From Ruficoccus sp. ZRK36 (GTDB lineage Bacteria > Verrucomicrobiota > Verrucomicrobiia > Opitutales > Cerasicoccaceae): a stretch of DNA of 64,000 nt. The DNA lies in NCBI RefSeq assembly GCF_019603315.1, contig NZ_CP080649.1, positions 449,501-513,500 of the forward strand, in the 5' to 3' direction. The first letter of the stretch is position 1; each line of letters begins with the position of its first letter. Of this stretch, positions 1-64,000 are shown piece by piece. Under the pieces are notes generated by a model. It saw only the letters and a program-made list of their open reading frames with translations. It was not told the DNA's origin and searched no databases. The translations under genes and the position numbers were made by a program.

Positions 1-282
1 CATGCCCCCGTGAAAACCTGCCAATCCCGTACCTGTCCGCACGGCTTCGCAGAGATTTTTCTGACGCTCGGGGGTCAGCTCACCCATCGTCCAGACCGGG
101 ACAATGAGGTCAAATGCCTGAAGTGCCGTCAGATCATCCAGACAATCCAGCGAGCTCTGCGACTGGACCTCGTAACCGGCCTCGCGAAGTGCGATCGCGG
201 TCAACTCGGACATAGGGCCGGGCTCGTGGCCGTCCCATCCGCCTTGGAAAATCAATGCTTTCTTAGTAGGGGTGTTATTCAT
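1..282 (-). CDS. ThuA-like domain protein, N-terminal part (cut by window edge)
   Basis: The reverse strand from an ATG at 282 runs open to the window edge and gives the first 94 residues of a protein. It begins with a short polar start, then FQGGWDGHEPGPM, and reaches GLAGFHGGM at the edge. These two segments match the start and the Gly-rich core of ThuA-like domains, a glutamine-amidotransferase-like fold often encoded with sugar-utilisation genes. The biochemical role of ThuA proteins is poorly defined, so no reaction is assigned. It is divergent from the AraC-family gene at 349, with 66 bases between the two starts, so the regulator may control it. The C-terminal half lies outside the window. 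Confidence 0.75.
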   Translation of the reverse strand, partial: MNNTPTKKALIFQGGWDGHEPGPMSELTAIALREAGYEVQSQSSLDCLDDLTALQAFDLIVPVWTMGELTPERQKNLCEAVRTGTGLAGFHGGM

Positions 283-348
283 AAATAGACTTTTTAGCTA
301 CTATATCAGCATTGCGGCCCCTTTAAAATAGGGCTTTTATTCAAACTC

Positions 349-1218
349 ATGGATAATTTATCCATTCATTCCGGACAAACGCCTCGCCTGCTACGCGGCG
401 CGGAGGAGATCCAGCACGCAGGCTATCTGCCCGCCAAGCAAGACGTTATCGACTGGAGCTTCGACAGCTTCAACTACTCGTTCATCCTCTCCGGGGGCGG
501 GTTTTATTCCATCGATGGACGACGTGTGCAGATCAAAGCCCCCTGCGTACTCACCCAGTGGCCGGGCGTGCACTTCCACTATGGGCAGGATGAACAACAG
601 GCCGGGTGGGAAGAGCTTTTCTTCATTTTCCCCAAGCGCAGTCAGGCGCAATTCCAGAGCAAGGGCATGTGGAGAAAAGACCGCCCCTGGTGGCCGATTG
701 CGATGGCCGAGACGACCCGCCGCCTCGCGGACGCGGTCACTACGCTGATGAGGCATCCCCGCACCGTCGAAGTCATCGATCTACTGGACCGACTGGCGGA
801 GGCGATGGTCGTCGCCAGTCTGGGCGCAAATCTCCATATCCGCGAAAAGCAGGACGAGCGCTCCAGCCGCATCGCCCAAGTGCGTGAAGAGCTCGCTGAA
901 AACCCACGAAGACAACTCGACTGGGAGCGCTGCGCGCAAGACTGCGGGTGCAGTCTATCGACATTTCGGCGACTGTGGATCGAGCAGGTCGGCATCCCGC
1001 CACAGCGCTATGTCATGCAAATCCGGATACAGGAAGCGGCGCGCATGCTCCTGGAGACAGACCTGACCATCGCGGATATTTCAGCCGCTATCGGCGTGGA
1101 CGATCCGCTGTATTTCTCGCGACTCTTCCGCCAGCAGACGGGAGAGTCCCCCACCCTTTACCGTGAGAACAAGCGTACCATCTTCGCCAAGCTCGGCGGG
1201 CACACCTACGACGCATAG
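349..1218 (+). CDS. AraC-family transcriptional regulator
   Basis: This 289-residue protein has an N-terminal ligand-sensing half (about 1-150) of cupin-like character. Its C-terminal double helix-turn-helix of AraC type spans about 185-285. In the second helix-turn-helix, ADISAAIGVDDPLYFSRLFR and then GESPTLYR follow the family pattern closely. Such proteins bind direct half-sites and switch on sugar or cell-surface genes on binding a small ligand. The gene is divergent from the ThuA-like gene, and ThuA proteins are often linked to sugar use, so regulating that neighbour is the simplest inference. The ligand cannot be read from sequence. Confidence 0.9.
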   Translation: MDNLSIHSGQTPRLLRGAEEIQHAGYLPAKQDVIDWSFDSFNYSFILSGGGFYSIDGRRVQIKAPCVLTQWPGVHFHYGQDEQQAGWEELFFIFPKRSQAQFQSKGMWRKDRPWWPIAMAETTRRLADAVTTLMRHPRTVEVIDLLDRLAEAMVVASLGANLHIREKQDERSSRIAQVREELAENPRRQLDWERCAQDCGCSLSTFRRLWIEQVGIPPQRYVMQIRIQEAARMLLETDLTIADISAAIGVDDPLYFSRLFRQQTGESPTLYRENKRTIFAKLGGHTYDA

Positions 1219-1230
1219 ACCGATCACCGT

Positions 1231-2868
1231 TTACTCGGATGAGCGCACAAGCTCTTGATCGAAGAAAACCTTTAGCGCGGCCTGCTCGGCCTCCAGCGTG
1301 AGCGGGGTCTCCCCAGCCACATCGCCATCGAGGATAAAGCTCTGCGCAGGCTCAGTCTCGATACGGATTTTCTTTCCCGAGAAGTGAAGCACGGTCTGGT
1401 CGCGACTTTCGCTCTCGGCATAGGTGCCCACAAAGAGTTTGCTCATCGTCTCGACGGCGTGTGCGCGGGATTTGAAGTCGGTCACGATCGTGACGTCGAG
1501 CTTACCATCTGCCAGATCGGGCGTCCCCCGCCCCTGAGCAAAAACCGATGAGGGGGGAGCGGCGTTGGCCACGGTCACGCAGCTGGCCTCCAGTTTTTCC
1601 TCCTGTCCATCAACCTCCAAGCGAAGCTGAAAGGGCTTCTGCTCGTCAATCTGCTGCCAGGCTCCGACCAGATAGGCGAGCACGCCCCACTGGTCTTTGG
1701 CCTCGCGCTCGGCCTTTTCGATCATACCGGCCTCGATCCCGATGCCAGCCAGCAGCACCATCACGCGCCCGTCACAGCGAGCGATGTCAATCGCCCGCGT
1801 GCTGCCCGCCAGGATATGACGGCAACAGGTCCCGACCGGGTCCGCCTGCACAGAGAGTCCGTAGAGGCAGGTGGCCAGAGCGTTGGCGGTACCGCGCGGG
1901 ATGATCCCCATCGGCACATCGGTGCCAGCGAGAACTCCCGCCACCGCCGCCACCGTGCCATCACCACCGGCAGCCAGCACCTGGTCGGCCTTTTCCTCGA
2001 GCGCGCGTCGGGTCAGCTCTTCTGCACCGATGTCGGGCGTCGTTTCGAGTATCCGAAGTTTGTAAAAAGGTCCCAGCAGCTCGATCAACAGCGAGCGGTC
2101 CTTCTGCGGATCCCGCTTACCGGAGACAGGGTTTAATACGACAAACATGCGCGGCTTCTGGCGGCGCGCCTCCGATCGCTGAAAGCGTGCCAGCAGGCGC
2201 AGCTGGAGGGCATTGGGATTAGCAACCGAGCGTATGCCCTGAATCTCCTTTAGAATATCGTGGAGGTCGGCATCCGGATCGGAGTACAGCAGATACGCCA
2301 TCAGCGCCGTCACCGAGCGCCCCTGACCCAGCGCACAGTGGATGAGCACCTGCCGGTTGTGCGCACGCTGCCGGGCGATCCACTTGACCGCAGCGGCAAG
2401 CTGGCCGATGCGCGGGCGATGACGATCAAAGACCGGGATATTCAGATAGGCGATATCGTCGCTGAGAAGGTCAGAGCAAGGAGTGTCAAACTCCGCGGTG
2501 ACATCGAGGATGGCGGTGATGTCGTTTTCCTCCAGGAGCGTGCGCTCCGTCAGCGTCAGCCGACGCCCCAGCCACAGACCGGGGCGAATCTCGTGCAGCG
2601 GCTCTGCCTGGTCGAATTTCTTGGCGATCCGGTGATAGACGACCACCCCTACCAATACCGGCAAGAGGAGGAGCTTCATCGCCCAAGGCAGCCGACCATG
2701 GCGCGACTTGGCCATGATCTCCCCCCAGGCAGTCACATAGCCGATGCCGAAGTACAGGCCGGAAAGCCCGATCCACGTCAGCAGAGCTTTCCAGGGCCAG
2801 GCCGCATCCGTCAACCAGATCGAGAATGCTGCCAGTGCCAGCACGAAGTAGAGATAACCACGGTTCAT
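1231..2868 (-). CDS. Membrane-anchored dual-specificity phosphatase fused to diacylglycerol/lipid kinase
   Basis: The 545-residue protein has three parts. Residues 1-85 hold two or three hydrophobic segments. Residues about 90-235 form a dual-specificity phosphatase domain with signature HCALGQGRS, so Cys178 is the expected nucleophile and Arg184 binds the phosphate. Residues about 240-545 form a diacylglycerol/sphingosine-kinase-type catalytic domain with LNPVSGK and GGDGT (301-305), followed by PRGTANALA. The kinase half would phosphorylate a lipid at the membrane, and the phosphatase half could act on a phospholipid or a protein. The fusion puts opposite chemistries in one chain. It lies downstream of glutamate decarboxylase on the same strand with about 140 bases between. 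Confidence 0.88.
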   Translation of the reverse strand: MNRGYLYFVLALAAFSIWLTDAAWPWKALLTWIGLSGLYFGIGYVTAWGEIMAKSRHGRLPWAMKLLLLPVLVGVVVYHRIAKKFDQAEPLHEIRPGLWLGRRLTLTERTLLEENDITAILDVTAEFDTPCSDLLSDDIAYLNIPVFDRHRPRIGQLAAAVKWIARQRAHNRQVLIHCALGQGRSVTALMAYLLYSDPDADLHDILKEIQGIRSVANPNALQLRLLARFQRSEARRQKPRMFVVLNPVSGKRDPQKDRSLLIELLGPFYKLRILETTPDIGAEELTRRALEEKADQVLAAGGDGTVAAVAGVLAGTDVPMGIIPRGTANALATCLYGLSVQADPVGTCCRHILAGSTRAIDIARCDGRVMVLLAGIGIEAGMIEKAEREAKDQWGVLAYLVGAWQQIDEQKPFQLRLEVDGQEEKLEASCVTVANAAPPSSVFAQGRGTPDLADGKLDVTIVTDFKSRAHAVETMSKLFVGTYAESESRDQTVLHFSGKKIRIETEPAQSFILDGDVAGETPLTLEAEQAALKVFFDQELVRSSE

Positions 2869-2990
2869 GTTCTTCGCATCAATACATCCAGCTCGGCCAG
2901 CAAGTCAAACGGTCGCCCGAAAGGGAGCACCGACAATCCTGCAAGGCCCGCATCGCTGGCACGTTTAACGGCAGGCAGCCACCCCCGCAT
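2865..2990 (-). CDS. Possible 41-residue ORF coupled to the phosphatase-kinase gene
   Basis: Between the stop of glutamate decarboxylase and the start of the phosphatase-kinase gene an ATG at 2990 opens 41 codons. They end in a TGA that overlaps the next ATG by four bases (ATGA at 2868-2865), the usual layout of translational coupling. The peptide is amphipathic, with FGRPFDLLAELDVLMRRT at its end. It is also in frame with the upstream gene after that gene's TAG. I recognise no family. It could be a small coupled peptide or chance. Confidence 0.25.
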   Translation of the reverse strand: MRGWLPAVKRASDAGLAGLSVLPFGRPFDLLAELDVLMRRT

Positions 2991-3011
2991 GCAGGAGGTG
3001 CCCCGGACACC

Positions 3012-4409
3012 CTAGTGGTGGTAGCCGGTCGCCTCTTCAGAAGTCACCGGCGAGGACACCGGATGCTTTTCAAAGTACTCCAGGCAGCGCTTGAAATCCT
3101 CGAGGAGCAGGTTGATCAAGTCCCGCGTCACGCCGTGGCGGACCAGTACACGCTGGATGACGAGGTCCTCACGCTTGGGCGGCATCGAGTAGGCGGGCAC
3201 CTGCCAGCCACGCACACGCAGGCGGTCAGCCAGGTCGTACAGGGAATACGAAAGCTCTGCTCCGGGCTTGACCATCCAGCTCACACAGGGGATGCCCTCT
3301 GCGGGATTACCGTCGTAGATCACGGAGAAGGGCCCGAGCTTTTCGATCTCACGGGCAAAGTGCTGGGCAGTTTCGTAGCAGGCGCCATGGATCTTGCCGT
3401 AGCCCTCCTTACCCAGGCGGACGAAGTCATAGTACTGCGCGATCACCTGCCCACCGGGGCGGGAGAAATTCAGCGCAAAGGTCGGCATATCGCCACCGAG
3501 GTAGTTGACTTTGAATACAAGGTCCTCGGGCAGGTCCTGCTTTTCACGCCAGATGATCCAACCGGCCCCGAGCGGAGCGAGCCCGAACTTGTGCCCGGAG
3601 GCATTGACCGACTTAACGCGCGGCAGACGGAAGTCCCACAGCAGGTCGGGGGCACAGAAAGGAGCGAGGAAGCCGCCGCTGGCACCGTCCACGTGGATCG
3701 GAATGTCCAGCCCGGTTTCGGCCTGCAGTTTATCCAGCGCGTCGTTGACGGCCTTGACCGGCTCGAACTGGCCGGTGAAAGTGACCCCGAGAGTCGGTAC
3801 GACACCGATCGTGTTTTCGTCGCAGCGCTTGATAACCTCCTCCGGTGTCATGATCAGGCGGTCGCCCTCCATGGGAATTTCGCGCAGCTCGATGTCCCAG
3901 TAGCGGGCGAACTTATGCCAGCAGACCTGGACGGGGCCGCAGATCATGTTAGGCTTTTCAGTGCTCTTACCCTCAGCGCGACGCTTGGCCCGCCAGCGCC
4001 ATTTCATAGCCATCCCGCCAAGCATGGCGGCCTCACTGGAGCCGGTAGTCGAGCAGCCGACGGTGTTGGCGGCGTCGGGAGAGTTCCACAGGTCGGCGAG
4101 CATGTGCACGCAGCGGGCCTCGATCTCGGCGGTCTGCGGGTACTCGTCCTTGTCGATCATGTTCTTGTCGATGCACTCGTCCATGAGCTTGTGCACCTCA
4201 GGCTCCTCCCAGGTCTGGCAGAACGTGGCCAGATTCTGGCGGGCGTTACCATCGAGCATAAGCTCATCGTGCACGAGCTGGTAGGCATCGCGGGCGGCGG
4301 TCTCGTCTTTGGGGAAACGGTACTTGGGCAGCGAACCGGACAGACCGCTGGAGGCGAAGACCTCGTCGTTTATCTCAGAGAGAATGGAATGCTTGGCGTG
4401 TAGGGACAT
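3012..4409 (-). CDS. gad: Glutamate decarboxylase
   Basis: This PLP enzyme converts glutamate to 4-aminobutyrate and CO2, consuming a proton. The 465-residue length matches bacterial GadA/GadB. The cofactor site is clear: HVDGASGGF at about 239-247 carries the Asp that pairs with the pyridine ring, and SGHKFG at about 271-276 carries the Schiff-base lysine (about K274). [12 protein letters not shown] is the phosphate-binding loop. The C-terminal region ends in two histidines, HH, as in acid-activated Gad proteins. No glutamate/GABA antiporter (gadC) is adjacent, so a role in acid resistance is not shown by context. Confidence 0.95.
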
Positions 4410-4555
4410 ATCTGGTGAGGAGGATGGTGATTATAATCGGTGAAAGCGTCTCGGGTAGAAACTCGGGATGAGTCTTAACGTAAGCCCCCGCAGCGAGTCC
4501 AATTTAAAAGGCCCGGACACCCGGAGCATTAAGTGCCGTAATCCCATCGGGGCGT

Positions 4556-4594
4556 AAAAAAAACCGTCCATGAGCCAAGCCCATGGACGGTTTT
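4556..4594 (-). terminator. Rho-independent terminator, prs end
   Basis: A perfect 12-bp stem (4561-4572 with 4582-4593) closes a 9-base loop. Eight A at 4556-4563 give a U tract on the reverse strand, just after the prs stop at 4620. The T run on the other side could let it act in both directions. Confidence 0.88.
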
Positions 4595-4619
4595 AACAAA
4601 GCGATTCGACTGAATACGA

Positions 4620-5570
4620 CTAGAAGCCCTTTATATCGAAGAGGCCGGTCACGCTCTCATTACTGTGAATGTGCATGATCGCCTTACCGAGGATCTCATT
4701 CACGCTGAGCACGGTGATCGGCAGGCCACGAGCCTCAACCGGAGTGGTGTTGGTCGTGATCAGCTCGTCAATCGGGCCGTTGCGGAGGCGGTCGTAGCCA
4801 ATCTCGTTGAGGACACCGTGGCTGACAGCAGCACGCACCGAGCGAGCGCCATTGAGCTTGAGCAGATTGGCAGCGGCCGTGAGCGTACCGGCGGTTTCGG
4901 TCATGTCATCGACGAGGAGGATGTCCTTGTCGGCGACATCACCCACCAGGTTGAAGGCCTCGACCTCGGTCGCGCTGGTGCGCTTTTTCGCCACAAAGCC
5001 GAGCGGGCACTTGAGGATATCAGCGTAGGCAGCAGCCATCTTCATCCCGCCAACGTCGGGCGAGTACACGACGAGGTCACTCTCGAGCTTAAGCTGCGTG
5101 AGATAGTCGGAGAACACCGGCGAAGCATAGAGATGATCGACCGGGATATCAAAGAAGCCCTGAATCTGCTGGGCGTGCAGGTCCATGGTCAGCACGCGAT
5201 TGGCACCGGAAGCGACCAGGAGGTTTGCCACGAGCTTGGCCGTGATCGGCACGCGCGGCTGGTCCTTGCGGTCCTGCCGGGCATAGCCGTAAAACGGCAA
5301 CACCGCGGTGATGCGGCTGGCCGATGCACGCCGGGCTGCATCAATCATGATGAGCAGCTCCATAATATGGTCGTTAGCCGGCGGGCACGTGGGCTGGATG
5401 ATAAACACATCCTGACCGCGGACATTTTCGTCGATGCGAACGAAGGTCTCCCCGTCCGGGAAGCGCTTAACTGTCGCGCGCCCCAAGGGGATATTCATGA
5501 ACGCGCAGATTTCCCGCGCCAGTTCAGGGTTCGCATTGCCGGTGAAGACTTTTAGTCCCTGCTCTCTCAT
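4620..5570 (-). CDS. prs: Ribose-phosphate pyrophosphokinase
   Basis: PRPP synthase transfers pyrophosphate from ATP to ribose 5-phosphate, giving the precursor of nucleotides, histidine and tryptophan. The 316 residues are the normal class I length. DLHAQQIQGFFD is the metal/ATP region, and DILLVDDMTETAGTL is the ribose-5-phosphate binding loop (about 214-228). YGYARQDRKDQPR is the flexible catalytic loop. It is the last gene of the leftward run, 13 bases after the lpxD stop, and is followed by a strong terminator, so co-transcription with lpxD is likely. Confidence 0.97.
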   Translation of the reverse strand: MREQGLKVFTGNANPELAREICAFMNIPLGRATVKRFPDGETFVRIDENVRGQDVFIIQPTCPPANDHIMELLIMIDAARRASASRITAVLPFYGYARQDRKDQPRVPITAKLVANLLVASGANRVLTMDLHAQQIQGFFDIPVDHLYASPVFSDYLTQLKLESDLVVYSPDVGGMKMAAAYADILKCPLGFVAKKRTSATEVEAFNLVGDVADKDILLVDDMTETAGTLTAAANLLKLNGARSVRAAVSHGVLNEIGYDRLRNGPIDELITTNTTPVEARGLPITVLSVNEILGKAIMHIHSNESVTGLFDIKGF

Positions 5571-5583
5571 AAAAACCGTGTTT

Positions 5584-6627
5584 TCATCCTGCCGTCATCT
5601 TCTCCAAAGAGGCAACCCTTTTAAACAATTCAGGCAAACGTTTGCTCAAAATATCGATACGGTGCTGGAGCGCGGCGGTGTTCGCGGGCGAGCCGCGATA
5701 GTATGCACCGGGCTGTGTATCGCTGTGCAGACCCGCCTGGGCGCCGATCACACTGCCCTTGGCCAGCGTCAGATGGCCAGTAATCCCGGCCTGCCCGGCC
5801 ACGATGACAAAGTCCTCCATCGTCGTGCTGCCGGAGATACCCGCCTGGGCAACGATGAGGCAGCCCTTGCCGATGACGACGTTGTGGGCGATCTGGACGA
5901 GGTTGTCCAGTTTGCTGCCCTCCCCAATACGGGTGCTGCTGAAGCGTGCGCGGTCGATGGTAGTGTTTGCACCGATCTCGACATCGTTCTCGATGACGAC
6001 GTTACCAATCTGGGGCACCTTCTCGTGGACTCCCGAGTTCGTCTCAAAGCCAAAACCGTCCGACCCGATAACAACACCCGGATGCAGGCGCACGCGGTCG
6101 CCGACCTCGCAGTAATCGCCAATCGATACGTGGGCGGAAATACGGCACTGCGCCCCCACCGATGCCTCACGGCCAACAGTGACAAGCGACTCCAGGTTGG
6201 AGCCAGGGCCGATCTTCGCGCCTGCGCCGACGACACAATACGGGCCGACCCATGCGGTCGGGTCAACCTCCGCACTCTCGTCGATCACGGCAGTGGCGTG
6301 AACGCCCGGCTGAGGCTTGGGCCAGAGCATGGCCTCGATCGCACCGCAAAGGCGAGCGAGCCCGAGAGACGGATTCTCGAGGCGGACAAAGGCCTGGCCG
6401 GGAGCAGGAGCCCCCTCGTAGTCATGAAAAAGCAGGATGACCGAGGCGCGGCAAGTTTTGACGTCAGGGGTATACTTACGGTTCCCGAGGAAAGCGAGAT
6501 CACCCGGCTGGGCCTGCGCCAGGGAGGCGATACCGGTGATGGGCTGATCGAGCGATCCCTCGACCACCCCATCCTGCAAAATGCGGGTAATGTCCTCCAG
6601 GAGGAAGGATATGTTCATGCCGGGCAT
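5584..6627 (-). CDS. lpxD: UDP-3-O-acylglucosamine N-acyltransferase LpxD
   Basis: LpxD adds the N-linked acyl chain in lipid A synthesis, in the cytoplasm. The 347-residue protein has an N-terminal uridine-binding domain (about 1-100) and a long left-handed beta helix of hexapeptide repeats (about 105-310). The catalytic histidine is expected in [11 protein letters not shown]. The C-terminal helix carries a Leu-rich stretch as in other LpxD proteins. Gene order bamA-ompH-lpxD matches proteobacterial practice, but fabZ and lpxA do not follow here; prs does. A strong hairpin separates it from ompH, so it may have its own promoter or depend on read-through. Confidence 0.96.
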
Positions 6628-6651
6628 TGTCGTAAGGATGCAGGTGTCTGT

Positions 6652-6690
6652 AAAACCAGAAAACTCCCTTCGCAGGGAAGGGAGTTTTCT
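6652..6690 (-). terminator. Terminator after ompH
   Basis: A perfect 13-bp stem (6658-6670 with 6678-6690) closes a 7-base loop. AAAA at 6652-6655 supplies a short U tract on the reverse strand. It lies 18 bases after the ompH stop and 25 bases before the lpxD start, so it probably attenuates rather than fully isolates lpxD-prs. Confidence 0.75.
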
Positions 6691-6707
6691 AAAAAATGTC
6701 TTTAAAA

Positions 6708-7295
6708 TTAGTTCTGAGAAGCAGGGCCAGCAGCCGATGCAGTATCCTTCTCAGCATTAAGCTTGTTCAGGACTTCCTGAGTGATGTCAAAGGACTCGTC
6801 GAAATAAACGACAGCCATACCGGCGCTATTGAGCACGAGGTCAGCTCCCTTTTGCTTGGCCACTTCGATCACTTCTTCACGGATTTCAGTGACGTGCAGC
6901 TCAACGATGCTCTGACGGCGCTGCTGGAGGGTCTTTTCGGTGTTCTGGCGGTAGCGGTTGACTTCGGCTTCCTTTTCACGGATGGCCTGAGCCTTTTCCT
7001 GTGCCTCAGCATTGAACTTCTCACGGGCTGCCTCAGTCAGGGCCGGGTTGTTCATTTTGCTCTGGATGTCCTGGAGCTGGTTAGCCATGCCCATGCCTTC
7101 TTCGATCATGGCCTGGATCTCCTGCTGGGCGTTTTCCACCGAGCTCTGGAACTTTTCGTCAGCTTCCTGAGCTTTCCAGTAGTTTTTGTAAAGTTCGCCC
7201 ATGTTCACGGTGACGACCATCGGGGTCTTTTGGGCTTGCAGAGCGCCGACCATCAAAAATGCGGCCAGGAAGGTGAGTAAGAATTTCTTAGTCAT
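6708..7295 (-). CDS. Periplasmic chaperone OmpH/Skp family
   Basis: Skp holds unfolded outer-membrane proteins in the periplasm and hands them to the Bam complex. The 195-residue product starts with a signal peptide ([21 protein letters not shown], cut near residue 21). A charged, helix-forming central region (about 45-150) with heptad-like spacing should form the tentacles, followed by a short beta segment around [14 protein letters not shown]. The C-terminus is Ala/Ser-rich. Its place directly after bamA and before lpxD supports the call. Confidence 0.9.
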
Positions 7296-7417
7296 GAGTG
7301 GGTTTGAATAGAGTTATAGGAACTATGAGTTCAAAATGTGCAGAAAGTTCCAAAGTGCCGGGAAAGCGGAAGGGGTTCAACCCCGAATTTCAGTCTAATT
7401 AAACGTTAGTAAGCGGC

Positions 7418-9784
7418 CTAGAAGACCGTACCGAAGGAGAAATTGAACTGCATACCGTCGTCGTTGAACTCGTCGGAGGTGAGCGGGAAGCCGAAGTCGA
7501 TGTTCAGCGGAGCCCCCATCAGCAGGATGCGGAAACCAAAACCGTAGTCGTCGTTGTAGGCGCTCGGGTCCCAGTTCAAGTCACCAGAGTTAACATAGCC
7601 CCAGTCATAGAACAGGGCGAAGCGCAGAGGCTCAAGGATCTGGAAGGTGTACTCGATCGAGGCGAAGGCCATGGTGTTACCGCCCAAGGTCTCCCCATAG
7701 CCGGGCTTACTCTTGTCCGTCTGCTTCGGGCCAACATCGCGGAACTGGAAGCCACGCAGGCTGTAGGGACCACCCAGATAGTACTGGTCGAAGAAGGGAA
7801 CGACGTTGTTGTCGTATGGGATGACGGTACCGGTGCGGCCACGGAAGCTGATCACCTGGTTGGCCCAGTCAAAAGTCTTGATCCACATGGCACCCGAGAG
7901 TGTCTGGCGCACATAGTCAGTCTGGCCACCCAAGGGGCCACCGGCAAACTCGGTCAAGCTCTCCAGACGCGTCCCCCGATCCGGGAAGATCAGGTTGTTA
8001 CGCGTATCACGCAGCAACTCAAAACCGATCTTGGACACACTGGTGTTACCGGCCTGCTGCTGCACATCCAGCGGAGCACCCGTGCTGACGTCCTTAATGT
8101 TCACGTCTTCAACCGTGTAGGAAAGCTTACCCTCAACCAGCTCGAAGAGGCGCTTGCGGAGATAGAACGTAGCCCCCATGCGCAACTCGTTATAGTTGAC
8201 GGACAGGTAGTTAGACTCCGTGCGGTAGAGCTCGAAGCCACCTGCCAGCTCACGTTCCCAGAGCCAGGGCTCTTCGAAAGCGAGCAGCACCTGATTGGAC
8301 TGAGAGCCAAGAGAGATACGCAGGCGGAACTTCTGACCACCGCCCTGGAACCACGAGCCCGGGCTGAAGATGTCGAAGTTACTCTGTGAAAGCTCAACAA
8401 AGCCAACGATGGACTCGACCGAGCTGAAACCGGCACCAAAGGTCAAGTTACCCGTTTGCCCCTCCTTGACCGTGATGCGCAGATTGCGGCGACCAGGGAT
8501 GTTGGTGGCTTCGGGCGAGAGGCGGACCTCGTCAAAGAAGCGGGTGTTCTCCAAGCGGGCCTGGCTGCTTTTCATCCGCACCAGGTCAAAGGTATCGCCC
8601 GGGGCGAGCGCAAGCTCGCGGACAATCACGCGGCTACGCGTCTTGGTGTTGCCCTGCAGGTTGATGCTTTCGACGAAAAACTTCTCACCCTCGGTGACGA
8701 TAAACTTAAGGTCAATGGTGCCGCCCTCGATATTCGGGTAGCGCTCGACACGTACAAAGGTATCCAGATAGCCAACCTGACCGTAGTAGTCCTTGAGGTT
8801 CTCGATCGTCAGATCGATCTGGCTCGGAGAAAAGGGGTCACCCGTACGCAGGCGGATGGCGCGGAGCAGTTCATCGGTCGGGAACAAGGTGTTACCCTCG
8901 ATATTGATATCACCGATGTAGTAGCGACGGCCCTCGTGGATGTGGATAACGACGTTCAGCTCGCCTTCATCCGGATACTCCAGCACGACCTCAGACTCGG
9001 GGATCTCTACGTCGAGGTAACCCTGGTCCTTATAATAAGTGCGGAGCTTTTCCAGGTCGTCCTGAAAGATTTCCTCCTGCAAACGACCGGTGCCCATGAT
9101 CCAGGAAATCAGCCAAATGTACTCGCTGGTCTCCATCTGGCTCGTCAGATCGCTGGACTCGACATGATCGTTGCCGACGAACTCGATGTTGTTGATAGCC
9201 AGGCGCTGGCCCTCATCGATATCGAATACGACCACCCCGGTGCCGAGCTGGTCGTTACGCTCGATCTCGTAGGAGACCTTGGCGTTGGTATAGCCCTGCT
9301 TCTGGTAGTAGCGGTAAAGCTTGGTCGCGTCGCGCTTGACCTGCACCTCGTCCAGCGGCAGGCCCACCTGGCTCTCGATCTCGTCCTGCAGGTCGCTATC
9401 GGACTCCCCGTCGTTACCCTCATAGAGGATCTGCGAGATACGGTACTTCGGGACGACAATAAAGGTCACGGAGATGCGCTCATTAGCCATCATCTGGCGG
9501 CGCACTTCGATAAACTCGAAATTCCCGGTCTGGTAAAGGGCCCGGATCGACTGGTCCACCAGATTTTGACTGAAGGTCTCCCCGACCCGCAGCCGCACGT
9601 GGGCCATGATGTTTTCAACGCTGACGGTCTTAACGCCCTCGAATATAACCTCGATATCCCCCACTACCGGATCCGCATCGGGAGCCAGCTGGGCCCGTGC
9701 CGGGCTGGGGGCGAATACAGAAATTAATAGTGTGAGGACGAGAAAGTAGCGTAGCCTAAGCAGAGTGTCTCTGTGAATTTTCAA
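7418..9784 (-). CDS. bamA: Outer membrane protein assembly factor BamA
   Basis: BamA folds and inserts beta-barrel proteins into the outer membrane. The 788 residues hold a signal peptide (to about residue 31, ending PSPARAQ), five POTRA domains (about 40-430) and an Omp85 barrel (about 440-788) that ends in Phe. The barrel includes YLGGPYSLRGF, which contains the conserved loop-6 (V/I)RGF-type motif. The first codon is TTG at 9784, and no ATG or GTG occurs before or within the signal peptide in this frame. This start lies 29 bases inside the dnaB reading frame, so translation is probably coupled to dnaB. ompH follows 122 bases downstream. Confidence 0.96.
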   Translation of the reverse strand: MKIHRDTLLRLRYFLVLTLLISVFAPSPARAQLAPDADPVVGDIEVIFEGVKTVSVENIMAHVRLRVGETFSQNLVDQSIRALYQTGNFEFIEVRRQMMANERISVTFIVVPKYRISQILYEGNDGESDSDLQDEIESQVGLPLDEVQVKRDATKLYRYYQKQGYTNAKVSYEIERNDQLGTGVVVFDIDEGQRLAINNIEFVGNDHVESSDLTSQMETSEYIWLISWIMGTGRLQEEIFQDDLEKLRTYYKDQGYLDVEIPESEVVLEYPDEGELNVVIHIHEGRRYYIGDINIEGNTLFPTDELLRAIRLRTGDPFSPSQIDLTIENLKDYYGQVGYLDTFVRVERYPNIEGGTIDLKFIVTEGEKFFVESINLQGNTKTRSRVIVRELALAPGDTFDLVRMKSSQARLENTRFFDEVRLSPEATNIPGRRNLRITVKEGQTGNLTFGAGFSSVESIVGFVELSQSNFDIFSPGSWFQGGGQKFRLRISLGSQSNQVLLAFEEPWLWERELAGGFELYRTESNYLSVNYNELRMGATFYLRKRLFELVEGKLSYTVEDVNIKDVSTGAPLDVQQQAGNTSVSKIGFELLRDTRNNLIFPDRGTRLESLTEFAGGPLGGQTDYVRQTLSGAMWIKTFDWANQVISFRGRTGTVIPYDNNVVPFFDQYYLGGPYSLRGFQFRDVGPKQTDKSKPGYGETLGGNTMAFASIEYTFQILEPLRFALFYDWGYVNSGDLNWDPSAYNDDYGFGFRILLMGAPLNIDFGFPLTSDEFNDDGMQFNFSFGTVF

Positions 9785-11177
9785 AACGCGTCAGGTGCTT
9801 GATGAAATATAAAGGCACAGTTCCTATGGGGCCGTTTCGCTGCTTGGCAACGATTAAATCCCTCGGGACGGCCTCGGCGGCCATTTCTTCATCCTCATTA
9901 TGATCCCGGGACTTGGAGAGGAGCAGGACCACGTCGGCGTCCTGCTCGATAGAGCCGGACTCACGCAGGTCAGAAATACGCGGCTGGCGCTTCTCTTTTT
10001 CAGACTCACGGTTGAGCTGTGCAAGGACGATAACGGGGACGCGCAGTTCCTTGGCCATGCCCTTCATACCACGGGAAATTTCTGCGATCTGCTGCTCACG
10101 CGGGATGCGTGAGTCGGTGCCATTGACGAGCTGGATGTAGTCCACGGCGATGAGGCCGAGCTTGCCCTTCATCTGGCTGGCCACACGGCGGGCCTTGGCA
10201 CGCAGCTCGAGGATGGTCAGGCCGGAGCTGTCATCGATCATGAGGGGGGCGCCCTTCAGCTCCTGAGCGGCGCGAACGATGTCCTGCTGTTTTTCCTTCG
10301 GGACGAAGCCGTCGCGCAGCTTGGTCATGTTGACCCGGGCCCGCGAGCAGAGCAGACGCATGGCCAGCTGCTCGGCAGGCATTTCCAGTGAAAACATCAG
10401 CGCACCGACCGCCTCGTGGCCCGGACGCGGGCAGATGGCCGGCTCGATCATGTTCAAGGCGATGGAGGTCTTACCCATCGAGGGACGGGCGGCGACGACG
10501 ATCATTTCCCCGTCGTGCCAGCCGGTGGTCATCTTGTCCAGGTCGGCAAAGCCGGTTGTCACACCGGTGATCTGCCCCTTGTTCTGGATCATGTTGTTGA
10601 CCAGCTGGACAGCGTCGTCAATGGACTTTTCCAGCGGCTGGGCAGCGTCGGTGATGCGGTTCTCGCTGACAGAGAAGATGTTCTGCTCGGTCTTTTCGAG
10701 GAAGCTGGCGACGTCCTGTGTCTCGTCATAAGCGCCCTCAATAGCCTCGTTAGAGAAGCGAATAACTTCGCGCAGGAGGTAGGCGTCGCGCACGCGCTGG
10801 ATGTAGTAGCTGAGGTGCGCGTGGGTGTCGATGCGGTTGGAAAGCTCGATCAGGTAGGCATCGCCGCCGGCGGCCTCGAAGTTCCCGTCCTGACGCAAAC
10901 GGTCCCCCAGGGTAATCTCGTCGATGGGGTTCTGCTTCTCATAGAGCCCGATCATCGCCTTGTAGATGAGCTGGTGGCGGGCATTGTAGAAGCTGGCGTC
11001 CCGGACGCGCTCCTGCACGCACAGAGCCATGGTCTCGCTACCGCCTTCCAGGATAATGGAGCCGAGCAGGGCCTGCTCCATGTCGATGCTGTAGGGGACG
11101 CGCCGGGCGATCGCAGGAGAATCCTTGCGGCGGCGGGAATCGTCGGGAGAGGGTTGGAAAGATGTGGCAGTGGCCAT
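9756..11177 (-). CDS. dnaB: Replicative DNA helicase DnaB
   Basis: DnaB unwinds DNA at the replication fork. The protein has an N-terminal primase-interacting domain (about residues 30-135) and a RecA-like ATPase domain. The Walker A motif is ARPSMGKTSIAL, LGLIAVDYIQLV is Walker B, and ESGSIEQDADVV is the conserved late motif. I take the ATG at 11177 (473 residues); a GTG at 11204 would add nine residues. The last 29 bases overlap bamA, an unusual pairing of replication with envelope assembly. Two perfect DnaA boxes lie 130-160 bases upstream. Confidence 0.96.
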   Translation of the reverse strand: MATATSFQPSPDDSRRRKDSPAIARRVPYSIDMEQALLGSIILEGGSETMALCVQERVRDASFYNARHQLIYKAMIGLYEKQNPIDEITLGDRLRQDGNFEAAGGDAYLIELSNRIDTHAHLSYYIQRVRDAYLLREVIRFSNEAIEGAYDETQDVASFLEKTEQNIFSVSENRITDAAQPLEKSIDDAVQLVNNMIQNKGQITGVTTGFADLDKMTTGWHDGEMIVVAARPSMGKTSIALNMIEPAICPRPGHEAVGALMFSLEMPAEQLAMRLLCSRARVNMTKLRDGFVPKEKQQDIVRAAQELKGAPLMIDDSSGLTILELRAKARRVASQMKGKLGLIAVDYIQLVNGTDSRIPREQQIAEISRGMKGMAKELRVPVIVLAQLNRESEKEKRQPRISDLRESGSIEQDADVVLLLSKSRDHNEDEEMAAEAVPRDLIVAKQRNGPIGTVPLYFIKHLTRFENSQRHSA

Positions 11178-11310
11178 AGGCGAAAAAGCTGTCCGAAACA
11201 ACACAGGCGCGCGGCGAGGTCAAGCCCGCCCCGTGATCTCATGAGAGGCAACCACCCAAAGACTCCCGCCCCCGACAGGCAACAAGGACTTGTTGGAAAA
11301 AACTCCCTGA

Positions 11311-11334
11311 TTATTCACAACGATTTGTGGATAA
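11311..11334. promoter_or_regulatory. Pair of DnaA boxes upstream of dnaB
   Basis: TTATTCACA at 11311-11319 (forward) and TTATCCACA at 11334-11326 (reverse) both match the DnaA box consensus TTATNCACA exactly. They face each other 6 bases apart. They sit between the DJ-1/PfpI stop and the dnaB start. Only two boxes are seen, and the only A/T-rich DNA nearby is short, so control of dnaB by DnaA fits better than an origin. Confidence 0.6.
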
Positions 11335-11397
11335 CGGGAATAACTCCCTATTTTTGGGGCATTTAAGGCACTTTGGCCCCAATCCGTGACGCCTTTT

Positions 11398-12024
11398 TTA
11401 CAATTCGATGCGCCGGGCATCACTTTCGGGGTACGGATACTCCATATGGCGGGCGGTGGCTCGGGCCACCGGCTCCCCCAAAACGTCCGCCACGAGGGTC
11501 AGCGCCATGTCTATCCCGGCGGAAATCCCGGCCGAGGTGTAGAGGTTGCCGTCGCGCACGAAATGCTTGTCGCGCACCACCTCGGTGCCCGGAAAAAGCT
11601 CCGCCATCCAGTCCAGCGACTTCCAGTGGGTGGTGGCGCGGCGGCCCTTGAGCAGCTCGGCCTGCCCCAGCAGCAGTGAGCCGGTGCAGACCGAGGTCAA
11701 CAGGCGCACCTGAACGGCGCGTTCGCGCAGCCAGCCAAGGAACACCGCGTCCTCCAGCAGGGGACGCGTCCCCCACCCGCCCGGCACGAGCAGGATGTCC
11801 AGCGGCGGACAATCGGCAAAAGCGCAATCGGGCGTCACCCGCATCCCGCCGGAGGTGGTGACAGACCCGGCACGGGACGAGACGAGCTTGACGTCGAAGG
11901 GCGATTGCGACTCGCGGCGCTTGTCCTCGTCCAGCCGCACGGTTGAGAACACCTCAAACGGCCCACAGTAGTCGAGCACCTCGACCTCGTCAAAAATCAC
12001 GATCCCGACCGTCATTCGCTCCAT
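11398..12024 (-). CDS. DJ-1/PfpI family protein
   Basis: The 208-residue protein is a single DJ-1/PfpI-type domain. The nucleophile elbow is SVCTGSLLLGQA, where the Cys is the expected reactive residue, followed by GRRATTHW with the conserved His. The start TVGIVIFDEVEVLDYCGPFE is typical of the subgroup that includes isonitrile hydratase and the N-terminal half of GlxA-type regulators. No DNA-binding domain is attached. The exact substrate is unknown. An alternative start is the ATG at 12015. It lies upstream of dnaB on the same strand, 193 bases away, probably as a separate unit. Confidence 0.85.
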   Translation of the reverse strand: MERMTVGIVIFDEVEVLDYCGPFEVFSTVRLDEDKRRESQSPFDVKLVSSRAGSVTTSGGMRVTPDCAFADCPPLDILLVPGGWGTRPLLEDAVFLGWLRERAVQVRLLTSVCTGSLLLGQAELLKGRRATTHWKSLDWMAELFPGTEVVRDKHFVRDGNLYTSAGISAGIDMALTLVADVLGEPVARATARHMEYPYPESDARRIEL

Positions 12025-12094
12025 GCCCTACCCTTCGCTCAAGTTTGGAGCGGTGTCAAAGTGATCCGCGTCGTGGAATCTATGGCCTTTTTTC

Positions 12095-12141
12095 GCGGGG
12101 CTACGCGCCCCGCACCCGCGGTGCGTGACCGCACAGGACAT
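12095..12141. repeat. Short palindromic repeat, GTGCGTGAC family, copy 1
   Basis: A 6-bp hairpin (12095-12100 with 12108-12113) is followed by GCGGT-GCGTG-ACCGC (12118-12132) and AGGACATT. GTGCGTGACCGCACAGGAC at 12121-12139 recurs exactly, inverted, at 40801-40819. A near copy occurs at 27795-27816 and a diverged one at 57125-57141. Confidence 0.75.
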
Positions 12142-12149
12142 TATTAAAC

Positions 12150-12181
12150 AAAAAAGCCCCCGGCGGTGAGCCGGAGGCTTT
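12150..12181 (-). terminator. Terminator after clpC
   Basis: A 12-bp stem with one mismatch (12153-12164 with 12170-12181) closes the loop GGTGA, with a run of A on its left that becomes the U tract. It lies 33 bases after the clpC stop. Confidence 0.8.
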
Positions 12182-12214
12182 GAAAACTTGTTAGATCGTT
12201 CGGGTGCGCCCCGC

Positions 12215-14707
<2,493 letters not shown>

Positions 14708-14805
14708 ATCGGTTAGTGTCGTGGATGATCGTTTATCCTTTCAAAGGATTTATGGTCTAAATGGTTGGGACTTATTGTAGGTTAGAAAGTGCCATGCCAA
14801 TTCGC

Positions 14806-15900
14806 TCATGGCTCAAAAGTTGGAGAAGGAACCTTGCTGATTTCTTCCCGGATAAGTCGGGCACGGGCCGTATCACGCATATCGCTCTCGATGGGCTCGT
14901 GGGCGGCCAGCTGGATGTGGCCGGGCTGCAGCTCTATGAGCAGACGGTCGATGGAGACCCGCCATTTCTCGGCAATGAACTTGCAGTCGATGCCGAGACG
15001 GAGGAGCGACAGAAGGTTCATAGCTTCTGCAGAGCTTAAAAGATGCCCGTTTTGCAAAATTCCGTAGGCACGGCCAATCTTGTCGCAAACGTGCTCGGGT
15101 TTCGTCTCCAGCAGGCGGGCGCGGGCATTTTTCTCCTGCTCGATGATCGAGTGGATCGCCTCGCGCTCCAGGCGCGAGATAATCTCCTGCTCGCTCTCAC
15201 CCAGCGTCTGCTGGTTGGAAATCTGGAAAATGCTTCCCGTGGCGTCCGAGCCCTCACCAAAGAGGCCGCGTACGACCATCCCCATCTGGTTGACGGCGCG
15301 AATGACTTTCTCCATGTCGTTCGACATGACGAGACCGGGCAGGTGCAGCATCACAGAGGCGCGCATCCCGGTACCGAGATTGGTCGGGCAGGCCGTCAGG
15401 TAGCCCAGATCTTCGGAAAAGGCGAAATCGAGGAGGTCTTCGAGCTTGTTGTCGATGGCGTCAATGACCTCCCATATATCCTCGAAACCGAGCCCCGTGC
15501 GAAGCACCTGGATGCGCAGGTGGTCCTCCTCGTTGATCATGATCGAGCAGGCCTGATCGCGGCTGATAACGACCCCGGAAGCATCCTCCGACTGGGAAAG
15601 CTCCCGGCTGATCAAATGGCGCTCGACCAGCACCTGCCGCTCAAGCTCAGAAAGTTCCTCCAGGTGCAAAACGGTGCCCCGCTGCATCTGCGGCAACTGC
15701 GCCACGGCCTTCTCGCAGGCGGACAAAATTTCCCGGCGCTGGGTCTTTTTGGCCCAACCGGGAAAGGCACGTCCGTCGAGGTTACGCGCAAGCCGGATCC
15801 GGGAACTCATCACGATGGGTTCCCCCGGTGCCCCGCCGCTGGTTAGCTCGGCGTTGGCGTCAAGTAGGGGTTTAATCGTCATCTGGGAATCAAAGATCAC
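14806..15900 (-). CDS. mcsB: Protein arginine kinase McsB
   Basis: McsB phosphorylates arginine side chains and so marks proteins for ClpCP. It has the ATP:guanido phosphotransferase fold, with VMSSRIRLARN (nucleotide site) and TACPTNLGTGMRAS (catalytic Cys region). RDTARA near the C-terminus matches the RDxxRA phosphoarginine-sensing motif known from the Firmicutes enzyme. The first possible start is the GTG at 15900, whose GTGA overlaps the mcsA stop. ATG at 15882 gives 358 residues and is equally plausible. The gene sits between mcsA and clpC, as in Firmicutes. Confidence 0.94.
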   Translation of the reverse strand: MIFDSQMTIKPLLDANAELTSGGAPGEPIVMSSRIRLARNLDGRAFPGWAKKTQRREILSACEKAVAQLPQMQRGTVLHLEELSELERQVLVERHLISRELSQSEDASGVVISRDQACSIMINEEDHLRIQVLRTGLGFEDIWEVIDAIDNKLEDLLDFAFSEDLGYLTACPTNLGTGMRASVMLHLPGLVMSNDMEKVIRAVNQMGMVVRGLFGEGSDATGSIFQISNQQTLGESEQEIISRLEREAIHSIIEQEKNARARLLETKPEHVCDKIGRAYGILQNGHLLSSAEAMNLLSLLRLGIDCKFIAEKWRVSIDRLLIELQPGHIQLAAHEPIESDMRDTARARLIREEISKVPSPTFEP

Positions 15901-16412
15901 CGAGCCGGGGGCTCGGATTGGGATTTAAGCTGGTCGAGTTCGTCGCGATAGCGGGCGGCGTCCTCGTACTTCTCCTGCTCTACGGCGTGGGCCAGTTGGT
16001 CCTGGAGGCGGTTAATCGCCTTGCGGAGCCCGACGCGGTGCAGGAGCTCATGGGGGATCTTACCGGTATGGTGCGTGCCGCGATGCATCCCCTTGAGCAG
16101 CGGCTGGATAAGGCTGTCAAAGGCTTCGTAGCAGTCCGGGCAGCCCAGACGGCCATTACGCTTGAAATCGCGGGGGGTGCAGCCACAGCTCGGGCACACC
16201 ACTGAGGGCACCTCGACGGAGTCGGGGCCGCTGGTGGACTCGATGTTCTTGGCCATGAAGTCAGCCAGAGAAAAGCCTTCCGGGTCGGTCACGCCCTTTT
16301 TCTGGGCACATTCCTCGCACAGATCGACTTTCTGGATCTGATTATTGATAATCTGCGTCAAATGCACGGTGGCAAGCTTGCCGCAGATGTCACATACTAG
16401 CGATTCACCCAT
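15897..16412 (-). CDS. mcsA: McsA, activator of arginine kinase (zinc and UVR motif)
   Basis: The 171-residue protein has four Cys pairs: CDIC, CEEC, CPSC with CGC, and CPDC. These suggest two zinc clusters in the N-terminal 100 residues. A UVR motif follows at about 130-170 (INRLQDQLAHAVEQEKYEDA). In Firmicutes McsA binds and activates McsB and links it to ClpC. It overlaps mcsB by four bases and is first in the leftward mcsA-mcsB-clpC unit. No ctsR-like repressor gene is present in front of it, unlike the Firmicutes operon, so the regulation must differ. Confidence 0.92.
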   Translation of the reverse strand: MGESLVCDICGKLATVHLTQIINNQIQKVDLCEECAQKKGVTDPEGFSLADFMAKNIESTSGPDSVEVPSVVCPSCGCTPRDFKRNGRLGCPDCYEAFDSLIQPLLKGMHRGTHHTGKIPHELLHRVGLRKAINRLQDQLAHAVEQEKYEDAARYRDELDQLKSQSEPPAR

Positions 16413-16676
16413 ATCTTATACCTATCACAAGTTACTCTATATGGAAAGAGAGTTTGATGGATTCGCAGTTTTCATGCCGGTTTGGCCCGTCAGCCTCAGG
16501 GAGGCGAAGTGATATGTAAAGGTCTTCTCTTATCTATCGGATTTTTCGCATAAAATTGAAGCAAAATGACCGTTTCGCACGCCCCTGCCCCCATCTCCAG
16601 GTCGACAGCACGGAAATTCACCTAAAACCTTGACCCTGCGCCACGCGGGACAATCTTTTCTAGCACCAACGTCTCC

Positions 16677-18014
16677 ATGCCCTTATCCCGCTTTTTTACC
16701 CTATTCGCCCTTTTTAGCACACTCGCCTCCCAGAGCGTACAGGCCGCCGATGCCAACGTTCAGGCCGGGCCAATGGTCGGCTACGTCGAGATGCGCGAAG
16801 CCGCCCTGTGGGTGCAGACGAGCGAAGCCGCCCTCGTGCAGTTCTACTACTGGCCCGAAGGCCAGCCAGATCTCCGCACGCACACGGCAAGCGCCCTCAC
16901 CCAGCAGCAGGACGCCTACACGGCCACCCTGATGGCCGACCGTCTGATGCCCGGCACGACCTATCGCTACGAGCTCTATCTGGACGGTGAAAAGGCTCCG
17001 GTCCAGTACGACACGAAGTTCTCCACGCCCCCCGACTACCGGGACCGCACTCCCCCGCCAGACTTTACGGTGGCCCTCGGAGGCGGTAACTATGTCAACG
17101 AGCCGCTTTACGATCCGCTTAACCGGACCCCCGGCGACAGCTACCACATCTTTCTCGCCCTCCTGGCCAAGGAGCCGACGTTCATGATCTGGCTGGGGAA
17201 CAACATTTACCTGCGTGAGGCCGACTGGGGCTCACGCTCGGGCATGCTTGCCCGCTACAGCCGTAACCGCTCCCAGCCCGAGATGCAGCCCCTCCTCGCC
17301 TCTGTCCCCAGTATCGCCACCTGGAGCAGCCACGACTACGGCCCACCGGAGGCGGACGTGACCTTCCTCGGCCGCAAGCATACCCAGGAAGCCTTTCACC
17401 GCTTCTGGCCAAACCCCGATTACGGGTTGACCGAAGAGCTCGGGATGGCCTGCACCATGCGCTGGGGCGACGCTGAGTTTTTCATCCTCGATGACCGCTC
17501 GTTCCGCGACCTGACCTCCCTCAGCGACGAGCGCAAGCAGGTACTTGGCAAGCAACAAACAAACTGGCTCATCCAAGCCCTGCGCAAGAGCACCGCGACC
17601 TTCAAAGTCGTTGTCATGGGCTCTCCCATGCTCAACCCCGCTGAAAACCCCGGGCACTTCATCGCCGCCCCGCAGGAGCGCAACGACCTCATCCAGCAGA
17701 TTACCTGGGCTGAAATTGAGGGGCTGTTCTTCGTCAGCGGGGGCAAGGATTTCGGCGAATTGACCAAGATGGTCCGCTCGGCCGCCCCGGATGTCTACGA
17801 GCTCACGCTCGGGCCCTTAACCGGACGCCCCGCTGAGGAAACCAGCGAGCTGAATTACTTCCGCGTGCCGGGCACCACGGTCTTTGAGCGGCAGTTTGCC
17901 ACCCTCTCCTTCCATGGGGCCGAGGGCAGCCGCCAGCTGACCGTCACGGTGTACGATGCCGACGGCAACCAGAAGTGGACGCGCACCTTTGACCGTGCGG
18001 ACATGGGCGAATAA
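16677..18014 (+). CDS. PhoD-like phosphatase-family protein with altered active site
   Basis: A signal peptide (1-23, ending SVQAAD) precedes an Fn3-like PhoD N-domain (about 30-120) and a PhoD-type metallophosphatase domain. The fold is recognisable from NEPLYD, YLREADWGSRSGMLARY, and HDYGP with AFHRFWPNPDYG. Several positions normally carrying metal ligands or the conserved Cys are changed: GGGNY replaces GSCxY (about 135-139), GNNIY replaces GDNxY (174-178), WSSHDYG replaces WDDHDYG (216-222), and SGGKDF replaces SGDRHH near 350. The protein is therefore probably not an active PhoD phosphatase and may bind ligand only. It is monocistronic, with the candidate -35 TTGACC at 16630. Confidence 0.82.
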   Translation: MPLSRFFTLFALFSTLASQSVQAADANVQAGPMVGYVEMREAALWVQTSEAALVQFYYWPEGQPDLRTHTASALTQQQDAYTATLMADRLMPGTTYRYELYLDGEKAPVQYDTKFSTPPDYRDRTPPPDFTVALGGGNYVNEPLYDPLNRTPGDSYHIFLALLAKEPTFMIWLGNNIYLREADWGSRSGMLARYSRNRSQPEMQPLLASVPSIATWSSHDYGPPEADVTFLGRKHTQEAFHRFWPNPDYGLTEELGMACTMRWGDAEFFILDDRSFRDLTSLSDERKQVLGKQQTNWLIQALRKSTATFKVVVMGSPMLNPAENPGHFIAAPQERNDLIQQITWAEIEGLFFVSGGKDFGELTKMVRSAAPDVYELTLGPLTGRPAEETSELNYFRVPGTTVFERQFATLSFHGAEGSRQLTVTVYDADGNQKWTRTFDRADMGE

Positions 18015-18077
18015 AAGCCGCTCAGCAAGGGGAGCCTCGCATCAGCCAATCCGGCCGTGAGTGCGTCGGCCTCGCGG

Positions 18078-18464
18078 CTAGCAAACCAGCGCTAAGGCAA
18101 GCAGGCCTAACGCCATCGCCAGCACAAGCCAGGCCACCGTCATGGTGGTACGTCGCTCCAGAATAACGGCCATCACGACGATCAACCCTACGCACAGGGC
18201 GAGGAAAAAGGTACACATCCGCAGCGTATCGCTGAGCTCACATTGAGCATGGACAAGTGCCGGACTGTAGTCACTCCCGGTAAGTGCACATGGCAAAGCG
18301 ATAGAAGTCGGATAAACCAGCACGACACCCATCGCGACCATGACCGCTAACACACCGAAAAACCATAACAACACCGGCCGCTGGGGTGGCGTCGGTTCGT
18401 CCCGGCTGTCGGGAACTGGCGATGGCGATAGCTCCGCTCCCATGGAGCTAGTATAACCGCTCAT
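18078..18464 (-). CDS. Small membrane protein of unknown function
   Basis: The 128-residue product has a Pro/Ser-rich cytoplasmic start of about 30 residues. Three hydrophobic segments follow: roughly 32-52 (LLWFFGVLAVMVAMGVVLVY), 82-102 and 108-128. A periplasmic loop with two Cys lies between the first two. I recognise no family. It faces the PhoD-like gene tail to tail, 63 bases apart, and shares no clear operon. Confidence 0.6.
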   Translation of the reverse strand: MSGYTSSMGAELSPSPVPDSRDEPTPPQRPVLLWFFGVLAVMVAMGVVLVYPTSIALPCALTGSDYSPALVHAQCELSDTLRMCTFFLALCVGLIVVMAVILERRTTMTVAWLVLAMALGLLALALVC

Positions 18465-18517
18465 TTTACATCAATTTAGCAACCACAAAAACAGGCAGAG
18501 CACCGTTAGCCAGGCAC

Positions 18518-18545
18518 AAAAAAGGGCGGGCCCGCAGGCCCACCC
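18518..18545 (-). terminator. Terminator after the Cys-rich small genes
   Basis: A 9-bp stem with one mismatch (18524-18532 with 18537-18545) and loop CGCA lies next to six A at 18518-18523, which form the U tract on the reverse strand. It follows the stop at 18577. Confidence 0.65.
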
Positions 18546-18576
18546 CGGAAATCAGGCGCTTGGAGCACCGTCCAAG

Positions 18577-18723
18577 CTACTTACACTCGCACTTGCAGCA
18601 GCAGGAATCCTTGCCGGAGTCCTTGCAGCCAGAGTCACCGCTCTTGGTAGGGGTTCCGGCGAAGGCCATGGCGCTACCGATGAAAATAAGGGCGCTAACA
18701 GTGCTAAGAAGTTTCTTTTTCAT
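18577..18723 (-). CDS. Small secreted Cys-rich protein
   Basis: The ATG at 18723 opens 48 residues: a signal peptide (MKKKLLSTVSALIFIGSAMA, cut after AFA) and a mature part of about 25 residues rich in Lys, Ser and Cys, ending CCCKCECK. The seven Cys in so short a chain suggest metal binding or a covalently linked surface peptide. A longer upstream reading is possible but lacks a signal peptide. It lies 85 bases after the interrupted gene at 18809-19186, whose product also starts with a signal peptide and has clustered Cys, so the two probably formed one unit. Confidence 0.6.
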   Translation of the reverse strand: MKKKLLSTVSALIFIGSAMAFAGTPTKSGDSGCKDSGKDSCCCKCECK

Positions 18724-18808
18724 AATGATATTCTTTTGTGTGTACTTAATGTTTGTTGATGGGTCTTGAGTTGGTCGAGAGGACGGATGAATCGCCCCAT
18801 CGACGTCC

Positions 18809-19186
18809 TCAGAGCAACAAACGCACACTGCTGATATGATCAGAAATACCGGGTGGCTGCAGCAACGGCGACCACACCGAAACAAATGCTACGCCCGTAT
18901 AGGCGGCCACTGTCAGCCGCCCGGTTTCTACTGAAACTGTCGCCGGAACAAGGATCGCCCCCGAGGTCCGATACAGATCAAGCCGTTCACCGAGGAGCTG
19001 CTGACAGGGGCTGATGGAGCAGGCGCAGTCATCACCCTGAGTCGGATCATGACCACCGTGCGAGGGTGCATCTTAGGAGCAGCCGCATCCACTCACCGCT
19101 TGGGTATCCGCATATGCCATGCAGGTTACCGGTGTAGCACCGAAAACCAGGGCCAGGATAACAAGCAGGCTGAACAGACTCTTCAT
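18809..19186 (-). pseudogene. Secreted Cys-rich protein gene interrupted by an in-frame TAA
   Basis: From the ATG at 19186 the reverse strand codes for a signal peptide (MKSLFSLLVILALVFGATPV) and SGCGCS. A TAA stop then falls at 19075-19073. The same frame continues without further stops for 87 more codons to TGA at 18811-18809, reading HGGHDPTQGDDCACSISPCQ and a beta-rich tail. Counting both stops, the frame spans exactly 126 codons. The second part keeps Cys and His clusters in the style of metal-linked periplasmic proteins. Either a nonsense mutation or sequencing error split one gene, or a 37-residue peptide is made and the rest is relic. No family is recognised. Confidence 0.55.
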
Positions 19187-19289
19187 GGGTGGGCGACGGA
19201 AGCATACACAGCCCCGCACACTTGTCTAGGGGCAGCGGGCCAAAAAACGGTAATTCGATGCATCCAACAGCCCAATAAGGCCGTTGCGC

Positions 19290-20513
19290 CTAGTTGGGAT
19301 ACACGAAGTCCGGCTGCGAGATATTGGTCAGGCGACCGGAGGGCAGCTTGGTCTTCTTGCCCGTCTCCGAGTCGATCAGCCAGAGAGTCTGCTGGCCCCG
19401 CGCGGCATAGGTAGCCACGAGGTGACGACCGTCATTGAGCCAGCGCGGTTGACTGAAGCTGCCACCGCCACTGGTCAGGAACTGACTCTTGCGGGCGCTC
19501 AGGTCGTAAAGGGCGATCTGGTAGCTGCCACGCGTCGAAGCGGTAAAGGCGATCTTGTTCATGCCGCTGACCGGGTTCCAGGCCGGCTCGGTGCAGTACC
19601 CACTGATGTTCGTGGGCAGGCGGCTCGGGCGGCCCCCACGGGCAGATACGACAAAAAGCTGCGGTCCGCCAAGCTGGTCGCTGGTCAGGACCAGGCGACC
19701 TCCGTCCGGGGACCAGTCCGGGTCACTCTCGACGCTGCGCGTCGTACCCTGGCTGACCAGCCGGGGGCGCTGCCCGTCCGGGCCTGCAACATATACCTCG
19801 GGAGAGCCGGAGGACGACAGCACCATAGCGATGGACTGCCCACTCGGGCTAAAGACAGCTCCGGTGTTTGTCCCCTTGTACCCGGCCACCGTGACGCGGC
19901 GCCCGGTGTCCAGGTCGATCATGAACACGTCCGGGAAGCCTGTGCGGTAGTAACCGGTGTAGAGAAGCTTACGGCCATCGGGAGACCAGCGCGGGTGCTG
20001 GGAGTAGGAGTTATCGCCCGTCAGGCGCTTGGTGTTCCGGAAAAACAGGTCGCTAGTGTAGACCTCCTGCTTCTTGCCGTTGGCGCCGACGAAGGCGAGC
20101 TTCCCGGCGAAGAAGCCGGGCTTACCCGTGGTACGAAGGACAGCCAGGTCCCCGGCCCGCAGGGCGGCGTCGGCCAGGCTGTTACCGCGGACGGTCTCGG
20201 TCAGCTGCGTCACGGCCGGGCGGCCAGACTTGATCTGAAGCTGCACCGCGTTGGAGCCAGCGGGCGTCACAACAAAGGTGAAGACGCCCTCACCGGGCTT
20301 GACGACACGGAATCCTCCGTGCGTGCTAAAAGCGACCTCCAGCAATCCGGCGACGTCGGCATTTGAGCTGACGATGGCAACGGGCTTTGTACCGGCCTGT
20401 ACGGTCGACTGGATGACGCCCCCGTCAATCACTTGAGCCTGAACGGCAGGGCGAGCGACAAAAAGAAGCGCGGACAGGGAGAGGAACCAGAGAAAACGGG
20501 TGGCGACTGTCAT
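19290..20513 (-). CDS. tolB: TolB-like periplasmic beta-propeller protein
   Basis: TolB works with Pal and the TolQRA proteins to keep the outer membrane attached during division. The ATG at 20513 gives 407 residues: a signal peptide (ending ARPAVQAQ), a TolB N-terminal alpha/beta domain (about 28-160), and a six-bladed propeller of PD40 repeats. Repeat signatures include HPRWSPDGRKLLY, SDPDWSPDGGRLVLTS and EPAWNPVSG. No pal gene is adjacent, but exbB/exbD-type genes lie at 57.3-58.3 kb. It is divergent from mrp with about 110 bases between. Confidence 0.9.
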   Translation of the reverse strand: MTVATRFLWFLSLSALLFVARPAVQAQVIDGGVIQSTVQAGTKPVAIVSSNADVAGLLEVAFSTHGGFRVVKPGEGVFTFVVTPAGSNAVQLQIKSGRPAVTQLTETVRGNSLADAALRAGDLAVLRTTGKPGFFAGKLAFVGANGKKQEVYTSDLFFRNTKRLTGDNSYSQHPRWSPDGRKLLYTGYYRTGFPDVFMIDLDTGRRVTVAGYKGTNTGAVFSPSGQSIAMVLSSSGSPEVYVAGPDGQRPRLVSQGTTRSVESDPDWSPDGGRLVLTSDQLGGPQLFVVSARGGRPSRLPTNISGYCTEPAWNPVSGMNKIAFTASTRGSYQIALYDLSARKSQFLTSGGGSFSQPRWLNDGRHLVATYAARGQQTLWLIDSETGKKTKLPSGRLTNISQPDFVYPN

Positions 20514-20625
20514 ATCTCTTAGAGAAAAACAACTTACCCCGCCTGTTGAAACGAAAATCGGGAAGAAAAAATAAATTCTGCCCCTCATACCTCCACTGAC
20601 CCTTGCCAAAGCCGCCATTTTCCCC

Positions 20626-21714
20626 ATGGATGGAGTTTTTCCACTCATGATCGACGACACGCTACTGCCCGCCCTCAAACAGGTAAAATATCCCGGTTTC
20701 AGCCGGGACATCGTTTCTTTTGGTCTCGTCACCGGGGCCACCGTCGAAGGCAATCGCGCCGTCGTCGCACTGGCCGTGAGCACTGCCGACGAGCGCATCC
20801 CCCGCCTCCTCAAGCAGGACGTGGAGCAGGCCCTGGCCACCGTGCAGGGCATTGAGGGAGCAGATGTCCACATCTCCGTGACGGTCCCGAAAAACGCCGG
20901 ACACGGCCAGAAGCGTAACGTGCAGGGCCCTGAGCAGCAGCGTCTGCCCGGTGTGAAAAAGATCATTGCCGTGGCCAGCGGTAAGGGCGGTGTGGGCAAA
21001 AGCACTGTGGCGGTTAACCTCGCCTGCGCCTTTGACAAGCTCCTCTCCGAAAAAGGCCGCCCCCACCAGGTCGGCCTCATGGACTGCGATATTTACGGCC
21101 CCTCCGTCCCCCTGATGATGGGTATGAGCGCACGACCCGAGGTCCGCGACAACATGCTGACCCCGCTGGAAAACTTCGGCATCCGGGTCATGTCGATGGG
21201 CTTCCTGCTCGACGAGTCCACCCCGGTCGTCTGGCGCGGCCCGATGGTCATGAAGACCATCCAGCAGTTTGCCGCTAATGTGGACTGGGGCGAAATGGAC
21301 ATCCTCGTGGTGGACCTGCCGCCGGGCACCGGCGACGCGCAGCTGTCTCTCGTGCAGACCCTACCGCTGGACGGAGCCGTCATCGTCACGACGCCACAGG
21401 GCGTCGCCGTCAGCGTCACCCGCCGCGGTGCCATGATGTTCGGCAAGGTCAACGTCCCCCTCCTCGGCGTGGCTGAAAACATGAGCTACCTGGAAAACCC
21501 GGACGGCTCGAAGAGCTACATCTTCGGACAGGGTGGCGGTGAGGTCGCCGCGCGTGATCTGGAAACGCCCCTGCTGGGGCAGATCCCGCTCGACCCAAGC
21601 ATCAGCCAGGGCAGCGAACGCGGGATACCCTCCGTCATTGGCCACCCGGATAGCACCGCCGGACAAAGCTTTGTCGAAATGGCCCGCACACTGCTGACAA
21701 AACTTGAACTATAG
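20626..21714 (+). CDS. mrp: Mrp/NBP35-type iron-sulfur carrier ATPase
   Basis: Mrp (ApbC) carries Fe-S clusters to target proteins in the cytoplasm. Residues about 8-95 form a MIP18/DUF59 domain, followed by a P-loop ATPase with the deviant Walker A GKGGVGKSTVAVNLA and the switch motif VDLPPGTGDAQLS. Family members often hold the cluster with a CxxC, which I do not see clearly here. ATG 20626 gives 362 residues; ATG 20647 follows a GGAG at 20630 and gives the usual MIDDTLLPAL start. It is a single gene, divergent from tolB. Confidence 0.93.
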   Translation: MDGVFPLMIDDTLLPALKQVKYPGFSRDIVSFGLVTGATVEGNRAVVALAVSTADERIPRLLKQDVEQALATVQGIEGADVHISVTVPKNAGHGQKRNVQGPEQQRLPGVKKIIAVASGKGGVGKSTVAVNLACAFDKLLSEKGRPHQVGLMDCDIYGPSVPLMMGMSARPEVRDNMLTPLENFGIRVMSMGFLLDESTPVVWRGPMVMKTIQQFAANVDWGEMDILVVDLPPGTGDAQLSLVQTLPLDGAVIVTTPQGVAVSVTRRGAMMFGKVNVPLLGVAENMSYLENPDGSKSYIFGQGGGEVAARDLETPLLGQIPLDPSISQGSERGIPSVIGHPDSTAGQSFVEMARTLLTKLEL

Positions 21715-21857
21715 AAAAAACACGTGAGCAGTGATAGGTTATAGGTTCAATCGTTTGAGCAAGATGCTTTGCGAAGCGGCTTTACAAAGATAGGACATTA
21801 CTTAATAGTTAATTCGTAAATGCAACCTAGCGGCACATCATCGTCCCCAGGTCAGCT

Positions 21858-22082
21858 ATGAAAGCCCCGTCACGCAGATCCAACCCCAACGGCAAGGATT
21901 TCGTCCAGCGCTCCAGTCTTTATCAGGAGTTCCTGGCCGAACGGGAGGAGATTCTCAAACACAAGTGGCTTGAGTCCGAAAAGGTCGGCCACGACATCGG
22001 ATTTGAGCGAGCTCTCCTGGACTGGATCCGTAATCATCGGGATAACTGGCGCGCCGGACGCCAGAGCCAGGCGAGTAACTAG
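21858..22082 (+). CDS. Conserved hypothetical 74-residue protein
   Basis: The protein is highly charged. Its core, SLYQEFLAEREEILKHKWLE followed by SEKVGHDIGFERALLDWI, is a pattern I have seen in short proteins of proteobacteria and verrucomicrobia without an assigned function. No signal peptide or membrane segment is present, and it is likely a small helical cytoplasmic protein. It stands between mrp and rpmG, each with its own promoter region. Confidence 0.65.
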   Translation: MKAPSRRSNPNGKDFVQRSSLYQEFLAEREEILKHKWLESEKVGHDIGFERALLDWIRNHRDNWRAGRQSQASN

Positions 22083-22179
22083 CCTGCGCGCGAAGCGCTA
22101 AAACGGGCCCCCGCATTCGGGATTTCAGCCTTGGCAGGCGACGCGTGGCACCCGGCCAAGAGCGTGGGCATTTTTCTGC

Positions 22180-22207
22180 TTGCATTGGGCTGCCGGGCGC
22201 GTATGTT
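22180..22207 (+). promoter_or_regulatory. Candidate sigma70-type promoter of rpmG
   Basis: TTGCAT at 22180-22185 and TATGTT at 22202-22207 are separated by 16 bases. They end 26 bases before the rpmG ATG. The match to consensus is moderate. Confidence 0.4.
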
Positions 22208-22233
22208 GGCACGCTTTTCAACACCTAGCAGCC

Positions 22234-22413
22234 ATGCCCAGAGAAGTCGTAATTATCGAATGCACGGAAGCGCGTAAGGAAGGCAAAGCAGCCTCCCGCT
22301 ACATGACCACGCGTAACAAGAAGCTTTCCCAGGAGAAGGTTGAACTGAAGAAGTACAACCCGCACCTTCGCCGTCACACGGTGCACAAGGAAATCCGTAG
22401 CGCGGCCCACTAA
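22234..22413 (+). CDS. rpmG: 50S ribosomal protein L33
   Basis: The ATG at 22234 opens 59 residues with the L33 pattern: [13 protein letters not shown], then [10 protein letters not shown] and [14 protein letters not shown]33 sits near the E site of the large subunit. The zinc Cys pairs of the C+ form are absent; only one Cys remains. This is therefore the zinc-free (C-) type. The gene is monocistronic and has a strong terminator directly after it. Confidence 0.95.
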
Positions 22414-22442
22414 GCCCTGCTTCCGATCGCACACTTTTACCA

Positions 22443-22472
22443 ACCGGTACTCCAAGGAGTGCCGGTTTTTTT
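22443..22472 (+). terminator. Terminator after rpmG
   Basis: Arms 22443-22453 and 22456-22466 pair over 11 bases with one G-U. Seven T at 22466-22472 follow. The inner pairs probably open to form a normal loop. Confidence 0.85.
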
Positions 22473-22524
22473 GTGCCTGCCGACCGGCATAGAGTGAATT
22501 CGCGCACACCCCTGCAACAGGCAC

Positions 22525-22573
22525 AAAAAAAAGGGGGCGCGAAGATCCGCGGGTTTCCCGCCTTCACGCCCCC
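22525..22573 (-). terminator. Terminator after the OprB porin gene
   Basis: GGGGGCG at 22533-22539 pairs with CGCCCCC at 22567-22573, and GCGGG/CCCGC pair inside. Eight A at 22525-22532 give the U tract on the reverse strand. It lies 44 bases after the porin stop. Confidence 0.8.
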
Positions 22574-22616
22574 ATTTGGGGTAATCAGTGTAAAGCTTTA
22601 CGCTCTGCTCCAGAGC

Positions 22617-24035
22617 TTAGAAGTCCACCTGGAGCTGCAGGCCGATGACGAGTGCGTCATCCAGCTGGTGCGTGCCACCCGGATTGATGATGCCCTGGAT
22701 GTTCGGTTGGACGTAGAAATACTCCGTCACCTGATAGCGGTAGCCCAACTCCAGCTCGAGCTCATAGTCAGGAGCGCCCTGCCCGATGCTCTGCTGGGAC
22801 TGCGAGTAGCTGTCGCTGAAGTTCAGCCAGGCCGCACCAAAGGCGAGGATGTCCTGATCGCGGCCGGGGAACAGCCCCCGATAGTAGGCACCACCACTGA
22901 CAAAGAAATCTGACTGGAAAGCCTCGTCACTCAGGTTGAGTTGACCGCTGCTCCACACGTAGAGCCCCTGCACGACGTCCATAAAGCTCTGGTCGGAGCC
23001 CCAGACCTGCCGGTCTTCCAGACGGGTGGAGTTCGGCTCAGCCATGTTTCTGCCTTCACGGAAGACATTCTGCTCAAACATGTAGTAGATACCGCCGATG
23101 TTGTCGGTCGTACCGCCGAGGTTCTTCTGGAACGGGCCGGTGAAGACCCAGCCGCCTATCGAGTACTTACCGGGGTGGCCGGTCGTATCATCGGTCCAGT
23201 TACGCTTGTACCCGATCTCACCCATGATGTTGGCGCCCTGATCGAAGTTGAAGCTGAAGTTCGTACCGTGGTTGTCGGGGTTACCGAGGTCCGAGTCAGC
23301 ACCGTAGGCACCAAGCTTACCATAAAAGCCATCCTGATCGCCCGTGGCTGCGCCACCACTGACGAGGGCACCCCAAGTCGTTACCGGGTAGGCGGTGAAC
23401 GGTCCCATGAAGAAGAACCCGACCGGCTGCCCGTCGAAACCGTTGTTCATGTAGAAACTGAACGAAGGCGTGATTGAGAAGTCGTCAAACTGTGCGATAC
23501 GACCAGCTTTGATCGCCATGGTATCATTCAGGAAAGTCTGCTGCGCGTAGAGGTTAACCAGCCGGTAAGTCTGGTTCCCGTAGAGCTGCTGAACGCTGAC
23601 GATGTTATGGATGTGTCGCTGGGTCAGGCTGGTACCACTGCGGTAGGCCATCGAGGCGAAGAACGTCAGCCCGTCAACTTCGGCCAGTTTTTCAAAGTCG
23701 ACGCCGAAGTTTACACCCGTGCTGTTAACCTGCGTCACGCCCTGGTTATTCCCGCCTACGGCGTTACCGGCGATATTCATGGCAAAGGAGATGTCCAGCG
23801 ACAGGCCAAGCTCTTCAAGCGTCGGTCTCGCTCCCCAGGCATCGCCGAGGAGGTATTCGCGCTGCGCCATGTCATCCCAAAACGAGGTGGGCTGAGAGGC
23901 CTGCGTGTCCGCCTGAGCGGTCGCATCTGCGGGTTGATTAGCGGTGGGGGTACTATCGGTGTTGTCAGCCGCATACATGGGGCCGGCAAGCAGGGTGCAC
24001 AAGCACCCGATACGGAGAGCGGTGGGGTAACGCAT
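22617..24035 (-). CDS. OprB-family carbohydrate-selective porin
   Basis: The 472-residue protein starts with a signal peptide (ending GPMYAAD) and a short Thr/Ala/Gln-rich linker. The rest is an OprB-type barrel that ends in VDF. The N-terminal block GDAWGARPTLEELGLSLDIS and the repeated aromatic, Gly-rich strands are typical. OprB porins let sugars through the outer membrane. It lies alone, with a terminator behind it, and its substrate is not indicated by neighbours. Confidence 0.85.
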   Translation of the reverse strand: MRYPTALRIGCLCTLLAGPMYAADNTDSTPTANQPADATAQADTQASQPTSFWDDMAQREYLLGDAWGARPTLEELGLSLDISFAMNIAGNAVGGNNQGVTQVNSTGVNFGVDFEKLAEVDGLTFFASMAYRSGTSLTQRHIHNIVSVQQLYGNQTYRLVNLYAQQTFLNDTMAIKAGRIAQFDDFSITPSFSFYMNNGFDGQPVGFFFMGPFTAYPVTTWGALVSGGAATGDQDGFYGKLGAYGADSDLGNPDNHGTNFSFNFDQGANIMGEIGYKRNWTDDTTGHPGKYSIGGWVFTGPFQKNLGGTTDNIGGIYYMFEQNVFREGRNMAEPNSTRLEDRQVWGSDQSFMDVVQGLYVWSSGQLNLSDEAFQSDFFVSGGAYYRGLFPGRDQDILAFGAAWLNFSDSYSQSQQSIGQGAPDYELELELGYRYQVTEYFYVQPNIQGIINPGGTHQLDDALVIGLQLQVDF

Positions 24036-24273
24036 CGTTCAATGGGGGTTGGAGTGATTGTGTATTCGCGGACGTGAACCAAGCAAAAATTCGCGTCCCG
24101 AGATGTAGAAATTCGCAACTCATGCGATGGTTTCCAATATGCACGCAACCCCCCGTTCACAAGTTGAATCGTATCCAATTTACATGACAGTAAAGCTAAC
24201 GTCCCTATGAAAAAGCGTAGCCATCCAGCAGAGAGCCAGCGAACCCTTTGTTCATCGACGGGGGACTGCCGCC

Positions 24274-26094
24274 TCAGCGTATTTCAAGTGAAAATGGCAG
24301 GCGTGCGTAAATCCCCTTCGGGTCATTGAAAGAGCGGACCATCCCCAGCTCGGCCTTGAGGCGGGCTTCGAGCTGGCTGAGCAGGTCGGCCGATGTCTTC
24401 GCCACAGGAGGCTGCTGTCCCCCACCCTGCATGGCGCGTTCCAAAGCCTGCGGGAAGTTCATCCGCTCAGGGATCTGGGTGACGGTATAGTAGTCAGCGA
24501 CTCCTGCCTCATCGGCGGCATAGCGGATAGCGTCCCCAAGACCGCCGATCTCATCGACCAGCCCGATCTCAAGCGCATCCTCACCGGACCAGACCCGCCC
24601 CTGTGCAATACGCTGCACCTGCTCGGGACTCAGGTCGCGCCCCTCGGCCACCTTATTGATAAAGGCATCGTAGAGAAAATCCGTGTACTGCTGCACGAGG
24701 GCCATCTCTTCCTCGCTCTTCGGGCGCGAGATGGTGAACAAGTCGGCGTAGGTCGAGGTTTTCACACCGTCAAAGGTGATGCCGTGCTCTGCCGCGATAT
24801 CTTCGACATTAAAGAACAATCCGAAAACACCAATCGAACCGGTGATGGTCGTCGGCTCGGCAAAGATCCGGTCTGAGTAGGCGGAGATCCAGTAGCCACC
24901 ACTGGCGGCCAGCGACCCCATGGAGACGATCACGGGCTTCTTGTCCCGAGCCTCACGCATTTCCCGCTGGATGACCTCAGAAGCCAGCGCGCTGCCTCCG
25001 GGGCTGTTTACGCGTAGCACGATAGCCGCGACGTCGGGGTCATCGCACAGGTTGCGCAGATCACGGGCGAGCCGATCACCCCCGACTTGATTTTTAAAGC
25101 CCTCACCATCGACAATGTCGCCCTCTGCGTAAACGACTGCGATCTGGTTACCGCCATAGCGGTGCTCGGGCCCGAACCCGGCCAGCTTCACATAGTCTGC
25201 CAGTGCGACCTGCCGGAAGGACTCGGCCTGCTCATCGTAGCCGACCTCATCCACGAGCGTGTCGATCACCTCGTCCAGATAGGCCACTCGGTCGACCAGT
25301 CCAGCCTCCAGTGCCATCTGCCCGGTAAAGAAGCCCTGCTCGTTGCTCAGCGCACGAAGCTGCTGCACATCGAGCTCGCGGCCACTGGCGACATCGGCGA
25401 GGATCTGACCCCAGATGTCATTCAGCAGCTCGGTGACCTGCAGCTTGTCGGGCTCGCTCATCTGTGAACCGGTAAACATCTCGACCGCGGACTTATACTT
25501 ACCGACCCGCGTCGTCTGCACGCCGATCCCGTACTTCTCGAAAGCCTGCCCGAAGTACATCATCTCGCTGGCGAGACCGTTGATGCTGAGCAGGCCAAAG
25601 GGGTTCAGCACCACTTCGTCCGCGGAAGCCATCAGGTAGTAGTCCCGCATGGTCGGGTCGATGGCATAGGCGTAGACAGGCTTGCCGGTCGCCTTAAAGT
25701 GCTCGATCGCCTCACGCACTTCGCGCAGGGCGGCCAGCCCCGATCCGTAGTTATCAGGGATCAGGCTGCCATAGAGAAATAGAGCCTCGATGCGGTCATC
25801 CTGAGCGGCACGCTCGATCCCGTCCACGACCTCCAGCACAGACAGGCGCGGGACCTCGGGGCCGTAGATCACCTGGTTGACGGCGGCGCCCAGGCTCGCC
25901 TCGGGGGGTGCGTCAGAAATATTCATCCACAAGTCCACTACGAGGACCGCCTCGTCCTTGACGGTGGGCTTGGGCTGATTCGCCGAGACCAGCGCAAACA
26001 GGATCATGAGGAAAAACCCGCCCATGATACACACGCCCAGGGCGATGGAGAGCGCGGTGAGGTTGGCCGCAACCATCTTAAGGAAGGCTTTCAT
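24274..26094 (-). CDS. sppA: Signal peptide peptidase SppA, 67K type
   Basis: SppA degrades cleaved signal peptides in the inner membrane. The ATG at 26094 gives 606 residues with one N-terminal membrane segment (about 14-38) and two repeated protease halves. In the first half, GKYKSAVE carries the expected catalytic Lys. In the second, SMGSLAASGGYW carries the expected catalytic Ser. The two-half layout and length match the E. coli-type enzyme. A longer upstream reading to 26214 is not supported. It is divergent from the next gene, with 178 bases between the two starts. Confidence 0.93.
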   Translation of the reverse strand: MKAFLKMVAANLTALSIALGVCIMGGFFLMILFALVSANQPKPTVKDEAVLVVDLWMNISDAPPEASLGAAVNQVIYGPEVPRLSVLEVVDGIERAAQDDRIEALFLYGSLIPDNYGSGLAALREVREAIEHFKATGKPVYAYAIDPTMRDYYLMASADEVVLNPFGLLSINGLASEMMYFGQAFEKYGIGVQTTRVGKYKSAVEMFTGSQMSEPDKLQVTELLNDIWGQILADVASGRELDVQQLRALSNEQGFFTGQMALEAGLVDRVAYLDEVIDTLVDEVGYDEQAESFRQVALADYVKLAGFGPEHRYGGNQIAVVYAEGDIVDGEGFKNQVGGDRLARDLRNLCDDPDVAAIVLRVNSPGGSALASEVIQREMREARDKKPVIVSMGSLAASGGYWISAYSDRIFAEPTTITGSIGVFGLFFNVEDIAAEHGITFDGVKTSTYADLFTISRPKSEEEMALVQQYTDFLYDAFINKVAEGRDLSPEQVQRIAQGRVWSGEDALEIGLVDEIGGLGDAIRYAADEAGVADYYTVTQIPERMNFPQALERAMQGGGQQPPVAKTSADLLSQLEARLKAELGMVRSFNDPKGIYARLPFSLEIR

Positions 26095-26272
26095 ACGGCC
26101 TAGTATGCGCACCTGTGCCCGTCCCTCAAGCGCGAAGGTAACAGCCGGATATTTTACCCCAATGGGTCCCGCCCAACCCCAGATTCTCAAATCATCCATG
26201 TAACGAATCGGCAACCTCAGGATCGGGCATTGCCGAAACGGCAGGATTTCTGCTTAATGGCTCCCACAATCC

Positions 26273-27763
26273 ATGAAAGATCCCCAGCTCGAACCCAGCG
26301 AACTCACCACTAATCGCAAGGCTCTCCTGGTCAATCTGGACCAGAACGTTTACGGCACCTTTGCAGAAATCGGGGCCGGACAGGAAGTCGCCCGCCACTT
26401 TTTTAAAGCCGGGGGGGCGGCCGGTACCATCGCCAAGAGCATGTCGGCCTACGACATGAAGTTCAGCGATGAGATCTACGGCAAGGCCAGCCGCTACGTC
26501 TCCCGGGACCGGCTCAGCCAGATGCTCGACCACGAGTACAACCTGCTCATCAACCGCCTCGACGAAAGCCGCGGCAAGGACACGACCTTCTTTGTCTTCG
26601 CCAACACCGTCGCAGCCGCCAGCTACAACAACAACAAGAACTGCCACGGCTGGATGGGCATCCGCTATCAGATCTCCCCCGAGGCTCCGCCAAACGACAT
26701 CATCATCCATGTGCGCATGTGGGACAAGACCGGCAGCGCCCAACAGGAGGCGCTCGGGATCGCCGGGGTCAACTTCATCTGGGCCGCCCTCGTCTACTAC
26801 GACGACATGGAGGAGTTTATCCCCTCCCTGCTTCACAGTCTCGGTAACGAGCGCCTGGAGGTGGACATGCTGGAGTTCCACGGGCCGGACTTCGATGACA
26901 AGGTAGAAAACCGCGTGGTCTCGCTCCAACTGGTCGAGCACGGCCTGACGAACGCCGTCATGTTCGGCTCCGATGGCTCCGTGCTCCAGCCCTCCGAGTT
27001 CCTTTACAAGAAGTCGCTGCTGGTCGAGCGCGGGTCGTTCCGCCCGATCACGCACGTCAACACCGACATGCTCAAGTGCGCCGGGGCGCAGTTCATGCAG
27101 GAAGACTCCGTCCAGGGCGAATCCGTCGTCGCCCTGCTGGAGATCACGATGAAAAACCTCCTGGCCGGCGGCAAGGACATCGACTACGAGGACTTCCTGG
27201 CACGCGTCGACGCCATCAACGTACTGGGCTACCATGTATTGGTCTCTAACTACATGGAGTACTACCGGCTCAGCGCGTACTTCCGGCGCTATACCCAGAA
27301 GATGATCGGCATCGTCCTCGGCATTAACCACCTGCAGGAAATCTTCAACGAGGAGTACTACGAAGACCTCGACGGAGGCATTCTGGAGTCCTTCGGGCGC
27401 TTATTTAAAGCCAACGTCAAGCTGTACGTCTACCCGATGAAAGGCACCAGCTACAACAGCTACATCGGCCACACCGACCTGCAGGAGAAGCTCGTCGAGA
27501 GCGGGGCGGGCGGATTCGCAGACGATATGCTCATCAGCGCCGACAACCTGAAGGTCAAAAGCAAGCTGCGCCACCTCTACACCTACCTGCTGGAAAACCA
27601 CTACATCGAGCCCGTCCTCGGCGCCGACGCCAGCCACCTGAACATTTTCTCCCGCAACATCCTCAAAAAGATCACCGAGGACGACCCCAGCTGGGAGGAA
27701 TGCGTCCCGCCCCGTGTCGCCGAGCTGATCAAGGAACGCGGCCTCTGGGGCTACCACGACTAG
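26273..27763 (+). CDS. Large conserved protein of unknown function
   Basis: The 496-residue protein has no signal peptide and no clear membrane segment. Strongly conserved-looking blocks include YGTFAEIGAGQEVARHFFKA, GTIAKSMSAYDM, DAINVLGYHVLVSNY and VLGINHLQEIFNEEYYED. The charged, Gly-containing N-terminal block and a late KLYVYPMKGT segment suggest a soluble enzyme. I believe homologues occur in several phyla, but I cannot name a domain with confidence and assign no reaction. The gene is monocistronic, flanked by sppA (divergent) and by a repeat-rich gap. Confidence 0.7.
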   Translation: MKDPQLEPSELTTNRKALLVNLDQNVYGTFAEIGAGQEVARHFFKAGGAAGTIAKSMSAYDMKFSDEIYGKASRYVSRDRLSQMLDHEYNLLINRLDESRGKDTTFFVFANTVAAASYNNNKNCHGWMGIRYQISPEAPPNDIIIHVRMWDKTGSAQQEALGIAGVNFIWAALVYYDDMEEFIPSLLHSLGNERLEVDMLEFHGPDFDDKVENRVVSLQLVEHGLTNAVMFGSDGSVLQPSEFLYKKSLLVERGSFRPITHVNTDMLKCAGAQFMQEDSVQGESVVALLEITMKNLLAGGKDIDYEDFLARVDAINVLGYHVLVSNYMEYYRLSAYFRRYTQKMIGIVLGINHLQEIFNEEYYEDLDGGILESFGRLFKANVKLYVYPMKGTSYNSYIGHTDLQEKLVESGAGGFADDMLISADNLKVKSKLRHLYTYLLENHYIEPVLGADASHLNIFSRNILKKITEDDPSWEECVPPRVAELIKERGLWGYHD

Positions 27764-27779
27764 CCCAGAGCATGATATG

Positions 27780-27816
27780 GGGGCTCTGCGCCCCGTGCGT
27801 GACAGCACAGGACATT
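27780..27816. repeat. Short palindromic repeat, GTGCGTGAC family, copy 2
   Basis: GGGG-CTCTGCG-CCCC at about 27780-27794 is followed by GTGCGTGACAGCACAGGAC and ATT (27795-27816). This differs from the 12121 copy by one base in the first 19. Confidence 0.7.
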
Positions 27817-27902
27817 GGGGCTACGTTCTGACAGTCCGCGACCCCGAGTGAAGAGTGTGTAAGTTCCGGGTTTGATAGCCTCACATCAATGGTGGCGCAC
27901 AA

Positions 27903-28036
27903 TTTTGATGCTCTGCTCAGCGATTGCTAAAACCAGCGAAGCTGGTTTTAGCAATCGCTGACACGATGCGTAGCATCAAAAGTGCAGGCTCCGCCTGCCG
28001 CGGGGCGTGGGGGGGGGGGGCGCGCAGCCCCCACAC
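27903..28036. repeat. Composite palindromic repeat, copy 1
   Basis: Three nested or serial hairpins occur. The main stem of 20 perfect pairs is 27918-27937 with 27941-27960 (loop GAA). It is enclosed by a 10-bp outer stem, 27903-27912 with 27972-27981. A GCAGGC-TCC-GCCTGC hairpin follows at 27984-27998, then a G-rich arm with twelve G (28009-28020) before CGCGCAGCCCCC. The inverted homologue is at 58350-58470. Confidence 0.85.
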
Positions 28037-28051
28037 CTCACACTTCCCCAC

Positions 28052-29008
28052 TCAGAACTCCAGCTCGACGCTGACGAGGCGATGGTCGCTGCCGGTGAGG
28101 CTGGCCGGGACGATGTCCACGATCTTGGCCGAGCCGGGCACGAGGCGCTTATCCAGTGCCGGGGAGAGCAAAACAAAGTCCACCCGCTCGTAGATGTCTC
28201 GCTTGCGGTAGTGGAAGGTCCACGCTTCGTCGCGCGAATCCACAGCCTCAGCCATACGGGAGAGTTCGCGCCCGCTGACCTCCAGAAACCGCCGGAGCGG
28301 AGCGGTATCGCGCAGGTCGTTAAAATCACCCACGATGAGATAGTTGTCCGACTCGGGATCTGCAAACTGCGCACGGATGAAGTCGCGGCAGGCTTGCGCC
28401 TCGGCGGTGCGCTCGCGGGCGGCCGTTGGGTCGTCCTCGCGGACCGTCCAGCGGCTTTTCAGGTGCACGACAAACAGCGCCCACTCGACGCCATCGGTTC
28501 GGAAGTTCAGTTCCAGCAATCCGCGGCGGACCTGCCCGGCCTCCCCCTTCAGGGTATAATCCACCGTCTCGTGGGCGAGGGCGCGCCTGAACGGCAGGCG
28601 TGAGAGCACGGCGCACATGCGCACCGTATCCGGCCCCTCCAGGATCGCAGCATGGGGATAGTCCAGTCCCTCGGCCTTCAGATCGCGCTGCAACTCCTCC
28701 AAAAAGGCAGGACCACCGATCTCCTGCAGGGCTAGCACATCGGCATCGGCCGCACGGATAACCTCTCGCAGGGCGGCCTTCTCGGCTTCGGGCTTGGGAT
28801 ACTCCTCGCGCCAGTGCCCGTCCACCGAGCGGTCCATCACGAGGTAGTTCTGCAGGTTAAACGTCGCCAGCCGGACGGTCTCCGCCCCGAGCGTGAGGGG
28901 GAGAATAAACAGAACAACCGTCCCGAGGAACCGGTTTAAAACCACGGATAACACGGATGGGCACGGATATTTTGGCGGCTGACTGCTATCCGTGGCCATC
29001 TGTGTCAT
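28052..29008 (-). CDS. Endonuclease/exonuclease/phosphatase (EEP) family protein
   Basis: Members of this Mg-dependent fold cut phosphodiester or phosphate bonds. Recognisable motifs are TVRLATFNLQNYL (Asn), DVLALQEIGG (metal-binding Glu), YLIVGDFNDLRD and GSDHRLVSVELEF (catalytic Asp and His). A hydrophobic segment near VVLFILPLTLG suggests export. The start is unclear: the ATG at 29008 lies inside a palindromic repeat, whereas GTG at 28945 begins VVLNRFLG right before the hydrophobic segment. Substrate unknown; bacterial relatives include secreted nucleases and phosphatases. Confidence 0.85.
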   Translation of the reverse strand: MTQMATDSSQPPKYPCPSVLSVVLNRFLGTVVLFILPLTLGAETVRLATFNLQNYLVMDRSVDGHWREEYPKPEAEKAALREVIRAADADVLALQEIGGPAFLEELQRDLKAEGLDYPHAAILEGPDTVRMCAVLSRLPFRRALAHETVDYTLKGEAGQVRRGLLELNFRTDGVEWALFVVHLKSRWTVREDDPTAARERTAEAQACRDFIRAQFADPESDNYLIVGDFNDLRDTAPLRRFLEVSGRELSRMAEAVDSRDEAWTFHYRKRDIYERVDFVLLSPALDKRLVPGSAKIVDIVPASLTGSDHRLVSVELEF

Positions 29009-29016
29009 CCGTGGTT
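28940..29016. repeat. Imperfect 30-bp palindrome, CCACGGAT type
   Basis: Arms 28940-28969 and 28987-29016 pair at 27 of 30 positions, with a 17-base loop. Each arm contains two spaced copies of a CACGGAT word. This word style is common in intergenic repeats of verrucomicrobia and planctomycetes. It covers the annotated start of the EEP-family gene. Confidence 0.8.
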
Positions 29017-29035
29017 CATTACTACCTATTTAAAT

Positions 29036-30289
29036 CTATACGGTGCCGCCTTTGAGGGCGGTTTCGCGCTCAAGGAGGGTCGGATGCGAGTAGTGGAAGG
29101 CGCTATAGAGCGGATGCGGGGTGAGGTTGCCGAGATTTTTCTCGGTCAGCTTATGCAGGGAGGTGACCAGCGGCTGCGGGTCGTCCCCCATCACATTGCG
29201 GGCAAAGGCGTCCGCCTCGTACTCGTGCTTGCGGGAGAGGCCGTTGAGCAGGGGCGAGAGCCAGAAGCTGAACAGCCCGCTCAGGAGCATAAACAGCAGC
29301 AGCGCCGGAACCATCCCGTCGGCCACTTGGAACCCAAAAGCCTCGAAGAACCACGCCTGCCCGGCCAGAAAGCCGAGCACACCGAACCCGGCCAGACTGG
29401 CCAAGGCGGAAATGATCAGCATTTTCGGCACGTGCCCCTTCTTATAGTGGCCGATTTCGTGCGCGAGTACGCTCTCCAGCTCCACATCATCCAGCTGCTC
29501 GACCAGCGTATCGTAGAGCACGATGCGGCGGAACTTCCCGAAGCCGGTAAAAAAGGCGTTGGAGTGAGTGGAGCGCTTGCTGCCGTCCATCACGTGGATG
29601 GTCTGAGCGGAGAAACCCGTGCGCTCCCCGAGCTTAAGCAGGCGGGCGCGCAGGTCTCCCTCCGGCAGGGGCGAGAGCTTGTTAAAGAGGGGCAGAATCA
29701 GGCGCGGATAGAGCAGCAGCAGCAGGAGCTGGAAGCCGAAAAACGCGAAAAAGGCCCAGAGCCACCAGGTGTGCGGTAATGCCTGGAAAAACCACAGCAG
29801 CAGGCAGAGTAGCGGGTAGCCGAGGATGGCGGCCAGCAGCAGGCCCTTGAGCTTGTCACTAAACCAGGTCCCGAAGGTCGTCTTGTTAAAGCCGTAGCGG
29901 GCCTCGATCTTGAAGGTGCTGTAGAGCTCCAGCGGGATACCCGGCAGCGAGAGCGCGATCAGGATAATAAAAAGCACCAGCGCCTGCCCCCAGAGGCTGA
30001 TCCCCAGCCCGGCCGTCAGCCCGTTAAAGAGCCACGGCAGGACACCGGAGGCCAGTACGACAGCCAGCACGACGGCATCCCAGGCCGTCTCGATCATGCC
30101 AAAGCGGGTATGCGTCTGGGTGTAGGAGACGGACTTTTTATAGGTTTCCTCGTCCATTACCCCGGCAAAAGCTTCGGGGATGCGGTCGGCATGGCGGCGG
30201 ACTTCGCCCAGATTGAGCCAGTCGAGGACCAGCTCAGTGGCCAGTTTGAGCCCGATGAGGACAAGAATTGCGATCAGGAAGGGATGCAT
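29036..30289 (-). CDS. M48-family membrane metalloprotease (Ste24-like)
   Basis: The ATG at 30289 gives 417 residues with about seven hydrophobic segments. The zinc site is LAHEIGHYKKGH, and KHEYEADAFA downstream supplies the third ligand region. The layout, with an N-terminal long membrane part and a late HExxH, is that of CAAX-prenyl-protease-1-like M48 proteins. Bacteria lack CAAX prenylation, so it is probably a membrane protein quality-control protease. It lies 27 bases upstream of the EEP gene start, possibly co-transcribed. Confidence 0.9.
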   Translation of the reverse strand: MHPFLIAILVLIGLKLATELVLDWLNLGEVRRHADRIPEAFAGVMDEETYKKSVSYTQTHTRFGMIETAWDAVVLAVVLASGVLPWLFNGLTAGLGISLWGQALVLFIILIALSLPGIPLELYSTFKIEARYGFNKTTFGTWFSDKLKGLLLAAILGYPLLCLLLWFFQALPHTWWLWAFFAFFGFQLLLLLLYPRLILPLFNKLSPLPEGDLRARLLKLGERTGFSAQTIHVMDGSKRSTHSNAFFTGFGKFRRIVLYDTLVEQLDDVELESVLAHEIGHYKKGHVPKMLIISALASLAGFGVLGFLAGQAWFFEAFGFQVADGMVPALLLFMLLSGLFSFWLSPLLNGLSRKHEYEADAFARNVMGDDPQPLVTSLHKLTEKNLGNLTPHPLYSAFHYSHPTLLERETALKGGTV

Positions 30290-30452
30290 ACGGTAATTTT
30301 TTAGGCCAGGGCGACCTCTGAAACCCCCATGCCATATCGCCCGAAGCCCGCTGGCAAGGGCGAATTGCGCGCCTATAAGCGGGGCTTTTAGGGTACCAGA
30401 ATCAGGCTTGCGTTTCCGGCACTCCGGGGTTTCACTTGGCCGTAACCTAAAT

Positions 30453-30704
30453 ATGCCGAAAACGCAAACGACGGAAGACGCTGCGTCTTTTGAGGAAGCC
30501 CTGGAACGATTGGAAAATATCGTCGAGAGCCTCGAAAGCGGAGACATCCCGCTCGCCGACCTGGTCACCAAATACGAATCGGGAACCCGGCTGGCGAAGT
30601 TTTGCCAACGCAAACTCGACCAAGCAGAACAGAAAATCGAAAAACTCAGGCAGGAAGACGGTCAGATCAGCCTCGAAGCGTTCGACGCCGATACCGCCTC
30701 CTGA
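30453..30704 (+). CDS. xseB: Exodeoxyribonuclease VII small subunit
   Basis: The 83-residue protein has the XseB pattern SFEEALERLENIVESLESGD followed by PLADLVTKYESG. It forms the small helical subunits around XseA, which degrades single-stranded DNA. The ATG at 30453 is preferred to one at 30408, which adds an unrelated N-terminus. xseA is not in this window. It lies 65 bases before dxs, an arrangement also common in proteobacteria. Confidence 0.93.
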   Translation: MPKTQTTEDAASFEEALERLENIVESLESGDIPLADLVTKYESGTRLAKFCQRKLDQAEQKIEKLRQEDGQISLEAFDADTAS

Positions 30705-30769
30705 GACCTCTCATTTCTTATATTCCGGGATCAGATATTCTCTCTCCCTGACGACTCAGACTATACGCT

Positions 30770-32713
30770 ATGGCTATACTTCCCTCCATTAAGGGCCCGC
30801 AGGACGTTAAAGCACTCAACAAGGAAGACCTTCCCGAGTTGGCGAAGGAAATCCGCCAGGAAATCCTGGAAGTGACCTCCGAGAACGGCGGCCACGTCGG
30901 CCCGAACCTCGGTGTGGTCGAGTTGACCATCATGCTGCACCGGCACTTCAACACGCCCGAGGACCGCTTCATTTTCGACGTCTCCCACCAGGGCTACGTG
31001 CACAAGCTGCTCACCGGCCGCCAGGGCGAGAAGTTCCGCAAGCTGCGCCACAGCGACGGCTACTGCGGCTTCCTGACGCGTGACGAGTCCGAGCACGACT
31101 GTTTTGGCGCCGGCCACGCCGGTACCGCCCTCTCCGCCGCTGTCGGTATGGCCACCGCCCGTGACCTCAACGGCACGCCCGAGCACGTGGTCGCCATCAT
31201 CGGTGACGCCGCCCTGACCTGCGGTATCACGATGGAGGCGCTTAACAACATTAAGAGCAGCTGCAAGAAGCTGATCGTGATCCTCAACGACAACAAGTGG
31301 TCGATCGCCCCGAACGTCGGCGCCATCCCCACCTACCTCAACGAGCTGATCACCAACCCGGTCTACAACCGCTTCCACCAGGACGTGGAGAGCTTCCTCA
31401 ACTCCGTCCCCGGCGGTAAGGCGATCAAGAAGTTCGGCAAGAAGGTCAAGCAGGAGGCCAAGGACTTCCTCATCGACCAGAATCCCTCCCTTTTCGAGAA
31501 ATACGGCCTGCGCTACATCGGCCCCATCGATGGTCACGACATGGACCTGATGGACCAGTACCTGCAGTTCGCCAAGGAATCGGACGAGCCGGTCATCCTC
31601 CACACCCTGACGACCAAGGGTAAGGGCTTCGATGTGGCCATGGGCGACCCGGAAAAGTGGCACGGCACGAGCCCCTTCTGCCTCTCCAACGGCAAGGCCA
31701 AATCCGGCAAAGTCAGCGCCCCCCCCGCCTATCAGGATGTCTTCGGCAAGGCGCTGGTAGACTTCGCCAAGGCGGACAAAAGCGTGGTCGGCATCACCGG
31801 CGCCATGCCCTCCGGGACTGGCATGAAGCACCTCGCCGATGAAGTTCCCGGTCAATACTTTGACGTCGGCATCGCCGAGGAGCACGCCGTACTCTTCGCA
31901 GCCGGTCTGGCCACCAGCAACATCAAGCCGGTTGTGGCCATCTACTCGACCTTCCTCCAGCGCGCGATCGACCAGATCATGCACGACGTGGCCCTGCAAA
32001 AGCTCGACGTGATGTTCTGCATGGACCGCGCCGGGCTCTCCCCCAACGACGGCCCCACGCACCACGGTCTCTTTGACATCTCCTACCTGCGCGCCGTCCC
32101 GAACGTCGTCGTCATGCAGCCCAAGGACGAAGACGAGCTGGTCGATATGATGAAAACCGGCCTCGACCACAAGGGCCCGAGCTTCATCCGCTATCCGCGC
32201 GGCTCCGGCGTCGGCGTCCCTATGAAGGACGAGCCCGAAGCGATCGAAATCGGCAAGTCCGAGGTCCTGCGCGAAGGCGACGACATCATCATCTGGGCCC
32301 TCGGCACGATGGTTCAGGATGCCTTCAAGCTCGCTAACAAGATTTCCGCTGAGCAGGGTCTGAGCGTGGGTGTGGTCAATGCCCGCTTTGCCAAGCCCAT
32401 CGACACCACCCAGCTTTTCAAGGACGCCAACCACGCCCGCCTCATCGTCACGATGGAAGACCACGTCCGCAAGGGTGGCTTCGGCAGTGCTGTCCTCGAA
32501 GAGCTTCAGGACGAGGGTATCATGACGCCGGTCGTCCGTCTCGGCTGGCCGGACAAGTTTGTCGCCCACGGCAGCAGCGGCAGCGACCTGCGCGCCGCCA
32601 ACGGCCTCAGCCCGCAGGACATGGAGAACGACATCCTCAAGCGCTACCGCGCCCTGCCCGTACAAACCGCCGAGACCTCGGACACCTCCGTCCCCTTCCC
32701 CTCCGGTAAGTAA
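30770..32713 (+). CDS. dxs: 1-deoxy-D-xylulose-5-phosphate synthase
   Basis: DXS joins pyruvate and glyceraldehyde 3-phosphate, the first step of the MEP isoprenoid pathway. The 647 residues include the thiamine diphosphate motif GDAALTCGITMEALNN, the catalytic His region FDVSHQGYVHKL, and the transketolase-type pyrimidine domain with GIAEEHAVLFAAGLA. The IGPIDGHDMD block is diagnostic of DXS versus transketolase. It lies directly after xseB and ends at a strong terminator. Confidence 0.97.
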   Translation: MAILPSIKGPQDVKALNKEDLPELAKEIRQEILEVTSENGGHVGPNLGVVELTIMLHRHFNTPEDRFIFDVSHQGYVHKLLTGRQGEKFRKLRHSDGYCGFLTRDESEHDCFGAGHAGTALSAAVGMATARDLNGTPEHVVAIIGDAALTCGITMEALNNIKSSCKKLIVILNDNKWSIAPNVGAIPTYLNELITNPVYNRFHQDVESFLNSVPGGKAIKKFGKKVKQEAKDFLIDQNPSLFEKYGLRYIGPIDGHDMDLMDQYLQFAKESDEPVILHTLTTKGKGFDVAMGDPEKWHGTSPFCLSNGKAKSGKVSAPPAYQDVFGKALVDFAKADKSVVGITGAMPSGTGMKHLADEVPGQYFDVGIAEEHAVLFAAGLATSNIKPVVAIYSTFLQRAIDQIMHDVALQKLDVMFCMDRAGLSPNDGPTHHGLFDISYLRAVPNVVVMQPKDEDELVDMMKTGLDHKGPSFIRYPRGSGVGVPMKDEPEAIEIGKSEVLREGDDIIIWALGTMVQDAFKLANKISAEQGLSVGVVNARFAKPIDTTQLFKDANHARLIVTMEDHVRKGGFGSAVLEELQDEGIMTPVVRLGWPDKFVAHGSSGSDLRAANGLSPQDMENDILKRYRALPVQTAETSDTSVPFPSGK

Positions 32714-32750
32714 GCGCGGCAGAGCAGTCGCTCAGCCACCACCATTTTCT

Positions 32751-32781
32751 ACGCACGGGTCTTCGGCCCGTGCGTTTTTTT
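32751..32781 (+). terminator. Terminator after dxs
   Basis: A perfect 9-bp stem (32751-32759 with 32767-32775) and a T run to 32781. It is also 6 bases from the stop of the opposite-strand lipoprotein gene. Confidence 0.9.
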
Positions 32782-32786
32782 GTGCT

Positions 32787-33680
32787 CTACTCCGTCTCCT
32801 CGACCTTGGGTATCATCCGCGTCACAAGCTCGAGACGTTCGACCGGCTCAGTACATACGACCACGATGGTTGCCATATTCAGCATTCTGTCCAACTCCTC
32901 CGGTTGGGCGGAATCACTCTCAATAGAGGACGCCTTATAAGCACGTAGTTCAATCGGAACATCTGCATCAAATATGAGCGTGAACTCGGCCGACTCCAAT
33001 ACGGCCCGTTTACCATCCTGCGTGCGAGTAAACCCCCCTGGACAATAGAACGAACCGACAAAGGAGAACGCGAACGCCTCTCCCTTTTCGGCGACCATCT
33101 CGTCGTAAAGGCGGATTTCCCAATCGTCACGCCAGACAACGTCTCGGCTCCAGGCCGCAAGCTTAGGATCCACCTGGCTGAGATCCATATGCACCTCACC
33201 ACCAGCATTATCCAGTCGACGTACCAACACCGGAATATCCGCTGTCCCTACCTGGGAGAAGCTTAAGCCATAAGCATAGGATGGGTCCTCCAGCCGCGAT
33301 AGGGGTAAAACCGGCATCAGACCGAATAGAGGCTCTTGGTTATGGGACAAGCCGACAGCCCCCGGCATCATTCGCATTCCCTCCATCATTCCGCATATGA
33401 TGATGCCACTCCCCTCCAGATTCAGGCCCTCTCCCCAAACCAGCATCGCAATCGGCTTATCATTACTGACAGGTGATCTTCCACTCGCTGACCAGCTTGA
33501 GGCCCCTTGTCCCACCACATATACAAGCTGCCGCATCGTCTCATCCTCAGCAGCCGTAGCGGCTGCTATGGCCTCGGATAACTCCTCGGAACTCATGGGC
33601 TCTCTAGAGGATGAAGGCTTACAGGCGCTCATGACCAAGGCAAAAGCGATAAGAAGAAACAGCGAGATTAGACGGAACAT
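32787..33680 (-). CDS. Putative lipoprotein, paralogue A
   Basis: The 297-residue product starts with a lipoprotein signal (MFRLISLFLLIAFALVMSAC, Cys at 20). No enzyme motif is visible. The middle block, PVLVRRLDNAGGEVHMDLSQ then WSRDVVWRDDWEIRLYDE, and the end LVTRMIP are shared with the next gene. The two thus form a tandem pair of secreted lipoproteins. No family is recognised. The lipid anchor should place it at a membrane facing the periplasm. Confidence 0.65.
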   Translation of the reverse strand: MFRLISLFLLIAFALVMSACKPSSSREPMSSEELSEAIAAATAAEDETMRQLVYVVGQGASSWSASGRSPVSNDKPIAMLVWGEGLNLEGSGIIICGMMEGMRMMPGAVGLSHNQEPLFGLMPVLPLSRLEDPSYAYGLSFSQVGTADIPVLVRRLDNAGGEVHMDLSQVDPKLAAWSRDVVWRDDWEIRLYDEMVAEKGEAFAFSFVGSFYCPGGFTRTQDGKRAVLESAEFTLIFDADVPIELRAYKASSIESDSAQPEELDRMLNMATIVVVCTEPVERLELVTRMIPKVEETE

Positions 33681-33778
33681 AGTCTGAGTACTATCGTCGC
33701 GACCCTAAGAAAAAGGACAATCCAAGAATAGCTAACTGATCATAGCGCAAGCTTCCTCAGTGCACGAATAACAAACAG

Positions 33779-34642
33779 CTACTCTTGACTCACCGTCGCG
33801 GTGTGGGCCTTAGCGAGGGCCTTTTCCGGAATCAGGCGGGTCATGACGCGGATCTCCGGCGGTTCTTCTACACTCTCGACCGTCAGCAGGGTCAAGGAAG
33901 CGGATTGCCCCGATGCATCTGCAGCCAGCGGCGTAGCCGTTACGCGCAGGGATGCCCCCGACTGGACGATCAGGGTGGCCTCCGGCCAGTCGACGATCGT
34001 TTTCTTTTTATCCTGCTCAAGGGTAACGGGGCCCTCCGTCCAGAGCCACCAGGTCACCCGGTAGCGGTGCTTCTCGCCCAGGCGGGTGGCGACGTTATCG
34101 ATCACGCGGACCTCTCCCTCGTGCTCCCAGAAGACATCCCGGTTCCAGACGGACACTCCGAGCTCCGACTCGCTCAAGTAGATACGCCCCTCGCCGCCGG
34201 TGTCATCAATACGCCGCAGCAGGATCGGAGCACGCGCATCAGCGACCTTGCCGGATTCGGCAGCGTGCGTACCCGACACCTCGGCCGCCTGCGGGCTAAG
34301 CACGTCGCTATCACCCCGTGTAATCAAGGGGCGTCCCCCCACGCTCAAACTCAATCCACCGGGCTCCTGTACCTCTCCCGGCGCCCCTCCCCATATTTTA
34401 AGCTGCTCGGCCCCACTCTCCCAGACCGTAAGCAGGACGGGGTCCGTAGGGATCGGCGCCCGACCCTCTGAGCTGGCGGGCACTCGCGTGGTCTTCCCAC
34501 CGGCCACATGCTTAACCAGGCACAAGGGCCCTGCCAGTACGTCGGCACCGTGCTCCACGGCGTCGTGGCTCGTGGCGGGACGGCAGGCAGCCAGCATGCA
34601 ACCTAGAACAGCGACAGCGGCCAGAAAGCTCAATCGGGGCAT
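33779..34642 (-). CDS. Putative lipoprotein, paralogue B
   Basis: The ATG at 34642 opens a lipoprotein signal ending in MLAAC, giving 287 residues. An upstream start at 34696 would hide the signal. It shares with paralogue A the block PILLRRIDDTGGEGRIYLSE, then WNRDVFWEHEGEVRVIDN, and VMTRLIPE near the end, with different flanking sequence. This indicates an old duplication followed by divergence. It lies 98 bases upstream of paralogue A on the same strand. Function unknown. Confidence 0.65.
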   Translation of the reverse strand: MPRLSFLAAVAVLGCMLAACRPATSHDAVEHGADVLAGPLCLVKHVAGGKTTRVPASSEGRAPIPTDPVLLTVWESGAEQLKIWGGAPGEVQEPGGLSLSVGGRPLITRGDSDVLSPQAAEVSGTHAAESGKVADARAPILLRRIDDTGGEGRIYLSESELGVSVWNRDVFWEHEGEVRVIDNVATRLGEKHRYRVTWWLWTEGPVTLEQDKKKTIVDWPEATLIVQSGASLRVTATPLAADASGQSASLTLLTVESVEEPPEIRVMTRLIPEKALAKAHTATVSQE

Positions 34643-35018
34643 CACACCCGTAAGTGTGCCGGCCTCTCCTAAAAAAACAACCGGATATGCGGCCACTCCT
34701 TTAGTATTTCAGGTAAAAAGGGAATAAATCTCACCTCACTGCATCATAAAGACGCCCCATACGGGCAAGATACCCGACCCAAGCCTGAAAATGAGATACA
34801 AATCCGCCCGGTGAAATTGTAAAATTAATGCGAAACGATATATTATTCTTCTCGAATATGCCGTTTTTCGCGGCATGAGCCGACAAAAGGTAGGGTTTTT
34901 GCTTTATTTTGAAAAAAATTTAATATTAGCCATAAAGGAACACCTCAAACTGACGATGTATCAGGCCTGAGGTAGGGGTATACCTTTCGATACGCATACA
35001 TTTCTTACACTTCCGACT
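34643..35018. other. A/T-rich intergenic region before the thioester protein gene
   Basis: No convincing gene is seen. The stretch 34800-34940 is markedly A/T-rich, with a small ATGCCG/CGGCAT hairpin at 34858-34876. CCTCA...TGAGG arms occur further downstream, near 34942-34972. It probably holds the promoter and leader of the gene at 35019. Confidence 0.4.
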
Positions 35019-35849
35019 ATGAACCTGAATTTCAGCAAGACGACCATCGCCAAGGCCGCCCTGGGGGTAGCAGTGATCTTCGGCATGAGTGCCGCAGCGG
35101 ACGCCACACCGGTGTCTTTCTCCTTCGATAGCTTTTCGAACAGCCACAGCGTCCGGGTAAAGCTCAATGGCTACACCCGTGACCTCCACGTGGGCACGAT
35201 CGACCTGACCATCAAGGGTGATAATGTCGCCAGCAACATGCAGACGGTAGCCTTCTGTGCCGAGATCGCACAGAGCATCACCAGAGGCCAGACTTACGAC
35301 AATTACAGCGTCAGCCCGCTGACGACCGCCAACAGCGGCCTCAGCAACGCTCAGGCTCGTAACATCGCGATTCTTTACGACCTCTACTATCAGGGCCAGG
35401 ACGCCAGCTCCTGGTCGACTGAGCAGTCGACAGCCTTCCAGCTCGCCCTGTGGGAGCTCTCCCACGACGATGACGGCAGCATGACCTCCAGCGGTCTCAG
35501 CCGTGGCGACTTCCAGGTCAGCATTGATGCCCAGATGGACGGCAACCAGCCCGACAACACCACCCGTAACTATGTTAACCGGGCCATGGACTACCTGAAT
35601 GAGGTAGAAGCCAAGTCCAAGAACAACTACAATCCCTACACCGAGCTCGTCGCCCTGACCAGCACGGCCAATCAGGATTTGGTCGTTCTCGGTGTGGCTA
35701 TCCCCGCCGGCGGTGGTAGCGGTGGCGGTGAGCCGACTGCAGTTCCCTTTGGCGTCAACCCGCTGCCGGGCCTGGCCATTGTCGGCCTGTTCGGATGGCG
35801 CCGCCTGCGCAAGCGCCTGAACCGGGACACCCCGGAGCAAGCCGCCTGA
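35019..35849 (+). CDS. Surface protein with predicted internal thioester and C-terminal sorting tail
   Basis: A signal peptide (1-29) leads to an extracellular domain. Its AFCAEIAQS (Cys80) and STAFQLALWELSHD (Gln141) match the Cys...(Q)xALW/AIW pattern of thioester domains, which can bond covalently to host or surface amines. A Gly-rich linker precedes VPFGVNPLPGLAIVGLFGW and then RRLRKR. This is a sorting tail of the exosortase-type class, closest in style to PFE-CTERM tails of cyanobacteria. The thioester is a prediction. The next gene encodes an HpsJ-like membrane protein, supporting a role at the cell surface. Confidence 0.7.
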   Translation: MNLNFSKTTIAKAALGVAVIFGMSAAADATPVSFSFDSFSNSHSVRVKLNGYTRDLHVGTIDLTIKGDNVASNMQTVAFCAEIAQSITRGQTYDNYSVSPLTTANSGLSNAQARNIAILYDLYYQGQDASSWSTEQSTAFQLALWELSHDDDGSMTSSGLSRGDFQVSIDAQMDGNQPDNTTRNYVNRAMDYLNEVEAKSKNNYNPYTELVALTSTANQDLVVLGVAIPAGGGSGGGEPTAVPFGVNPLPGLAIVGLFGWRRLRKRLNRDTPEQAA

Positions 35850-36049
35850 GGGACTTCCGTCCTATAAATTAGGTTGAAGTTACCGGGTTTTAAGCCTAGA
35901 GCCTGTCCTCAACCAGACGAGTGGTACGCATCACTCACGCCATGAGAACTATGCCGTGGCAACTCCAGCTGACGGTGAAGATGCGTCCTCCACTCTAAGG
36001 CAGCGCTCTACAGCAGCACTAAAAGACCCGTCTCTCCACCACCCGGTAA

Positions 36050-36805
36050 ATGAAACTCACCGAACGCCTTAAACAGTATTACCGTCCCCTGGAAGTCCAG
36101 GACAGCACGCCCAGCCCGCTTCCCATCGTTGGGGCCGCGTTGGTCATCTACTCGATTTTCCAGTACGCCTACATCATCTATCCGGTGCAGGCGGGTAATT
36201 TCGACTGGGAGTTTCGCGTCATCAACGCGCTGGTGGATAATGCGTTCACACCGATCCTCGGTATCGCCCTCTTCTTGTTTGGCTCGACCATTGAAATGCC
36301 CCTGTGGCGTCTCATCGGCTCACGCATTTTGACGTGGTTGAGTATTGTCCTCGCTCTGAGCTTCATCCTGCTCATCCCGCTCGCGGTTAACGATGGCCTG
36401 CGCCTGGGGCGCGTGATGAGTAGCCAGATGGCCACGGCAGAGAACGTCTCGCGGACACAGCTGGACAAGGTCCGCAAGGCACTCGACAGTGCCACCACCA
36501 TGCAGGAGCTTGAGGTCCTGACCACTGTGCTCAACCTGACTCCCTCCATGGAGCAGCGTGACAAGCAGATGCCCAATGATTCGTTTGTCGCAAGACGCGA
36601 ATGGCTGTGGGAAACGATCCGGTCCAACCAGAAGCGGATCCTGGAGAACGCGAAAGATGTCTATACCGCCAATCGTACGACCCTCCGCAAGGACGTCACC
36701 AAGGCGACTTTCGGGTGTGCCTTTATGGGCACCGTATTCGGCTACTTCTTCTTTGCCTTTAAAAATGTCCGCAAGAAGCACCGCATCCTCGAAGAGGACG
36801 AGTAG
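36050..36805 (+). CDS. HpsJ-like membrane protein
   Basis: The 251-residue protein has four hydrophobic segments at about 25-45, 65-85, 93-113 and 222-240. A charged, helical cytoplasmic or periplasmic section separates the last two. The N-terminal layout (IIYPVQAGNFDWEFRVINAL, then VDN...PILG) resembles HpsJ proteins of cyanobacteria, which take part in hormogonium polysaccharide secretion. The match is from memory of the pattern and is moderate. It lies 200 bases after the thioester protein and ends at a bidirectional terminator. Confidence 0.55.
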   Translation: MKLTERLKQYYRPLEVQDSTPSPLPIVGAALVIYSIFQYAYIIYPVQAGNFDWEFRVINALVDNAFTPILGIALFLFGSTIEMPLWRLIGSRILTWLSIVLALSFILLIPLAVNDGLRLGRVMSSQMATAENVSRTQLDKVRKALDSATTMQELEVLTTVLNLTPSMEQRDKQMPNDSFVARREWLWETIRSNQKRILENAKDVYTANRTTLRKDVTKATFGCAFMGTVFGYFFFAFKNVRKKHRILEEDE

Positions 36806-36833
36806 TCGCACCTGCGAAACATCCTGTATTTCA

Positions 36834-36869
36834 TAAAAAAATCCCGACCGCACAGGCCGGGATTTTTTT
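36834..36869. terminator. Bidirectional terminator
   Basis: ATCCCG at 36841-36846 pairs with CGGGAT at 36858-36863, with A runs on the left and T runs on the right. It separates the HpsJ-like gene from the opposite-strand RsbW-like gene. Confidence 0.85.
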
Positions 36870-36905
36870 ATGCCCTCAGCATAGGAGCTGATCGGACAGC
36901 GCCCC

Positions 36906-37334
36906 TCAGTCCTCCTCGGGCAGATCCGGGACGTTGCGCTTACGCATCGTAAAGGTGTTCGTATCGTCCACTCTGCGGTACTCGATGTGGTCCATGAGCT
37001 TTTTGCAGAAGAAAATACCCAGCCCTCCAATCGGGCGATCCTCCAGCGGCGCGTTGATGTCCGGGTCCTTGGCATCGCGCAGCGGGTCGAAGGGCTTGCC
37101 GTGATCTTTCACGATGGCCTCGACCTCCCCCTCATGTAAGCGCATCGCCAGATAGATGTGGTGCTGGGCGGGCCGCTCATAGGCATAGGAAATGATGTTG
37201 GTCAGGACCTCGTCCAGACAGAGATTAAAGGTGTGGACCACCGCAGGGTGCACATCGTGCGCCTCGCCAAAGCTTTCGAGATCGGCGGCAAGCTGGTCGA
37301 GTTCCTTGAAGTCATTGATGTAGGTAAAGTCCAT
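36906..37334 (-). CDS. RsbW/SpoIIAB-like anti-sigma ATP-binding protein
   Basis: The 142 residues form a single GHKL ATPase domain with the N box CLDEVLTNIISYAYE and the G1/G2 region VKDHGKPFDP...GGLGIFFCKKLMD. Proteins of this type bind and phosphorylate an anti-anti-sigma protein or hold a sigma factor. It lies 66 bases after a PP2C-type phosphatase with a receiver domain on the same strand, so the two probably form a partner-switching module. No sigma factor or STAS partner is encoded next to them. Confidence 0.87.
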   Translation of the reverse strand: MDFTYINDFKELDQLAADLESFGEAHDVHPAVVHTFNLCLDEVLTNIISYAYERPAQHHIYLAMRLHEGEVEAIVKDHGKPFDPLRDAKDPDINAPLEDRPIGGLGIFFCKKLMDHIEYRRVDDTNTFTMRKRNVPDLPEED

Positions 37335-37400
37335 CGTGGCAGAGAGAAATATGCAGATCAGGGGGGTTAAGGGTGCGGGGACAATCAGGCCGCGATTCGG

Positions 37401-38603
37401 CTATTTAAAAATAATCTCCATGAGAGAAAAGTCGTCTTCAAAGGCGTCCTGCCCCTGAGCGCGACGGACCCAGTCAACCATCCCGGCGACTTTGGTTTTA
37501 CCTTCCTCAGCGGGCAGGCAGAGCCCCTCGGCAAACTCCTCCTCGGTCATCATCCCGTTACCGTCAGCGTAGTTCACCTCGTACACCCCGTCGCTGAAGA
37601 CGTAGAGCTTACTGCCCGCAGGGACCTCAGTGCTGTCCGTGGTAAAGGGTGCATCCGGCATCCCGCCGATGACCATGCCCGGCGTGGCCAGTGTCTGGAG
37701 AGAGCCTTGTGGGTTGGTCGGGTCAGTGATGAGCACGGAGGGCGGGTGCCCGCCGGAGGAAAACTTGAGCGTGCGGGTGGGCAGGTGGTACACGCCGTAC
37801 CAGAGCGTGAAGTACATCTGGTTGTGCTTGTCCATGTCAAAGGCCTCATTGAGCCCGGCCAGCACCGCTCCGGGGTCCTTAAAGTCCACCCCCGGCAGCG
37901 ACTGCGCACGCATGACGTTAATAGCCGAGACGGAGTGCAGGGCCGCTCCGACCCCGTGCCCGGTCACATCCAGCAGGTAGATGGCGAAGTGCTCGTCGTC
38001 GAGGTAATGGTACCCGAAGGTATCTCCGGCCAGGTCCGAGGACGAGATAAAGACCCAGTCAGTTTTAACAGTGGCATCCTCCATCGGGTCGGGAAAGAGG
38101 GAGCGCACGTAGCGGGCCGCCTCGTCCAGCTCAGCCTTCAGGGCGGCCTCGGCCTGCTGGCGCTGCAGGAGGTTCAGGTAGCCCTTCGAGTGGTAGCGAA
38201 TGCGGGCGATGACTTCCAGCTTGTCGGGCAGCTTGACCATGTAGTCGTTTGCGCCCAGCTCGAAGGCCTTCTTTTTCGTTTCCGGCTCTTCCTTTGAGGA
38301 GAGCACGATCATCGGCACCTCCTTCGTCTCGGGTTTGGCCCGGAAAAACTTCACCAGCGTCAGCCCGTCAATATCGGGCATGACCAGATCCTGCAGGATG
38401 ACCGTCGGCTTGATCTCCATGGCGGTTTCAATGGCCTTGGAGGGGTCGTTGATGGCGTGAAAAGAGATATCCGGCTCATCGGCGAGCATACGGCGCACCG
38501 CCTCGCAGACCATCATCTGGTCGTCTACCATCAGAACTTTGATGGCCGGTTCCTGACCGGGATTATCGGGACTGGCAAGAGCCTGGGTGAGAGCGTCCTT
38601 CAT
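37401..38603 (-). CDS. Response regulator with PP2C/SpoIIE-type phosphatase output
   Basis: The ATG at 38603 gives 400 residues. A receiver domain spans about 20-140 (VLMVDDQMM and phospho-acceptor LQDLVMPDIDG). A coiled linker (about 145-185) follows, then a PP2C/SpoIIE phosphatase domain to the end. DLAGDTFGYH, LLDVTGHGVGAAL and VFSDGVYE mark the metal-binding core. The phosphatase presumably dephosphorylates an anti-anti-sigma protein when the receiver is activated. With the RsbW-like protein downstream it would set a two-way switch. No cognate histidine kinase is adjacent. Confidence 0.9.
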   Translation of the reverse strand: MKDALTQALASPDNPGQEPAIKVLMVDDQMMVCEAVRRMLADEPDISFHAINDPSKAIETAMEIKPTVILQDLVMPDIDGLTLVKFFRAKPETKEVPMIVLSSKEEPETKKKAFELGANDYMVKLPDKLEVIARIRYHSKGYLNLLQRQQAEAALKAELDEAARYVRSLFPDPMEDATVKTDWVFISSSDLAGDTFGYHYLDDEHFAIYLLDVTGHGVGAALHSVSAINVMRAQSLPGVDFKDPGAVLAGLNEAFDMDKHNQMYFTLWYGVYHLPTRTLKFSSGGHPPSVLITDPTNPQGSLQTLATPGMVIGGMPDAPFTTDSTEVPAGSKLYVFSDGVYEVNYADGNGMMTEEEFAEGLCLPAEEGKTKVAGMVDWVRRAQGQDAFEDDFSLMEIIFK

Positions 38604-38793
38604 GCACGGATTGAAAACACCTGCGCCCCCGGCGGCAAGAACGTAAGTGCCTGATCTCACCACACCTCACTTTCCCGGATAAACGTGGGCATTTAACCGC
38701 TAAAATCAGCCTCCGTGAAGGAAAAGCTCGCCACTGGAGGCCGACTGGGCATCCTCCTGCAGACCGGAGCAGCATGGAAAAAGAAAAAAACCC

Positions 38794-38821
38794 TTGCCAA
38801 GCGCCCCGGAACGTCTACTTT
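38794..38821 (+). promoter_or_regulatory. Candidate promoter of rpmB
   Basis: TTGCCA at 38794-38799 and TACTTT at 38816-38821 are 16 bases apart. They lead into AAGAGGAGAACC, a good ribosome binding site, before the rpmB ATG at 38856. Confidence 0.5.
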
Positions 38822-38855
38822 TCCACGTTTTTCACTTAAGAGGAGAACCAATTCC

Positions 38856-39086
38856 ATGTCACGCATCTGCTTCGTCACCGGCAAGGCCCCCAAACGCGGC
38901 CGCCGCATCCACCGCAAAGGTCAGACCAAGAAAAGCGGCGGTATCGGTACGCACGTCACCAAGACGGTTAAGCGCACCTTCCGCCCCAACCTGCAGCGCG
39001 TCCGGGTCAAGCTCCCCAGCGGCCAGGTCAAGCGCGTATGGGTGTCCGCCAAGGCTCTGAAAGCCGGCAAAGTCGAGAAGGTCTAA
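38856..39086 (+). CDS. rpmB: 50S ribosomal protein L28
   Basis: The 76-residue product begins SRICFVTGKAPKRGRRI and carries the L28 pattern to KRTFRPNLQRVRV. L28 binds 23S rRNA. The ATG at 38856 has one of the few clear Shine-Dalgarno sequences in the window (AGGAGA), 10 or so bases upstream. The gene has its own promoter and terminator and is not paired with rpmG, which lies 16 kb away. Confidence 0.97.
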   Translation: MSRICFVTGKAPKRGRRIHRKGQTKKSGGIGTHVTKTVKRTFRPNLQRVRVKLPSGQVKRVWVSAKALKAGKVEKV

Positions 39087-39119
39087 GACCTCTCCACTGC
39101 AAACACCGCAACCTTTCCA

Positions 39120-39146
39120 AAACCCGGCTATGGCCGGGTTTTTTTA
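39120..39146 (+). terminator. Terminator after rpmB
   Basis: An 8-bp stem (39121-39128 with 39133-39140), loop TATG and a T run to 39145. Confidence 0.88.
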
Positions 39147-39194
39147 TAGCTATACCGTTGCATAACCTGCCCCGGCCCACTAGCTTGTGCGACC

Positions 39195-40151
39195 ATGCAA
39201 GCGGGCCAAGCCGTCAAGCGCCACTACCCTATCCCGCGGATCGACTTCGCCGACTTCTGGGACATTTGCGGGACTTTTATGCGGGTCCAGCCCGGACTCT
39301 CGCATATCCGCTACACGATCGAAGGCAGCGACTCCACCGTGGCCGACCGGGAGAAGGACGTCTCTAAAATCCTCAGCCGCCTCCAGCGCCATCCGCAGGA
39401 CATCCTGCTCATGGAGGCCGAGTTCGAGGGCCCCAACACCCGTGAGGGCCATGCCAGGGCCATTTACCGCCCCGTCGCAGTCGAGGACGAGCCCGCCGGG
39501 CTCACCATCATGAGCCAGAGCCTGTCCAAGCTCCTGCTCTTCCAGTTCGAGAGCCTCCTCTACGACAAGTACGACCTCGACGACAGCGCGCACACCACCA
39601 TCGAGTTCGGACGCCCCTGCGAGGTCCTCGCCGCCATCATCGACCTGCGCGGCTTCTCCCAGTTCTGCGAAAAGCCCAGCATCGAGTCCCCCTACACCTG
39701 CGGGCTCATGCACTCCTTTTACCAGGCCGTCCACCACAGCTTTATCAAGTACCCGCCCGAAATGGTGAAATTCCTCGGGGACGGCGTGCTCGCCCTCTGG
39801 GAAACCACCGCGCAGGACCGCGAGATCGCCATCGACATCTGCCTCTCCGGCTCCCTGGAGATCCATAACCGCTGGCAAGTCGTGCGCCGCAGCCCGCAGT
39901 TCACCCATGGTGCCCCCGAGGAGGTAGCCATCGGCATCTCCTTTGGGCTGGCCAGCCGCCTGCCCGAAGTCGGGGACTACATCGGCCGCCCCATCAACAT
40001 CGCCAGTCGCCTGAGCAGCGTCTGCCCCGGCGGCCAGATCTACATCGACAAGTCCGTCCCCAGCATCAGCGACGACTATGCCAAGGACGATGCCACCGCC
40101 CACATCAAGAGCTTCGGGCGCTACTACATCTGGCGCATCATCGCGGGCTAA
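39195..40151 (+). CDS. Class III nucleotide cyclase-domain protein
   Basis: Residues about 140-318 form a class III cyclase homology domain. AAIIDLRGFS and VKFLGDGVLALW supply the two metal-binding Asp (about 150 and 196), and RPINIASRLSS carries the late Asn/Arg region. The N-terminal half (1-140) has no recognised sensor domain and no membrane segment. Both metal Asp are kept, so activity is plausible, but I cannot tell cAMP from cGMP as product. It stands between rpmB and gluconokinase, 117 bases before the latter. Confidence 0.8.
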   Translation: MQAGQAVKRHYPIPRIDFADFWDICGTFMRVQPGLSHIRYTIEGSDSTVADREKDVSKILSRLQRHPQDILLMEAEFEGPNTREGHARAIYRPVAVEDEPAGLTIMSQSLSKLLLFQFESLLYDKYDLDDSAHTTIEFGRPCEVLAAIIDLRGFSQFCEKPSIESPYTCGLMHSFYQAVHHSFIKYPPEMVKFLGDGVLALWETTAQDREIAIDICLSGSLEIHNRWQVVRRSPQFTHGAPEEVAIGISFGLASRLPEVGDYIGRPINIASRLSSVCPGGQIYIDKSVPSISDDYAKDDATAHIKSFGRYYIWRIIAG

Positions 40152-40268
40152 GCGGCAGCAAGAGCATAATCCTCCCGATACTTTCCCCAAGCGGCACAAA
40201 TCGAGCTCAATCGTGCCGGGCGCGAAACGCCCTCCCCTTTCTCTCAAATCTCCAAACTCTCACGCACT

Positions 40269-40754
40269 ATGGTCATCATCCTCATGGGCGTCTCCGGCTC
40301 AGGTAAAACTACCATCGGAGAAAAACTTGCCGCCGCCACCGGCGGAACCTTTTTCGACGGGGACGACTTCCACCCCGAGGCCAACATCCAAAAGATGCAC
40401 GCAGGCATCCCCCTCACCGACGAGGACCGCCTGCCCTGGCTCCAGCGCTTGCGTCAGCTCATCGAAGAGCAGGAGCCCAAAGACACTCCGACCTTTATCG
40501 CCTGCTCAGCCCTCAAACTCAGCTACCGCCACATCCTCGACCCCGATGATGCGCAGGTACGCCTCGTCTATCTAAAAGGCTCCTTCAGCCTCATCTCCGA
40601 GCGCCTGCACGCCCGCCACGGACACTTCATGCCCGAGAGCCTGCTGCGCAGCCAGTTCGACGCCCTGGAGCAGCCGGACGACTGTGTGGTCGTGGACATC
40701 GACCAGACTCCCGACGAGATCGTCACCGACCTGCGCGACAAACTCGGACTCTAG
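40269..40754 (+). CDS. gntK: Gluconokinase
   Basis: GntK phosphorylates D-gluconate to 6-phosphogluconate. The 161-residue enzyme has the P-loop GVSGSGKTTIGE near its start, DGDDFHPEANIQKM for gluconate binding, and ISERLHARHGHFMP with the lid arginines. Length is normal for the family. Upstream is a cyclase and downstream a repeat; no gluconate transporter or regulator is adjacent. It could feed the pentose-phosphate pathway together with transketolase encoded further on. Confidence 0.94.
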   Translation: MVIILMGVSGSGKTTIGEKLAAATGGTFFDGDDFHPEANIQKMHAGIPLTDEDRLPWLQRLRQLIEEQEPKDTPTFIACSALKLSYRHILDPDDAQVRLVYLKGSFSLISERLHARHGHFMPESLLRSQFDALEQPDDCVVVDIDQTPDEIVTDLRDKLGL

Positions 40755-40774
40755 TGCAGGGCAGCGACTGCAAG

Positions 40775-40819
40775 GAGCGATGGGGCAGAGCCCCATCATC
40801 GTCCTGTGCGGTCACGCAC
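40775..40819. repeat. Short palindromic repeat, GTGCGTGAC family, copy 3 (inverted)
   Basis: The hairpin ATGGGGC-AGA-GCCCCAT (40780-40796) and GTCCTGTGCGGTCACGCAC (40801-40819) together form an inverted version of the copy at 12.1 kb. A 22-base segment (40775-40796) recurs exactly at 57258-57279. Confidence 0.75.
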
Positions 40820-41781
40820 TACAGTCCCATGAGGAACTGGAATGCTTTCTCGTTGGCACCGGGCAGATTCTCGTGCCCAAAGTCCGGGTACAGCACGTAG
40901 GACTTATCGGACGTGATCGCGTTGTAGGCGGCAAACTGCGTGGACGGCGGGCAGACGTCGTCGCTCTGCGAGATCGCCATCGTCACCTCTGCCTTAATAC
41001 GCGGGGCCAGATGCGTGACGTCGATATAGCCGAGCTTTTCAAAGATTTCCTGCTCACGCTCGTGGCAGGGGTCGAAGCGGCGGAAGTAGTCCCGCAGCCC
41101 GGAGTAGGCACGCTGGTCCAGCGCCATCTCCCAGACACGCCGGTAGTCGCAGAGGAAGGGGAAAGTCGCCCAGCAGCGCTTCAGGCTCGGCACCAGCGAG
41201 GCACACACCAGTGAAAGGGCACCACCCTGGCTTCCCCCGTTGGAGCCCACGCGGGTCTCATCCACCCACTCGAAGCCCATCACGATCTTGGCCAGCAGCG
41301 CGGTATCGAGGAAGACGTTGCGGTAGTACATCTTCTCGGGCTCGTCATCGAGACCCTTGATGATGTGCCCGTGCAGGGTATTCCCGCGCGTCGAGACCGT
41401 GTCCTCAGAGAGGCCACCCTGCCCACGACAGTCCAGAGCAGCGACGGTATAACCGGCGGCCACAAACGGCAGCATGGAGACCCAGTCCGGTGAAGAGCCG
41501 GAGTAGCCGTGGAAAATCAACAGGGCCGGGCCCGGCTCCTTCGGGAGTGTCTTGGGGGTGACGAGGCGGGCATGCACGCGTGAGCCACCCGTACCGGTGA
41601 AGTGCATCGACTGGCAGCTCGCGTAGCTGACCGGGAAGTCAACGTCCTTGAACGTCACTTGCGGATCGAGAGCGTCCATTTCAGCCAGCCCCTTGGCCCA
41701 AAAAGCATCAAAATCAGCCGGGCGGGGGTTGGACGTCGTATAGTTTACGAGATCGCGGAGCGGTTTATCAACAACGGGCAT
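40819..41781 (-). CDS. Acetylxylan esterase / cephalosporin-C deacetylase family (AXE1)
   Basis: The 320-residue alpha/beta hydrolase removes acetyl groups from xylan or similar sugars. LIFHGYSGSSPDW holds the oxyanion region, VGSNGGSQGGALSL carries the nucleophile Ser, and YPDFGHE the His; SQSDDVCPP gives the acid. Family features at the N-terminus, RPADFDAFW, are clear. There is no signal peptide, so it acts inside the cell, presumably on imported acetylated oligosaccharides. The stop overlaps the repeat at 40.8 kb. Confidence 0.9.
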   Translation of the reverse strand: MPVVDKPLRDLVNYTTSNPRPADFDAFWAKGLAEMDALDPQVTFKDVDFPVSYASCQSMHFTGTGGSRVHARLVTPKTLPKEPGPALLIFHGYSGSSPDWVSMLPFVAAGYTVAALDCRGQGGLSEDTVSTRGNTLHGHIIKGLDDEPEKMYYRNVFLDTALLAKIVMGFEWVDETRVGSNGGSQGGALSLVCASLVPSLKRCWATFPFLCDYRRVWEMALDQRAYSGLRDYFRRFDPCHEREQEIFEKLGYIDVTHLAPRIKAEVTMAISQSDDVCPPSTQFAAYNAITSDKSYVLYPDFGHENLPGANEKAFQFLMGL

Positions 41782-41908
41782 AAGACTTCCTGCTTACGCT
41801 CTTGCCTGAAAAAAGCAAGCGCAGGCCGCTCTGTGCCTAAAAAAAGACACCGTAAGCGATCAAGCCCGCACAATTGGCTAGCCAGACAGACTGACTAATG
41901 CCCCCGAC

Positions 41909-42316
41909 TCAGGAGGCAAAGATCTTACCGAACGGCTCGCTCGGTGCCTTTTCCCACTGCTCATAGGAACAGCCGTAGATCTGGACAAAGAGATCATCAA
42001 AGGCGTCATCCACCAGCGAGATAGCTTCCTCGTCGCTCTTACCATTGGCGATCGTGGCAGAACACAGCCAGTGGCGATTCGTAAAGGCATCGGCCAACAG
42101 CTTAAACTCGACCTCGGGGTGCTCCTTGGAGAGGGCCTTGAGCTCCTTGAAGGGGGGCTCCCAATCCGTATTGAAGTTAATCTTCTCCCCCTCGACCCGC
42201 ACATGGTCCCAGTTCTCGCGCACGAGCTTTTCGAGCGCCGCCAGAGCAGCTCCGCGTTGGGTGTCGTCACCACCGATCACTGTGATGAGGTTATTGATGT
42301 CCCGTTCTTCAGCCAT
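41909..42316 (-). CDS. Hypothetical protein, 135 residues
   Basis: From the ATG at 42316, MAEERDINNLITVIGGDDTQ begins an acidic, soluble protein with mixed helix and strand. A single C-terminal CSYEQWEKAP segment is notable. It has no signal or membrane segment. I recognise no family. It lies 128 bases upstream of the acetylxylan esterase on the same strand. Confidence 0.55.
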   Translation of the reverse strand: MAEERDINNLITVIGGDDTQRGAALAALEKLVRENWDHVRVEGEKINFNTDWEPPFKELKALSKEHPEVEFKLLADAFTNRHWLCSATIANGKSDEEAISLVDDAFDDLFVQIYGCSYEQWEKAPSEPFGKIFAS

Positions 42317-42418
42317 AGTCAGGTATAGTCGCGGCACAAAGTACCGTCATAAAAAATAAGGCATTAGGCGCTCACCCGCCTTGGGTCAACCGCCTTTTTC
42401 CCGCCCAGTGGCTAGCCG

Positions 42419-42883
42419 CTAGCCAGATATCTGCGCCAGGATGTGGCGCACGTTCTCACTGTAGTAGTGCTCGTCGCGCGAGAGCGCCTCAATCGCGTAC
42501 TGAAACTCCTCCAGCCCCTCGCCTTTTTCAATAAAGCCATCCACATGCCCGTCGCAGGCGATGCGAACATTTTCCGGGGTGGCTGAGCCGGTAAACAAGA
42601 TCACCTTCGCATTCGGAAGCTCCCGTTTTATGAGGAAAAGAGCCTCCAGGCCCGAGAGCGCAGGCACCCTAATATCAGCCAGGATCAAGTCCGGCCGCAA
42701 GCGGCTGATCTCCCGCATAGCCTCGGCGCCATCTCCAGAGCTACCGAGGATCTCCATTTGGGTAAACGAAGAGATGAAAGTTTGTACTAACTCCCGTAGC
42801 AAAGGTTCGTCTTCGATGATGTAAGCCGTTTTCACCTCAATAGATACAGCCTGCAACCCCTTGCAATTCCCGTCAATCCACAA
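42419..42883 (-). CDS. Single-domain response regulator (CheY-like)
   Basis: A receiver domain fills nearly the whole protein: YIIEDEPLLREL (acidic pair), ILADIRVPALSG (phospho-acceptor Asp) and a conserved FIEKGEG (Lys). There is no output domain, so it acts by protein contact, or its output region is outside the CDS. The first possible start is a TTG at 42883. GTG at 42835 begins VKTAYIIEDE and fits the usual domain start better. No kinase is adjacent. Confidence 0.8.
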   Translation of the reverse strand: MWIDGNCKGLQAVSIEVKTAYIIEDEPLLRELVQTFISSFTQMEILGSSGDGAEAMREISRLRPDLILADIRVPALSGLEALFLIKRELPNAKVILFTGSATPENVRIACDGHVDGFIEKGEGLEEFQYAIEALSRDEHYYSENVRHILAQISG

Positions 42884-43094
42884 TACGCACGGGCGATTGC
42901 AGATTATACCCTAGAAATACGTCTACATAGTATTACCTACTCGAGGACCTTCCCTTATAAAAACGCAGATCAAAAGCCACCTCCAGCCACACACACCACC
43001 CAGAACGCTCATCTGGAGCCCCCAGGACAAATAACAAACGCTATCCAGACTGGTTTCAAACTTGCTTCGCCGGTAGCACTCACCCCCACACGCC

Positions 43095-44156
43095 ATGCCT
43101 CCGATGAAGTCCCCCAATCGCCAGTTCCTTTACGGGACCAGCTTGTTCCTGGGGACGATCGTGGTCGGGTTTCTCGTCTTCTGGCTGGCCGGGTGGCCCG
43201 CACTTGATGCCATCTATATGGTCATCATCACCATATTCGGTGTTGGCTACGGCGAGGTAAACACCATGACGCCGGAGCTGAGGATCTTTACCATCATCTT
43301 CATCGTCGCTGGCTGCACCGCCCTCATCTACACGATCGGTGCCTTTATCAACTGGCTGACCGAGGGTCAGCTCCAACGTTTGCTCGGAGAACGCAAAATG
43401 GAAAAAGACATCGAACAGCTTTCAAACCATGTCGTCATCTGTGGCTTTGGGCGCATCGGGCGGCTCCTGGCCGAGCAGCTCCACAGCGCCGACAGGGACT
43501 TTCTCATCATCGATCCCGATGCTCACCAGATCGAGCAGATTCGCGAGAGCGGCTACCTCTGCATCCAGGGTGATGCCACCGAGGAGACCACGCTCAAGAA
43601 AGCCCGCCTCAAGCAGGCATCCATCGTAGCGACCGTCATCCCCAACGATGCCGCCAATGTCTTTATCGTCCTAAGCTGCCGCCAGCTCAACCCGGAGCTC
43701 ATCATCATCGCCCGCGCGAACCAGACCTCCACCGAGTCCAAGCTCAAGCAAGCCGGTGCCGACAAGATCGTCATGCCCGCAGCCATCGGCGCCGACCGCA
43801 TCGCCCATCTCGTCCTCAAGCCCAACGCACGCGAAATCCTTGAGAAAGACCTCCACGACAACGCCTTTGTCGAAGGCCTCAGCGAGATCGGCCTCGAGAT
43901 GAACGAGATCACCCTCCCCGCCGACTCCCCCCTCATCGGCTGCAGCCTCGAGGAGCTGGAAACCCGCGGAAAAAGCGCCTTTATCGTGGTGGCCGTCCGT
44001 AAGCCCGACGGCCAAACCACTATCCGCCCATCACTCGACCTCCAGCTCGAAAGCAACGACACGCTCATCCTCATGAGCCACATCGGCATCACCCCGGACT
44101 TCGTCCGCCTCAAGCTCAACCGCAAGGAACGCTTCTACCGCGGCACCCGCCACTAA
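43095..44156 (+). CDS. Two-TM potassium channel with RCK domain
   Basis: TM1 is about 13-33, the pore with selectivity filter GVGYGE is at about 49-54, and TM2 is about 61-84. A TrkA-N (RCK) domain follows from HVVICGFGRIGRLL (Rossmann nucleotide site), then a TrkA-C domain near 255-345. Four such subunits form a K+ channel gated by nucleotide or cation binding to the RCK ring. The architecture is like MthK/GsuK channels. It precedes the tRNA-Arg gene and lies outside the island. Confidence 0.9.
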   Translation: MPPMKSPNRQFLYGTSLFLGTIVVGFLVFWLAGWPALDAIYMVIITIFGVGYGEVNTMTPELRIFTIIFIVAGCTALIYTIGAFINWLTEGQLQRLLGERKMEKDIEQLSNHVVICGFGRIGRLLAEQLHSADRDFLIIDPDAHQIEQIRESGYLCIQGDATEETTLKKARLKQASIVATVIPNDAANVFIVLSCRQLNPELIIIARANQTSTESKLKQAGADKIVMPAAIGADRIAHLVLKPNAREILEKDLHDNAFVEGLSEIGLEMNEITLPADSPLIGCSLEELETRGKSAFIVVAVRKPDGQTTIRPSLDLQLESNDTLILMSHIGITPDFVRLKLNRKERFYRGTRH

Positions 44157-44208
44157 GCCCCAACCAGGGAAGTGAGTATCCCCCCAACTCTTCCTCAATA
44201 AAAGAAAC

Positions 44209-44284
44209 TGGCAGGGGCAGAGGGACTCGAACCCCCGACCAATGGTTTAGAAAACCACTGCTCTATCCGCTGAGCTATGCCCCC
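44209..44284 (-). tRNA. tRNA-Arg (anticodon TCT)
   Basis: The reverse strand folds as a full tRNA. The acceptor stem has GGGGGCA at the 5' end and a G1-U72 pair. The D stem is GCTC/GAGC, the anticodon stem GTGGT/ACCAT has loop TTTCTAA (TCT), and the T loop is TTCGAGT. GCCA at the 3' end includes an encoded CCA. The 5' half is the target of the neighbouring integrase relic and recurs in degenerate form at 52841-52872. Confidence 0.97.
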
Positions 44285-44375
44285 AGGATTTTCAATAAAA
44301 AACTGTTATGAGGAAATTCTATCGGCGATTCCTCAAACTTGTCACCCATTTGTGCAACCAGACAGATTTTGACAC

Positions 44376-44726
44376 ATGAGCAACCCGAAGAAAGCCAGGC
44401 AACCGGGCTTTCTAAAAGTGGGTGAGTGTCTCTATCGCCATGAAACATCGGGCACTTACTATGCGTTGGTAAAGCCCAACGGCAAGCAAATCCGCCGTCC
44501 CCTCAAGACCAAGGACCTCCCCCTCGCCAAGCCCTGCCTGCGCGAATTTCGGGAGAAAATCGGTCGCCTCGACCTCACCGACGGCAAGTCCAAGCTCAGC
44601 GCTCCGCCGCGAGGCATCGTCCTCGATACCACTGCGAAGTCCTCCCCCACCGCAAGCAACCCAAACCCGCTTATCCTGATCCCCACTCGCGAGCAGGACG
44701 AGGGCCTCTCACCTCGGTGCATGTAG
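44376..44726 (+). pseudogene. Truncated tyrosine-recombinase integrase, N-terminal part
   Basis: The first 70 residues look like the start of a tyrosine integrase: GECLYRHETSGTYYALVKPN, then GKQIRRPLKTKDLPLAK and LREFREKIGRLDLTDGKSKL. That is the small N-terminal Arm/SAM-like part. After that the sequence becomes low-complexity and no catalytic domain (R...HxxR...Y) follows; the frame ends at 44726. It starts 92 bases from the 5' end of tRNA-Arg, the usual integrase location. It is likely a remnant. Confidence 0.7.
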
Positions 44727-44781
44727 GGCGCAAAAGCGGGCGTTCCGCCTCTCAATGCAGTCCAGGTGAAACGCTTTGGGG

Positions 44782-46185
44782 TTATTCCGGAGCTACATAG
44801 CCTTCGTCGCCGCCGAACTGCTTAAATTTCCGGAAGACCAGGAATGTCATGATAAGCGCCGAGATCGCCAGCACCATACCGCATAGGAAAACCAGGCGAT
44901 ACTGCTCGCCGCTCACATCAATAATCGTCCCTACAATAGGACCGATACCGATCACACCCACGGCCGTAAAAATACCTCCGGCTGAAGCAAATTGCGCAAA
45001 TTTATTGTGGGGGAAAAGGCGCAACCCCAGAGACGCAGACGTGGTGAAATAGCATCCAGATGTAACCCCATGGAGTACCCAGGAGATCAAGAAACTGTTT
45101 TGGTCATGCGTAAAAAGGAATCCCCAAAGCATCGACAGAGCATATAGGGTTAAAACGGCCATATCCATGCGCAGGGGATGGAATTTATCGACGAGCCAGC
45201 CCAGGAAGTAAGAAAGACACAGGGAAATCGTAAACATGAGCGCCATCGATTTTCCATACGCATCCATGCTGACGCCGAGTTTATGGGCGTAGGGCATCAC
45301 AAAGATGTTCACTGGCATGACGGTCAACTTCCCCACGACGATCATCACATACACCGTCAGGTAGTAGGGGCTTTTGTAGCACTCCCTTACGTAGGTTTTT
45401 ACGCCTCGGAGAAATGCGAGTGCGAGCGGGGGGTTATTGGGATCTTTGGGAGGAGGTGGAGGATATTCGCCTTCCTTCACCTTCAAACACACAAGCATGA
45501 ATGAAACCCCGTAGAAGATACCGACGACGACGAGAATGAGCGTGAAATGCGTAGAGGCATGCCCGAATACCCAGTAGTTGAAAATGATGCCATCGATGAG
45601 ACTTACGGCACGGAACAAACCAAAAAAACGTCCGAGCAACTCTCTGGGGACAACATCATTGATGAGCCCACCGAACACGGCTTGGCCTGCAACCGTTGAA
45701 AACTCGAAAAAGGCCCAGAACACGGCAAAGCAGATAACTCCGATGACCCAATCGTGTTCGCTAGGGAAGTGGGAGTGCACCCACCTCGCGACAATCGGCG
45801 TTATGCCAATGCCGATGATGCCAAGGGCCGCGATCGGTGTCGTAAATAAAAGGAACGGAAGACGGCGCCCCCAACGGCCACGGTGCCGGTCCGACTTAAC
45901 ACTGATAATCGGGCTGAGAATCAGGCTGATCACCGCCGGGAAAGAACTGATGATCAATCCGAAGTACAGGTTGGGTACTCCCAGGTCACTCAAATACCAC
46001 GATGCCAAGGGCCCCACTGAACGTTCTCGCATCGCCCAGGAGAAGTCACCCAGTAATAACCATACGAACAGCATCATCAAGCCCCCGGCAGAATACGTCA
46101 GGGTGCCTACGGTCCATACCTTGCCGGGCTGCTTCGGTTTTAGTCGAGATGGTAATAATTTAGAAAACATGATGCGAATGACCAA
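44782..46185 (-). CDS. MFS sugar transporter, GPH-like
   Basis: The 467-residue protein has about twelve hydrophobic segments. SVKSDRHRGRWGRRLPFLL is the loop-2 motif of the glycoside-pentoside-hexuronide and related cation symporters, placed between TM2 and TM3. A matching second-half region is AYGKSMALMFTISLCLSYF. It probably imports the sugars released by the secreted lyase of the same cluster. It is the last gene of the island operon, with a perfect palindrome 20-38 bases upstream of its start. Confidence 0.85.
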   Translation of the reverse strand: MVIRIMFSKLLPSRLKPKQPGKVWTVGTLTYSAGGLMMLFVWLLLGDFSWAMRERSVGPLASWYLSDLGVPNLYFGLIISSFPAVISLILSPIISVKSDRHRGRWGRRLPFLLFTTPIAALGIIGIGITPIVARWVHSHFPSEHDWVIGVICFAVFWAFFEFSTVAGQAVFGGLINDVVPRELLGRFFGLFRAVSLIDGIIFNYWVFGHASTHFTLILVVVGIFYGVSFMLVCLKVKEGEYPPPPPKDPNNPPLALAFLRGVKTYVRECYKSPYYLTVYVMIVVGKLTVMPVNIFVMPYAHKLGVSMDAYGKSMALMFTISLCLSYFLGWLVDKFHPLRMDMAVLTLYALSMLWGFLFTHDQNSFLISWVLHGVTSGCYFTTSASLGLRLFPHNKFAQFASAGGIFTAVGVIGIGPIVGTIIDVSGEQYRLVFLCGMVLAISALIMTFLVFRKFKQFGGDEGYVAPE

Positions 46186-46204
46186 ATTCCATTTTGCTCA
46201 CAAT

Positions 46205-46223
46205 ATTCGACCGATGGTCGAAT
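46205..46223. promoter_or_regulatory. Perfect inverted repeat upstream of the transporter
   Basis: ATTCGACC-GAT-GGTCGAAT is an 8+3+8 palindrome. Its position just upstream of the start at 46185 suggests an operator or an attenuating hairpin. Confidence 0.5.
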
Positions 46224-46366
46224 CGCGGGGTAATCTGCGATGCTAAATATATAGGCGCATGAGTGCCAATAGCCTATATCGGTCCAATATATAGAGCGGG
46301 ATAGCTTGTGTGGCGGCCCAACGGAAGCCGTTAAGCCACCACCCGTGAAGAAGAAGTGTTCTAGAA

Positions 46367-47203
46367 CTAGCTGCGCTTGTTCCGACGGCGACGGAGTGCA
46401 AGCAGAACAAGTGGGATGATCCCCATATACAGGCTGCTTTCGCTGATCTCGGGTATGGAGATGCTGTCATCAACAACGATGTCATCCAGATACATCGTGC
46501 CGGTAAACGCGGGCGAAGTTTTAGCGGTAATGTTGAAACTGCGAATATTCACGCCTGTGCCAAGGCTACCAGCTCTACCCAGGTCATCGCCCACCAGCTC
46601 CCCGTTTAGGTAGACATCCATGGCTCCGGCAACGATGGTACCTCCGCTGTAGGTGAGCGGGCTGTCCGAGTTGTTGAATACAATATCCAATTGGTTGGCT
46701 TCATTCTGATTGTAGCTGGCGAAGGAGGTGGCGCTTGGTATGATGTCACTGCCGTAGGCAAGGATCAGTTCGCCATTCTGAATAAATATGGCAAACGCAG
46801 CCTTGGCGTTCCCCGAATCTTGATTGCTAATGCGGAACACAAAGCCGTTACCCGAATGGGGCTCGCTAGAGGGATCGTAGAAGGCGAAGCTCATCTGCCC
46901 AGTCTGCGTTCCCGGTCCATCGAAGACCGTGCTCCTGGCCACCATTTGTGACGATAGATTACTTCCCGACAGACTGCCATACTGATTCGGTCCCGCAGAG
47001 AACATGTGACTGCTGTCAGTCTCAGTGTCGAAGTCGTACGCGACGACCTGAAGCCAGTTTTCGCTGTAATCTGTATTCCACGGTACGGGTTCGCCGGCCG
47101 TGTATTCGTCAAAATTTTCTGAGAATATCACCGTCGCGTGGATGGCTGACATGCTTCCGAGCAGTAGTGTGGAGATGGCCAATGCTTTCGCTATCTTATT
47201 CAT
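46367..47203 (-). CDS. PEP-CTERM-like secreted protein
   Basis: A signal peptide (ending MSAIHA) precedes a beta-rich extracellular domain of about 220 residues, with Asn/Ser/Gly-rich strands. The end, IPEISESSLYMGIIPLVLL followed by ALRRRRNKRS, has the PEP-CTERM layout with PEI in place of PEP, a membrane segment and an Arg-rich tail. Such tails are recognised by exosortase. The protein may bind sugar at the surface, an inference from the lyase and transporter around it. It lies 61 bases after the dehydrogenase. Confidence 0.75.
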   Translation of the reverse strand: MNKIAKALAISTLLLGSMSAIHATVIFSENFDEYTAGEPVPWNTDYSENWLQVVAYDFDTETDSSHMFSAGPNQYGSLSGSNLSSQMVARSTVFDGPGTQTGQMSFAFYDPSSEPHSGNGFVFRISNQDSGNAKAAFAIFIQNGELILAYGSDIIPSATSFASYNQNEANQLDIVFNNSDSPLTYSGGTIVAGAMDVYLNGELVGDDLGRAGSLGTGVNIRSFNITAKTSPAFTGTMYLDDIVVDDSISIPEISESSLYMGIIPLVLLALRRRRNKRS

Positions 47204-47264
47204 GCTATTTAATATTGGGGGTTCGTGTGGGTATTAAGTTTGGTGTTTTGAAGCGCTACCAGGC

Positions 47265-48341
47265 TCAGGTTGAGCGGAGGTAGCTTTCTAAAGTGACGAT
47301 CGCCTTAAGCGGTAACTGATGGGTGTAGTTTTGAATATTTTCCAGCGCCAGGCGGCCGCAGTCCTTGTAGAGGTCTTGCGTGGGGCCGGCGATATGAGGT
47401 GAGAAGACGGCCCCCTCCAACTCATGGAACTCCGAATCGGGCGGCAGAGGTTCACGGGCAAAAACATCGGTGCCGAGTCGAATACGGCCCCGACGTATTT
47501 CATCGGCCAGCGCGCTTTCATCGACCAGAGCTCCCCGCCCTACGTTGACGAAGACACCATCATCGGGAAGCAGGGCGAACATCTCGGCGGTGACGCTATG
47601 CCGGGATTGCTCGGTGAGTGACTCACATTCGATAAGGATTTCACTGTTCGCGAAAAGATCCGACAAGCTGCCATAAGGTTGCACACCAAACTCGTGCATT
47701 AAATCATCGGGTACCCCCTGCGAATACGCGCCAATAGTGACATCGTAGGGTTGTAGTAATTCGGTGATTTTCTGGGCCACATTGCCAAAGCCATGTAAGC
47801 CTACTTTTTTTCGGGCAAGTGACTGAGTCTTCAGGGCCAGCTTAGACGATTCATAATCTTTTTGGGGCTTCCGTAGTACTTGTTGCCAACGAGGCAGCGC
47901 CCGCAAACACGCTAAAACCAGCAAAATGGCATGCTCTGCCACAGACATACTCGCTAAGGTTCCCCAGTTGCTGACCACGATGCCTTTTTTGAATGCCAGC
48001 TCGGGCACAAGCTTACGGACAGTCCCAGTAAGGTGACAGATATACTCTACGCCGAACCAGTCGCTCTGAACCATGGACTCAGTGACAGGGGGCGTGGTCC
48101 ATCCGGTCACAAGTATCGTAGGATTGTGGAGCTTTAGCAGCTCCTCCCAGCGGCCGCGGTTCTCACTGCACAGCGGTAATAGCGTCCAGGACACGTGATC
48201 GGTACTCTCAGGTAGCCCTTGAGGCAGGAAGCGGGTGAATTCCTGCTCACTTACTGCCACCAGGACTCGCTGTCGGTCCGCAGAGGGTATTCGAGGGGTG
48301 TCCTCGTGAATAGCCGGGGTGGTCAGATTCGTATTCAGCAT
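47265..48341 (-). CDS. D-isomer-specific 2-hydroxyacid dehydrogenase
   Basis: The 358-residue NAD(P)-dependent enzyme reduces 2-oxo acids or oxidises D-2-hydroxy acids. KKVGLHGFGNVAQKITELL is the Rossmann motif, VNVGRGALVDE carries the catalytic Arg, FAREPLPPD the Glu, and SPHIAGPT the His. The substrate is unknown, but within a uronic-acid lyase cluster a sugar-derived 2-oxo acid is plausible. The gene lies 87 bases after lacI, with the GTGCA palindrome between them. Confidence 0.88.
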   Translation of the reverse strand: MLNTNLTTPAIHEDTPRIPSADRQRVLVAVSEQEFTRFLPQGLPESTDHVSWTLLPLCSENRGRWEELLKLHNPTILVTGWTTPPVTESMVQSDWFGVEYICHLTGTVRKLVPELAFKKGIVVSNWGTLASMSVAEHAILLVLACLRALPRWQQVLRKPQKDYESSKLALKTQSLARKKVGLHGFGNVAQKITELLQPYDVTIGAYSQGVPDDLMHEFGVQPYGSLSDLFANSEILIECESLTEQSRHSVTAEMFALLPDDGVFVNVGRGALVDESALADEIRRGRIRLGTDVFAREPLPPDSEFHELEGAVFSPHIAGPTQDLYKDCGRLALENIQNYTHQLPLKAIVTLESYLRST

Positions 48342-48385
48342 TATGCATAAAATACCCCGTATATTTAACGGCTAAAGCAAATCCC

Positions 48386-48403
48386 TGTGCACACAGTTGC
48401 ACA
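48386..48403. promoter_or_regulatory. Candidate LacI-family operator
   Basis: TGTGCA-CACAGT-TGCACA is an inverted repeat with a 6-base centre, 45-62 bases before the dehydrogenase start. Thirteen of its bases (GCACACAGTTGCA) recur at 52774-52786, upstream of the lyase gene. Confidence 0.5.
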
Positions 48404-48428
48404 CTACTATTGGAATTAAGGATAACTG

Positions 48429-49466
48429 CTATAACTTTGAAGGCAGGGTCTCCCCCTCTATCCATACGCCTTCGATGTGCACGCGACGCACCTTTGCGGG
48501 CACACCACGCTCACCCCGCATGATCATGTTGGTGAGCAAGTCCACCGCAACTTCCCCGATGTGGAGGGAGTCCTCATAAACCCCGGACAACTTGCCGTCA
48601 CGATCAGTCAGGAGCGGGCAAGCCGCTGGGTAGTCTTCGGGTAGGCGCAGGCCGATGCTGGGACACTTGCGCATGATGAGATGGTCGCCTACGACCAGTG
48701 CATCGATAGTCTTACCCTCTTTTCTCTGCTCCTTCAGGAAGGCCGGTAAGCCTTCAGGGGCCTCTACATGATAACTATAAATGATGGGCGCTTCGCCAAT
48801 CTTATGCTGCGCCGATAAGTAGGCAGAAAGATAGTTATTGTCGGCGCGCTCATCGTGTTTGGGGTCGAACACAAATGCGATTTTGCGATAGCCGCGCTCA
48901 TGCATCATTTTCATTGTGTACTGCATGGCGCGATACTGAGTCGCCGTCACGGTATGCAGCTCCGGCTTACTCAGGGTGTAGCCAAAGGTAATCAGCGAAA
49001 AATCTTCCCACGCGAAATCGATAGTCGTGGAGGGAAGCGATTGTGGGCACAAGAGTATGCCTTTGACGTTCCGGGCCCTCAAGATGGAGGCCATCCGCTT
49101 CGTGGTGTACTTTTTCTGATCGAACTCAAAAATCTCCAGTTGGTAGCCATATTTGTCCGCCTGCGCTTTAGCTCCCTCGTGGTACAAAGAAAAAGTTTTG
49201 GAGCGAAACCATTTAAATTGCTTGAGGTTCGTGTATATAACAAGCCATGCCAGCACACCATGGTAGCCGCTCTTTCTATTACTCGATCGATAGGCGGCCA
49301 GGGATGCCAGCATCGGGTCAGGGCGATAGCCCAGCTCTTCAGCAATGCGCAGGATTCGCTCGCGAGTCGAGGCAGGGATTCCCGGATGGTTACTGAGCGT
49401 CCGCGAGACGGTGCCACGGTGGACACCTGCCTTTTTTGCGATGTCTTCTTGTGTGACGCGTTTCAT
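48429..49466 (-). CDS. LacI-family transcriptional regulator
   Basis: The 345-residue protein has an N-terminal helix-turn-helix (VTQEDIAKKAGVHRGTVSRT) with the hinge helix STRERILRIAEELGYRPD. A periplasmic-binding-like sensor domain follows (about 60-340). Such repressors leave the DNA when they bind a sugar or oligosaccharide. It sits within the polysaccharide cluster, downstream of the lyase gene, so that locus is the likely target. The shared GCACACAGTTGCA sites are candidate operators. Confidence 0.92.
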   Translation of the reverse strand: MKRVTQEDIAKKAGVHRGTVSRTLSNHPGIPASTRERILRIAEELGYRPDPMLASLAAYRSSNRKSGYHGVLAWLVIYTNLKQFKWFRSKTFSLYHEGAKAQADKYGYQLEIFEFDQKKYTTKRMASILRARNVKGILLCPQSLPSTTIDFAWEDFSLITFGYTLSKPELHTVTATQYRAMQYTMKMMHERGYRKIAFVFDPKHDERADNNYLSAYLSAQHKIGEAPIIYSYHVEAPEGLPAFLKEQRKEGKTIDALVVGDHLIMRKCPSIGLRLPEDYPAACPLLTDRDGKLSGVYEDSLHIGEVAVDLLTNMIMRGERGVPAKVRRVHIEGVWIEGETLPSKL

Positions 49467-49583
49467 CTGCCCTCAGTGCTTCAGCAGAATGGTGGCTATC
49501 CGCTATTTGTTCGTCAACAAGGGAACACGTCATAGAATTCGCCGAGGGCAGGCATCAGGCAATGGTTTGAGTGATTGCAGCGT

Positions 49584-52472
49584 CTATTTGGATTCTGGGG
49601 CAGCCCCTACCAAGGTAAACGAGTCGATATTGATAGAAGCCGACGGGGCCGTCAGCTCGATGTTGTGCTTGCCCTGGGCCAACTCGATCGCGAGCGGGTT
49701 ACCGTCTTCATCGCTGAACGTGTAGTCCCTCCAATCATCGGACGCATTGGCCCAGCCTCCGGTGCTAGCCAAAGGTATTGATTGTGCCTTTTCAGAAGGG
49801 GCCAGCCCATCGATGAGCAGCGTTACTGTCGGATTTTTCATACTGCAGTAGCGCATGGTCAGGTAGTAGGTTCCCTCCTCAGGGACGTCGACTTCCCATG
49901 TCAGGCTCTCGCTGTAGTCCCGGCTTCCAAAAGATTTTAGCGCCATACCTCCCGACGCAGCTACCTTTTCTGCGGGCAGCGCATTGCTATTCTGGTTAAC
50001 AATGTCCACCTCGGCTTCCCAATTGATTTTCACGGATGCCGGTGCCGGGGGCAGGCCTTTAGTGGGAGCTATGTCGAAGGTTGGCTTTTCACGCGTTCGC
50101 ATTTGCTTACCGGGCACTGCCATCAGCGACTGGACATCGCTTTTGTTGGCCGCCAGGAAATACTGGCCTGCGGGCAGCTCCAGTCTCGGAGACATGGGGA
50201 CGAGTTCACCTTTAGCGCTATAGACGAGTAAGCCAGATGCTGCCTCAAGTCTTCCATCGAGAGGTGTTATAAGATCCAAAATCCAACCCGACTCATGGCG
50301 CGACAGCTCAAAGCTGACGGGCGTAGAGGACTCCAGCTTCATAATCTCCGATTGAATGGAATGTCCGTTGTAAGCGAATAGACGGCTAAGCTCTCCTTTC
50401 TCAAACCGAGCCACCGCAACATCCGCATTAAAATGTACGGGAGCGGCGTCCTCGCATACAAAAGTCTGCGGAGTGCCATCTGCATGGACGAGAATCTCGT
50501 CTGTCCAATTGGGGTGCGTGACGGTGGCGGTCCATCCGGACTCACCGCTGGGCGCACACTGAGTTGTCAGCGTGGGGCCTGCGCCCCCGCCAAACACGGG
50601 TTGCATCAAGAAGGCGTATTTTACCGAGTCACCACGCTGTACGGCGGTATACGTGCGTTGAGCATTGTTCTTTTTATCTATTTCAGGGCTCGTTGGTTCG
50701 CGCAGGGTGAAGTCCGTGCCATTCGGATAAATAGAGTTGATCTTTAAACGGCCAGCGCGACCAGTCAGGTTGATCGTACCGGCATCCACCTGAGCAGAGG
50801 CAGCTGTTTGCGCGAGCCAATCGACGGTTATCGGTTCGGGTGAATTGATGGAGTCGAACAACAGGAAATAGTCGTCGCGCACGTGTAGGATGCTACGCCG
50901 GGCTTCCGGTCTCGTTGCGTAGGCTTCGCTGAGATCGACCGAGGTCCACATGAAATCGGGCGTCGTTGCAAACTGGTCAATGGTGCCACGGGCCTGCGGC
51001 TCGAAGCTCTGGTTCTCGCCATTAATCAAGAGGGTCGAGTGGGACTCCGTCGCGTTTGAGAAAAACTCCCAGCGGGGCCCGGATGAATTCCAAAACTTGC
51101 GTTGACCAGCACCCGTCCCATAACCAGGCGTTAACAAGAGCCATTGATCGCCGAAGATGAATGCGATGGCACCTGCATCCAGATGGCTGTGATTGCGGTT
51201 GGTGTAGCCCGATTTCAGCGTGAGCAGGTAATCGTTAATACTCCAGCCACTGCGCGTTGTCACCACATCCCAATCCGCGATGTGGTAGTCGAGTTTACTC
51301 GGGGCCTCGGGGGTGACTGCCGCATCATACCACATGAGCAAAAGTGCTGTTGCATCGCTACCGCCTTTGGGGCCGTAGGGCATGTTTTCAGCTATATACT
51401 GTGCAGCGGAGTTATCGTATTGAGCAGCCAGTCTGGCCAGCAGGTGCTGGGGTCCGTAAAAATCGTAAGTCGGCGCGTCTCCCCAGGGCAGGACCCCCTG
51501 AAGGCCGGGAGCCGCACAGGCGACTCGGTAATTCGCAGCATGCTTCAGGAACGGCTCCTCATAGTAGACTTGTGCCCCGGTTATCGGGCGCGTGCCTTCG
51601 ATGTACTGCAAAATAAAAGACAGCGAGTAAGACCAATAGGGAACGCCCTCGGCTGTGCTCCCGTCATCCTCAAGATAGCTCATAACAAAGTCGAAGTTCG
51701 TCTTTGCCGCTGAGAGCCAATAGCGCGCTTCGCGCAAGTCACCGTAGAATGCGACTCCGGCAAAACCCAGCGCCGTCGCATTGATATGATTATGGTTTTC
51801 GGTGTAATTATTGGCCCAGAATGCTTCGCCCCGAAGCCCCTTATACAGCGTGCCAACACGCTCCTTTATGACCTCACGTATCAGGTTTTTCTCGTCCTCA
51901 CTGAACAGGTCTTTGTGCCAGTCCCAAGCCAAGGCAACACCACGGGCCATATGACCACAGGCCAAGTCCATATTCGTTTTTGGCGAGAGACCCCACTGCG
52001 GGTAATGGCAGCCGCTTATCACCAAATCATGGAGGCTCTTTCGGTATTTCGGGTCTTCACTCAGCTTGGCGGCCAGGCAAAGCAGGAATATATCGTCACC
52101 CACGCGGCGCTGCCATTGCTCTGCCAGTTTCTGCCTGTGCGAGTGATGCGGATGGTCGTTCTCTTCGGGGGACATATACGCCCGGGCAGGGTGCGAAGAG
52201 AGTTCATCGGCAACCTCAAAGACGTGCTTTCGAAGCTCGGGATAGTCGCCCTCGTCAGAAAGCATGCGCGCGATAACCTCAGGCCACTCCTCTTCCAGGT
52301 AAAATAGACGAGAGCCTTTTTCTGGCATGCGTTCCTGCCATTGGGCTTCATCCAGCTGAAAGGTATTCTGAATATGTGCCGGGGAAATATGAGGCCAGCT
52401 CGCATCGGCCAAAACGGTCAAAGGCGCAAGCAAGATAAAATACAAGAGGGATTTTCGATGGGTAAGATACAT
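49584..52472 (-). CDS. Secreted heparinase II/III-type polysaccharide lyase
   Basis: The ATG at 52472 gives 962 residues: a signal peptide (MYLTHRKSLLYFILLAPLTV, cut after LA), an alpha-toroid lyase domain with DUF4962-like features (about 30-400), and a heparinase II/III beta-sandwich. NNYTENHNHINATALGFAGV and GYTNRNHSHLDAGAIAF carry expected catalytic Asn, His and Tyr positions. The last 160 residues form a CBM-like beta-sandwich. Lyases of this fold cleave uronate-containing polysaccharides (alginate, heparin-like, others). The substrate is not determined. It is the first gene of the island operon. Confidence 0.85.
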   Translation of the reverse strand: MYLTHRKSLLYFILLAPLTVLADASWPHISPAHIQNTFQLDEAQWQERMPEKGSRLFYLEEEWPEVIARMLSDEGDYPELRKHVFEVADELSSHPARAYMSPEENDHPHHSHRQKLAEQWQRRVGDDIFLLCLAAKLSEDPKYRKSLHDLVISGCHYPQWGLSPKTNMDLACGHMARGVALAWDWHKDLFSEDEKNLIREVIKERVGTLYKGLRGEAFWANNYTENHNHINATALGFAGVAFYGDLREARYWLSAAKTNFDFVMSYLEDDGSTAEGVPYWSYSLSFILQYIEGTRPITGAQVYYEEPFLKHAANYRVACAAPGLQGVLPWGDAPTYDFYGPQHLLARLAAQYDNSAAQYIAENMPYGPKGGSDATALLLMWYDAAVTPEAPSKLDYHIADWDVVTTRSGWSINDYLLTLKSGYTNRNHSHLDAGAIAFIFGDQWLLLTPGYGTGAGQRKFWNSSGPRWEFFSNATESHSTLLINGENQSFEPQARGTIDQFATTPDFMWTSVDLSEAYATRPEARRSILHVRDDYFLLFDSINSPEPITVDWLAQTAASAQVDAGTINLTGRAGRLKINSIYPNGTDFTLREPTSPEIDKKNNAQRTYTAVQRGDSVKYAFLMQPVFGGGAGPTLTTQCAPSGESGWTATVTHPNWTDEILVHADGTPQTFVCEDAAPVHFNADVAVARFEKGELSRLFAYNGHSIQSEIMKLESSTPVSFELSRHESGWILDLITPLDGRLEAASGLLVYSAKGELVPMSPRLELPAGQYFLAANKSDVQSLMAVPGKQMRTREKPTFDIAPTKGLPPAPASVKINWEAEVDIVNQNSNALPAEKVAASGGMALKSFGSRDYSESLTWEVDVPEEGTYYLTMRYCSMKNPTVTLLIDGLAPSEKAQSIPLASTGGWANASDDWRDYTFSDEDGNPLAIELAQGKHNIELTAPSASINIDSFTLVGAAPESK

Positions 52473-52606
52473 AATTCGCAAATAGGGATAAAGGGCTTGT
52501 TGCCTAGAGTAGAGGGCCGGGAAGATGGCCATTGTTTGCATTGGCGTAAAGTTGAGCGCCGACTCCGATCTGGCGGAAATGACTCGAGCAGGTAATGAGT
52601 TGCGAT

Positions 52607-52726
52607 CTACTCCTGTCGGGGAAGTGCGGCAGGGGTAATGATCGCTGCCGAAACGGCGACCATCACGGCCATGACCAGCAATCCGATTCGAGTAAAAGCC
52701 CGGCGGGTTGGGGTTGAGCGAGGCAT
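52607..52726 (-). pseudogene. Relic of a prepilin-like leader
   Basis: A 39-residue frame reads RRAFTRIGLLVMAVMVAVSA, close to the type IV prepilin N-methylation leader (usually RRAFTLIELLV). The Glu at position 5 after the cleavage site is replaced by Gly. The frame stops soon after the hydrophobic segment. Verrucomicrobia carry many such leaders on secreted proteins. It probably marks a truncated gene. Confidence 0.45.
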
Positions 52727-52773
52727 ACGATCTATACACGCAAATATAGCTCGTTTTGCACCTCCCCTTAAAG

Positions 52774-52786
52774 GCACACAGTTGCA
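52774..52786. promoter_or_regulatory. Second copy of the operator-like word
   Basis: GCACACAGTTGCA repeats the core of the site at 48389-48401. It lies about 300 bases upstream of the lyase start, in a gap that otherwise holds only gene relics. Confidence 0.4.
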
Positions 52787-52838
52787 TAGCTTGTCGCTAG
52801 AATCAGACGATTTGGGCGAGAAAGCCCGTTTCGTGCCA

Positions 52839-52872
52839 GGAAACCACTGCGCTACCCACTGAGCGATGCCCA
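52839..52872 (-). pseudogene. Degenerate 5' half of a tRNA-Arg gene (candidate att site)
   Basis: Read on the reverse strand, it gives the 5' acceptor, D arm and 5' anticodon arm of a tRNA close to tRNA-Arg, then breaks off at the anticodon loop. Twenty-seven of 32 bases match the intact tRNA. No 3' half follows. It is the right boundary proposed for the island. Confidence 0.6.
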
Positions 52873-53133
52873 CGCGGTGTATGACCGAAATCCCGGACTG
52901 ACCGGATGCCGCGGAAATCGCTGCACATACATGAAGACCGTGCCCAAACGGCAATCAAATCCTCCGGCGAGGAGAGCGGCCTTCGGGCGAAGCGAGATCC
53001 CTGCGGGAAAGGATTGAACCCGGAGACTGCGAAGTGATAATTTCACAAAATCACAATGAGCGCCGCAACCGGCAGGCGTTCATCCCGGCGACATCGCCAA
53101 CGACTCAGCTCCAACACCATACCTGATCCTTTT

Positions 53134-53550
53134 ATGAAACGTGCCCTCATCCCTTTTCTCTCTCTGATTGTCATGGCAGCCACGCTCAATGCCTCTCCAG
53201 AATCGAGCTTCATCGATAAAATCTGGAAGGCTCTCGAATCCGGGAAAGCGGAGTCCTTCATTGCGCTCTACCAGCCTGCCCTCCCCGACACGCTGGAGCC
53301 CACCTTTGAGCAACTTTGGCAGAACCCGCTGGACAAGGGCATTTCCAGTGTCGCCATCGTCCCCTTTAGCGCGAAGCAATCCGAGGCCGAGAACAAGGCA
53401 TTGACCATCAAGGGCGTCACCTATGTGCGCCCTACGCCTGCGAGCGCCTACCTCGTCATCACCTTTAAGGACGAGAAAAAGAGCACGGGGCTTATCCCCC
53501 TGAGTCAGGAAAAAGGGAAATACTACCTGGCCAGCTGGAAGGTCGAGTAG
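53134..53550 (+). CDS. Small secreted protein of unknown function
   Basis: The ATG at 53134 gives 138 residues with a signal peptide (MKRALIPFLSLIVMAATLNA) and a mature soluble part. An earlier start at 53056 would bury this signal. The mature domain mixes helix (SFIDKIWKALESGKAESFI) and beta strands ending KGKYYLASWKVE, a layout like small cystatin-like (SnoaL/DUF) folds. No family is assigned. It precedes transketolase on the same strand. Confidence 0.6.
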   Translation: MKRALIPFLSLIVMAATLNASPESSFIDKIWKALESGKAESFIALYQPALPDTLEPTFEQLWQNPLDKGISSVAIVPFSAKQSEAENKALTIKGVTYVRPTPASAYLVITFKDEKKSTGLIPLSQEKGKYYLASWKVE

Positions 53551-53675
53551 CCAGCCACTCCCGCAGCTAGCATACGCAGTCGAAGTCACCACCCTGCGAC
53601 AAGCTACTTGACGGTCACAGATGAGTGACGGAAGTTTTTCTTTCCATTAGCGGGAAAGCTCTTAGCCTTCTGGGC

Positions 53676-55682
53676 ATGTCTGTCACTGAAAATTTGAATA
53701 TCGACGCTCTCACGCAAGCCGCCCTCGAAGCCCGCGGCCTCGCCATGGACGGCGTAGCAGCCGCCAACTCCGGCCACCTCGGCCTCCCTCTCGGCACCGC
53801 TGAGTGCGGCGCCGCCCTCTTCGGCCACTGCCTGCAGTACAACCCCGCGGACCCCAAGTGGCTCAACCGCGACCGCTTCATCCTCTCCGCCGGCCACGGC
53901 AGCATGTTCCTCTACAGCTGGCTGCACCTGGCTGGCTTCGACCTCTCGCTCGACGAGGTGAAGAACTTCCGCCAGCTCGGCTCGAAGACCCCCGGCCACC
54001 CGGAGTATGGGGAGACTGACGGCGTCGAGGCCACCACTGGCCCTCTCGGCCAGGGCACCGGTAACATCGTCGGCTACGCCTGCTCGCAGAAGATGCTTCA
54101 GGCTCGCTTCGACAACCCGGCTGAACCGCTCTTTGACTACCACTGTGTGGCGCTCGCCGGTGACGGCTGCCTGCAGGAGGGCATCTCCGCCGAGGCCGCT
54201 GCCTACGCCGCCCGTTTCGGCCTGGATAACCTGATCATGTTCTACGACAGCAACGACGTCACCCTCGACGCCATGGCTGACAAGACCCAGTCTGAGAACA
54301 CCGCTGACCGCTACGAGGCCTACGGCTGGGACGTCACCGTGCTGCCCGACGGCCACGATATCAAGGCCATCGTAGAAGCCTACGACAAGGCCAAGGCCGA
54401 CGACAACGGCCGCCCGAAGCTCATCATCCTCAAGACCGAAATCGGTCGCGGCATCCCCGAAGTTGCCGGGACGAACAAGGCTCACGGCGAAGGTGGCGTA
54501 AAGTTCATCGAGGCCGACCGCCTCGCCCTCGGCCTGCCCGAGGAGCGCTTCTACGTCTCCGAGGACACCAAGGCCTTCTTCGCCGCCCGCACCGCCGCCC
54601 TCAAGGAGCAGTACGACGAGTGGCAGAAGAAATTCGCCGTCTGGAAGGGCTCGAACCCCGAGCAGGCCAAGCTGCTTGAGGATGGTGTCGCCCACAAGCA
54701 CGCCACCGAGCAGGAGCTGCTCAAGACGATCCCCGAATTTGACCCGGAAAAGAAGCTCGCTACCCGCGCCGCCGGTGAGGCCGTCCTCAACGCCGTTGCC
54801 GCCGCCTGCCCGCTGGTTACCAGTGGCAGCGCCGACCTGCACGGCTCCACCAAGAACTACATCAAGGGCGTGGGCGACTTCGACGTCGACAACTACGCGG
54901 GCCGCAACTTCCACTACGGCATCCGCGAGCACGCCATGGGCGCGATCATGAACGGCATCGCCTACGACGGTATCTTCAAGACCTCCGGCGCCACCTTCCT
55001 GACCTTCTCGGACTACATGCGCCCCTCCGTGCGCCTAGCCGCGCTGGCCCACCTGCCGACCTTCTACATCTGGACGCACGACTCCGTCGGCGTCGGTGAG
55101 GACGGCCCCACGCACCAGCCCGTCGAGCACGTGGCCGCCCTGCGCTGCATCCCGAACCTCGACGTCATCCGCCCGGCCGACCCCGAGGAAACCGCTGCTG
55201 CCTACGCCGCCGCCGTCGAGCGCGCGGACGGCCCGACCGCCCTCATCCTTTCCCGTCAGGGTGTTCCCACGCTCAAGTGCACCCCGGTGGAAACCCGCCG
55301 CCAGGGCACGCTCAAGGGCGGCTACATCATCAAGAAGGAAACCGCGCCGCTGGAAATGATCCTCATCGGTACCGGCAGCGAGCTGCAGCACTGCCTCGTC
55401 GCCGCCAAGGAGCTGGGTGACGGCTGCCGCGTCGTCTCCATGCCCTGCCAGGAACGCTTCGAGCGCCAGGACGCCTCCTACCAAGAGGAAGTTCTCCCGG
55501 CCTCCTGCACCAAACGCCTCTCCATCGAGGCCGGCATCACCTTCGGGTGGCAGAAGTTCGTCGGCCTCCAGGGCAAAGCGCTCGGCACCGACACCTTCGG
55601 GATCAGCGCCCCCGGCGACATCGTGATGGAAAAGTTCGGCATGACCGCCGACAACGTCGTCAAGACCGCCAAGAGCCTCTAG
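53676..55682 (+). CDS. tkt: Transketolase
   Basis: Transketolase moves two-carbon units between sugar phosphates in the pentose-phosphate pathway. The ATG at 53676 gives 668 residues. The thiamine site is [17 protein letters not shown] with [15 protein letters not shown], and the pyrimidine domain has [31 protein letters not shown] is the N-terminal family signature. An earlier ATG at 53625 is less likely. It ends at a strong terminator and appears monocistronic. Confidence 0.97.
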
Positions 55683-55749
55683 CAAGTGCTTGGCGCTTGA
55701 CCCGTTTGAGGGGCTCCCCCCTTGAACAATTGTCACCAATCACATTTCC

Positions 55750-55780
55750 AAAACCGCGCTGGTAACGGCGCGGTTTTGTT
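55750..55780 (+). terminator. Terminator after transketolase
   Basis: A perfect 10-bp stem (55750-55759 with 55768-55777), 8-base loop and a T-rich tail. Confidence 0.88.
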
Positions 55781-55829
55781 TTATGTTGATCAATAGACAG
55801 GCAGCTAGCAGAGAGAACGTGAGGAGATT

Positions 55830-56102
55830 ATGACGTGGCCATTTTCAGATTCCCCCAACACCGCGGTTTTCACAACTCGCGCAGTCATGTCCTCATCCAA
55901 ACCGATTCTATTGGTTTGCCATGATGAAGATGACGGAGCCTGGCAATTTCTCGATGACACAGAGCTGGATGCAGACCAGGCGATGCTTGTTTCACTGCAC
56001 GAAGTGTTTAATGTAGATTCAACGATCGCAGATTTAGCCAACCTCCCGCTGGGAGGTAAGGCCTGGAGAAGCACTCCAAACGATCCCTGGCATAAAGATT
56101 GA
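55830..56102 (+). CDS. Conserved hypothetical protein, 90 residues
   Basis: The pattern TAVFTTRAVM, then ILLVCHDEDDGAWQFLDD and a C-terminal ADLANLPLGGKAWR, recurs in small bacterial proteins of unknown function. The protein is acidic and soluble. No partner is evident; it lies between transketolase and the pseudouridine synthase. Confidence 0.65.
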   Translation: MTWPFSDSPNTAVFTTRAVMSSSKPILLVCHDEDDGAWQFLDDTELDADQAMLVSLHEVFNVDSTIADLANLPLGGKAWRSTPNDPWHKD

Positions 56103-56343
56103 CCTCCGTGCCTCTGCGTCTCCGTGTGAGGTTATTGCAAAAGCTCGATGCCTGCCACGTCCTACCGTTTAGGCAGCAGCTACCACCCGAGTGAAAATTG
56201 CAGCTTGCCGGGCGTGTCAGTGGACGTTTTCCTTTCGCTCACGCTCAAGGGATATTCTCCGGCGGGCGTGGCATCTTTTCACCCGGCGTTTATGATCCGT
56301 CGCGACGACGCATCCGCTGAGTGATGGCAGAATTATAGAAAAA

Positions 56344-57078
56344 ATGTCAGAACTCGTACGTGTACAAAAATTTTTAGCGGACCGCGGGATGTGCTCGCGG
56401 CGCGAGGCCGAGGAGTGGATCCGCAACGGCCGCGTCAAGGTCAACGGCGTGACCGCTGAGCTCGGCTGCAAGGTCGACCCCGAGGTCGATCAGATCTCGG
56501 TTAAAAACAAGAAGATCCCACAGGCCCCCAAGCGCAAGATCACGCTGGTGATGAACAAGCCGAAGGGCACGCTCTGCACCAACCACGATCCGAATGCCGT
56601 GCTGACCGTCTTCTCGATCCTCCCGAAGGACTACCGCTTCGACCGGTTGTTCTGCGCCGGACGGCTCGATAAGGACAGCGAGGGCATGCTCATCTTGACC
56701 AACGACGGGGACTTGGCCAACCGCATCACCCACCCCAGTGGGGGCGTGGTCAAGCGCTACCGCGTCAAGCTCCAGAAGCCCTTCGACCCCGCCATCATCC
56801 CCAAGCTCCTCAAGGGTGTGATCGACGAGGGTGAACACCTTTTCGCCCGCAAGATCATCCCCGCCACCGTGGGCGCGGAGGCCGACCATCGCGTCGAGGT
56901 CCACCTCGACCAGGGCCGCAAGCGCGAGATTCGCCGCCTCTTCGAGGCCTTCGGCTACCATGTCAAAAAGCTGAAGCGCTTCCAGATGGGCCAGCTCAAG
57001 ATGAAGGGCCTCGGCCCCGGCGCCGTCAAGCCCCTCACCGAAAAGGAAATCGAGAGCCTCTTCGTCCACAAGGACTAG
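56344..57078 (+). CDS. rRNA pseudouridine synthase, RsuA/RluB family
   Basis: The enzyme converts a uridine in rRNA to pseudouridine. An N-terminal S4 RNA-binding domain (about 1-50, RVQKFLADRGMCSRREAEEW) precedes the catalytic domain with GRLDKDSEGMLILTNDG, whose Asp is the nucleophile. The C-terminal QGRKREIRRLF is the usual RNA-contact block. The 244-residue length suits RluB/RsuA/RluF; the exact target uridine cannot be read off. A repeat-rich gap follows. Confidence 0.92.
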   Translation: MSELVRVQKFLADRGMCSRREAEEWIRNGRVKVNGVTAELGCKVDPEVDQISVKNKKIPQAPKRKITLVMNKPKGTLCTNHDPNAVLTVFSILPKDYRFDRLFCAGRLDKDSEGMLILTNDGDLANRITHPSGGVVKRYRVKLQKPFDPAIIPKLLKGVIDEGEHLFARKIIPATVGAEADHRVEVHLDQGRKREIRRLFEAFGYHVKKLKRFQMGQLKMKGLGPGAVKPLTEKEIESLFVHKD

Positions 57079-57101
57079 GATTTTTCGAGGCTGTTTTTTA
57101 T

Positions 57102-57279
57102 CTGGGGCTACGTGCCCCAGACCTGCGGTGCGTGTCCGCACTCGACCTTAGATGCTGCGCATCATGCCAGCAAATAAATGCCACGCACCCGGGCAGCGAG
57201 CCTTTCCGGCTCCGTAGGGGCGCAGCCCCTCAGTCGGACCAAACGCCGAGCTTTTGCGAGCGATGGGGCAGAGCCCCAT
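57102..57279. repeat. Short palindromic repeats, two modules
   Basis: CTGGGGC-TACGT-GCCCCAG (57102-57120) and a diverged GCGGTGCGTGTCCGCAC (57125-57141) resemble the module at 12.1 kb. At 57258-57279 a 22-base segment with hairpin ATGGGGC-AGA-GCCCCAT is identical to 40775-40796. Confidence 0.7.
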
Positions 57280-57303
57280 TAATAGCCAGCGGGTGTAACC
57301 CGC

Positions 57304-57696
57304 CTAGCGGGACTGGAGGCGGACCTTGGGCAGCTTGGCCTTGCGGGACTGGTCCATGACAAAGGTCACGAAGTGCAGCGGCACATCCTGGTCAGCCATG
57401 AGCAGCACCGAGGGCGGCTCCTTTTGCGCGGCCGCCTCATTAAAGGCGGTGACGAGCTCGTCTTCGCTTACGGGCTTATTATCGATAAAGTACTGCCCCT
57501 CGGTGTCGATGCCGACCATGAGCTGGATGATCTCCTTGTCCTTGCCCGCGGTCTCGATCTGCGGCGGGGTGATGTTCAAAACGTCCATGTTCTTGAACTG
57601 CATGGTCATCAAGAAGAAGAAAATGAGCACAATCAGCACGTCGATCAACGGCACGATGTTGATCTCGGTCTTTTTCCTGCGCTTTTGGATGTCCAT
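57304..57696 (-). CDS. exbD: ExbD/TolR-family proton-channel protein
   Basis: The 130-residue protein has one membrane segment with INIVPLIDVLIVLIFFFL, whose Asp is the proton-carrying residue, then a periplasmic domain ending in a beta-rich tail. It pairs with the ExbB/TolQ-type protein encoded 12 bases upstream and should energise an outer-membrane process, either TonB transport or the Tol system. TolB is encoded at 19.3 kb, but no tonB is visible here, so the system is not decided. Confidence 0.9.
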   Translation of the reverse strand: MDIQKRRKKTEINIVPLIDVLIVLIFFFLMTMQFKNMDVLNITPPQIETAGKDKEIIQLMVGIDTEGQYFIDNKPVSEDELVTAFNEAAAQKEPPSVLLMADQDVPLHFVTFVMDQSRKAKLPKVRLQSR

Positions 57697-57708
57697 CCGG
57701 CGAGCGAG

Positions 57709-58293
57709 TTAGGCCTTGGCGAGCTTGGACTTGGCGATGTCGATCATGCGCTCGACACCGACGTTGATCTGCGCGCTGAGCATGTCCACTCGGCGCGTCA
57801 GGTAGCTATTACCGACCAGCGCGGGGATGGCGATCGACAGACCCAGCATGGTCGTGCCCAGTGCCAGTGCGATCCCCTGCACAAACTGCGTGGGATCAGG
57901 CATGCCACTGGCCGGGTCGATGCCCTGAAAAACTTCGATCAGGCCCGTCACCGTACCCAGCAGGCCAAGCAGCGGCGCAGCCCCGACCACGATATCGAGG
58001 ATGAACATCCCGCGCTCCAGCCGGGCGATCTCCAGTGCCGCAAAGGCCTTGAGTGCGTCCGGGTCCGGGGCATTGAGCTTGTAAAAGAAAAGAATGCGGC
58101 CACCGACGGAGTGCGGGTCGCCCTCCAGCTCCAGCACGTCGCCCGTCACGAAACTGTCCACCAGGTCCTTGGGGAGGATGCGCGAGCTGCGCAGCGCGAT
58201 CAGGCGCTCAACGATAATAAAGACCGCCAAAACCGAGCACAGGCCCAGCGGCAGCAGAAAGGTCCAACCGATGTCGTGGAGAAAACTAATCAT
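57709..58293 (-). CDS. exbB: ExbB/TolQ/MotA-family proton-channel protein
   Basis: The ATG at 58293 gives 194 residues with three membrane segments (about 10-30, 100-120, 145-165). GAAPLLGLLGTVTGLIEVFQ is the family signature and carries the conserved Thr/Gly of the pore. It lies 12 bases before exbD. An upstream start at 58395 runs into repeat DNA and is not supported. Confidence 0.9.
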   Translation of the reverse strand: MISFLHDIGWTFLLPLGLCSVLAVFIIVERLIALRSSRILPKDLVDSFVTGDVLELEGDPHSVGGRILFFYKLNAPDPDALKAFAALEIARLERGMFILDIVVGAAPLLGLLGTVTGLIEVFQGIDPASGMPDPTQFVQGIALALGTTMLGLSIAIPALVGNSYLTRRVDMLSAQINVGVERMIDIAKSKLAKA

Positions 58294-58349
58294 AAGCGGC
58301 AGAGAGTCCCAACCAACACGGGCTAAAACCCCGCCCCGCGCAAGGTTTT

Positions 58350-58470
58350 TCTGCGGGGCTGCGCACCCCGCGCCCACGGCAGGCGAAGCCTGCACTTTCG
58401 ATGCTGCGCATCGTGTCAGCGATTAGTGAAACCAGCGCGCTGGTTTCACTAATCGCTGAGCAGAGCATCC
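58350..58470. repeat. Composite palindromic repeat, copy 2 (inverted)
   Basis: A perfect 20-bp stem is 58417-58436 with 58439-58458. Next to it are the GGCAGGCGAAGCCTGC hairpin and a GC-rich arm around 58352-58372. Read in reverse it matches the copy at 27903-28036 closely, but the stem differs at three positions, each compensated on the other arm. Confidence 0.85.
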
Positions 58471-58560
58471 AAACTGAACCGACTCATTAAGCAGTATCCG
58501 CCCCCGCGCAGTAGAAAACTGAAACATAAGGTGAACACAACGCGACAGCAGAGCCCTTCA

Positions 58561-58647
58561 TTTTCGATAAAGGCCGAGTGCGTAGCACTCGGCCTTTATC
58601 GAAAATGCAAGCTTCGCTTGCCGCGGGTTTGGGGCGCGCAGCCCCAA
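58561..58647. repeat. Composite palindromic repeat, copy 3
   Basis: A perfect 21-bp stem with loop GTA (58561-58581 with 58585-58605) is followed by GCAAGC-TTC-GCTTGC (58607-58621) and TTGGGGC-GCGCA-GCCCCAA (58629-58647). The order of hairpins is the same as in copies 1 and 2, but the main stem has a different sequence. Confidence 0.8.
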
Positions 58648-58658
58648 GTAAACCCCGA

Positions 58659-59258
58659 CTAGACGTAGTGGAGGCGGTCGGCGACGGCCTCGATGTCCTC
58701 AGGCTTGTTCAGCAGGAGGGCGAGCGGGTCCCATTCACCGGCCAGCAGGCCATCATGGGCGCTTTCGGCCAGAGTGATCGGGTAGCTGTTTTCGCCGGCG
58801 GTCACCGTCATTTTCTCCAGATCGATGGTGAGGGCCTTTTCCGGGTGCGCCTCGACGAACTGGGTCAGCGTGTGCAGTGTATTCTTGTCCACCGAGACAC
58901 AGGGCATGCCCAGCGTGGTGGAGTTTCCGAAGAAAATCTCGGCATAGCTCAGGCCGATGATCGCACGGACACCAAACTTGTGCAGGCTCTGCGGGGCGTG
59001 CTCACGGGAGCTGCCGCAGCCGAAGTTCGAGCCCACGAGCATAATCGTGGCACCCTCGAAGCGCTTCTCATTGAGCGGATGCTGCTTCTTGTTGCCCTCG
59101 CCGTCGTAGCGCACGTCGTAAAAGGCGAACTCGCCCAGGCCGTCAAACGTGACGCACTTCATGAAGCGGGCCGGGATGATCCGGTCGGTGTCCACATCGT
59201 CACCCGGCACGGGAACGGCCCGTCCGGTGACCTTGGTGATCTTTTCCAAAGCTGCCAT
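58659..59258 (-). CDS. leuD: 3-isopropylmalate dehydratase small subunit
   Basis: LeuD and LeuC together isomerise 2-isopropylmalate to 3-isopropylmalate in leucine synthesis. The 199-residue protein has the swivel-domain pattern VPGDDVDTDRIIPARFMK and GSNFGCGSSREHAP. Its start is 21 bases after the leuC stop. leuA and leuB are not in this window. Confidence 0.96.
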   Translation of the reverse strand: MAALEKITKVTGRAVPVPGDDVDTDRIIPARFMKCVTFDGLGEFAFYDVRYDGEGNKKQHPLNEKRFEGATIMLVGSNFGCGSSREHAPQSLHKFGVRAIIGLSYAEIFFGNSTTLGMPCVSVDKNTLHTLTQFVEAHPEKALTIDLEKMTVTAGENSYPITLAESAHDGLLAGEWDPLALLLNKPEDIEAVADRLHYV

Positions 59259-59279
59259 AGTATTACTCTCTTAAAATGT

Positions 59280-60704
59280 TTACGCGCTAACCGTTTCGGC
59301 GAAACCGAAGACCTCGCGGGCGTCGCAGACCTCGCCGGTAACGGCGGCGGCGGCGACCATGACCGGGCTCATCAGAATGGTGCGGCCAGTCGGGCTGCCC
59401 TGGCGGCCCTTGAAGTTGCGGTTCGAAGAGGAGGCGCTGAGCTGGTTGCCCTTGAGCTTGTCCGGGTTCATAGCCAGACACATGGAGCAGCCTGCGCCGC
59501 GCCACTCAAAGCCAGCCTCGCGGAAGACCTCGTCCAGGCCCTTTTCCTCGGCGATCTTGGCCACGACCTGCGAGCCGGGCACGCAGATGGCAGTGACGCC
59601 GGGAGCGACATGCTTGCCCTTGATGTACTTGGCGGCTTCCTCCAGGTCGCTCAGGCGGCCATTGGTGCAGGAGCCGATAAAGGCCACGTCGATCTTCGTG
59701 CCGCGGATGGGGGCACCCGGTGTGAGCGACATGTGCTCGAAGGCTTCAGCGGCGTTGGCGCGGTCCGTCCCATCCAGCTCGTCGAGCAGGGGCAGGTTTT
59801 CGTCGATAAAGACGGCCTGGCCGGGGTTGATGCCCCAGGTGACGGTCGGCTTGATGTCCTCGGCCTTGATGTTAACGACGTCGTCGTACTCGGCGTCCTT
59901 ATCGCTGGCGTAGCTCTTCCACTTCTTGACCGCGTCTTCCCACTTGGCGCCGTTCGGCGTGTAGGGGCGGCCCTTGAGGTACTCGAAAGTCTTCTCGTCC
60001 GGGTTGACGTAGCCGCAGCGTGCGCCGCCCTCGATGGACATGTTACACACGGTCATGCGCTCCTCCATGGAGAAGTTGTCAAAGACTTCGCCGCCGTATT
60101 CGTAGGCGAAGCCGATCCCGCCGTTGACGCCCAGCAGGCGGATGATGTGCAGGATCACGTCCTTGGCGTAGACGCCGGGGGCGAGCTTGCCGTCCACATT
60201 GATGCGGCGAACCTTGAGCGGGCTCAGCGCCATAGTCTGAGTGGCCAGCACGTCGCGCACCTGGCTGGTGCCGATCCCGAAGGCGATGGCCCCGAAGGCG
60301 CCGTGCGTGGCGGTGTGGCTGTCCCCACAGGCGATCGTAGTACCCGGCTGGGTGATGCCCTGCTCCGGCCCGACGATGTGCACGACACCCTGCTTACCGG
60401 TGTTCGTGTCAAAGAAAGTGATCCCAAACTCCTTGGTGTTCTTGCGCAGGGCCTCGATCATAGCCTGGGCCAGCGGGTCGCTGTAGGGCTCGACCAGTTC
60501 GTTGGTCGGCACGATGTGGTCCACGGTCGCAAAGGTGCGGCTGGGGTACTTGACGGTCAGTCCGAGGTCGCGGAGCATCCCAAAGGCCTGCGGCGAGGTC
60601 ACCTCGTGAATGAGGTGCGTGCCGATGAACAATTGCGTCTGCCCATTAGGCAGCTTACGCACGGCGTGGTCTTCCCAGACTTTATGAAACAAGGTCTTAC
60701 CCAT
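59280..60704 (-). CDS. leuC: 3-isopropylmalate dehydratase large subunit
   Basis: The 474-residue subunit binds the 4Fe-4S cluster. [19 protein letters not shown] and [15 protein letters not shown] hold the three cluster Cys; [14 protein letters not shown] is another family block. Length is normal. It is the first gene of leuC-leuD. No clear leader peptide or attenuator is seen in the 237 bases upstream, only a repeat-like CAGGGGCAGAGCCTCT. Confidence 0.97.
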
Positions 60705-60941
60705 AAGAACCGGTCAATAAATACGCGCACCGCCCCCTTGTCAAACACGTGTTGCGGGACTTCGTGCGGTCGCGGGGATAGTTTCGGCCAGCCTAACGGC
60801 TTGTTCACCAGAGAAAAAACACGCCCCTCACGTGAACGCCCCTGTTTACATGTTCTGCGTAGCGGATTGAAGGGGTAGGAACGCAGTGCCGCAGGGGCAG
60901 AGCCTCTCTATCGGATCAAACGCCGAGCGTTTGCTCCGGGA

Positions 60942-61592
60942 TCATCCCCTACCCCCGTAGAAATACCAACCCAAGCCAATGAAGAACAGGAAGTTACCGT
61001 ACAGGGCATGCTCGATGGTGACGAGCGCCAGCGAGCGGGTCTTGGCGTAGGTGGAGGCGAAGATCAGCCCGCCCACGAAGCTCAGGGTCGGGGCCACCGG
61101 GTTGATGAACAGCACGTGCGCGTAGGCGAAGACGACCGCGCTAGCCCCGACGATGGCCCACTGCGCCGGGAAAAACAGCTGGTAGCGGGCGAAAAAGAAG
61201 GTGCAGAAAATGAACTCCTGCGGCAGGGCCGACAGCAACGGGTACGCCACGAACAGGATCAGCATGAACCCCGCCTTTTCGCGCGGCAGGTAGAGCATCC
61301 GCCCCGGATCGTAGAAGTACAGAAATGCCACCATCGCAGCCGCCACCAGCACAAAACGAGGCAGGATGACCCGCAGGTTCGCCCAGTTGACCTCGCCCCA
61401 GCGCCAGACCTCGCCCCACCCCCGGTGAAACTTCAGCCGATAAACGATTCCGCAGTACAGCGCCGCCGCCCACAGAAACAGCAACATCTCCGCCGCCAGC
61501 CGGTACACGATAATCACCGTCGGCAGCCCCACGCACAGAAGCAGGAACTCGAGGGCGAGAATCAGACGGCTCCGAGAAGACATAGAAAGCAT
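60942..61592 (-). CDS. CPBP-family membrane protein
   Basis: The 216-residue protein has about six hydrophobic segments. The CPBP (Abi/CAAX-like) region shows ALPQEFIFCTFFFARY, with one Glu where most members have EExxxR. FAYAHV and EHALYGNFLF supply the later His positions. Members include membrane proteases and bacteriocin-immunity proteins. Substrate unknown. A second start is the ATG at 61583. Confidence 0.75.
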   Translation of the reverse strand: MLSMSSRSRLILALEFLLLCVGLPTVIIVYRLAAEMLLFLWAAALYCGIVYRLKFHRGWGEVWRWGEVNWANLRVILPRFVLVAAAMVAFLYFYDPGRMLYLPREKAGFMLILFVAYPLLSALPQEFIFCTFFFARYQLFFPAQWAIVGASAVVFAYAHVLFINPVAPTLSFVGGLIFASTYAKTRSLALVTIEHALYGNFLFFIGLGWYFYGGRG

Positions 61593-61631
61593 ATCTAGAT
61601 ATCTAGTGCTTCAATCGACAATTATAGGGCG

Positions 61632-61934
61632 CTAGTAATCTTTAGATACTCGATCGTAATCGCTCGCGCAGGTCAAAAATTCATCCCCCCACCCATTGTC
61701 TGTTGATATGTCCTGAATGGGGCCAGTTGGGGCAAACAACATCTCAAGGTGTTTCACATCAAAGCCAATACCGGACTCAACGTCGTTGATCGCTGAACGC
61801 AAATCCACACAAACCTCTTCTCGGCTGAGGTTTGCCCACATTGAACCATCGGAAGTCTCAATGCGTGCAATCACTTCATTCAAACACCGCCTGAAGGAGG
61901 CAATATCCTTTGGAATCCTCCTCAGCTTACGCAT
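61632..61934 (-). CDS. Hypothetical protein, 100 residues
   Basis: The ATG at 61934 (TTG at 61940 is alternative) gives an acidic soluble protein starting MRKLRRIPKDIASFRRCLNE. It looks helical, with no signal or membrane segment. I recognise no family. It starts 11 bases after the glnS stop, so it is probably co-transcribed with glnS. Confidence 0.55.
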   Translation of the reverse strand: MRKLRRIPKDIASFRRCLNEVIARIETSDGSMWANLSREEVCVDLRSAINDVESGIGFDVKHLEMLFAPTGPIQDISTDNGWGDEFLTCASDYDRVSKDY

Positions 61935-61945
61935 AATCAAGCTCC

Positions 61946-63616
61946 TCAGCCCTCTTTCTTCGCCCAGGAGTCGCGGAGGGTGACGGTGCGGTTGAAGATC
62001 GGCTTGCTGCCGGGGACGTGATCCTTGCTGTCCGGGGTGAAGTACCCGATGCGCTCGAACTGGAAGTGCTGATCCGCCTCGGCGGTAGCCAGCGCGGGCT
62101 CGACGTAGGCCGTCACGGTCTGGAGCGAGTCCGGGTTGACGAAGTCCGTAAAGGGCCGGTCCTTGTCCGCCTCGGGCTTTTCCACCGAAAAGAGCCGGTC
62201 AAAGAGCCGCACCTCGGTCTTCACCGCATGCTCGGCACTGACCCAGTGGATGACGCCCTTGACCTTGCGGTCCTCGGGGTTGGAGTGAAGGGTTTCCAGG
62301 TCCGCCGTGCACAGCACGCGGGTGATGTTGCCCTCGGCGTCCTTTTCGACTGACTCGGCCTTGATGATGTAGCCGTAGCGCAGGCGCACTTCGCCGCCCA
62401 GTTTTAAGCGGAAATACTTGCGGTTGGCCTCCTCGCGGAAGTCATCGCGCTCGATCAGCAAGCGCCCCGTAAAGGGTACCTTGCGCGTACCGGCGGCCTC
62501 GTCCTCAGGGTTATTGACTGCGTCCACCTCGACCACCTGTCCCTCGGGCCAGTTGGTGATGACGACCTCGATCGGGTCCAGCACGGCCATGCGGCGCTCG
62601 GCGGAGCGGTTGAGCTCGTCACGGGCGGCGTACTCCAGCAGCGCGATGTCGCTGGTGGAGTTAAACTTCGTCAGCCCCACCCGGTCGATAAAGGTGCGTA
62701 CGGCCTGCGGGGGGATGCCCCGGCGGCGCATCCCCGACAGCGTCGGCATGCGCGGGTCGTCCCAGCCAGAGACGAAGCCCTCCTCGACCAGCGTACGCAG
62801 CTTGCGCTTACTCACGACGGTGTAGTTGAGGTTCAGGCGGGCAAACTCGGTCTGTTTGGAGGGGAAAATCTCGAGCTTTTCGATGAACCAGTCGTAGAGC
62901 GGGCGGTGATCCTCGAACTCCAGCGAGCACAGCGAGTGCGTGATGCCCTCCAGCGAGTCACTCTGCCCGTGGGTAAAGTCGTAGCTCGGGTAGATACACC
63001 ACTTGTCGCCGGTGCGGTGGTGGTGCATGCGCTTGATGCGGTACATGACCGGGTCGCGCAGGTTCATATTCGGGGCGCCCATGTCGATCTTGGCGCGCAG
63101 GACCATGGCCCCGTCCTCAAACTCACCCGCACGCATGCGAGCGAACTTGTCCAGACTCTCCTCGGCGGGACGGTCACGGTACGGGCTATCCACGCCGGGC
63201 TCGGTCAACGAGCCGCGGTTCTTGCGGATATCGTCGGGGCTCTGCTCGTCCACGTAGGCGAGGCCCTTGCTGATCAGATCGCAGGCCCAGGTGTAGAGCT
63301 GCTCAAAGTAGTCGCTCGCGTAGCACTCCTGGTCCCACTCAAAGCCCAGCCAGCGGATGTCGGTCTTGATCGCGTTGACAAACTCCTGGCTCTCCTTCTC
63401 GGGGTTGGTGTCGTCAAAGCGCAGGTTGCACTTGCCGCCAAACTCCTCGGCGATGCCGAAGTTCAGGCACACGGCCTTGGCGTGGCCGATTTGCAGGTAG
63501 CCGTTGGGCTCCGGGGGGAAGCGCGTATGCACGCGCCCACCGTGCTTGCCCGCCGCGACGTCTTCGGCGATCATCTGGCGGATAAAGTCCTTCGGCTTGT
63601 CTGTCGTCTCGCTCAT
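61946..63616 (-). CDS. glnS: Glutaminyl-tRNA synthetase
   Basis: GlnRS charges tRNA-Gln with glutamine. The ATG at 63616 gives 556 residues. The class I motifs are [14 protein letters not shown] (HIGH region) and VVSKRKL (KMSKS region). Residues past about 340 form the anticodon-binding beta barrels. The enzyme means this organism need not use the GatCAB route for tRNA-Gln. A longer start at 63658 is less likely. Confidence 0.95.
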
Positions 63617-63710
63617 AGGGAATCCTACAAGGAAATCGTAACCGGCCCGCTTGTCCAACCCATTTCACGCCCCGGCGCCAAAACCCGCCCCGCTGGCCCA
63701 CGGGCCGAGG

Positions 63711-64000
63711 CTACTCCCCTGCCCGGCCGAAGACGTTCCTCACCGCCTCCAGATAGCCGTACCCGTGCTCCGTATCGGGCTCCAGACAGGAACCCTCGGT
63801 CCACTCGTTCCAGCAGGACAGATGGAGCAGATCACTGCTTGCCTGCCCCGAGGCCATAAACTCACGGGTCTTCGCCAGCACTTTCTCGAAGCGCTCGGGG
63901 GTGTTTCCGGTCACGACCGTCCCAAAGGGATAGTCGATGTTGTCGAACATGTCGGACTGCACCGTACGCGGGCTACAGTCCCAGCCCTGCAGGACCACCG
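63711..64000 (-). CDS. GH99-like / WbsX-type protein, C-terminal part (cut by window edge)
   Basis: The last 95 residues include HLSCWNEWTEGSCLEPDTEH and GYGYLEAVR, the C-terminal signature of GH99-like and WbsX glycosyl hydrolase or transferase domains. The start lies beyond the window. It probably acts on a surface or dietary polysaccharide; the exact class cannot be decided from this part. Confidence 0.7.
   Translation of the reverse strand, partial: VVLQGWDCSPRTVQSDMFDNIDYPFGTVVTGNTPERFEKVLAKTREFMASGQASSDLLHLSCWNEWTEGSCLEPDTEHGYGYLEAVRNVFGRAGE

Follow-up and report, generated by a model that had tools for sequence, protein, structure and literature searches.

Introduction

Integrative elements that occupy the 5' half of a tRNA gene have been described in several systems. 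The Islander collection, as reported by its authors, assigns 159 of 3919 tRNA islands to the 5' type (PMC4383910), and an account of Sinorhizobium meliloti gives a match to the tRNA 5' end for 9 of 88 tRNA-inserted sequences. The archaeal pTN3-like integrases have their attB in the tRNA 5' half, with the rebuilt tRNA expressed from the integrase side, and the article dealing with them describes this type of site use as seldom met in bacteria (PMC8371274). A survey of Thaumarchaeota likewise states that 5' recombination is considerably less frequent (PMC6563490). Tycheposons, for which we rely on a second-hand account, are elements of 4-200 kb with a tRNA border, a tyrosine recombinase and fitness-type cargo (PMC10872708).

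The locus presented here lies in a 64-kb stretch of DNA from the genome labelled G000 (G000:C1:449501-513500), the whole of which we call the window. Like the 5'-fragment islands outlined in the Islander report (PMC4383910), it has an intact tRNA at one end, a cognate 5' fragment in the same orientation on the upstream side (30 of 38 nucleotides in the window, 38 of 38 in G001, a genome of the same genus) and integrase sequence between the ends, complete in G001 and no more than a remnant in the window. Unlike in that collection, where the 5' type is a minority, this geometry appears to be the rule in the Verrucomicrobiota group of integrases to which the remnant belongs. Use of the tRNA 5' half is shared with the pTN3-like integrases, which are archaeal and are likened here by description only (PMC8371274), and a work cited in PMC6563490, as far as its title and the passage citing it tell, also deals with recombination at the 5' portion of a tRNA gene. 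With tycheposons, again by description only, the element has in common the tRNA border, the tyrosine recombinase and the fitness-type cargo (PMC10872708). Integration into 5' halves is known in kind; a bacterial integrase group with 5'-half use as its rule was not found described in the literature searched, within the terms used.

Results

The island and its ends

ARAGORN detects a single tRNA across the whole window, tRNA-Arg(TCT), and the intact gene is placed by both ARAGORN and Rfam at 44209-44284 on the minus strand. It stands at one end of an island with limits at 44247 and 52873, the other end being a displaced and decayed copy of its 5' half at 52836-52873, also on the minus strand. 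This copy is in direct orientation and identical to nucleotides 1-38 of the tRNA at 30 of 38 positions. The second-best direct match to the 5' half in the window reaches 22/38, and under a base-composition model about 7e-7 matches as good as 30/38 are expected by chance on both strands. Judging by the repeat borders, the 5' half that is now part of the intact gene (44247-44284, minus strand) is taken to have been supplied by the element. A leader at 44285-44375, in which a putative integrase arm site, the left tandem repeat, is found at about 44339-44360, separates the tRNA from a 116-residue open reading frame on the plus strand (44376-44726) whose start lies 92 nt away from the 5' end of the tRNA. 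A Pfam search with this reading frame returned no match. Its residues 1-77 are 90.9% identical to the complete tyrosine integrase found at the same site in G001, and we therefore read it as an integrase; at the DNA level, codons 1-74 and approximately 153-188 of the G001 enzyme are retained and the remainder is missing. The 30 nt preceding the displaced half (52806-52835, GGGC..GCCCTTT-like) are 93% identical to the end of the G001 element, which argues that the half is a real attachment site. The intact tRNA, the truncated integrase 92 bases from it and the direct tRNA 5' half at 52.84 kb had all been noticed in a preliminary description made from the sequence alone, and each was confirmed.

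The same description had suggested that the composition of the region be compared with its flanks. The GC content of the island interior (44727-52805) is 0.534, below the range of 0.567-0.615 (mean 0.593) of 164 overlapping windows of equal length taken from the rest of the window and from four other stretches of G000.

Cargo genes

Five genes, correctly recognised beforehand as co-directional, occupy 44782-52508 on the minus strand: an MFS transporter (44782-46185; PF07690, 2.6e-22), a secreted protein with a PEP-CTERM-like tail (46367-47203), a D-2-hydroxyacid dehydrogenase (47265-48341; PF02826, 3.9e-37), a LacI-type regulator (48429-49466; PF00356, 5.4e-13) and a polysaccharide lyase with matches to DUF4962 and Hepar_II_III_C (49584-52508). 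The secreted protein has no Pfam match above the cut-off and no NCBIfam match; its tail was named by eye, and homologs are found in the paralogous clusters L181 and L182. The lyase frame is open to 52787, and the start at 52508 was picked by eye at a signal-like stretch. Its best PDB relative is the PL35 chondroitinase 9o3q (residues 139-601, E 2.3e-23), a relation at the level of sequence, with an extra C-terminal region as the difference between the two; a PL15 alginate lyase also matches (3.1e-13).

Lyase, LacI regulator and dehydrogenase are found together at two other places in G000 (51-52%, 56% and 48-49% identity, respectively) and once each in G006, G001, G003, G007 and G008, indicating that they are a usual catabolic set within this bacterial family. 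The polysaccharide cargo itself is ordinary. A tRNA stands beside one of seven related cluster loci (L182, tRNA-Met). Among 372 genomes of the order, searched at a threshold of 1e-180 with at most two candidates per genome, the closest lyase relative beyond the island has 53% identity and lies in G000 itself; a close cargo donor outside G000 was sought in these genomes and none was found.

The cargo of sister elements is of a different kind. Several of them encode an HTH_17 regulator together with a Rep of the rolling-circle type, and type II restriction-modification, SIR2-like, type ISP, PIN, Fic, restriction-helicase and YaaC-like genes are variously found among them. None of these types is present among the five genes of the window, which consequently lacks the combination of integrase, HTH and Rep that marks a rolling-circle integrative element.

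The same tRNA site in related genomes

In G001, the tRNA-Arg(TCT) site holds a complete tyrosine integrase of 357 residues (PF00589, 5.5e-18) and, 11,910 nt away, an exact 38-nt tRNA 5' half, with transketolase as in the window. The cargo in G001 is quite unlike that of the window. At the G002 site the tRNA is joined by an integrase containing one TAG, by a small cargo and by transketolase; a search for a 5' half at this site found none. The DNA identity of the tRNA-integrase region (87.8% to G001 and 85.7% to G002) equals that of the transketolase gene (87.7% and 84.2%, respectively), as if the insertion were older than the species.

A comparison with empty sites had also been proposed, and its outcome was mixed. 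In the relatives compared, we found no empty tRNA-Arg site that is exact to the base and has its flanks on both sides. Five family members (G003, G004, G005, G008 and G009) do have tRNA-Arg(TCT) without an adjacent integrase or half, within 7-9 kb on each side; left-flank genes are kept in G003, and in G004 only exbB/exbD are nearby. The tRNA-Arg sites thus offer one recognisable flank or none, and an uninterrupted site was seen for a sister element at tRNA-Lys, as described below.

Tandem repeats near the two ends

The leaders between tRNA and integrase contain a tandem repeat, TTGTNACCC-N4-TTGTNACCC, matched by 24 of 32 leaders when one mismatch is allowed per repeat. The motif was derived from the leaders, and its independent test is provided by far-end matches only. 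In 11 of the 14 elements scored, the same TTGTNACCC repeat recurs at a distance of 138-151 nt ahead of the displaced half. It reaches at least 16/18 in seven elements (0/100 shuffles each) and 14/18 in one (0/100). Weaker scores were obtained for one element at 13/18 (6/100 shuffles) and for two others at 12/18 (24/100 and 28/100), and the window, L223 and L224 lack the repeat. These tandem repeats look like putative integrase arm sites.

In the window the left repeat is kept, at 15/18 to the family motif, and the right one scores 10/18, a value reached by 100/100 shuffles. The pattern of the family, a tandem repeat in the leader and again near -149 from the half, is therefore incomplete here. 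Despite the missing far-end repeat we file the window as a decayed member, on account of the homology of its integrase and of its end. An inverted repeat suspected by eye in the tRNA-integrase leader was rejected (mean 4.33 vs 4.21; 16 of 60 shuffled sets as high), and an inspection of the element leader for promoter hexamers, by eye only, gave no convincing shared pair.

An integrase family of Verrucomicrobiota

A search of named genomes gave 28 loci with an integrase match. Their titles refer to Verrucomicrobiota or its subgroups, except for L159 (partial, 'proteobacterium') and for L137, L152 and L162, three loci with two titles that go no further than 'bacterium' or 'uncultured bacterium'. 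ARAGORN places a tRNA just upstream, on the opposite strand, in 20 of the 22 named loci in which the integrase start is present; in the remaining two the tRNA is broken by NN (L146) or its 5' half stands alone (L140). Six partial matches of the 28 (L156, L158-L162) were left unclassified, among them L160, where a tRNA overlaps the partial match, and L161, where the tRNA 3' end faces the C-terminal side of the integrase, against the 5' rule.

A tree of 43 integrases comprises 38 of the 5' type and four of the 3' type, the latter all next to tRNA-Leu genes; the remaining integrase, which lies at the edge of a contig (L198), was left unlabelled. The 5' end of the tRNA faces the integrase in 38 of the 42 classified members, counting L140 and L146, which were called 5'-type by eye, and two changes of type are required by the tree. 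Integrase fragments and broken copies (for example L118, L123, L128, L130, L131, L134, L175, L203 and L213) stand outside it. Five further family integrases from elsewhere in the phylum are all of the 5' type, and megablast revealed no near-duplicates among the 43 or between these and L230-L234. A regular expression for the catalytic motifs proved too strict (22 of 43 passed all motifs) and was not used. Ten targets occur in the 5' geometry: Arg-TCT, Arg-CCT, Met, Lys-TTT, Leu-TAG, Leu-CAA, Leu-CAG, Thr-TGT, Thr-CGT and Ser-GCT. Members of the family are uncommon: a threshold of 1e-50 gave matches in 28 of the 372 genomes from the order, and one of 1e-80 gave matches in 8 of the 387 from the phylum. 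As a control, we considered other integrases of the same ten genomes, a hand-picked sample of 40 out of 93 PF00589 matches, from which Xer-like top rows and the Verrucomicrobiota 5'-half family were excluded. No tRNA or tmRNA lies within 600 nt of 27 of these, and in all 13 with a neighbouring tRNA or tmRNA it is the 3' side that lies at the integrase.

Of the 20 named loci where ARAGORN reports a tRNA, 17 were searched for displaced halves; three were repeats of loci tested before. Three exact halves and one of 37/38 were detected (L136, L137, L153, L145), and 11 further loci yielded one exact half and one of 34/38 (L224, L223); none was seen in the others, some of which reach contig ends or may exceed the DNA searched. 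No displaced fragment was found in distant relatives, all four 3'-type loci included. An apparently complete element is present in a named strain, Pelagicoccus mobilis KCTC 13126; it measures 7,955 nt, lies at tRNA-Met, and has an exact half, both of the putative arm repeats and an integrase frame that is open. A phage or plasmid home for the integrase was considered and found no support: 14 phage and 2 plasmid records were retrieved at E 1e-10, with no more than 28% identity among the matches listed. A home on viral contigs fared no better, as 14 pattern stretches contained 0 relatives.

Insertion at tRNA genes and exchange of the leader

Integrase sequence adjoins the tRNA in 13 of 18 tRNA loci tested, and a 5' half is found upstream in eight of the 13 (seven exact, and the window at 30/38). 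The five integrase-free loci have none, with a best score of 23/38. Five integrase-bearing loci, some of them at contig ends, have no half, and these were counted against the insertion reading. No copy of a 3' half stood out across the 18 loci (best 24 of 37 or 38; 26/49 for the longer 3' part of tRNA-Leu). The exact repeats start at most 3 nt from tRNA nucleotide 1 and end in the anticodon loop.

The tRNA-Lys gene is uninterrupted, with both flanks continuous, in G000 (L176) and G001 (L177). In G002 (L129), 10,484 nt separate the tRNA from an identical 5' copy of 41 nt, and in G003 (L128) an element of 4,521 nt separates the tRNA from its half. Beyond the half in G002, 0.3-0.4 kb is unaligned before the right flank resumes, an observation also counted against insertion. 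By gapped comparison, the leader of the displaced half in G003 resembles the native leaders (scores of 43 and 46, 0/500 shuffles each). The corresponding leader in G002 gave no match (338 and 232 of 500 shuffles as high), which again counts against insertion, and in an ungapped comparison the displaced halves were at background (0.21-0.33). The rebuilt tRNA-Lys genes of G002 and G003 have one element leader in common, with weak scores against G000 (7 and 5 of 500 shuffles) and background against G001. The native-like leader at the displaced half of G003, together with this shared element leader, shows that the native leader is replaced upon insertion, and such a replacement may alter transcription of the tRNA. 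The integrase ends of the two elements are 91.4% identical over 1.9 kb, compared to 67% and 84% for two aligned pieces of their flanks, which points to movement of the tRNA-Lys element between species.

Discussion

Our findings make it very probable that the island is a decayed member of a family of tyrosine integrases targeting tRNA 5' halves, inserted at tRNA-Arg(TCT) and now holding a polysaccharide locus. In the history that we propose, a small integrative element would have entered tRNA-Arg(TCT) when a tyrosine integrase of the Verrucomicrobiota family recombined it with the gene in the anticodon loop. With the element would have come a fresh 5' half and leader for the tRNA (44247-44375), and the old half, with its former upstream DNA, would now start at 52836. 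Occupation of the site probably preceded the split of the window's species from G001. The copy would later have died, with the loss of the integrase catalytic domain and the right arm site and drift of the displaced half, leaving it presumably immobile. The interior would now be a five-gene locus for a predicted acidic polysaccharide (lyase, MFS transporter, LacI regulator, dehydrogenase and secreted protein), and the tRNA may at present depend on the element leader for its transcription. That a tRNA-targeting integrase had inserted here and that the tRNA 5' half was restored by the element had been put forward in the preliminary description, and both propositions gained support from the same-site element of G001, the shared end and the tRNA-Lys comparison. 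The geometry, the shared ends, the same-site relative and the uninterrupted tRNA-Lys sites are matters of direct comparison between sequences. It is very hard to believe that there is no island and that the half-tRNA is a chance match or the relic of a duplicated tRNA, as its imperfect copy and the absence of an exact empty tRNA-Arg site from the comparison might lead one to think: the rarity of such a match by chance speaks against this, the adjoining sequence matches the G001 element end and not a tRNA 3' half, an integrase remnant lies at the opposite end, and the comparison with G001 already contradicts it.

Whether the cargo was delivered with the element or later replaced its interior is about even. 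The preliminary description had the locus acquired as one unit, and we would give a little under an even chance to its arrival as element cargo in a single insertion, followed by decay of the integrase and the right arm. What stands of this claim is that the genes lie wholly within the element ends and that the interior is GC-poor, at 0.534, where the two paralogous clusters in G000 have 0.594 and 0.570; varied cargo does occur in relatives of the element. It is weakened by the loss of both the integrase core and the right arm exactly beside the cargo, by an integrase that seems older than the cargo since the identities of the tRNA-integrase region track transketolase, and by the finding of such a catabolic set in 0 of the sister elements examined. 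Those edge losses favour the alternative that the locus replaced the interior of an already resident element, either by recombination or by tandem insertion and deletion, a course of events that we hold to be just as near to an even chance. The cargo differs among G000, G001 and G002 at one and the same site while the integrases track core genes, and the related clusters elsewhere in G000 are a possible source. Against this, the identity of the lyase, LacI regulator and dehydrogenase to their paralogs is only 48-56%, so that the cargo was not copied from these recently; a recombination junction was not found, and the 330 nt preceding the half match neither L180 nor L181.

Elements that enter tRNA 5' halves have been documented, albeit seldom, and one consequence sets such insertions apart from those of the usual 3' type: the native leader is lost, and presumably the promoter with it. 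If our reading is true, each insertion would deprive an essential tRNA gene of the leader it had and substitute one with putative arm sites. A group that uses the 5' side as a rule, and that offers exact borders, sister species whose sites are uninterrupted and an element in Pelagicoccus mobilis KCTC 13126, would open this consequence to a direct test. Programs that call islands by their 3' fragments would overlook elements of this type. It is tempting to speculate, though we hold this generalization only tentatively and with some doubt, that a family of small elements across the Verrucomicrobiota takes tRNA 5' halves as a rule, and that the coupling of tRNA expression to element leaders could keep the element ends, even those of dead husks, as fixed places for the swapping of cargo.

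Results and Discussion

The inserted element at tRNA-Arg is apparently not the only trace of its integrase family in the Ruficoccus sp. ZRK36 genome. Upstream of the tRNA-Met gene of the same genome (L178, 9832-9907) lies a stretch of 85 nt (L178:9699-9783), which is 89% identical over these 85 nt to the integrase gene of the tRNA-Met element of a sister species (G003). Judged from its sequence, this stretch is a second relic of the family. A search at 1e-30 returned no complete integrase of the family in this genome.

The surroundings of tRNA-Arg were compared among relatives. A TrkA-type ion-channel gene (window 43095-44156), flanked by a response regulator and tRNA-Arg, has no ortholog in the congeneric G001 or the sister species G002, only a distant match in G003, and orthologs at 62-71% in the family-level relatives G005, G008 and G009. 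The exbD/exbB genes are located past the transketolase in the window (57304-58395), on the tRNA 3' side in G002 (L118:131-1114), and close to tRNA-Arg in G004, another family-level relative. Since their placement differs among the three genomes, the tRNA-Arg neighbourhood has undergone rearrangement.

AbrB-like/PIN gene pairs that are similar by eye are carried by three elements differing in tRNA and species (L117:10415-11259, L118 about 5700-6360, and L127 about 7870-8540), and this likeness suggests modular exchange. A sister element at tRNA-Met encodes a secreted-looking protein (L223:17723-18634) without a Pfam match, which by eye resembles the PEP-CTERM-like protein of the window.

Upstream of the integrase at locus L140, a tRNA 5' half (L140:930-960) stands without a matching 3' half, which points to two elements inserted in tandem or to attP in its free form. 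In the wider integrase group, all four 3'-type members, with the tRNA 3' end facing the integrase (L206, L207, L210 and L173), are found at tRNA-Leu genes, and their positions on the integrase tree require two separate changes. The reading frames of ten integrases of about 430-480 aa (L265, L269-L273, L278-L280, L293) extend into an oppositely oriented tRNA gene. Their last residues are therefore encoded antisense to the 3' half of that tRNA, and the C-terminus of these integrases could change upon insertion or excision.
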